From a virus, in IMG/VR virus record IMGVR_UViG_3300009503_000103, positions 1 to 27,292 of that record: a DNA stretch of 27,292 bases, one strand, 5' to 3'. The notes beneath the pieces are model-generated. The model did not search any database and had not been told where the DNA came from. It saw only the letters and a program-made list of their open reading frames with translations. The position numbers and the translations under genes are program-made. Positions 1-27,292 of this stretch are shown here, in pieces. Numbering within the stretch: the stretch's first letter is position 1; each line of letters opens with the position of its first letter.

Positions 1-123
1 ACAACTGATGGCTGATGGCACTATCACCGATGAGGGGCTTGTCTTGTAGCCGTCTGCGCGAAGGAATCTTCCGACTAGCCGCATTATGTAGAGGTGGCGC
101 ATGGGCGCGTTCCTGACCGATGT
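1..123. repeat. Terminal overlap, left copy (circular contig end)
   Basis: These 123 bases are identical to 27170-27292, so the two ends of the window join and the molecule is circular or circularly permuted, with 27,169 unique bases. The overlap includes the leader and the first 23 bases of the replication initiator gene. The simplest reading is an assembler end overlap. A true short terminal redundancy is possible but nothing else supports it. Confidence 0.95.
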
Positions 124-1129
124 CCGCGGCTTTACCCCGCTCATTGACGCGCTTGTCGCGGAGGAGGGCCTCGTAACTGCAGCCGTGTACGGTGTCGTTT
201 GGCGCTACTGCCAAATGGCCGATGGCGTCTGCACGGCGTCGCAGGAGACCATCGCGGCCCACCTCGGCCTCACGCGCGTTACGGTCAACGCGCACCTGCG
301 CCGCCTCTGCGAAGCCGGATACCTCAAAGACGTTACGCCCTCCGAAGCGGCGGGAGAGCCGCGGGTCTATGCGGACACGGGCAAGATGAAGATCATGGGC
401 CTCGTGGAAGCGCGCGATGAACCGCGCGATGAGGAGGGGGGTGTAAATTTCCTTTACACCCCCTGTAAAGGAAATTTACAGGGGGGTGTAAACGAAATTT
501 ACAGGGGGTGTAAAGCAATTTTACACAAAGAGAGTATTAAGAGAGAAAGGGGGGAGAGAACAAATGAAGATACAGGGGGCGCTGACGCGCCCGCACAGAA
601 ACCCAAAAGCAAACGCAGGATTGCCTCGCCGCTAGACGACCTGTACCGCCAGCACATGGGCATCCTGCCGAACCGCGCGCAGAGCGAAGAGATCGCCGCG
701 ACGGTGAAGGATGTCCCGCTCTTTGCGACGTGCCTTCGCGAGTGGCGGCTGCGCGGATACTCTCCCACCAATGCGCGCGGTGTGCTGGACTGGTACCGCG
801 CCGGTGGCCCGCCGCCGTCTGGCGCGCGCAAGGCCGCGCCGACCGCGCCTGCGCCGTCTCCGTCGGCCTCGGAAGACGTACCTGCCGAAGACCTGGGGGC
901 GCGGGCGCGCGAGTTGCAGGAGGCGTCTGCGAGCGCCGTCCCGCGCGAGTTCTACGAGTACCTGCGCCAGACGCTTGCACAGAGCACGTACAATGCATTT
1001 ATACTGCAGCGCATACACGTGGAGCGGGTGGACACAACGCTCAAGGTCGCGGGCGCGTTGCCGCGTTTACGAGCGGTGATCCAGAAGGCCGCCGCCTACG
1101 CCAAAATGCAAGTTCAGTTTGAAGACTAG
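101..1129 (+). CDS. Replication initiator: N-terminal HTH, DnaD-like and DnaA-N-like segments
   Basis: 342 aa, probably the origin-binding protein that recruits the host helicase. Residues about 25-80 form a winged-HTH like those of phage replication proteins (segment TIAAHLGLTRVTVNAHLRRL). Residues about 105-175 are a polar linker whose DNA carries the iterons. Residues about 178-232 resemble the DnaD/DnaB_2 C-terminal domain (Y-R-Q-H-x-G, then REWRLRGYSP and WYRAG). A Pro/Ala-rich linker follows, and the last 65 residues recall the helicase-binding DnaA N-terminal domain. The ATG is preceded by GAGGTGG. It lies downstream of the Bet annealase gene in the same direction, across the contig join. 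An initiator gene containing its own origin matches the lambda O arrangement. The HTH and DnaD calls are fairly safe; the DnaA-N call is a weak pattern match. Confidence 0.8.
   Translation: MGAFLTDVRGFTPLIDALVAEEGLVTAAVYGVVWRYCQMADGVCTASQETIAAHLGLTRVTVNAHLRRLCEAGYLKDVTPSEAAGEPRVYADTGKMKIMGLVEARDEPRDEEGGVNFLYTPCKGNLQGGVNEIYRGCKAILHKESIKRERGERTNEDTGGADAPAQKPKSKRRIASPLDDLYRQHMGILPNRAQSEEIAATVKDVPLFATCLREWRLRGYSPTNARGVLDWYRAGGPPPSGARKAAPTAPAPSPSASEDVPAEDLGARARELQEASASAVPREFYEYLRQTLAQSTYNAFILQRIHVERVDTTLKVAGALPRLRAVIQKAAAYAKMQVQFED
437..526. repeat. Replication origin iterons inside the initiator gene
   Basis: Eight TGTAAA/TTTACA hexamers alternate in orientation, starting at 442, 453, 464, 475, 487, 498, 509 and 520. 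The spacing is 11 bp (12 once), so all face nearly the same side of the helix. Three forward copies are extended to GGGGGTGTAAA (437, 482, 504) and one reverse copy to TTTACACCCCC (453). Adjacent pairs make inverted repeats with a 22-bp period. The array sits in the linker between the DNA-binding and DnaD-like parts of the initiator, as lambda ori lies inside gene O. The encoded residues are low in conserved character, which fits DNA-level selection. Confidence 0.85.
527..580. other. Purine- and A-rich stretch beside iterons, candidate DNA unwinding element
   Basis: Immediately right of the iterons is a strongly purine-biased stretch (runs such as AAAGAGAGTATTAAGAGAG) that is much richer in A than the surrounding GC-rich gene. 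Strand-asymmetric A-rich DNA next to iterons is the usual place for initial unwinding, as in lambda ori. This is inference from position and composition. Confidence 0.5.
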
Positions 1130-1143
1130 GAGGAGGGTCAACA

Positions 1144-1365
1144 ATGTGGTATGCGGAAATTGCGGGTGGGGAAGTCTGGTTTCACAACGGTCGCAATGAC
1201 CATCCTGTGCATCTGATCTTGCCACAAGGCGATCACACGGTTCGTGTCATGTGGGACACCGAGGAGACGCCGAGGTGGGCATTGCCGGTAACTGACCCGT
1301 TCGCTGATACCATGAACCTGGTGGCCATGATCCTTGCCATTCTAAACGAACCGGAGGAGCCGTGA
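1144..1365 (+). CDS. Hypothetical protein, early operon
   Basis: 73 aa, family not recognised. The ATG has an excellent ribosome site (AGGAGGG, 1129-1135) directly after the initiator stop. The N-terminal half reads as a small beta protein (WYAEIAGGEVWFHN, then HTVRVMWDT). The C-terminal part is a hydrophobic helix (MNLVAMILAILNEP). It is acidic overall with no Cys pair or membrane-spanning length. The stop overlaps the GTG of the next gene, so the two are probably translated together. It is likely an early accessory protein. Confidence 0.7.
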   Translation: MWYAEIAGGEVWFHNGRNDHPVHLILPQGDHTVRVMWDTEETPRWALPVTDPFADTMNLVAMILAILNEPEEP

Positions 1366-1559
1366 ATATGGTCAACGTCGCCGACTGGACAGTTGATGAC
1401 GAAATCAGCGAGGTGCGCAAGGAGATGTGGCGCATCCTGGCGCAAATCCCGCGCGCGTCGCGCAAGGACAAAGAGAACCTCCGCGCGCGCCTCGCGGAGT
1501 TGCGCAGCAGGCTGGACGAACTTCAGAGGCTGCGCGGAACGCCAAAATTCGGAGATTGA
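1362..1559 (+). CDS. Hypothetical coiled-coil protein
   Basis: 65 aa from GTG at 1362, or 63 aa from ATG at 1368. GGAGGAG at 1352-1358 lies 3 bases before the GTG and 9 before the ATG, so the ATG may be the better start. Nearly the whole chain is a charged amphipathic helix with heptad Leu/Ile spacing (ENLRARLAELRSRLDELQRL), which predicts a short coiled coil that dimerises or binds a partner. It overlaps the gene before it by 4 bases and is followed after 2 bases by the next gene. No family recognised. Confidence 0.65.
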   Translation: MNMVNVADWTVDDEISEVRKEMWRILAQIPRASRKDKENLRARLAELRSRLDELQRLRGTPKFGD

Positions 1560-1561
1560 CG

Positions 1562-1861
1562 ATGGACGACACGTTCCCTTACCGCCGAATCGCTGCAGCC
1601 GTGTGGCTGCAAGCGGCCCAAGACGCGCGCCACCTCGGCGAGGGCCGACTTCCGCGCGGGGTTATGTGCGGCATCACGGGATTGCGGCGCAGAGACCTGT
1701 CGTGGAAACGCGCGCTCATGGAGGCCATGCGCGAAGACCTGCGCGTTTGGCTCTCGGAAGAGGGCGCGTATAGCCGCGCCCTCTGGGCAGCGCTCCTGGG
1801 CTGGACGGATGACGAGTGCGAGCGGTGCACCCGCCGCATTCGGGCGTTACTGGGAGAGTGA
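1562..1861 (+). CDS. Hypothetical protein, early operon
   Basis: 99 aa from ATG 1562, chosen because it follows the previous stop by 2 bases and has a GGAGA site at 1551-1555; longer in-frame starts lie inside the upstream gene. The protein is helical and rich in Arg and Trp (WLQAAQDARHLGEG, DLRVWLSEEG, ALLGWTDDECERCTRRIRAL). The CxxC near the end is single, so zinc binding alone is unlikely. No family recognised. Its tight packing with neighbours argues that it is real. Confidence 0.65.
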   Translation: MDDTFPYRRIAAAVWLQAAQDARHLGEGRLPRGVMCGITGLRRRDLSWKRALMEAMREDLRVWLSEEGAYSRALWAALLGWTDDECERCTRRIRALLGE

Positions 1862-1863
1862 AG

Positions 1864-2043
1864 ATGGACATCTGTGTGATAGGTGCGTTTCTCGGCTTCG
1901 GCCTGCTCTGTATCGGGATAGTTTTCGGGACAGGCGGCGGGCCAAAGGGCGTGCTGGAAACCCTTGTTGCCACGCTCATAACCATTGTGGTCGTTGTTCT
2001 TGTGGCCATCGGCCTGCTCTCGTTCCTTCTGGCGTGGAAATAG
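1864..2043 (+). CDS. Small membrane protein with two transmembrane helices
   Basis: 59 aa from ATG 1864, placed 2 bases after the previous stop; the upstream in-frame ATG lies inside that gene. Residues about 3-22 (CVIGAFLGFGLLCIGIVFG) and 33-56 (TLVATLITIVVVVLVAIGLL) are strongly hydrophobic and are separated by a short GGGPKG loop, so a helical hairpin in the inner membrane is expected. In an early operon this could act in superinfection exclusion or host takeover, but the sequence does not show which. Confidence 0.65.
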   Translation: MDICVIGAFLGFGLLCIGIVFGTGGGPKGVLETLVATLITIVVVVLVAIGLLSFLLAWK

Positions 2044-2059
2044 GCAAAGAGGGAAGAAT

Positions 2060-2428
2060 ATGTCTCAACTCTGGAAGGTCAAGCAAAAGGGCAACCTCAC
2101 ACGGATTGAGCGCGATGATGGCAGCCTGCACCTCATCATGCACATAGACAAAGGCAGCGGCGGCTGGATTCGCATCGGCGCGCAGCGTTCACCTCTAGGG
2201 CACGAGCAGTGTGCATTCTTCATGCACGCCAAGTACCAGAAGGCCCTATTCGGCATCCTGGACAACGTGGCGAACGGAAGCCCGCTCACTTTCTCCGTTA
2301 CGCTGATGGACGATGGCGTGGTGGCAGTGCAGCACGGCGAGTACACGTTGGAGATTGCCCAGCACTACCTGGAGCAGATTCTTGATCTGACCAGGCTTGT
2401 TCGGGGCACGGAAATGATGAGGTGGTGA
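2060..2428 (+). CDS. Hypothetical protein, early operon
   Basis: 122 aa from ATG 2060, preceded by AGAGGGAAGA; the longer frame overlaps the membrane protein upstream. It looks like a compact alpha/beta protein: N-terminal strands (LWKVKQKGNLTRIERDDGS), a middle GWIRIGAQRS segment, a strand pair (TFSVTLMDDGVVAVQHGE) and a C-terminal helix. No catalytic motif or Cys cluster is seen. Family not recognised. Spacing to both neighbours is short and all lie on the same strand. Confidence 0.7.
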   Translation: MSQLWKVKQKGNLTRIERDDGSLHLIMHIDKGSGGWIRIGAQRSPLGHEQCAFFMHAKYQKALFGILDNVANGSPLTFSVTLMDDGVVAVQHGEYTLEIAQHYLEQILDLTRLVRGTEMMRW

Positions 2429-2431
2429 GCC

Positions 2432-2596
2432 ATGATTTTCGCCCTACTGGCCATGCTTATCCTCGCCGCCTTATGCATTGTCATCTGGGGCGGCACAGAA
2501 GACGAGGTCGGCGTTCAGGCTGGACTTGGCGCGGTCGGCGGCGCGCTGCTGGCCATCGTCATCATGATAATCCTGCTGGCCGCCGCAGGAAGATAG
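2432..2596 (+). CDS. Second small two-helix membrane protein
   Basis: 54 aa, starting 3 bases after the previous stop with GAGGTGGTGAG as ribosome site. Residues 2-19 (IFALLAMLILAALCIVIW) and about 34-52 (AVGGALLAIVIMIILLAAAG) are two hydrophobic helices joined by an acidic loop (GGTEDEVGVQ). Size and layout match the membrane protein at 1864-2043, though the two do not look like close copies. Function unknown; an inner-membrane early protein is likely. Confidence 0.65.
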   Translation: MIFALLAMLILAALCIVIWGGTEDEVGVQAGLGAVGGALLAIVIMIILLAAAGR

Positions 2597-2597
2597 G

Positions 2598-2849
2598 ATG
2601 GCGCACATGGACGCGCCCAATCGGGAATGCTACAGCGTAACCGGAAACTACAGGACGCGCGTCTGGGTCGCGTTTCTGGAGTGGCCGCGGCCTGGGGAAA
2701 CGGCTGGCGAACTCGTGCAGCGGCTGCACATGAAGTACCAGGCCGATTATGCGCAGCCGACGTTTGACATTGAGGTCAGCCGCTACCAGGACGGGACGCC
2801 GAAGTACGCATTGGTTCGGCTGCGCACATTGGACGTGGAGGAGGTGTGA
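2598..2849 (+). CDS. Hypothetical protein, early operon
   Basis: 83 aa from ATG 2598, or 80 aa from ATG 2607. It follows the previous stop by 1 base with AGGAAGATAGG upstream. The sequence suggests strand-helix-strand-strand (TRVWVAFLEWPRP, AGELVQRLHMKYQ, FDIEVSRYQDG, KYALVRLRTLDVEEV), a small two-layer fold. No motif points to a function. It may be coupled to the RAMP-like gene downstream. Confidence 0.6.
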   Translation: MAHMDAPNRECYSVTGNYRTRVWVAFLEWPRPGETAGELVQRLHMKYQADYAQPTFDIEVSRYQDGTPKYALVRLRTLDVEEV

Positions 2850-2914
2850 AATGCGCTGATACGTCATCTGGCCTAGTTTGGACTCTGACAATCACTCATA
2901 ACAGGGAGGGAGAA

Positions 2915-3508
2915 ATGGAAACCTACAAAGTCAAACTGACGTTTATTGAACCGCTGCTGGGAACCGTACCTATGAACAGGGAAATCTACGAAGAGTACAT
3001 TGCGACGAAAGCGGCAAGCCCAGAAGAAGCCGACCAAGAGGCGCTGACCGTTGAGGAGATGGTAGAGAAAGGCACAACGGGCTTCCATCGCACGCCCGAT
3101 GGCCAGCCCATCTTGTACGACTATGTGCTCAAGGGCTTCTTCAAAGACGCTTGCTCCGCCCTTCGGCGTGCGAAGGGCACGCGAAGCGAAAAGTTGACCA
3201 ACTTCAAGAAGGTCATAGACGGGCTGGTTTTTGTCAGGCCGCGCCAAATCCCTATCACCGTTGCGGGCGAGATGGACTTTTGCGTGCGCCCGCTGCGCGC
3301 GCAGACGGCCCAGGGCGAGAGGGTTACGCTGGCCAGGTCAGAGCAGATTCCGGCGGGCAGCTCCGTAGAGTTCACCGTCAACGTGCTGGGCGTTGTCTCC
3401 GAAGACTTACTGGCCGAGTGGCTGGACTATGGCGCGCTGCGAGGTCTCGGTCAGTGGCGCAATGCCAGTTACGGCGCATTTGAGTACACGATGGAGCGGC
3501 TCGGCTAG
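2915..3508 (+). CDS. Conserved phage protein of unknown function, RAMP/Cas7-like features
   Basis: 197 aa from ATG 2915, selected for its GGGAGGGAG site (2904-2912); the in-frame start at 2846 would overlap the previous gene. The opening (KVKLTFIEPLLGTVPMNREI), the middle (YDYVLKGFFKDACSALRRAKG and KVIDGLVFVRPRQIP) and the close (LGQWRNASYGAFEYTMERL) match, from memory, a family seen in many Firmicutes and gut phages without a known role. The core layout of a hydrophobic strand, a helix following a G-rich turn, and a late G-x-x-R-x-x-x-Y-G-x-F turn recalls RAMP proteins of CRISPR complexes. That link is inference. It is the last early gene before the repeat array and terminator. Confidence 0.75.
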   Translation: METYKVKLTFIEPLLGTVPMNREIYEEYIATKAASPEEADQEALTVEEMVEKGTTGFHRTPDGQPILYDYVLKGFFKDACSALRRAKGTRSEKLTNFKKVIDGLVFVRPRQIPITVAGEMDFCVRPLRAQTAQGERVTLARSEQIPAGSSVEFTVNVLGVVSEDLLAEWLDYGALRGLGQWRNASYGAFEYTMERLG

Positions 3509-3528
3509 GGCAGGGCTGCGCGCAGCTA

Positions 3529-3857
3529 GGCAAAGGCGCGGCGCTGTATGGCGGGGCCGCGCAGAGCAAGGCAAAGGCGACGCTGCGCTCGGCGGGGCTG
3601 TGCGACGCGCGGCAAAGGCAAGGCTTGGCCGCGCAAAGCAAAGGCGTTGCGGCGCGACGCGACGCCTGGCTCGGCGGGGCAAAGGCACTGCTGCGCGACG
3701 CGCGGCAAAGGCGAGGCACTGCTGCGCGACGCGTCGCAAGGGCAGGGCGCGGCTCCGCAGGGCGCGGCAAAGGCGAGGCACTGCTGCGCGACGCGCGGCA
3801 AAGGCAAAGGCTGGGCAACGCTGCGCCCTGCTTCGCAGGGCGACGCACTGCAAAGGC
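3529..3857. repeat. GGCAAAGGC repeat array upstream of the terminase genes
   Basis: GGCAAAGGC occurs exactly at 3529, 3570, 3611, 3678, 3704, 3766 and 3797, with near copies at 3637, 3735 and 3849. Spacings are 41, 41, 26, 41, 26, 31, 31, 31 and 52. The right half is built on a 31-bp unit: a 34-bp stretch at 3700-3733 repeats exactly at 3762-3795, and a 30-bp stretch at 3683-3712 recurs at 3776-3805. An 8-bp hairpin (CGCCCTGC, loop TTC) starts at 3824. No frame here looks like a protein. Its place before terS suits a packaging start (pac) site, but replication, partition or RNA roles are open. Confidence 0.8.
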
Positions 3858-3877
3858 AAAGCATTGCGTAGCCCGGC

Positions 3878-3919
3878 AAGGCCCCGGACGTTCTCACGTC
3901 GCGGGGCCTTTGAGTTTTT
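3878..3919 (+). terminator. Rho-independent terminator ending the early operon
   Basis: AAGGCCCCG (3878-3886) pairs with CGGGGCCTT (3902-3910). The stem continues inward as GACG/CGTC with a bulged G at 3901 and a 6-base loop. TGAGTTTTT follows at once. This is the only strong U-tract terminator after the early genes and separates them from the late promoter. Confidence 0.9.
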
Positions 3920-4039
3920 GCCCCCATCTAATACAAGGACAGCAAAACCCCGAAAGTTTAGTTTGTACCCAACCCGTGATAAACTTCACACAAACTCCAT
4001 ACAGTTTGCCGCAAATTGTAAGGACTTCCAGCACTTGAC

Positions 4040-4068
4040 TTGACACGCAGCGAAATCCGTGGTATAAT
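4040..4068 (+). promoter_or_regulatory. Late-operon promoter, perfect sigma70-type consensus
   Basis: TTGACA (4040-4045) and TATAAT (4063-4068) are separated by exactly 17 bases, a perfect housekeeping promoter. Transcription should start near A4075. About 30 bases on, the leader enters a strong terminator, so the promoter alone would give only a short RNA. It is the only clear promoter ahead of the structural genes. Confidence 0.9.
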
Positions 4069-4090
4069 GCACACAACTGAATACTAATCT

Positions 4091-4156
4091 GCCCCAGAGT
4101 GGGAGAGTCCCAGCGGGGCGCGATGCCTTGTCGCATTGCGCCCCGCTTTTGTTTTT
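4091..4156 (+). terminator. Leader terminator with a competing upstream stem (attenuator or put-like)
   Basis: Bases 4112-4126 pair with 4133-4147 in a 15-bp stem (one G-T pair, loop CTTGTC), followed by TTTTGTTTTT: a very strong terminator inside the leader. Upstream, GCCCC (4091-4095) can pair with GGGGC (4115-4119), enclosing a TGGG/CCCA hairpin (4100-4103 with 4109-4112). This alternative uses bases needed for the terminator stem, so the two folds exclude each other. The expected terminated RNA is about 82 nt. No antiterminator protein is recognised. Confidence 0.85.
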
Positions 4157-4184
4157 CCAACCACTGGCAACGTGGAGCAACGAC

Positions 4185-4595
4185 GTGGAGATTCCTGGCA
4201 ACGCCAAACTAACCGAACTCCTACATGACGCAACGCCTACGCAGGTCAGGTGGGTGCTTGCGCGTATTGCCACGCACACCGATGCAGAGGCCGCGCGCGC
4301 CATCGGCGTGGACAAGTCTACCGTCTCACGGTGGGTCAACAAAGGGAGACTTGACCAGGCCGTGTCGGTGCTGATGGCCGACAGCGTGGCGCAGGCCAGG
4401 GCGATTCTTGCCACGTCCGCGGCGGACGCGGCAAAGGCGTTGCGCGAGTCGCTGTCGGACAAGCGCCTGCGCGTGCAGGCCGCCAATTCCATTCTGGATC
4501 GCGTCGGCATCGCACCCGACTCGCACATTGACATCACGAGCGCAGGCGAACGCATTGTTTTGACCGTGAACATGTCGGGCGATGGCGGAGATTGA
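4185..4595 (+). CDS. terS: Terminase small subunit
   Basis: 136 aa from GTG 4185, with GGAG at 4174-4177 seven bases upstream. The ATG at 4128 lies inside the terminator hairpin and is unlikely. An HTH occupies residues about 20-55 (DAEAARAIGVDKSTVSRWVN), then a helical segment (AKALRESLSDKRLRVQAANSI) typical of TerS oligomerisation, and a short beta tail (ERIVLTVNM). TerS binds the packaging site and presents DNA to the large subunit. It overlaps terL by 14 bases. The repeat array and late promoter lie directly upstream. Confidence 0.85.
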   Translation: MEIPGNAKLTELLHDATPTQVRWVLARIATHTDAEAARAIGVDKSTVSRWVNKGRLDQAVSVLMADSVAQARAILATSAADAAKALRESLSDKRLRVQAANSILDRVGIAPDSHIDITSAGERIVLTVNMSGDGGD

Positions 4596-5778
4596 ACTGC
4601 GCGTACAGTTGCACCCTGCGCAGCGCGAGGTATTTGAGTCGACCGCGCGACACCGCGTCCTTGCCGCCGGACGCCGCTGGGGCAAGACGCGGCTCGGCGC
4701 GTTGGAGTGTCTTATCTGCGCGCTGCGAGGCGGCCACGCCTGGTGGGTCGCGCCGACGTATCCCGTGGCGCTCATCGGCTGGCGGCTGATGAAGTCCTGG
4801 TCGCGTCGCGTGCCTGGGGCCAGCATCAGCGAGTCGGAGCGGCGCGTGGAGTTTCCAGGAGGCGGATGGCTGCAGGTCAAATCCGCCGACAACCCAGACA
4901 GCCTGCGCGGCGAGGGGCTAGACCTTGCCGTCGTCGACGAGGCCGCCTTTGTGAAAGAGGACGCCTGGACCGAGGCCCTGCGCCCCGCCCTGTCCGACCG
5001 TCAGGGGCGCGCGCTGTTCATCAGCACGCCCGCCGGACGCAACTGGTTCTGGCGTCTCTACCTAGCAGGGCAGACCGAGCCTGGGTGGGCGTCGTGGCAG
5101 TTCCCGACGTCGGCGAATCCGCACATCGCGGCGGAGGAGATTGAGGCGGCCAGGCGCGACATGCCAGAACGGGCGTTTGCCCAGGAGTACCTGGCCCAGT
5201 TTCTGGAGGACGCGGGCGCGGTCTTCCGGCGGGTGCTGGACGCGGCCACGGCCACGCGCAAGTCGGGTCGTGAGGCCGGTCATCAATATGTGATGGGCGT
5301 GGACTGGGCAAAATCGTCAGACTATACGGTCATCACGGTGGTGGACATCACGGCGAACGAGATGGTGGACATGGACAGGTTCAGCGAAATTGATTATGCG
5401 CTGCAGACCCAGCGGCTGCGCCTGCTCTACGAGCGATGGCGGCCCGAGGCCATCGTGGCCGAGCGCAATGCGATGGGCGAGCCGCTGGTGGAGCAACTGC
5501 AGCGCGCAGGCCTGCCCGTGACTCCATTCACAACTACGAATGCCACGAAGGCGCAAATTATAGATGGCCTGGCGCTGGCGCTGGAGCGCGGAGACCTGCG
5601 CATTCTGAACGATCCGACGCTGGTCGGTGAGTTGCAGTCGTTCACGATGGAGCGGCTTCCCAGCGGCCTACTGCGCTACACCGCGCCCGCAGGACTGCAT
5701 GACGACTGCGTCATGTCGCTGGCGCTGGCGTGGTATGGGGCGTCGCAGTACAGCACGCCCGCCATTATTGAGGTGTGA
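4582..5778 (+). CDS. terL: Terminase large subunit (packaging ATPase and nuclease)
   Basis: 398 aa, the motor that pumps DNA into the prohead and cuts it. Walker A is AGRRWGKT (residues 29-36), Walker B LAVVDE (115-120), and the coupling motif ISTPAGRN (147-154). The C-terminal RNase H-like nuclease shows its acidic residues at D241 (VMGVDWAKSSDY), E294 (VAERNAMG) and D374/D375 (GLHDDCVMSLALAW). Both domains are complete, although the protein is on the short side for TerL. The start lies within terS, so translation is probably coupled. Confidence 0.95.
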   Translation: MAEIELRVQLHPAQREVFESTARHRVLAAGRRWGKTRLGALECLICALRGGHAWWVAPTYPVALIGWRLMKSWSRRVPGASISESERRVEFPGGGWLQVKSADNPDSLRGEGLDLAVVDEAAFVKEDAWTEALRPALSDRQGRALFISTPAGRNWFWRLYLAGQTEPGWASWQFPTSANPHIAAEEIEAARRDMPERAFAQEYLAQFLEDAGAVFRRVLDAATATRKSGREAGHQYVMGVDWAKSSDYTVITVVDITANEMVDMDRFSEIDYALQTQRLRLLYERWRPEAIVAERNAMGEPLVEQLQRAGLPVTPFTTTNATKAQIIDGLALALERGDLRILNDPTLVGELQSFTMERLPSGLLRYTAPAGLHDDCVMSLALAWYGASQYSTPAIIEV

Positions 5779-5780
5779 GC

Positions 5781-7772
5781 ATGAATCGCATTCGCGCGTG
5801 GATTTTCGGCGGAGACAGCCCCGCCCTGCGCACGGTTGTTTCGCAGGAGCAATTCCTGGCGTTGTCGTCGGGCGAGCGGGACGTGGAGTCCGTGTCCAGC
5901 GCCGTTGACGCCTACAATCTAGTGTCCTGGGTCTACCGTTGTGCCAATCTGCGCGCGATGGCGTTGTCGGCCATTCCGGTGGAGTTCTGGCGCGGCGACG
6001 TGCAACTGGACGCCCCACCCGTGCCGGTCGCGGACATGGCCGCGCTCCTGCGCGACATTGAGATGAGTTTGTGCCTGCACGGCGCGGCATATGTGCTGAA
6101 GCAAACCCGTGGGCGGACGCTGGTCGGATTGCAGTTGCTGAACGCGGCGACGGTCTCCGTGAAGGCCGACCCGTTCCAGGGCATCACGGCGTTTGAGCAG
6201 CACGCCGGAAGCACGACGCTGAAGTTCGCGCCGGAGCAGATGGTCTATATCCGACTGTACAACGCAGCCGATGATGTTGGCCCTGGGCGCGCGCCAGCGC
6301 GTGTGGCCCTCCAGGCCGCGCAACTGGCGCACAACGCCAACCGCTACGTTGCCAGGTTTTTTGAGAATGGAGCCATTCCCGCGGTTGTGCTCACGACCGA
6401 GCAGGCGATGACTGAAACGGACGCGGAGCGGGTGCGCACAGTCTGGCAAAAGATGTTCGGCGGCGTTGCGCGGGCCTGGCGCACGGCGATCTTGCAGCGC
6501 GGGCTGGAGCCGCGCGTGATCGGTTCGCAGGCCAAAGACCTGTCCGTCGCACCGCTCCTGTCGGAAGCCAGGCAGCAGATCGCGGTCGCGTTCGGCATCC
6601 CGCAGACATTGCTAGAGGACGCGGCCAACTTCGCGACGGCGCGAGAGCACAAACTGTCGTTCTACTACGAGACCGTGTTCCCTCAGGCGCGGATCATCGC
6701 GTCGGCGTTCAATGCCCAGTTGTTTTCCCAGACGGGCGTGGAGATGCGGTTTGACTTCAACGCGGTGGAGGCGGTGCAACAAGACGAGGCCACGAAGGCC
6801 GCGGCCCTTGCACAACTTGTGCAATTAGGCATCATCTCCAGCGACGAGGCGCGTGAGGAACTCGGATACGAGCCGCGCGCGAGGGCATCCGAGGCCGCGC
6901 CCGCCGAAGCGACACAACCCGCCGAGGCTGTGCCCGCCGAGGCCGCGAGAGACCTGGCGCGCTGGCGGGAAAAAGCGAGACGGGCCGTCAAGCGCAGCGG
7001 TTCTGGCGACGTGGATTTTGAGAGCGAGCACATCCCGCCGTGGCTGTACGCTGCCATCCGCCGCCGCCTGGTGGACATGGACGTGCAGGCTGCGTTCGCG
7101 CCAGCGCTGCGCGCGTTCTCACAGGACAAGGCGGAACGCGCCCTGCAGGAAAAACTGAACGGCGTCTACTCCAAGCATGTGGACAAGATCGCCAAGCGCG
7201 CGGCCTCTGGAGAGATGCCCGACGCAGAACTGGACGCGCTGGCCGATGACCTGACCAGCACCCTCGTGGCGCAGTTGACGCTGACCGTAGCCGATGCGGC
7301 GCTGGATATGGGTATTCAGGTCGGTGTCGGGTTTGAGTACGACGAGTTACTCTCCGACGCAGCGCAGTGGGCGAAGCAGTACACGTATGACCTCGTGAAG
7401 GGCATAAAGCAGACGCAGGTTGCGCACCTGCAGAACGTGATCAGCCAACTCGTGGACGGCAAACTGACCCGCGATGACGCGGTGGCCATGATAGAGCCGC
7501 TCTTCGGCCCTGTGCGCGCGGGCATGATCGCCACGACCGAGACCACACGGGCGATGTCCCAGGCGACGGAGTTGTACACGAAGCAGTTGCGGGAAACCGG
7601 GCATGATGTCGTGGAGCGATGGCTGACGGCGGAAGACGAGCGGGTGTGCGACGTTTGCGGCCCGCTGGATCACACGCTGGAGGACGTCTGGCGGCCCCAG
7701 TTTCCGAGCGGCCCGCCAGCCCATGTTGGCTGCAGATGTAAAACGGTCGTGGAGGTGCGCCGTGGAAAGTGA
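5781..7772 (+). CDS. Portal protein fused to a MuF-like minor head protein
   Basis: 663 aa from ATG 5781 (GAGGTG upstream, 2 bases after the terL stop). Residues about 1-380 are an HK97-type portal: YNLVSWVYRCANLRAMALS near the start, then a long portal core ending in SSDEAREELGYEP. An Ala/Glu/Pro-rich linker (about 385-400) leads to a helical region and a C-terminal MuF/SPP1 gp7-like domain (ATTETTRAMSQATEL, then VCDVCGPLDHT and HVGCRCKTVV). Portal and MuF are usually separate genes, so this is a fusion. It forms the DNA gateway, with the MuF part probably inside the capsid or at the portal. Confidence 0.9.
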   Translation: MNRIRAWIFGGDSPALRTVVSQEQFLALSSGERDVESVSSAVDAYNLVSWVYRCANLRAMALSAIPVEFWRGDVQLDAPPVPVADMAALLRDIEMSLCLHGAAYVLKQTRGRTLVGLQLLNAATVSVKADPFQGITAFEQHAGSTTLKFAPEQMVYIRLYNAADDVGPGRAPARVALQAAQLAHNANRYVARFFENGAIPAVVLTTEQAMTETDAERVRTVWQKMFGGVARAWRTAILQRGLEPRVIGSQAKDLSVAPLLSEARQQIAVAFGIPQTLLEDAANFATAREHKLSFYYETVFPQARIIASAFNAQLFSQTGVEMRFDFNAVEAVQQDEATKAAALAQLVQLGIISSDEAREELGYEPRARASEAAPAEATQPAEAVPAEAARDLARWREKARRAVKRSGSGDVDFESEHIPPWLYAAIRRRLVDMDVQAAFAPALRAFSQDKAERALQEKLNGVYSKHVDKIAKRAASGEMPDAELDALADDLTSTLVAQLTLTVADAALDMGIQVGVGFEYDELLSDAAQWAKQYTYDLVKGIKQTQVAHLQNVISQLVDGKLTRDDAVAMIEPLFGPVRAGMIATTETTRAMSQATELYTKQLRETGHDVVERWLTAEDERVCDVCGPLDHTLEDVWRPQFPSGPPAHVGCRCKTVVEVRRGK

Positions 7773-8241
7773 GCACCTCGTGGTCAAAGTGGAGGGACTT
7801 GAGGAACTACTCAAGCGTCTGGACAAGTCGCGTCTAGAGACGGTGGCCAAGCGCGTGGTGTCGCGCCTGGCGGAGAGGATCAAGGCCGAGGCGATCCCGT
7901 ACCCGCCCGAAGGCCCGTGGAACCGCCCCGGCGGCCCCGGCTCTCGCTGGTATCAGCGGCACTTCGGCCCGCGCTGGATGGTCAAGTCCGGCGCGATCCA
8001 CGGTCGCGACACCAGTGAGCAGATGCAAAAACGCTGGCTGGTGAATGTGAAAGACTCCTGGCGCGCCTACATTGGCAATACGGCGAAATACAGCGACTAC
8101 GTGATGGGCACGCAGCAGACGGCATTTCACGCGCAGCACGGCTGGCGCAAATTGGAGGACATCGCGCGGCAGGTTGTGGACGCCAACATGCGGAACGTCG
8201 CGCGCGAAGAGATTGACCGCGAGATCGGCGCGGTAGAGTAG
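7762..8241 (+). CDS. HK97 gp10-like head-tail connection protein
   Basis: 159 aa from GTG 7762, preceded by GGAGGTG; the in-frame ATG at 7723 lies well inside the portal gene. It opens with a helix (LEELLKRLDKSRLETVAKRV), then a Pro/Trp-rich part and RAYIGNTAKYSDYVMG...HGWRKLEDIA. That pattern of aromatic residues, Y-V-x-G and H-x-x-G-W occurs in the gp10-like neck family. Its place between portal and protease is unusual, since gp10 genes normally follow the connectors, so a virion morphogenesis relative is an alternative. It overlaps the portal gene by 11 bases. Confidence 0.6.
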   Translation: MESEHLVVKVEGLEELLKRLDKSRLETVAKRVVSRLAERIKAEAIPYPPEGPWNRPGGPGSRWYQRHFGPRWMVKSGAIHGRDTSEQMQKRWLVNVKDSWRAYIGNTAKYSDYVMGTQQTAFHAQHGWRKLEDIARQVVDANMRNVAREEIDREIGAVE

Positions 8242-8253
8242 CAGGAGGTGCGT

Positions 8254-10440
8254 ATGGCTTGGAAAGCGAACGGCAAAGCGGATTTGCCCATCGCGGACAG
8301 GGCGATGGCCTGGGACGCGGATGCCGCCGAGGCCCGCGTCAGAAAGTGGGCGGGCGGCGAGGACAACATGGACTGGCCGAAGTACAGGAAGGCCTTCTTC
8401 GCATACGACGACGAGCGGCCCGAGGAGTTCGGCGGGTACAAGTTGCCGTTTGCCGACGTGGTGGACGGCGAACTCAAGGCTGTCCCGCGCGGCATTATGG
8501 CCGTGGCCGCCGTCCTACAGGGCGGGCACGGCGGGACGGACTTGCCCGCCGACGTGCAAAACGAAATCCGAGACAGGGTCGCGGCATACTACCACAAGTG
8601 GGATGAGGACGCGCCCTGGGAGCGCAAGAGCGCGCCCGCCATCCGCGAGGGGCGTGTGCTCTCCGAAAAGAACCGCAAGTTGGTAGAGGCGGCGATCCAG
8701 CAGAGCAAGGAGGCCATTGCTGCGCTGCAGGCGCTTTTGGACGCCGCCGCGCTTCCGTCGGAGGAGCGCAGGAGCGTCGTACAGGAGTTGATGACGGTTC
8801 GGTCGCTGGGCGGAAACCGCGTCGGCGGCTACGGTATTGTCTGGGGCGGGCGGGATTTGTATGGCACCTATTTCACGCCTGCGACCGAAACGTGGAGAGA
8901 CCGGTATCCGGCCCCGCCCGTCCTGTATGACCACGGCTTTGATGAGAAACTCGGCAAGCGCCCCATCGGCAAAGTGATAGAACGCAGGCGAGACGACATC
9001 GGCGAATGGATCGAGGCGCAGTTGGAAGTCCATGAGCAATATCGCCAGGCGCTTGCGCAACTCATGGAGGCGGGCGCGCTTGGGTGGTCTACCGGCAGCG
9101 CCAAGCACCTCGTGGAGGTGGCCGATGATGGCGAAATCAAGCAATGGCCTGTCGTTGAGGTGTCTTTGACGCCCGCGCCCGCCGAGCCGCGGACGCTGGG
9201 GGTTCACGAGTTGCGTTCACTCGGACTGCGCGTGCCGGGCCTGGACGACGCCGAAGCAGCGCCCTCCGGCGCTGGGCGATCGTTGCCCGAAGCAGAGCAG
9301 CCCGAAGACGAAAAAACTACACAAGTACAAGGAGATGAGCAAATGGCGGACGAAATCAAGACTGGGGAAGTTCAGGCCCCGGCCCCACAAGTGAACCTGG
9401 ACGAATTGGCCGCGAAGGTAGCGGAGCGGCTGGCACCGACCGTGAAGGGCGCGATTGCGACTCCGGCGGTCATCAAGAAGAGCGGCTTGGGCGACAGTCC
9501 GGTCAAGGCGTTCCTGCACTGGGCCCGCACCGGCGACATCGGCGCTGTCAAGACGGCGGTCGTCTGGGACGAGGCGAACGACACCCAGGGTGCTGTAACC
9601 GTGCCCGACGACTTCTACAACCAGATCATCATGAAGGCGCACGAGCAGAGTATCCCGCGCAAGATGGGTGCGATGGTGATCACCACGAGCCGCGACGTCG
9701 TGCGCGTCCCAACGGAGGGCACGCCGCTGGCCAAATTTGCCCTGACCGCGGAGGAGTCCGGCTCCTACGATGAGACCGCAGTCGAGCCCTTCGGCGGCGG
9801 CGACGTTACCGTCTACAAACTGACCCGCCTCGTGAAGGTCACGAACGAACTACTGGAAGACTCGGCTTTCAACCTGGAGCAGATTCTGTCGGGGATGTTC
9901 GCCGACGCCATCGCGCTGACCGAGAACTACTACGCCCTGCGTGGCACCGGTTCAGGTCAGCCGGAGGGCGTGCTGGCAGGAGGCACCCTCGGCAAGACAT
10001 TCGCAAGCGCCAGCACCATCGCGGCGGCGGAGGTCATGGATTTGTACTACGCGCTATCCAGCGTGTACCGCTCCAACCCGACCGTCGCGTGGGTTATGGC
10101 AGACGGTACGGAGAAGGTCATCCGCAAAATCCAGGCCACGTCCAGCGCTGGGGAGTTCCTGTTCCAGGTAACGCCCGCGGGCGTGATTGACCCGAATTCT
10201 CTACTTGGCAAGCCGGTGTTCAACAGTAGCCAGATGCCGGACATTGCAGCGAGCGCGAAGACCATCGTGATCGGCGACTGGAGCAAGTTCGTGATTGTGG
10301 AGCGCACGGGCATGACCGTGTCCCGCAACCCGTACCTGTACCAGGCGAACGACATCACGGGGTTCTTCGCCAAGATCAGGCTGGGCATGAAGGTGGCACA
10401 GGCGGAAGCGTTCCAGTACGGCCAGCATCCGACGGCCTAG
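8254..10440 (+). CDS. Fused prohead protease and HK97-type major capsid protein
   Basis: 728 aa from ATG 8254 (AGGAGG just upstream). Residues 1-125 form an N-terminal domain often attached to phage proteases (YKLPFADVVDGELKAVPRGI). A helical linker is followed by an HK97 protease at about 180-320: GYGIVWGGRDLYG, the likely catalytic His in VLYDHGFD (H227) and Ser in ALGWSTGSAKH (S279). An acidic and coiled segment (about 335-410) would act as scaffold. The rest is an HK97 capsid fold (TVPDDFYNQII, RTGMTVSRNPYLYQ). Protease and capsid are normally separate genes. The capsid also has its own internal start. Confidence 0.9.
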   Translation: MAWKANGKADLPIADRAMAWDADAAEARVRKWAGGEDNMDWPKYRKAFFAYDDERPEEFGGYKLPFADVVDGELKAVPRGIMAVAAVLQGGHGGTDLPADVQNEIRDRVAAYYHKWDEDAPWERKSAPAIREGRVLSEKNRKLVEAAIQQSKEAIAALQALLDAAALPSEERRSVVQELMTVRSLGGNRVGGYGIVWGGRDLYGTYFTPATETWRDRYPAPPVLYDHGFDEKLGKRPIGKVIERRRDDIGEWIEAQLEVHEQYRQALAQLMEAGALGWSTGSAKHLVEVADDGEIKQWPVVEVSLTPAPAEPRTLGVHELRSLGLRVPGLDDAEAAPSGAGRSLPEAEQPEDEKTTQVQGDEQMADEIKTGEVQAPAPQVNLDELAAKVAERLAPTVKGAIATPAVIKKSGLGDSPVKAFLHWARTGDIGAVKTAVVWDEANDTQGAVTVPDDFYNQIIMKAHEQSIPRKMGAMVITTSRDVVRVPTEGTPLAKFALTAEESGSYDETAVEPFGGGDVTVYKLTRLVKVTNELLEDSAFNLEQILSGMFADAIALTENYYALRGTGSGQPEGVLAGGTLGKTFASASTIAAAEVMDLYYALSSVYRSNPTVAWVMADGTEKVIRKIQATSSAGEFLFQVTPAGVIDPNSLLGKPVFNSSQMPDIAASAKTIVIGDWSKFVIVERTGMTVSRNPYLYQANDITGFFAKIRLGMKVAQAEAFQYGQHPTA
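9343..10440 (+). CDS. Major capsid protein from an internal in-frame start
   Basis: 365 aa, the usual length for an HK97 capsid protein with its delta domain. Inside the protease-capsid frame, ATG 9343 is preceded by AAGGAG (9329-9334) with 8 bases between. The 30 bases before it are A-rich, like a former gene boundary, unlike the GC-rich flanks. The product begins MADEIKTGEVQAPAPQVNLDE, where a helical delta/scaffold segment precedes the shell domain. Capsid needs hundreds of copies and protease few, so an internal start would set the ratio. The start is inferred, not shown. Confidence 0.75.
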   Translation: MADEIKTGEVQAPAPQVNLDELAAKVAERLAPTVKGAIATPAVIKKSGLGDSPVKAFLHWARTGDIGAVKTAVVWDEANDTQGAVTVPDDFYNQIIMKAHEQSIPRKMGAMVITTSRDVVRVPTEGTPLAKFALTAEESGSYDETAVEPFGGGDVTVYKLTRLVKVTNELLEDSAFNLEQILSGMFADAIALTENYYALRGTGSGQPEGVLAGGTLGKTFASASTIAAAEVMDLYYALSSVYRSNPTVAWVMADGTEKVIRKIQATSSAGEFLFQVTPAGVIDPNSLLGKPVFNSSQMPDIAASAKTIVIGDWSKFVIVERTGMTVSRNPYLYQANDITGFFAKIRLGMKVAQAEAFQYGQHPTA

Positions 10441-10455
10441 TACACATGCTATGAC

Positions 10456-10481
10456 GGGCGGGGGGTATAGCCCCCCCGCCC
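10456..10481 (+). other. GC hairpin after the capsid gene
   Basis: GGGCGGGGGG (10456-10465) pairs exactly with CCCCCCGCCC (10472-10481) around a 6-base loop. No T run follows, so it is not a classic terminator. A hairpin in this place could protect the 3' end of capsid mRNA or partly terminate transcription to keep capsid levels above those of downstream genes. Confidence 0.7.
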
Positions 10482-10496
10482 TGGCGGACAGGGGCG

Positions 10497-11135
10497 ATGC
10501 GAGTCCTGTTGTTCTGTCCGACGTTGCGTCTTGAGCCGGAGACGGTCAAGGCCATCCTGGCGCAGGAGTGGGACGGCGGGCTGGACGTGATGTTCACGCG
10601 CGACAATCCGTTCGCGGGGCCGACGGAGGAATCTACGGATCCGAACCGGCTGGCCAACATCACGCACGCCTACCACAAAGCGCAGTTGCTCACGATTGCG
10701 GGCGGCTACGACGCGCTGTACATCGTGGAGTCGGACATGATCCCGCCGCCGGACGCGCTGAAGCGCCTGGCGGAACTGGGCGTGCCAGTAGCGTATGGGG
10801 TTTATGCGCTCCGGCATGGCAAGCCCGTCGTCAATGTCTGGCGCTACGAGGGGAAGAACCTGGGCATGTCGCTGTCGCTGTACCCTGATGAACTGCGGGC
10901 GGCCTGGGGAAAGGCCATCCGCTGCAGCGGCATCGGGCATGGGTGCGCACTGATCCGCCGCGATGTACTGCTGAAATTGCCGATGCGTCCCGGACCGGGC
11001 AACACCGCGCCCGACTGGTCGTTTGCGGAGGATTGCCTACGGCTGGGCATCCAGCAGTGGGCGCACCTGGGGTGGTGTGCGGCCACAAGACGCCGGACGG
11101 TCGTATTCTGTGGCCAGGCTTGGAGGAGTCTATGA
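10497..11135 (+). CDS. Glycosyltransferase-like (GT-A fold) protein, C-terminus out of frame
   Basis: 212 aa as encoded. MRVLLFCPTLRLEPETVKAI and YIVESDMIPPPDALKRLA are GT-A hallmarks; ESD is the likely metal-site motif. The tail SFAEDCLRLG matches the end of GT2 domains. After residue 192 the frame turns into an Arg/Trp-rich tail. The -1 frame at G11069-11072 instead gives LGVVCGHKTPDGRILWPGL, which looks like the expected continuation. Either a base is missing or the ribosome shifts. As written the stop overlaps the next ATG. It may modify capsid or tail proteins, or host glycans. Confidence 0.65.
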   Translation: MRVLLFCPTLRLEPETVKAILAQEWDGGLDVMFTRDNPFAGPTEESTDPNRLANITHAYHKAQLLTIAGGYDALYIVESDMIPPPDALKRLAELGVPVAYGVYALRHGKPVVNVWRYEGKNLGMSLSLYPDELRAAWGKAIRCSGIGHGCALIRRDVLLKLPMRPGPGNTAPDWSFAEDCLRLGIQQWAHLGWCAATRRRTVVFCGQAWRSL

Positions 11136-11392
11136 CCTGGAAACTCAAGATTGTGAAAGATGTGAACTACCGGCACATGGCCCTGCGCGCCGGAACGGAG
11201 ATCACCGTGTCTGACGAGACGGCGGTCTACGACCTCACGCGCACAGGCTATGCGGTACTGGTGGAAGCAGAGCAGGAGAGCGCAAATGGCATACGCGACG
11301 ACGAGCCAACTGAAGACGTATCTCAACATCACGGGGAGCGGCGAAGACGCGCTGCTCGGAGACCTGCTGACGCGGGCGCAGGCGGCGATTGA
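11132..11392 (+). CDS. Small head-region protein
   Basis: 86 aa from ATG 11132, with GGAGGAG upstream and ATGA overlap with the glycosyltransferase-like frame. The first 48 residues form a small beta protein (WKLKIVKDVNYRHMALRAG, TEITVSDETAVYDLTRTGYA). The last 35 residues lie over the start of the connector gene and look like out-of-frame sequence (HHGERRRRAARRPADAG). It is also the in-frame continuation of the -1 reading from the glycosyltransferase. Function unknown; its position between capsid and connector suggests a head role. Confidence 0.6.
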   Translation: MTWKLKIVKDVNYRHMALRAGTEITVSDETAVYDLTRTGYAVLVEAEQESANGIRDDEPTEDVSQHHGERRRRAARRPADAGAGGD

Positions 11393-11852
11393 TAGGTACT
11401 GCGGTCGCAGGTTTGAGGCAGTCTCCGGCACGCGGTACTACACCCTGGACGACGTGATCGGCGACACGCTCCTGGTGGACGAAGACCTGCTGACCGTTAC
11501 GACGCTGACCAACGGCGACGGGACGGAGATCAGCAGCGCGGATTATGTCCTTGTGCCGCGGAATGTAACGCCGAAGATCGGAATCCAGTTGCTGTCCAGC
11601 GCATCGTGGGAGCAGGACGTGGACTCCTGGATCAGTGTTGAGGGCACGTGGGGGTACAGCGCGGTCGCGCCATCGGACATTGTCCATGCGACCCTACGCC
11701 TGGCGGGGTACATGTACCGCCAACGCGACGCCACAACCTACGACACCGTGGCGTTTCCGGACGCCGGCATGATGACGGTGCCGCAGGGCATCCCGCGCGA
11801 CGTCGCCGTGCTGCTCGAGCCGTACCGGAAGAGGTTGGTAGCATGGGCCTGA
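11286..11852 (+). CDS. Head-tail connector (gp6/gp15-like adaptor)
   Basis: 188 aa from ATG 11286, with CAGGAG at 11272-11277. The N-terminal helices (LKTYLNITGSGEDALLGDLLTRAQAAIDRYCGRRF) are typical of the phage connector family that docks under the portal, followed by a beta insertion (SADYVLVP, WEQDVDSWISVEGTWGYSAV) and C-terminal helices (IVHATLRLAGYMYRQRD). It starts inside the previous gene and its stop overlaps the ATG of the next one. Confidence 0.85.
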   Translation: MAYATTSQLKTYLNITGSGEDALLGDLLTRAQAAIDRYCGRRFEAVSGTRYYTLDDVIGDTLLVDEDLLTVTTLTNGDGTEISSADYVLVPRNVTPKIGIQLLSSASWEQDVDSWISVEGTWGYSAVAPSDIVHATLRLAGYMYRQRDATTYDTVAFPDAGMMTVPQGIPRDVAVLLEPYRKRLVAWA

Positions 11853-12283
11853 CGGACGTTCTGACCGCGTGCAAAACGAAAATGGCGGCGGTGTCGGGCA
11901 TCGTGTCGGCATACGATCACACGGACATGCCCGCGTCGCTGGACACAGGAGACCTGCCCGCGGCGCTATGCCTTCCGAACGCAGGCGACCTGGACGCATC
12001 CGGGGCGAATGCGGCGGCGTCCGTGCATCGCGTGCGTATTGTGGTCGTGGGCTTGCCCGGTGGCCAGGGCACCGTCGCGGAGCGCATGAGCCAACTCGTG
12101 CCGCTGGTGAAATCCGTTCGCGACAAGTTCGCGTCGTCGTTGGGCCTGGGCGTGGCCACCGTGGAGCATTCGCAGTTGAGTTCCTACGAGTTCATCACCT
12201 TCGCCGTCGGTTCAAATGATCACGCGGCGATAGAGTTCACGCTGACGGTGTATGAGCGAGACGCCATAACCGTCGCAAAGTAA
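11843..12283 (+). CDS. Probable tail terminator/completion protein
   Basis: 146 aa from ATG 11843, overlapping the connector stop; the long upstream frame is not credible. It has a mixed alpha/beta pattern: helix (LTDVLTACKTKMAAV), strands (AALCLPNAGD, RVRIVVVGLPG), helix (AERMSQLVPLVKSVRDKF) and final strands (AIEFTLTVYE). This fits the ring proteins that cap the tail tube. Its position between connector and tail tube supports this, but sequence alone is weak. Confidence 0.65.
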   Translation: MGLTDVLTACKTKMAAVSGIVSAYDHTDMPASLDTGDLPAALCLPNAGDLDASGANAAASVHRVRIVVVGLPGGQGTVAERMSQLVPLVKSVRDKFASSLGLGVATVEHSQLSSYEFITFAVGSNDHAAIEFTLTVYERDAITVAK

Positions 12284-12303
12284 AGAGAGGAGGTTTGATT
12301 AAC

Positions 12304-13335
12304 ATGGCAGGAATCCGCGCATTGCGCAAAATCCAGTTCGGTTTGGAGACCACGCCTGGGACGGCGGTGGCGGCAACGCACGTCTGGCGCGGCACCGGAA
12401 CGCTCAAAGACGAGAAAGTGCCGAAGGCGGTGAAAGAGGAGGTCGGGGCGAACCACTCGTTGGGCCTGGTGTACTACTCGCAGGCCGGGGCGGTCATCAA
12501 ACTGGCGTCCACGCCCGCGTCGTTTGAGCAGTTGCCCTACATCCTCGCCACGGGCGTGGAGGATACCACGACCGGCGCGGCGGATGGTTCTGGTTCCGGC
12601 AAAATCTATCAGTTTGATAGCCCGGTCGGCGACAATGCGGCGTCCAACGACATCGCGACGCTGACCGTGCGCGCGGGCGACAACCAGCGCGTGGACGTGG
12701 CCGAGTACGTCTTCTGTGAGAGTTTCAAGATCAAGGGCGCGAAGGGCGGGCCGGTAACAATTGAGGCCGCGCTCCGAGGCCGCCAGGCGACCGATGGCGA
12801 CTTCACGACGGGCATAGACGCCGACACGGTGGAGCCGATCCTGTTCGGAGCGGGGAAACTCTACCTGGACGCGGACGGGGGCACCATCGGGACTACGCTC
12901 AAGTCGGCCACGCTGCTCGGTTTTGAGTTCGGCGGAGACACAGGCTGGATTCCGCTCTGGACGGCGGACGGCGCGCTGTACTTCGCCGCGCCGGTGTACG
13001 TCGGCAACAATGCCGACACGGGCGGCAAAGCGCTCACGGGCAAACTGATGCTCGTACACAACTCCAACGCGGAGACAGAACTTGCCGCCGCGCGGGCGGG
13101 GACGGTGCGGCTCATGCGCCTGAAGTTCGAGGGCAGTGCGCTGACGACGCCTGGCACGACGTACACGTACAAGACGTTCATCTTGGACGCCGCGATTCAG
13201 TACACGGACGTGCCCGACCTGGGCGAGGAAGACGACTTGGACGTGCTGGAGTTGCCGTTCCGCGTAGTGGAAAATGATGCGCGCAACCTGTCCTGGTCGG
13301 CCATTGTCGTGAACGAAGTGAGTGCGCTGTCGTAG
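12304..13335 (+). CDS. Major tail tube protein
   Basis: 343 aa from ATG 12304; AGGAGG lies about 10 bases upstream. IRALRKIQFGLETTPGTAVAATHVWRG is the characteristic opening of a large family of siphovirus tail tube proteins, with conserved TPGT. Long beta-rich segments follow (TLTVRAGDNQRVDVAEYVF, GPVTIEAALRG, GKLMLVHNSNAETELAAAR). It polymerises around the tape measure to form the tail tube. The tail chaperone genes follow directly, as expected. Confidence 0.85.
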   Translation: MAGIRALRKIQFGLETTPGTAVAATHVWRGTGTLKDEKVPKAVKEEVGANHSLGLVYYSQAGAVIKLASTPASFEQLPYILATGVEDTTTGAADGSGSGKIYQFDSPVGDNAASNDIATLTVRAGDNQRVDVAEYVFCESFKIKGAKGGPVTIEAALRGRQATDGDFTTGIDADTVEPILFGAGKLYLDADGGTIGTTLKSATLLGFEFGGDTGWIPLWTADGALYFAAPVYVGNNADTGGKALTGKLMLVHNSNAETELAAARAGTVRLMRLKFEGSALTTPGTTYTYKTFILDAAIQYTDVPDLGEEDDLDVLELPFRVVENDARNLSWSAIVVNEVSALS

Positions 13336-13344
13336 GAGGGCGGC

Positions 13345-13602
13345 ATGAAGCCAGACAGACCGCTGAACCCGCGCGGCTCCAACCGCGTGTACTTCCTGAT
13401 GAGCCGCATCAACAGCGGTGAACTCAAACTGATAGACGACTATCCGACCATCTTCCCCATCCTGGCGGAGTACTCGGACTGGACGGAAGACGAGTTTTGG
13501 GAACTTGACCTGCAGGAGACCGCCGAGGTGCTGGCCGAGTTCGTCAAAACCGCGCAGGTGGCGGCGCAGGCCGCGGTAAACCCTTTGACCGCGACCTCCT
13601 AG
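13345..13602 (+). CDS. Tail assembly chaperone, short form (gpG-like)
   Basis: 85 aa with AGGAGGGCGG just upstream. It is an acidic helical protein (LKLIDDYPTIFPILAEY, DWTEDEFWELDLQETAEV) of the type encoded between tube and tape measure. Most ribosomes would stop at TAG 13600-13602; a minority should slip back one base at A_AAC_CCT (13578-13584) to make the long form. The short form keeps tape measure soluble during tail assembly. Confidence 0.85.
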   Translation: MKPDRPLNPRGSNRVYFLMSRINSGELKLIDDYPTIFPILAEYSDWTEDEFWELDLQETAEVLAEFVKTAQVAAQAAVNPLTATS

Positions 13603-13802
13603 CCGTCTGGCGCGCGGGGATCACCGAAAGCGCGCCGTGGTGGGCCGGAGTGCTGGAGGTCGCGAAGGAGTGGGGAATCCCGCCGTGGGAGATAGAGCGC
13701 GGCGGGGAGGACGTGCTGATCTGGTACATGCGCGCGCTCGCATGGCGCGACGCGGTGGCCGAACGCCAGAAGCGAGAGATTGAGGAGATACGGGATGGGT
13801 GA
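13345..13802 (+). CDS. Tail assembly chaperone, long form by -1 frameshift (gpGT-like)
   Basis: The join is 13345-13584 plus 13584-13802, giving about 152 aa. After the slip, the -1 frame reads FDRDLLAVWRAG, then EVAKEWGIPPWEIERGG and VLIWYMRALAWRDAVAERQK. That is the gpT-like signature of helices around P-W-E, and the frame has no start codon with a ribosome site of its own. It ends by overlapping the tape measure ATG. This recoding is conserved in long-tailed phages; the long form recruits tape measure and tube. Confidence 0.85.
13578..13584 (+). promoter_or_regulatory. Slippery heptamer A_AAC_CCT for -1 ribosomal frameshift
   Basis: AAACCCT fits the X_XXY_YYZ rule exactly in the reading frame (GTA AAC CCT). 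It lies 15 bases before the zero-frame stop, and the -1 frame downstream encodes a convincing gpT-like domain. No stimulating structure was worked out. Confidence 0.85.
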
Positions 13803-15684
13803 GGCTCTGAACCTGGCCATCTTGCTGACGCTCAAAGACGAAGCGTCCAAGCACCTGGACGGCATCGGCGACAAACTTAGTGGCGTGGGCAAGGCCGCGG
13901 CGGCCCTGGGCGGCGCTGCCGTCGCCGGTGTTGCCGCGCTCGGTGCCGCCGTGTGGGACGCCGCGAAGGCCGCGGGTGAGGAAGAGCAGGGTATCGCGCG
14001 CCTCGCGGCGGCGGTCAAGGCGTCCGGAGGGGACTGGGCGACTGCCTCGGCTGCGATAGAGACGTATCTGCAAAAGGAATTGGCACGGACGGCGCTTGAT
14101 GATGGCCAGGGGCGCGAGGCCATTGCCAGGCTCACGCAGGCCACGGGCGACTACAAGACCGCGCTTGACCTGATGGGCCTTGCGCAGGATTTGGCGCGGG
14201 GCAAAAGCATTGACCTGCAGACCGCAGCCGAAATCGTGGGCAAGGTTCACGAGGGCAACACGGGAATCCTGGCTCGCTATGGCATCACGCTGGGTGAAAA
14301 TGCCACGGCGCAGGAGGCCCTGGCCGAACTGCAGAAACGGTTTGCGGGTCAGGCGGAAGCCTACGGCAACACCTTTGCGGGCGCGCAGCAGAAGATGGAC
14401 GTCGCGCTCGGAAACCTGAAGGAGACCATCGGCGCGGCGGTCTTGCCCGCGCTCACATCCCTGTTCTCTTGGCTGTCGCAACTGGCTACGGGTGCCATTC
14501 CCGTTGTAGAGAACGCACTGAAGGCCGTCGGGCCTGTGATTCAGACCGTGTTTCAGTGGATTTCGGACAACGCCGTGCCCGCCGTGGCCGCCGTCGTGGA
14601 CTACATCGTGGCCAACTGGCCCGCCGTGCGCGACACCATTGTGCCCATTTTGCAGAGCGTGTACGCGGAGATCGCCCCGCTCCTGCAGGCGCTGTACGAA
14701 TTGTTCACCACGATTTTCGGGGCCATCGGCGCATTCATCAAAGAGCACGGCGACACGATCAAGGCTGTACTCACGACGGCCTGGCAGATTATCAGCGGCG
14801 TCATCACCGCAACCTGGCAGACCATTCGCACGACTATAGACAACGCGCTGAAAATCATCCGCGACCTCATCAAGGTCATGACCTCGGCGATCCGCGGGGA
14901 CTGGGAGGGCGTGTGGCGGGCGGTGAAGGACATCGCCAAGACCTTGTGGGATCAGGTGGTGAATGTGATCAACGGCGCGCTGAAGACGCTGGACGCCCTC
15001 ACCGGCGGCGCGCTCACCAGGATTCGGGACGCCATCGCGAACAACCTGACGAGCGCGAAGGACTCGGCCATCGCCCGCGTCAGCGCCATCCGAGACGGAC
15101 TCAACACCATCTGGACGAATATCACCACGCGGGCGTCCGAGGTCTGGACGGGGCTGCGCACGTCGCTGACCAACGCCGCAAGCGGAATCTACACCGCGGT
15201 TACGTCGTGGTTCAACGGGCTGCACGACCGCACGCGCGACATCTTCAACAGCCTGGTGAACGTGATCAAAGCGCCGCTGAACCTGATTATCGAGATGATC
15301 AACACGTTCATCAGGGCATGGAACGCGCTGGAGATTCGCATTCCTGGATTCCAGATTGAGATTCCGAGCATCAACGTGGCGGGGCATGTTATCGGTGGCG
15401 GGACGCTCGGATGGGGCGGCGCGACCATCGGCACGCCCGACATCCCGACCATCCCGATGCTGGCGCAGGGCGCGATTATCACGAAGCCCACACTCGCGGT
15501 CGTGGGCGAGGCCGGGCCGGAGGCCGTTGTGCCGCTGCGGGAGGCCGCGCCAGGGGATAGCGAACTGGTGAACACGATGAAGGCCCTCATCGCGGGCATA
15601 GACGAACTGGTACGTGTGCTGGGCGGAAATGCCACCGCGACAGACCAACTGCGCACCTACGAATTGCTGGCGAGGTTGACGTGA
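13795..15684 (+). CDS. Tape measure protein
   Basis: 629 aa from ATG 13795, with GAGGAG at 13781-13786; the start lies within the end of the chaperone fusion. It is mostly helical with an Ala-rich N-terminus (AAAALGGAAVAGVAALGAAV) and long hydrophobic helical stretches in the middle (about residues 210-340). The end has the tape measure motif QGAIITKPTLAVVGEAGPEA. By the usual rule of about 1.5 angstrom per residue the tail would be near 95 nm. It sets tail length and probably helps DNA cross the membrane. Confidence 0.93.
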   Translation: MGEALNLAILLTLKDEASKHLDGIGDKLSGVGKAAAALGGAAVAGVAALGAAVWDAAKAAGEEEQGIARLAAAVKASGGDWATASAAIETYLQKELARTALDDGQGREAIARLTQATGDYKTALDLMGLAQDLARGKSIDLQTAAEIVGKVHEGNTGILARYGITLGENATAQEALAELQKRFAGQAEAYGNTFAGAQQKMDVALGNLKETIGAAVLPALTSLFSWLSQLATGAIPVVENALKAVGPVIQTVFQWISDNAVPAVAAVVDYIVANWPAVRDTIVPILQSVYAEIAPLLQALYELFTTIFGAIGAFIKEHGDTIKAVLTTAWQIISGVITATWQTIRTTIDNALKIIRDLIKVMTSAIRGDWEGVWRAVKDIAKTLWDQVVNVINGALKTLDALTGGALTRIRDAIANNLTSAKDSAIARVSAIRDGLNTIWTNITTRASEVWTGLRTSLTNAASGIYTAVTSWFNGLHDRTRDIFNSLVNVIKAPLNLIIEMINTFIRAWNALEIRIPGFQIEIPSINVAGHVIGGGTLGWGGATIGTPDIPTIPMLAQGAIITKPTLAVVGEAGPEAVVPLREAAPGDSELVNTMKALIAGIDELVRVLGGNATATDQLRTYELLARLT

Positions 15685-16562
15685 TGCTGTCGGATGTGTA
15701 CGCGATTGCGCCTGATGAAACGCTGATCAAACTGACCGACCGCGAGGCAGGGTTCTATCTGCTGTCCGCGGCTGGGCTGTCCATGCGCGACGTGCATCCC
15801 GTCGTAGGGAGAGTGCCGTACATGGACGGAGCGAGGCTGCGAGGGTCGTATGTGGCGGAGCGCAAGGTGGCCGTGGCGCTCGGCATCGTCAAGTCCACGC
15901 CTGGCGCGCTGCAGGAGGCCGTGGCGGCGCTGCAGTCGCAACTGTCGCCCAAGCGCATCGTGGATCCGACCTCGCAGCACTTCACCCTGCGCGTGGTAAC
16001 GCTCGACGGGCGTGTGCGCGACATTGACGGCCTGTTCACCCTGGCCGACGTGCAGTATGACGGGCCGTACTACGCGCGCGTGTCGCTCACGTTCCACGCG
16101 CCGGAGCCGTTCTGGTACGATCCAGATCAACATCAGGAAAGTTTGTCGCTACCCGCGGGAACGGGCGCGGGCTTTCCGCTCTCGTTCTCTGTGTCCTTCG
16201 CGTCCACGACCATTGACGGGCACATTTACCCCGTCAACTCCGGCGACGTGGAGGTGTGGCCGGTCATTCGGGTAACCGGCCCCGCCGACAATCCCGCGCT
16301 GACGAATGTTACGACTGGCAAGAAAATGGAGATCACGCAGACGCAAGACGCCGGCGACTACATTGAGACTGACATGGAGAACGGCACGGTCATGTTCTAC
16401 GACGCGAGCGTCGGCACGCTCACCAGCATTCTGAAGAACATCAGCGCGGCCTCGGAGTTTTGGAGCCTTGCCGTTGGCGAAAATGACATTCACGTTACGG
16501 CAGAGAATGCCAGCGGCGGGAGCATAACGTTGTCCTGGTACGACAAGTTCGTGGGAGTATAG
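15684..16562 (+). CDS. Distal tail protein (Dit-like)
   Basis: 292 aa from ATG 15684, overlapping the tape measure stop (TGATG). Conserved parts of the siphovirus distal tail family are visible: RDVHPVVGRVPYMDGARLRG, a helix near AALQSQLSPKRIV, and YYARVSLTFHAPEPFWYD, followed by a beta-rich galectin-like C-terminus. It forms the ring joining the tail tube to the tip. Its place right after the tape measure is standard. Confidence 0.88.
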   Translation: MLSDVYAIAPDETLIKLTDREAGFYLLSAAGLSMRDVHPVVGRVPYMDGARLRGSYVAERKVAVALGIVKSTPGALQEAVAALQSQLSPKRIVDPTSQHFTLRVVTLDGRVRDIDGLFTLADVQYDGPYYARVSLTFHAPEPFWYDPDQHQESLSLPAGTGAGFPLSFSVSFASTTIDGHIYPVNSGDVEVWPVIRVTGPADNPALTNVTTGKKMEITQTQDAGDYIETDMENGTVMFYDASVGTLTSILKNISAASEFWSLAVGENDIHVTAENASGGSITLSWYDKFVGV

Positions 16563-16571
16563 GAGGTCAAG

Positions 16572-17714
16572 ATGGCACAGAGTAGTTTTCCGTGGACGGA
16601 CGGCACGGGCGACGGCGGCCCGTACAGCGCTGACACATGGGACAACATCTACGCCGCTGCGTTCCTGGCGGACGGCGGCGTGAACGAGGGTGTCCTGCAC
16701 GGACTCAAAGTGAGCGGGACAGCCTCGCCGGTGTCCGTTGCGGCGGGCGCGGCTGTAGTGAACGGAAAGGTGTTCATCAGCACGGCGACGGAAACGGTGA
16801 GCGTCCCGACGCCTGCCAGTTCTGCGCGCTACGACCGTGTTGTCCTGCGTGCTGACTACGCGGCGCAGACGGTGAGGATTGCGCGGCTGGCTGGGACGGA
16901 GGGCAGTGGGTCGCCGCCCGCGCTCACGCAATCCGACGGCGTTACCTGGGAGATCAGCCTGGCGAAACTGTACGTAACCACCGGTGGCGTCATCACGGTA
17001 ACCGACGAGCGCGCGTACTGCACAGGCGCGGGGTCGCAGCGGATGCCTGGCGAGATCATCATGTGGAGCGGGGCGCTGTCGGGCCACTATCCCGTCCATC
17101 CTCGGACTGGCCTCGCGGACACCAGGTGGCACATCTGCAACGGCGATGTGGAAAACGGCGTGGCCACGCCGAACCTGCTGGACAAGTTCGTGATTTGCGC
17201 GGGCAGCACATACGCTTCCGGCACGAGCGGCGGGTCGGCCACGAAAAACCTGGCACATACGCACGGGGTGAACACGATCACGGTGGCGAGCGAGAACGGC
17301 CACACGCACGGGGTGAACACGATCACGGTGGCGAGCGAGAACGGCCACACGCACGGGGTGAACATCACGAGCGAAGCGGTGCAGGCCGGGCTGCACAACC
17401 ATACGATTTCTTCCGACACTCCAGGGGTTATACCTGTAGGTGCCGCGAGCGGAACGACGGGAGTCGTACAATCGCTACTTAACCACAATCACGGCGGCCT
17501 GACGGGCAGCACAAACCCGAACCCGCACTCGCACAGCGTGTCGGGTACAACCGCTGCGGGTTCGGCCCACTCGCACAGCCTGTCAGGTTCTACCGCCGCG
17601 GGTTCGGCACACACGCACGCCCTGTCTGGTTCTACCGCCTCCGGCGGGAGTTCTACACAGGACATCATGCCGCCATACTATGCCCTGGTGTATCTCTGCT
17701 ACGTAGGAGATTGA
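16572..17714 (+). CDS. Tail tip/fibre protein with a collar domain and His-x-His repeats
   Basis: 380 aa with AGGAGG upstream. Residues about 1-155 form a beta-rich base (SVAAGAAVVNGKVF, YDRVVLRADY) that probably attaches to the tail. About 160-225 resemble a phage tail collar (MPGEIIMWSGAL, RWHICNGD, PNLLDKFVICAGS). The rest holds eight His-x-His motifs (HTH three times, HNH twice, HSH twice, HTH) at about residues 229-365, set in Gly/Ser/Thr spacers. In T4 gp37 such motifs in a trimer hold iron along a needle. A metal-stabilised receptor-binding needle is likely. Confidence 0.85.
   Translation: MAQSSFPWTDGTGDGGPYSADTWDNIYAAAFLADGGVNEGVLHGLKVSGTASPVSVAAGAAVVNGKVFISTATETVSVPTPASSARYDRVVLRADYAAQTVRIARLAGTEGSGSPPALTQSDGVTWEISLAKLYVTTGGVITVTDERAYCTGAGSQRMPGEIIMWSGALSGHYPVHPRTGLADTRWHICNGDVENGVATPNLLDKFVICAGSTYASGTSGGSATKNLAHTHGVNTITVASENGHTHGVNTITVASENGHTHGVNITSEAVQAGLHNHTISSDTPGVIPVGAASGTTGVVQSLLNHNHGGLTGSTNPNPHSHSVSGTTAAGSAHSHSLSGSTAAGSAHTHALSGSTASGGSSTQDIMPPYYALVYLCYVGD
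17259..17363. repeat. 45-bp in-frame tandem repeat in the tail tip gene
   Basis: A 45-bp unit at 17259-17303 is repeated exactly at 17304-17348, and 15 bases of a third copy follow. Each unit encodes the 15-residue block TITVASENGHTHGVN (circularly read), giving one His-x-His site. Exact identity implies recent duplication, so the number of metal sites may vary between relatives. Confidence 0.92.
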
Positions 17715-17715
17715 C

Positions 17716-18795
17716 GTGGCGCAGTATCAAGTCTGGGTGGAAGACGACTCGTACAACAAGGTGGCGTTTGTGAGGTACTTCGCGCGGCTGGAGTACACGC
17801 AGGCGCTGAACGATGTCGGCTACGCCACGCTGGAGATGCACCCAGAAGACGATAAAATCTCGGAGTTGCTACTTGGCCGTCGGCTGAAGATCATCCGAGA
17901 CGGCGAAATCGTTTTCGGCGGGCGGCTCCTGCGCGAAGGGTGGAAAAAGCCCACGACCGCGCCCGCGGGCGAGACCTGGGCCGTTACGGCGCTGGATCAT
18001 GCCGACTACGCCCGCGCGCGAATTGCCGTTCCCGCGTCCGGTCAGGAGTACCAGACGTACACCGACCACGCCGACGACGTGGCCAAAAAGTTCGTGTACT
18101 ACAACCTGGGCGCAGGGGCGGATGCGGCGCGGCAATTCAGCGACGTCTCGGTGGAGGCCGACGAGCACGCCGCGGCCTCGCTCACGTACAACGCCCGCTA
18201 CACGATCATCCTGTCCGTCCTGCAGGAGTTGGCTGACGCGGGCGGGTTCGCCTGGCGATTTGTCCCGACCGCCAGCGGGTGCGAGTTCAGGACGGCACTC
18301 AATTGGGGCTTGGACAGAACGAAGGGCAACGGCGTGAACGATGAGTTTGTGATGAGCGCGGATCGCCGGACGTTCGCGGAGATGGGCTACGCGCGGGACG
18401 CGACGGCGCTGGCGAACTACGTGTACGTCGGCGGACAGGGAGAGGGGGCGAACCGCACGGTCGTGGAGCGGTCGGACAGCGGCAGTATCAGCACATGGAA
18501 GCGGCGCGAGGCGTTCGTGGACGCGCGGCAACTGTCGCTGACGGCGAGTTTGCAGGCGCGGGGGGACGCGGAACTGGCGGCGCGCGGCGTGGAGATCGCT
18601 ATCGTGGGCGAGCCGATATTTGATAGTTGGAAGCGCGCAACGCCGCCCACCTGGGACTTGGGCGACATCATCACGATTTATGCACGCCAGTGGGGGCGGG
18701 AGTTCAGCGCCAACGCCAAAATCACACGGCTGACGGTTACCGTCAGCGCCGACGGGCTGGAGACGGTGAAGCCGGTACTGGAGGTCATCTCATGA
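17716..18795 (+). CDS. Siphovirus Gp37-like tail hub protein
   Basis: 359 aa from GTG 17716, 1 base after the previous stop. The opening (VAFVRYFARLEYTQALNDVGYATLEMH), DHADYARARIA, the DDVAKKFVYYNLGAGA segment and the closing WDLGDIITIYARQWG match the ReqiPepy6 Gp37-like family. That family is found at tail tips, where it may form part of the baseplate hub. The final strands (ITRLTVTVSADGLETVKPVLEV) recall hub proteins. ATGA overlap with the next gene. Confidence 0.85.
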   Translation: MAQYQVWVEDDSYNKVAFVRYFARLEYTQALNDVGYATLEMHPEDDKISELLLGRRLKIIRDGEIVFGGRLLREGWKKPTTAPAGETWAVTALDHADYARARIAVPASGQEYQTYTDHADDVAKKFVYYNLGAGADAARQFSDVSVEADEHAAASLTYNARYTIILSVLQELADAGGFAWRFVPTASGCEFRTALNWGLDRTKGNGVNDEFVMSADRRTFAEMGYARDATALANYVYVGGQGEGANRTVVERSDSGSISTWKRREAFVDARQLSLTASLQARGDAELAARGVEIAIVGEPIFDSWKRATPPTWDLGDIITIYARQWGREFSANAKITRLTVTVSADGLETVKPVLEVIS

Positions 18796-19583
18796 GAGAC
18801 CTGCTGGACAGGATGCGAGACCTGGAGCGGCGGATCGCGCTGCTGGAGGCGACGGGCGCGGCGGGTTTGTCTGGGACAGACCAGACCATCAAGGGAAGCC
18901 ACGACCGTTTGGACAACTTCTTCGGCGCGGGGTCTCTCTCGTCGCGCTGGTACAACCGCTTCGCGCTGCCATCGTCGGCGAACAGCCACGACCGAGAGAT
19001 GACCGCTGACCCCGTGGGCTCCAGCGGCTGGGCGTGGAGCACCGCGCCGTCGTCTATCAATGCCAGCAGCGGATACAACGTTACCACGTATCCGCACTGG
19101 CTGTACGTGTACATTTACGGGAGCGGTAGCGCGTACGCAGACTTGCGCTGCACAGACGCGGGCAACTTCCCTCGGTACAAGCGCGTGCTATTTGCGGGCA
19201 TTCCGAGCAGTTCCAACTTTGAGTTTGTGTTTCGCTCTGTGGTAGACGGGAATAACTACATAGAGTGGCTGGTGCAGCCCGCCGGTGCGTCGGCCTGGCT
19301 CTGCAGCGGCGGGACGCGCACGCAGATGGGCAGCACGTACACGCTGTCGCCGTGGCTGTTCCCCATCTGGCTGGAGTTAGGGAACTACACCACGGCCGAC
19401 TATTTGACGTGGGGCATCGGGACCGCGTGGGGGCCGGCGTCCAGTGTCCCACCCGCATCGTCGGCAACGGGCCAGCGCGCGGCGAACGTGCAGTACATTC
19501 AGTTGCTGTTCAAACAGGCCACCGGTAGCGTCTTTGAGCGGTACCACATTGACTATGTGCGCTTCGGGACAGCGCAAGCGTGA
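18792..19583 (+). CDS. Tail fibre or receptor-binding protein
   Basis: 263 aa from ATG 18792, overlapping the previous stop; the longer frame lies over the hub gene. It starts with a coiled coil (LLDRMRDLERRIALLEA) suited to trimer formation, then a beta-sandwich-like domain with many aromatic residues (YPHWLYVYIYGSGSAYADLRC, NNYIEWLVQPAG, RYHIDYVRFGTAQA). The pattern resembles lectin-like folds, but no family was pinned down. A host-binding role fits its place among tail tip genes. Confidence 0.65.
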   Translation: MRDLLDRMRDLERRIALLEATGAAGLSGTDQTIKGSHDRLDNFFGAGSLSSRWYNRFALPSSANSHDREMTADPVGSSGWAWSTAPSSINASSGYNVTTYPHWLYVYIYGSGSAYADLRCTDAGNFPRYKRVLFAGIPSSSNFEFVFRSVVDGNNYIEWLVQPAGASAWLCSGGTRTQMGSTYTLSPWLFPIWLELGNYTTADYLTWGIGTAWGPASSVPPASSATGQRAANVQYIQLLFKQATGSVFERYHIDYVRFGTAQA

Positions 19584-19590
19584 GGTCTGC

Positions 19591-19899
19591 ATGAGCATAG
19601 ACGCGCTGGACATCATGAACTTGGCTTCGGCGGCGGTGGCGGTCGTGGCCGCGGTATTCGCGCTGCGCGTGAAGCAGGCGGACGTGCAGAGCAAACTCCT
19701 GGCCGACGTCCACGCGCAGTACCAGCGCGTCTGCCAGGAGCGGGATGCGCTGCGCGCGGAGATAGACCGATTGCGGGGCCAGTTGGCTGATGAGAAGCAG
19801 CGCGCGATAGAGGAGATGAGCGCGCTGACGGCAAAAGTTGTTAGGCTGGAGGCGGAAAATGAACAGTTGCGGGCGCGCAAGGGCCGACGCCAGGATTAG
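19591..19899 (+). CDS. Membrane-anchored coiled-coil protein, i-spanin-like topology
   Basis: 102 aa from ATG 19591, with TGAGG upstream. Residues about 8-27 are one transmembrane helix (IMNLASAAVAVVAAVFALRV). The rest is a long charged coiled coil (RDALRAEIDRLRGQLADEKQ, VVRLEAENEQLRARK). An N-terminal membrane anchor plus coiled coil is the layout of an inner-membrane spanin, and a candidate lipoprotein lies just downstream. A structural or regulatory membrane protein is also possible. Another small gene starts inside its 3' end. Confidence 0.6.
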   Translation: MSIDALDIMNLASAAVAVVAAVFALRVKQADVQSKLLADVHAQYQRVCQERDALRAEIDRLRGQLADEKQRAIEEMSALTAKVVRLEAENEQLRARKGRRQD

Positions 19900-19969
19900 C
19901 GCGCTGGCGGTGGTGTCCATCATTGGCGCCGTCGTGAGCGTGCTGACACTCGTAGCCAGGGTGCTATGA
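19859..19969 (+). CDS. 36-aa membrane peptide nested over two gene ends
   Basis: ATG 19859 has a textbook ribosome site (GGAGG at 19848-19852) inside the end of the coiled-coil gene, in another frame. It encodes 36 aa with one hydrophobic helix at about residues 15-33 (ALAVVSIIGAVVSVLTLVA) after a short basic N-terminus. Its stop overlaps the next ATG (ATGA), which makes translational coupling likely. Size and layout resemble small holin- or antiholin-like or regulatory membrane peptides. Confidence 0.55.
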   Translation: MNSCGRARADARISALAVVSIIGAVVSVLTLVARVL

Positions 19970-20946
19970 TTCGCGTCAGAGTTGCGATACTTTTTGCCGC
20001 GATGGTAGCACTGCTGGCTCGGTGTGTGCCAAGTGGTATCATAGAGCGGCAGGAGGGGCTGGAGACCCGCGTCGCAGCGCTGGAGACGTATGTCGCCATG
20101 CCGCCCACGGCCACGCCTACGCTCGGTCCGAGTGCCACGTCCACGGCCACGGAGACGCCGACCCTGGCCACGGCTACCTTGACGCGGACGCCGACGGCGA
20201 TGCCCGCACCGACGCGCACGTTGACGCCCACCCCGACGCTGACTGCTGCCCCGACTGCCACGGCGACGGCCACGCCTACGGCCACGTGGAGCGGTGCGGA
20301 AACGTTGACCGTGCGCGGGCCTGCGACGTTCCAGCCTGCCAGTACTATTGTGTTGGAAATCGTGTGGCAAGGCGGTGCGGGTCAATTGCGCCTGGAGACG
20401 CCGCAGCGTGTCGGGTACTATGATACGCCAGGCGATTGTGGCGGCACGTGCTGGACGGTGGGCGGGCCGACGGAGCGTTTTGTGCAACTCTGGATGTTCA
20501 GCACCTGGCGGAGCGGTGAGGCGGCCACGTTCACGGTGTCGGTCTGGAGGGGGGATAATCTTGTAGCGAAGCAGCAAATTTTAGTATCCTGCGGCAATGT
20601 GCAGGGAACGCCGACGCCTGGGCCGACCGCGACCAGGACGCGCACGGCAACACCGACGGCGACGCGGGCGGCCATACAAACGTGGCCCGTGCGCACGTGG
20701 CAATTCCAGGACAATCCAAGCGATAGCGAGTTGCTCTGGCTGTATGTGTGCAATTTCCCCGTGGGCGCGCCAGGCGGAGAGGTGTGGAGTTACAGCACGA
20801 CGTTTATGCCGCTGGACTGGGAGCGCGCGGTCGGACATACGTGGCTGATTTTGGAGACGGGCGGCGGCGATGTCTGGCTGTGGGTGGACACGTTCGCGCC
20901 GCTGGACGTGTGCGAAATCAAGTGGACGGGGAGAGCATGGCAGTAG
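19966..20946 (+). CDS. Secreted or lipid-anchored protein with Thr/Pro-rich linkers
   Basis: 326 aa. An N-terminal signal (RVAILFAAMVALLARC) ends at Cys in an atypical lipobox (LARC). A short coiled coil (ERQEGLETRVAALETYV) follows, then about 60 residues of Thr/Pro/Ala linker. A beta domain contains a Cys pair (DCGGTCW). A second TP linker (GTPTPGPTATRTR) leads to a C-terminal Trp-rich domain (VWSYSTTFMPLDWERAVGH). The linkers resemble those of Chloroflexota surface proteins. Candidates are superinfection exclusion, outer spanin or a cell-surface moron. It overlaps the next gene by 10 bases. Confidence 0.6.
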   Translation: MIRVRVAILFAAMVALLARCVPSGIIERQEGLETRVAALETYVAMPPTATPTLGPSATSTATETPTLATATLTRTPTAMPAPTRTLTPTPTLTAAPTATATATPTATWSGAETLTVRGPATFQPASTIVLEIVWQGGAGQLRLETPQRVGYYDTPGDCGGTCWTVGGPTERFVQLWMFSTWRSGEAATFTVSVWRGDNLVAKQQILVSCGNVQGTPTPGPTATRTRTATPTATRAAIQTWPVRTWQFQDNPSDSELLWLYVCNFPVGAPGGEVWSYSTTFMPLDWERAVGHTWLILETGGGDVWLWVDTFAPLDVCEIKWTGRAWQ

Positions 20947-21530
20947 CAGGCGACACAACGGAGCGCGTTATCGCTCTACGCCGCGCGGGATGGGCGGTTA
21001 CGGCGATTGCGCGGGAGTTGGGGATTAGTGTGAGCACGGTCTATCGCCGCTTACCGCCTGAACTGCGGCGCGGGGAAATACGCGGGCGCGACGCGGCGAA
21101 CGTCAAAACGCTGGGCGACTCGCTCCGTCGCTGGCATGAGCGAATGCGCGCACGCGGGCTTCCGCGCAATGGAAGCGTTACCATTGAGGGCCGCGAGGTT
21201 ATTCGCACGGGCTGGCGTGAGCCTGACCGTGTGGCGCTAGAACGGGCGCGAGAGATGTACGCGGATGGCAAGGTTGCGGTCAAGGAGATTGCGCGGCGGT
21301 GCGGGATAAGCGTCAGCACGCTGTATAAGTACGTGCGCCTGCGCTATCCGCGCGACTTTCGCAACCCTCGCCTCGGCGGATACCGTCCTGGCAGCGCGGC
21401 GACGTTGCGCAGATGGCATGAGGAATTGAGGCGGCTGGGGCTGCCGCGTGATGGCAGCGTTACTGTGCGGGATGGGCGGGTGGTAGAGACCGGACGGAAG
21501 CGGCCCGCCAGGTGGCCGTGGTGTAGATAG
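20937..21530 (+). CDS. Internally duplicated HTH DNA-binding protein
   Basis: 197 aa from ATG 20937 (GGGGAGAG upstream). Two halves share the same plan. HTH1 (VTAIARELGISVSTVYRRL) and HTH2 (VKEIARRCGISVSTLYKYV) are recombinase/Hin-type helices. Each is followed by a matching module: LRRWHERMRARGLPRNGSVT with GREVIRTG in the first, LRRWHEELRRLGLPRDGSVT with GRVVETG in the second. Four DNA contacts by one chain, or binding of paired sites, are suggested. There is no catalytic domain, so it is not a recombinase. It may regulate the lysis genes or the leftward RNA beside it. Confidence 0.7.
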   Translation: MAVAGDTTERVIALRRAGWAVTAIARELGISVSTVYRRLPPELRRGEIRGRDAANVKTLGDSLRRWHERMRARGLPRNGSVTIEGREVIRTGWREPDRVALERAREMYADGKVAVKEIARRCGISVSTLYKYVRLRYPRDFRNPRLGGYRPGSAATLRRWHEELRRLGLPRDGSVTVRDGRVVETGRKRPARWPWCR

Positions 21531-21531
21531 G

Positions 21532-21633
21532 AAAACGCCCCTGGCGCTGACCCCGCCTTTTGTGGGGGGCTTCCGCACGCTGGGTGCGGGTTGCGCGCCA
21601 GGTGGCGCTTCCAACACCAAACCGGTCTGGTTC
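21532..21633 (-). ncRNA. Candidate leftward structured RNA with terminator-like end
   Basis: On the minus strand, about 100 bases after a promoter can fold into a branched structure. The outer stem is CGCC plus CCTGGCGC (21536-21547) with GCGCCAGG plus GGCG (21595-21607, one bulge), 12 bp in all, and TTTT follows on the minus strand. Inside are two hairpins: CCCC/GGGG near 21551-21567 and CCGCAC/GTGCGG (21573-21578 with 21584-21589). A competing GCGCCA/TGGCGC hairpin is also possible. No protein is encoded in this gap. Confidence 0.5.
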
Positions 21634-21639
21634 GCCAGT

Positions 21640-21668
21640 AGTATAGCACAAAAAGGGGGGAAGTGCAA
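21640..21668 (-). promoter_or_regulatory. Leftward promoter, TTGCAC-17-TATACT
   Basis: On the minus strand TTGCAC (21663-21668) and TATACT (21640-21645) are 17 bases apart, and TGC before the -10 makes it an extended -10. It overlaps the ribosome site of the endolysin gene on the plus strand, so its firing could interfere with that gene. Start is expected near 21633. Confidence 0.6.
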
Positions 21669-22916
21669 ATGAATCACGTGGGATTGCACATTATCGGCGA
21701 TGGGTTTGACCCGTCGCGGCTTGTCGGCCCAGGCGGGGCGTTGCCGCGCGTCGTGAAACTCGTTGACCCATCGGTGGACTTCAAACGCCGCGTGCGTCAG
21801 GCTGTCGGCCCGGACTGCCTCATCGTCGTCAGGTTCTACGAGGCCCAGCAGGCCCTGGGCGCGCCGCAGACGAACGCCCGCGATTGGTATCAGCGGCACG
21901 TCGGACAGATGACGCAGATGACCGACCCGAACGTGGCGTTTGAGGGGTACAACGAAATCTCCGACGCTGTCGCCGAGGCCTACTGTGCGTTTGAGGTAGA
22001 GCGGCTGAAACTCATGCACGCCGCGGGCCTGCGCGCCGTGGTGGGCAATTTCAGCGTAGGCACGCCCGACGTGCCGGTGTGGAATGTCTATGCGCCGATG
22101 CTGGCGGCGACGGGGCCTGCTGACCTCTTGGGCCTGCACGAATACTGGGGCGTCGGGGCGGATATAGACAACCGCTGGTTTTGTGGCCGCTGGAATCTCG
22201 TTCCCCAGTTGGCCAACGTGCCGGTTGTCGTAACCGAGTGCGGGCGGGACGCGGTCAACGGCGGGCCAGGCGGGTGGAAACGCGGCACGGACGCCAGCAC
22301 CTACATCAGCGAGATTGCCAAGTATGCGCAGGTGCTGGACGGTCGGCCTGCCTGCGTGTTCACGGGCGGCAACGCGGCGGGCTGGGAAGCCTATGATGTG
22401 AACGACATCTGGCCGCGTGTAACCCAGTTGTACATGCCGCCTGTACAGGAAACTCCTGGCAAGGTGTACACGTTGCGGCGCTTTCTGTCCTATTGGCCGC
22501 GCTGGAAAGTCTCCAGGCCGTTCGGGTACAAAGACCCCGCATACGCAGGCGGGTGGCACAAGGGGGCCGACCTGATTCGCACCGACGGCGGAACGCAGGG
22601 GGCGGTAGTGCGCTGCCCGTTTGACCGCGCTGTTGTGGACATCGTCTCATGGCGCGAAGACCGCGGATGGTATATCTATCTCTGGGACAAGGCGCAGGGC
22701 GTGGAGGTGTGCTTCTACCATCTTTCCGAAGAGCCGTATGTGCGGCCTGGCCAGCCACTGCGGGCTGGCGATCCCGTGGGGCACGTCGGCAATACCGGCG
22801 CACTGACCACGGGGCCGCACTTGCATTTTGGCGTTTGCCGCGTGGACGACAACGCGGACGTGATCGAGTGGATTGACCCGTTCGGGCCGCGGGTCAAATA
22901 TGAAGACATGCAGTAG
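21669..22916 (+). CDS. Two-domain endolysin: glycoside hydrolase-like plus M23 peptidase
   Basis: 415 aa from ATG 21669 (GGGGGGAA upstream). Residues about 1-250 look like a TIM-barrel glycosidase: FEGYNEISD supplies a likely acid/base Glu (E96), HEYWG lies on the barrel, and VVVTECGRD a likely nucleophile Glu (E190). About 280-400 are an M23 (LytM) metallopeptidase: H297 and D301 in GGWHKGADL, H351 in FYHLS, and HLH (384-386) in GPHLHFGV. It should cut both glycan and peptide bonds of peptidoglycan. No signal peptide, so it needs the holin encoded next. Confidence 0.88.
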   Translation: MNHVGLHIIGDGFDPSRLVGPGGALPRVVKLVDPSVDFKRRVRQAVGPDCLIVVRFYEAQQALGAPQTNARDWYQRHVGQMTQMTDPNVAFEGYNEISDAVAEAYCAFEVERLKLMHAAGLRAVVGNFSVGTPDVPVWNVYAPMLAATGPADLLGLHEYWGVGADIDNRWFCGRWNLVPQLANVPVVVTECGRDAVNGGPGGWKRGTDASTYISEIAKYAQVLDGRPACVFTGGNAAGWEAYDVNDIWPRVTQLYMPPVQETPGKVYTLRRFLSYWPRWKVSRPFGYKDPAYAGGWHKGADLIRTDGGTQGAVVRCPFDRAVVDIVSWREDRGWYIYLWDKAQGVEVCFYHLSEEPYVRPGQPLRAGDPVGHVGNTGALTTGPHLHFGVCRVDDNADVIEWIDPFGPRVKYEDMQ

Positions 22917-22928
22917 AGGAGGTTTGAC

Positions 22929-23240
22929 ATGATGGAGTTTCCCGTAACACCAGAGGCAGTTTTGACCGTTGTCGGCATCGCGTCGGTAACCTACGTCCTG
23001 ACCGCGCTGTTCAAGGTGTACCTCGGAGACTGGCGGTTCACGAACCTGCTCGCGTGGATCATCGCGTCGGTCATCTCGTTCGTGGCCGCCTGGGGCGTGG
23101 CCGGTTGGGACATCTACAAGACAGACCTGTTCAAAGCGGCCATGACCGCATTATTCGGCGTGGGCCTTGCCACGTTCGGTCATGAGTTTATGTCGAACAT
23201 GCTCGGCTTTTTCGGCGCAGGCCCGCGCGCCGACAAGTGA
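22929..23240 (+). CDS. Holin
   Basis: 103 aa with AGGAGG upstream. Three hydrophobic segments are visible: about residues 10-28 (AVLTVVGIASVTYVLTALF), 38-58 (FTNLLAWIIASVISFVAAWGV) and 69-86 (FKAAMTALFGVGLATFGH), with a charged C-terminal tail (GPRADK). It follows the endolysin gene by 12 bases. It should form membrane lesions that release endolysin. Confidence 0.85.
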   Translation: MMEFPVTPEAVLTVVGIASVTYVLTALFKVYLGDWRFTNLLAWIIASVISFVAAWGVAGWDIYKTDLFKAAMTALFGVGLATFGHEFMSNMLGFFGAGPRADK

Positions 23241-23264
23241 ACATCTCCCCTCCCTCTTTCCATA

Positions 23265-23299
23265 GCGGCGCGGGACGGCTCGCACCCGTCCCGCGCCGC
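23265..23299 (+). other. Perfect 14-bp hairpin between holin and phosphoesterase genes
   Basis: GCGGCGCGGGACGG (23265-23278) pairs fully with CCGTCCCGCGCCGC (23286-23299) around a 7-base loop. Neither strand has a U run after it, so it may act as a factor-assisted terminator or mRNA 3' protector after the lysis genes. It separates the phosphoesterase from the late operon. Confidence 0.75.
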
Positions 23300-23319
23300 A
23301 CGGAAAACCGGAGCGCATT

Positions 23320-24132
23320 ATGGAGTGCATGACGCGGCGGATACGGCATACGTCCCGCACGGATGTTTTCACGCTGTGGTTTCTCGGAGACCTACACATC
23401 GGCTCCGCGGCGTGCGATGAGGATGCCATCCGTCGCACGGTGCGTGCCATCGCTGACGATCCCAATGCGCTCTGGATTGGCCTGGGGGACATGGCGGAGT
23501 ACATCCCGCGCTCGGATTGGCGTTTCAGGCAATCGCGTCTGGCTCCGTGGCTTCGCGGGCTGGAGGCGGACTACTGCGACGACATTGTCGCCGCGCAGAT
23601 AGAGCGCCTCGTGGCCGTTCTGTCTCCGATTGCCGACAAAAGCCTCGGCGCGCTCACAGGCAACCACGAAGACAAGATGCTGGCGCGGTTTGAGCGAGAT
23701 GTGCACGGAGAGATGTGCCGTCGGCTGCAGATTGCGAATCTATCCGATGAGGCGATGATTCGCCTGGCGTTCACGCGCTACTCGCACGTACACACTGTTG
23801 ACGTCTACGTGCATCATGGCTGGTTCGCGTCGCGCAAGTCCGGGGCAAAGGTCAACAACCTGCACGACATGTTTCTGACCTGGGACGTGGACATCATCGC
23901 GGTGGGCCACGGTCATGAGCGGGTTGTCGCGCCTGCTGTCTGGTCGTTCGCGCTCGACAAGGCGGGCAACTTGGTGTCGCGCCGCCGCATTGCATTGATG
24001 ACGGGCTCGTTCTTGCGCGCACACGTGGAGGGCGCGACGTCGTATGCGAGCGCGAAAGGATACCGCGCCACGGATGTTGGCGCGGTATCTGTTGTCATCA
24101 GGTCGGACGGTTCGCTCACGGCTACGGTTTAG
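23320..24132 (+). CDS. Calcineurin-like metallophosphoesterase
   Basis: 270 aa with CGGAGC upstream. The five metal motifs are present: FLGDLHIGS, GLGDMAEY, GNHEDKM, VHHGWF and VGHGHERV, in the standard order. Metal ligands and catalytic His therefore look intact. Substrate is unknown: family members cut phosphodiesters in DNA, RNA or small signals. It sits after the lysis cassette and is the last rightward gene, meeting the leftward operon at 24132. It could be an independent accessory gene (nuclease or anti-defence). Confidence 0.88.
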   Translation: MECMTRRIRHTSRTDVFTLWFLGDLHIGSAACDEDAIRRTVRAIADDPNALWIGLGDMAEYIPRSDWRFRQSRLAPWLRGLEADYCDDIVAAQIERLVAVLSPIADKSLGALTGNHEDKMLARFERDVHGEMCRRLQIANLSDEAMIRLAFTRYSHVHTVDVYVHHGWFASRKSGAKVNNLHDMFLTWDVDIIAVGHGHERVVAPAVWSFALDKAGNLVSRRRIALMTGSFLRAHVEGATSYASAKGYRATDVGAVSVVIRSDGSLTATV

Positions 24133-24169
24133 CCGCCTCGCACGGGTAGCGTAACCATGCGCCGTTCGG

Positions 24170-24265
24170 TCATTGTCCACGCTCATCATCTGCCAGGCGT
24201 GCGGCTCGGAGCGCCGCCCAAGCGACCCAGAGCACGATGACGATTCCCGCGATTAGTATCTCCAT
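24170..24265 (-). CDS. 31-aa membrane peptide, leftward operon
   Basis: Minus-strand ATG at 24265 with a strong ribosome site (GGAAGGAG). The product has one hydrophobic helix at residues 2-19 (EILIAGIVIVLWVAWAAL) and a basic/acidic tail. A further 14-codon frame begins at its stop (ATGA overlap, down to 24129), which is too short to judge. It is the third gene of the leftward operon. Confidence 0.5.
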   Translation of the reverse strand: MEILIAGIVIVLWVAWAALRAARLADDERGQ

Positions 24266-24291
24266 GCTAGGCTCCTTCCGTTCTCAATATC

Positions 24292-24353
24292 CCGCCGCGC
24301 CGCCGCCAAAGGCCGTGAGCGCGCGCCCGGCCGTGTCGCGCACGGCGCGGCGG
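24292..24353 (-). other. Inverted repeat in the leftward operon
   Basis: CCGCCGCGCC (24292-24301) is the exact complement of GGCGCGGCGG (24344-24353), with 42 bases of GC-rich sequence between. It lies between two leftward genes and has no U tract, so it may control mRNA stability or partial termination before the 31-aa gene. Confidence 0.5.
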
Positions 24354-24359
24354 ATAGGA

Positions 24360-24731
24360 CTATCCCCATAGCCCATGAATATCTTTGAGCGCCTTCTCAA
24401 AACACCCAAGCCGCATGAGCACTGCGATAACAAAGTCCTGCATGGGCAAACCACTCTCGCCACCTAGCACCAACGGCACGGGCAGATGGCGGCCATTCCC
24501 AAATTCCAGGCAGGCATAGTATTGGGAATCCTGCGGAGCGGATGGCTGCCAGATGTACCCGTAGTCCTCCTCGTCATTGCAGTCCCATGCCTTGCTTACA
24601 ATGCAGTTGTAGCCCGATAGGACAGAGTATAGCAATTTCGCCGTGTAGTGCAGGTCCTGCCAAAAAGCGAGCGCCCAGTAACGCAATCTGTCCGATAAGT
24701 TACGTAACCCGCGACGGTAATATAGGCTCAT
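24360..24731 (-). CDS. Hypothetical protein, leftward operon
   Basis: 123 aa from minus-strand ATG 24731, selected for GGAAGGAGG upstream; the longer frame overlaps the previous gene. It opens with a basic, aromatic amphipathic segment (LYYRRGLRNLSDRLRYWALA) and continues as a mixed protein with acidic Tyr/Trp-rich centre (DCNDEEDYGYIWQPSAP) and a C-terminal helix (QDFVIAVLMRLGCFEKALK). No family recognised. It is less GC-biased than the structural genes, which suits recent acquisition. Confidence 0.7.
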   Translation of the reverse strand: MSLYYRRGLRNLSDRLRYWALAFWQDLHYTAKLLYSVLSGYNCIVSKAWDCNDEEDYGYIWQPSAPQDSQYYACLEFGNGRHLPVPLVLGGESGLPMQDFVIAVLMRLGCFEKALKDIHGLWG

Positions 24732-24814
24732 CCTCTGTGCCTCCTTCCTCGGCGGCTCTCGTTTTTGCGCGGGCCGCCGGAGAGAACGCCCACCCCGCGC
24801 TGGCAGGCTGGCGG

Positions 24815-25084
24815 CTATTCGGCGGTCGGCGCATCGGGCTTTGCGCGATTGTACGCAATGTCTTCTACAATCCTGGCCTCTCCGACAACAACCTTGGGAT
24901 AGCCGTGTCGCGCAAGCCAAGTGCGCGACACAACTTTAGCATGGCGCTCGTCAGCAATATCCCCGCCGCGCCGCCAACGCGCGGCCTCCGCTTCAGCCTC
25001 TGCGCGGGTCGCAAACGGCCCCGCGCAAGGCGTCCACCGAGACGCCGCCCAATTCGTCTTTGTTACTACATAAAACAGTTTCAT
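24815..25084 (-). CDS. Hypothetical protein, first gene of leftward operon
   Basis: 89 aa from minus-strand ATG 25084 with AAAGGAG in front, about 30 bases after the leftward promoter. A strand (KLFYVVTKTNWA) and a helix with repeated Ala/Glu (RAEAEAEAARWRRGGD), then VVSRTWLARHGYPKVVVGEA, resemble short phage proteins that look like SPOR or small-domain ORFans, but no family is certain. As first gene of the operon opposite the replication operon it may be a regulator or host-defence factor. Confidence 0.7.
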   Translation of the reverse strand: MKLFYVVTKTNWAASRWTPCAGPFATRAEAEAEAARWRRGGDIADERHAKVVSRTWLARHGYPKVVVGEARIVEDIAYNRAKPDAPTAE

Positions 25085-25117
25085 CTCGGCTCTCCTTTCG
25101 TTTTCTGATTCTACCTA

Positions 25118-25146
25118 ATTATATCACAGAAAAAGAGTTTTGTCAA
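25118..25146 (-). promoter_or_regulatory. Leftward promoter, perfect consensus
   Basis: On the minus strand TTGACA (25141-25146) and TATAAT (25118-25123) are separated by 17 bases. It drives the three leftward genes. Its flanks (CCCCTTGACAAAA and CTGTGATATAAT) are identical to those of the rightward promoter, so both are probably seen by the same regulator. Confidence 0.92.
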
Positions 25147-25195
25147 GGGGGTGAAGCTTAAATTTTCGTGTCTTTTCCCATGCCCCTTGACAAAA
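25138..25195. promoter_or_regulatory. Inverted repeat between divergent promoters, candidate operator region
   Basis: TTTTGTCAAGGGG (25138-25150) is the exact inverse of CCCCTTGACAAAA (25183-25195), covering both -35 boxes. A second shared block, CTGTGATATAAT, covers both -10 boxes (25118-25129 inverted and 25204-25215). The 32 bases between the arms are A/T-rich. The symmetry suits a dimeric repressor or AT-binding regulator, such as the HTH protein encoded next. Confidence 0.7.
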
Positions 25196-25215
25196 TGCTG
25201 TACCTGTGATATAAT
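25187..25215 (+). promoter_or_regulatory. Rightward early promoter, perfect consensus, probably leaderless transcript
   Basis: TTGACA (25187-25192), 17 bases, TATAAT (25210-25215). The expected start, 7 bases after the -10, is A25222, which is the first base of the ATG of the next gene. There is no Shine-Dalgarno sequence there (AAGGCC only). A leaderless mRNA is therefore expected, as for lambda cI. It drives the annealase and replication genes. Confidence 0.92.
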
Positions 25216-25221
25216 AAGGCC

Positions 25222-25419
25222 ATGATAGAGAACACGACGTACTACACCGCGCCGGACGTGGCGCGGGAATTGAGAATCACAAAGCAGCGCGTGTACCAGA
25301 TCGCGCGCAGGCGCGGACTTGGCCGGAAGTTCGGGCGGGACTGGGTGTTCACGCCTGCCGAACTGGAGGCCATGCGCGTCAGGGGACGCCCCGGACGTCC
25401 CCGGACGAAGGAACTGTAG
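25222..25419 (+). CDS. Small HTH regulator with an AT-hook-like tail
   Basis: 65 aa. Residues about 7-30 form a MerR/excisionase-type HTH (TAPDVARELRITKQRVYQIA), then a basic wing (RGLGRKFGRDWVFTPAELEA). The tail RGRPGRPRTK holds two GRP cores like an AT-hook, which binds the minor groove of A/T-rich DNA. It is the first gene of the rightward operon and lies at the divergent promoters, so autoregulation is likely. Translation probably starts on a leaderless mRNA. A GGGGACG/CGTCCCC hairpin lies in the tail codons. Confidence 0.8.
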   Translation: MIENTTYYTAPDVARELRITKQRVYQIARRRGLGRKFGRDWVFTPAELEAMRVRGRPGRPRTKEL

Positions 25420-25420
25420 C

Positions 25421-25648
25421 ATGGGAACGATGCACTTCGTGTACACCCCTGACGGCGTCTGGGTCGGGCCGTTCCCCCACCTGACCGACGCCAACCTCTG
25501 GGCCGCCGAGCATGGCGGCTATGCTTATGTCCAGTACGCCGCGCGGCGGCGCGGCTGCAATCCGAGCGAGGCCGTCCCGCCGGACGCCTACGCAAAAAAG
25601 ATGAAGGAGGGAGAACATGAGCGAGGAAAGATGCATTCGGTGCGGTAG
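25421..25648 (+). CDS. Hypothetical protein, early operon
   Basis: 75 aa from ATG 25421, with GAAGGAAC upstream, one base after the regulator. It starts with a small strand-turn unit (HFVYTPDGVWVGPFPHLTDA) ending in a helix and aromatic segment (AAEHGGYAYVQYAARRRG). No family recognised. It overlaps the zinc-ribbon gene by 32 bases; the strong ribosome site of that gene lies within its last codons. Confidence 0.65.
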   Translation: MGTMHFVYTPDGVWVGPFPHLTDANLWAAEHGGYAYVQYAARRRGCNPSEAVPPDAYAKKMKEGEHERGKMHSVR

Positions 25649-25886
25649 CCCCGTGCGGTGCTGGGGCGACTCATGCGGAGTTACGCACACGGAGTGCGAC
25701 AAGTGCGGACTCCGGCATTATGGCCTTCCCAGCGAGTTTCGCCAGGCCATCATTTGGGCCGAGCGCAATTTGAAGGCCGCGCGGGAAGGCGACCTGATGG
25801 CCCGCGCGAAGGTGATCCACGACATCAGTTTTGGCGAGCCGCACGAGCGGCAAGCCTATGAGTATGTCAGGAGCGAGATGAAATGA
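25617..25886 (+). CDS. Zinc-ribbon-like small protein
   Basis: 89 aa from ATG 25617, with GGAGGGAG upstream. CIRCGSPVRC at residues 6-15 and CGVTHTECDKCG at 20-31 supply five or six Cys in zinc-ribbon spacing. The rest is one helical region (EFRQAIIWAERNLKAAREGD). Single zinc ribbons near annealase genes often bind nucleic acid or protein partners. Its stop overlaps the annealase ATG, so the two are probably co-translated. Confidence 0.7.
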   Translation: MSEERCIRCGSPVRCWGDSCGVTHTECDKCGLRHYGLPSEFRQAIIWAERNLKAAREGDLMARAKVIHDISFGEPHERQAYEYVRSEMK

Positions 25887-26740
25887 CAGGCAACTCCGAA
25901 GAATGGCTAGTGCGGTACGAGACAGATTCCGGCGCGATCAGTCTGTCCTACGACATCGTGAAAAAATACCTCGTCTCTGGAGACCCGTCGCGGGTAACCG
26001 ACCAGGAAATCGCGATGTTTATCAACCTCTGCAGGTATCAGAAACTCAACCCATTCCTGCGCGAAGCCTACCTCATCAAGTTCGGTAACGAGCCAGCCAC
26101 CATCGTTACGGGCAAAGACACGTTCACAAAGAGGGCGGCCAAATCGCAACTATGCAACGGGTATGAAGCGGGCGTGATTGTACAAAAGCAAAACGGGGAA
26201 ATGGAGTACAGAAAAGGCACGTTTGTCGCGCCAAACGAAACCCTGGTAGGGGGCTGGGCGGCGGTGCACAGGAAGGACTGGAGCGTGCCCCTGGAAACGA
26301 GCGTGAGCCTGCAGGAGTATCAGAGAAAGACCCGTGAGGGCAAACTCATGCGGAATTGGGAGCAGATGCCCGCGACAATGATCAGGAAGGTGGCGCTTGT
26401 GCAGGCCTTGAGGGAAGCGTTTCCAGAGGAGTTCCAGGGCCTTTATTCGCCCGAAGAAATGCCGGTAGACGATAGCAAACTGGAAGGCAAACCTGTGAAC
26501 ATTGTGGACGTTGAGATAGCCGAACCCGCCAACGGTGAGCGTCCCGCCGCGCCGCCCACCCCGCCCGCCATCACCGGAACGAAAGAGGAACGCCTCGCGT
26601 TCAATGATGTCGCGCGCACGGCGAAGGCGCGCGGGTGGACAGATGACGACATCCGCGCGCTATTGGCGCAGTGCGGCGACTACCGCAAGGCCACAGAGGC
26701 GCTCATAGAGCGGGCGGACAAACCGCCGAAGGAGGCTTGA
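25883..26740 (+). CDS. bet: Bet/RecT-type single-strand DNA annealing protein
   Basis: 285 aa. Residues about 25-80 carry the Bet signature: VKKYLVSGDPSRVTDQEIAM, FINLCRYQKLNPFLREAYLI and KFGNEPATIVTGKDTFTKRA. The core continues to about residue 195 (MIRKVALVQALREAFPEEFQ); a Pro/Ala linker and a C-terminal helical domain follow (AFNDVARTAKARGWTDDDIR). Redbeta-family proteins anneal complementary strands. No partner exonuclease or SSB is recognisable. It comes before the replication initiator in the same operon. Confidence 0.92.
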   Translation: MTGNSEEWLVRYETDSGAISLSYDIVKKYLVSGDPSRVTDQEIAMFINLCRYQKLNPFLREAYLIKFGNEPATIVTGKDTFTKRAAKSQLCNGYEAGVIVQKQNGEMEYRKGTFVAPNETLVGGWAAVHRKDWSVPLETSVSLQEYQRKTREGKLMRNWEQMPATMIRKVALVQALREAFPEEFQGLYSPEEMPVDDSKLEGKPVNIVDVEIAEPANGERPAAPPTPPAITGTKEERLAFNDVARTAKARGWTDDDIRALLAQCGDYRKATEALIERADKPPKEA

Positions 26741-26741
26741 C

Positions 26742-27125
26742 ATGGCCGAAGACGAACTGGCCGAGGCCCAGGAGTTTTGCGAGGCCTTGAGCAAGATGGC
26801 TGAAGACATGGTCGTACCCGCCGTGCAGGCCCTGACGCGGTGGTGGAACGTCTTTGCCTCCATCACGGAGTCGGGCGATGCCAAGCGTTATGACGGTTTG
26901 CATGACAAATACGGCATTCGCGCGAGGCAGCACGAGTTGCTGATCGCTATCACAATGCTCTCTAGAGACGTCCACGGGATGCTGGACGCGCTGGAGGTCA
27001 TCGATCCGGCCTTGTACAAACATGCGGGCGGCGTCAGTCATCAAGAGCGCAAAGACTGGATGCGGAAAATGAGAGCGCGCAGTGTTGGGCCATCCGGGGC
27101 AGAGAAGGCATCTTCTGACCGGTGA
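26742..27125 (+). CDS. Hypothetical helical protein beside the annealase
   Basis: 127 aa with GAAGGAGG upstream. It is acidic and helical, with EFCEALSKMAEDMVVPAVQA, a Trp-rich patch (LTRWWNVFAS) and ARQHELLIAITMLSRDVHGM. The C-terminal tail is basic (RKDWMRKMRARS). No nuclease motif is seen, so it is not an obvious exonuclease partner of Bet. It lies between Bet and the replication initiator and may be a loader or anti-defence protein; the sequence does not decide. Confidence 0.7.
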   Translation: MAEDELAEAQEFCEALSKMAEDMVVPAVQALTRWWNVFASITESGDAKRYDGLHDKYGIRARQHELLIAITMLSRDVHGMLDALEVIDPALYKHAGGVSHQERKDWMRKMRARSVGPSGAEKASSDR

Positions 27126-27135
27126 TGGAGGCAAG

Positions 27136-27177
27136 ATGTACAAGATTGCTCTAGTATACAGTATCAGCCACAACTGA
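27136..27177 (+). CDS. 13-codon leader-like ORF upstream of the initiator
   Basis: ATG 27136 has a good ribosome site (GGAGG) and gives MYKIALVYSISHN. Its TGA overlaps a second ATG (27177), which opens a 13-codon frame (MADGTITDEGLVL, 27177-27218, equal to 8-49 in the left copy). They may be translated leader peptides or one small gene split by an indel at the contig join. Confidence 0.3.
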   Translation: MYKIALVYSISHN

Positions 27178-27292
27178 TGGCTGATGGCACTATCACCGAT
27201 GAGGGGCTTGTCTTGTAGCCGTCTGCGCGAAGGAATCTTCCGACTAGCCGCATTATGTAGAGGTGGCGCATGGGCGCGTTCCTGACCGATGT
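27170..27292. repeat. Terminal overlap, right copy (circular contig end)
   Basis: Exact copy of 1-123. It holds the initiator leader and the first 23 bases of that gene (from 27270), which is therefore cut here and complete at 101-1129. Confidence 0.95.

Follow-up and report, generated by a model that had tools for sequence, protein, structure and literature searches.

Each prohead of a phage must receive a suitable number of proteases, and how this is achieved is a basic question of assembly. It is raised here by a viral sequence of 27,292 nucleotides (hereafter, the window) in which a prohead protease and a complete capsid protein occupy one open reading frame, with a second start signal between them. 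Our best explanation, to which we assign a probability of about 0.87 on sequence and comparative evidence, is a two-start, in-frame nested head gene that would yield a 728-aa protease-capsid protein and a 365-aa capsid. The first and last 123 nt of the window (positions 1 to 123 and 27170 to 27292) match exactly as a terminal direct repeat, which makes it likely that the record represents a complete, circular genome with a length of 27,169 bp.

Domain organization of the fused frame

The frame holds, in this order, an S78 prohead protease and an HK97-type capsid (Table 1), which confirms the fusion of protease and capsid given in the preliminary description. Peptidase_S78 (PF04586) matches with 24.9 bits against a curated cut-off of 21, and Phage_capsid (PF05065) matches residues 446-724 with an E value of 4.2e-57; PHROGs agrees with Pfam on both assignments. 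In Foldseek searches, the capsid domain matched the RcGTA capsid (6e-17), the HK97 prohead (3.5e-12) and the T5 head. An AlphaFold2 model of the fusion (overall pLDDT 72) contains a confident protease at about residues 181-307 and a confident capsid at about 445-724. Met 364, the putative internal start, sits within the mostly disordered linker at residues 314-380, and the 82 residues that begin there are modeled with low confidence as a region with two short helices.

The first 130 or so residues of the fusion are common to two relatives, L002 and L167, and more weakly to a third, L082. The linker has diverged in sequence even between the window and its closest relatives. H227, S279 and H285 are invariant among 31 aligned relatives, as expected for a working protease; from knowledge of the S78 family, we take H227 and S279 to be the catalytic histidine and serine.

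Table 1. Features of the fused protease-capsid locus in the window
Feature	Position	Strand	Basis
Fused protease-capsid ORF, 728 aa	8254-10440	+	Open frame; Pfam and PHROGs
AGGAGG, Shine-Dalgarno for full-length product, 5 nt before ATG 8254	8243-8248	+	Sequence; duplex -10.9 kcal/mol
N-terminal region of fusion, about 130 aa, without Pfam match	8254-8643	+	Alignments
Peptidase_S78 prohead protease domain, residues 189-314	8818-9195	+	Pfam; confident in AlphaFold2 model
Protease-capsid linker, predicted disordered	9196-9342	+	AlphaFold2: most of residues 314-380 have pLDDT <50
AAGGAG, putative internal Shine-Dalgarno	9329-9334	+	Sequence; same motif and same 8-nt spacing in L167 and L002
Predicted inner frame for the capsid, 365 aa, beginning at ATG 9343	9343-10440	+	Sequence signals, relatives
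N-terminal region of predicted inner product, 82 residues, in place of HK97 scaffold (delta) domain	9343-9588	+	
HK97-fold capsid domain, residues 446-724	9589-10425	+	Pfam, Foldseek

Elsewhere in the window, a 665-aa ORF (5775-7772) fuses portal and Mu-F-like minor head domains; in L167, a similar-looking ORF (556-2544) lies upstream of the protease-capsid fusion. This portal-MuF fusion belongs to the same operon as the protease-capsid frame and provides a contrast, in that its junction contains no internal Shine-Dalgarno-ATG pair. Two repeat regions were also observed. Overlapping G+C-rich repeats with units of about 31 nt resembling GGCAAAGGC occupy positions 3509-3867, just downstream of the ORF at 2846-3508. 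Within the first ORF, positions 435-524 hold two 45-nt copies of a sequence that begins AGGGGGGTGTAAA, with palindromic GTGTAAA/TTTACAC arms.

Fused and split relatives

Relatives were collected in several scans. A terminase scan of viral contigs gave 80 loci, of which several are fused and several split, and an alignment of seven fused proteins, also scanned on viral contigs, gave 80 further viral loci. These two scans together contain 89 fused frames. Genome assemblies were scanned with protease-type patterns from a second alignment (A2), and the best 80 loci were taken. Seventy-nine of these are fused, nearly all of them in Chloroflexota; the remaining one is cut by the end of its contig, and none is split. 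The related fused frames thus total 168, a count that, like the proportion of fused to split loci, leans towards fused forms because loci were ranked by similarity to a fused query. The best genome locus, L167, is 58% identical to the window protein over nearly its whole length.

Trees of the capsid domain and of the protease domain place fused and split forms in several groups, and the capsid tree forces at least two changes between them. The fusion has therefore been gained or lost more than once.

Scans of viral contigs with single proteins returned no relative for the full-length query, none for the capsid alone and one for the protease alone. Among 50,697 phage records, none covers at least 80% of any of four fused queries. 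Matches in Azospirillum phage Cd and a Microcystis phage that begin before the capsid domain proved to be separate genes, not fusions. Salinibacter phages that carry a related protease were also rejected as fusions of this type, since the protease and the next gene occupy different ORFs. In Salinibacter phage 5_12 (L255, 1042-3846), the S78-like protease is found towards the C-terminus of a 934-aa ORF, and the same arrangement of a related protease occurs in 184 Salinibacter phage records, suggesting that the protease is instead fused to an upstream head protein.

Assemblies of Chloroflexota (Anaerolineae; L167-L246) often contain protease-capsid fusions, and some of the contigs span several hundred kb to 1 Mb. 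These loci could be either prophages or GTA-like elements. The host of the phage in the window is probably a member of the Chloroflexota, and its anti-Shine-Dalgarno sequence and start usage are accordingly presumed.

Comparison with known systems

Fusions of prohead proteases with capsids have been described before. The thaumarchaeal proviruses NCAV2-Pro1 and NitIsl-Pro1 carry an S78 prohead protease domain and an HK97-type capsid fused in one gene (PMC6563490). By description, this is the same fusion as in the window, although the hosts are archaeal, and we found no mention of an internal capsid start there (PMC6563490). In Pseudomonas phage MD8, a ClpP-type protease, scaffold and capsid form a single gene, and the MD8 paper describes no nested capsid start (PMC8508860). 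The Gifsy-2 record likewise has protease, scaffold and capsid in a single reading frame. Both resemble the window in having protease and capsid in one frame, but their proteases are ClpP-type and their middle regions longer, whereas the protease of the window is assigned to S78 by Pfam. We also observed that, at codons 185 and 220, the Gifsy-2 ClpP-capsid ORF (L166, 2472-4562) contains in-frame ATGs with Shine-Dalgarno-like motifs.

Lambda C/Nu3 and herpesvirus UL26/UL26.5 each produce two in-frame products with a shared C-terminus, the longer of which carries the protease. In both, the inner product is a scaffold, and the capsid protein comes from a separate gene. The sequence signals in the window likewise suggest an inner in-frame start and a shared C-terminus, but the predicted inner product is a whole capsid fold rather than a separate scaffold. 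The parallel with lambda C/Nu3 drawn in the preliminary description thus holds for the mechanism but not for what the inner product is.

In HK97, genes 4 and 5 encode the protease and a capsid protein with an N-terminal scaffold domain as separate genes (PMC10275583, PMC8508860). The window has the same protein families in the same order, but in one frame with a putative nested start, and the N-terminal region of its capsid has 82 residues in place of 103. Our searches of the open-access literature turned up no nested capsid start within a protease-capsid fusion; the fusions themselves were already known.

A start signal inside the frame

The internal signal spans positions 9329-9345, with ATG 9343-9345 lying in frame with the ORF that begins at 8254 and 8 nt past the AAGGAG. 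AAGGAG followed by ATG after 4 to 9 nt occurs only three times on the + strand of the window, and the other two occurrences, at 25604 and 26729, directly precede ORFs that start at 25617 and 26742. The signal stands in an A-rich patch, where GC content over 60 nt is 0.47 compared with 0.64 for the ORF (1st percentile). The folding energy around ATG 9343 is -3.3 kcal/mol, whereas the mean for the ORF is -18.4 kcal/mol, and only 1.4% of segments along the ORF are as weakly folded. The frame from this ATG encodes 365 aa and includes the whole capsid domain according to translation and Pfam. The preliminary description of the motif, its A-rich surroundings and the length of the inner frame was borne out.

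The two starts differ in strength. The upstream Shine-Dalgarno pairs more strongly than the internal one (-10.9 versus -8.0 kcal/mol), but the upstream site is more folded (-12.0 versus -3.3 kcal/mol).

Conservation of the putative internal start among relatives

The strongest rival to a second start is a sole full-length fusion from which the protease releases itself by cleavage, the course assumed for tripartite ClpP-scaffold-capsid genes. On this view, the Shine-Dalgarno inside the frame would be a by-product of a charged linker rich in Gly, Glu and Lys. In its favor, the residues of this acidic, disordered linker are of a kind encoded by purine-rich codons, and Gifsy-2 and MD8 demonstrate that protease and capsid can function from one ORF. 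The fused relatives, reduced to 61 non-redundant representatives by clustering at 75% identity, nevertheless argue against it in several ways.

First, Shine-Dalgarno cores are more frequent in the linkers than synonymous recoding predicts. We considered linkers with only one in-frame ATG, which leave no choice of a best site. Ten of the 13 such linkers have a 5-base core, compared with 2/383 control ATGs in the capsid domain, 1/79 in the protease domain and 10/278 out of frame. Synonymous recoding predicts 2.9 of the 13, and none of 20,000 draws reached 10. Among all representatives, 41/61 have a linker with a 5-base Shine-Dalgarno and ATG, where recoding leads to an expectation of 16.8 and a highest draw of 28; in the larger capsid domain, the same combination occurs in 2/61. 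These counts replaced an earlier duplex-energy recoding test over all linker ATGs, whose combined result (Fisher P = 0.002, with 9% of representatives individually below 0.05) is modest and can be read in favor of self-cleavage. That test is weak because G-rich recodings also pair well and because several ATGs compete.

Second, the core is tied to an in-frame start codon at a defined distance. AGGAG is followed by an in-frame ATG after 3-11 nt in 21/35 cases within linkers, compared with 2/23 in the rest of the ORF (P = 9e-5). The most common spacing is 8 nt, the exact value in 12 of the 21 linker pairs, and the AAGGAG-8-ATG of the window is identical in L167 and L002 even though the linkers are poorly conserved. 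When cores of at least 4 bases and either ATG or GTG are allowed, a linker site is found in 59/61 representatives. The presence of the motif in relatives, which had been proposed as a check, is thus established, although roughly one representative in three has a weak core.

Third, in the examples seen, the start codon is exchanged only with GTG. ATG and GTG replace one another at matching linker positions, with downstream residues kept, in the pairs L132/L115, L195/L223 and L185/L208 (MSDIKEAVKAA/VSDIKEAVKAA, MTDNHL/VTDSNI and MNREDL/VNRDEI). In the Chloroflexota group, the aligned start column contains Met in 63 sequences, Val in two and other residues in seven, which are possibly misaligned.

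Fourth, the internal sites are less folded than the remainder of the linker (P = 6e-11), with a median at the 2.5th percentile of folding within the ORF; this comparison used the ATG with the best Shine-Dalgarno in each linker. Among single-ATG linkers, 11/13 fall under the 10th percentile, and the clear exception is L115, which seems to start at GTG. None of these four features follows from a purely acidic linker, and we regard self-cleavage of a sole product as unlikely.

An upstream start with a Shine-Dalgarno is present in 54/60 representatives. Because these signals are kept and the catalytic residues are invariant, the full-length product also appears to be maintained. Some split relatives (L009 and L062) have the same Shine-Dalgarno-ATG pair with a stop codon in the spacer.

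Less probable still is that the internal Shine-Dalgarno merely pauses ribosomes between protease and capsid to aid folding, with no initiation. Its position between two domains, within the disordered linker, would suit such a role, yet a pause needs no start codon, and an in-frame ATG or GTG is kept at start-like spacing. The least probable reading, a sequencing or assembly error in the run of six A residues near 9311 that joins truly separate genes and makes ATG 9343 an ordinary gene start, draws on the fact that one extra base upstream would bring TGA 9336-9338 into frame immediately ahead of the ATG, as in the split relatives L009 and L062, but such a frameshift error, anticipated in the preliminary description, is ruled out by the 168 fused relatives from many samples, which include L167 without such a stop.

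A programmed -1 frameshift at the same run, which would end the protease at TGA 9336, was rejected on inspection, since the frame does not fit an X-XXY-YYZ slip; L002 and L167 also have no TGA stop. The TGA itself, in the -1 frame between the internal Shine-Dalgarno and the ATG, looks as if left from a split arrangement, and is absent in L167 and L002.

Proposed products and assembly

The nested-start reading can be stated as follows. Initiation at 8254 would produce the 728-aa protein, consisting of the N-terminal region, S78 protease, disordered linker and whole capsid. Independent initiation at 9343, from a Shine-Dalgarno embedded in linker codons, would produce the 365-aa HK97-type capsid with a short scaffold-like N-terminal region. 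The comparative sequence evidence strongly supports two in-frame products from one frame, the inner of which is a whole capsid, as the preliminary description had proposed.

Its further proposal that capsid is made in excess, with only a little protease-capsid, is not supported. The stronger upstream Shine-Dalgarno gives no reason to expect the inner product in large excess, and because the internal one is weaker but lies in a less folded site, the product ratio cannot be read from the sequence.

We infer that both products are made and that they co-assemble into one shell, which is expected because they share the capsid domain. The N-terminal part of the HK97 capsid protein is its scaffold domain, which is directed towards the interior (PMC10275583). 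By analogy, a protease fused upstream of the corresponding region would be turned towards the inside of the prohead, and the fusion would be packaged into the shell. After assembly, the protease could trim the scaffold region and itself.

Implications

One frame could encode both the targeting of the protease, by fusion to capsid, and its dosage, by the relative strengths of two starts. If the internal start is used, one gene would supply both the shell and its built-in protease. Gene callers likely report only the 728-aa product, so the size and N-terminus of the virion capsid may be misannotated across such phages. We somewhat favor the broader view that, in a large group of phages and prophages mainly of Chloroflexota, every head would be a mix of capsid and protease-capsid in which start strengths alone set the number of proteases, and that this layout is ancient and conserved.
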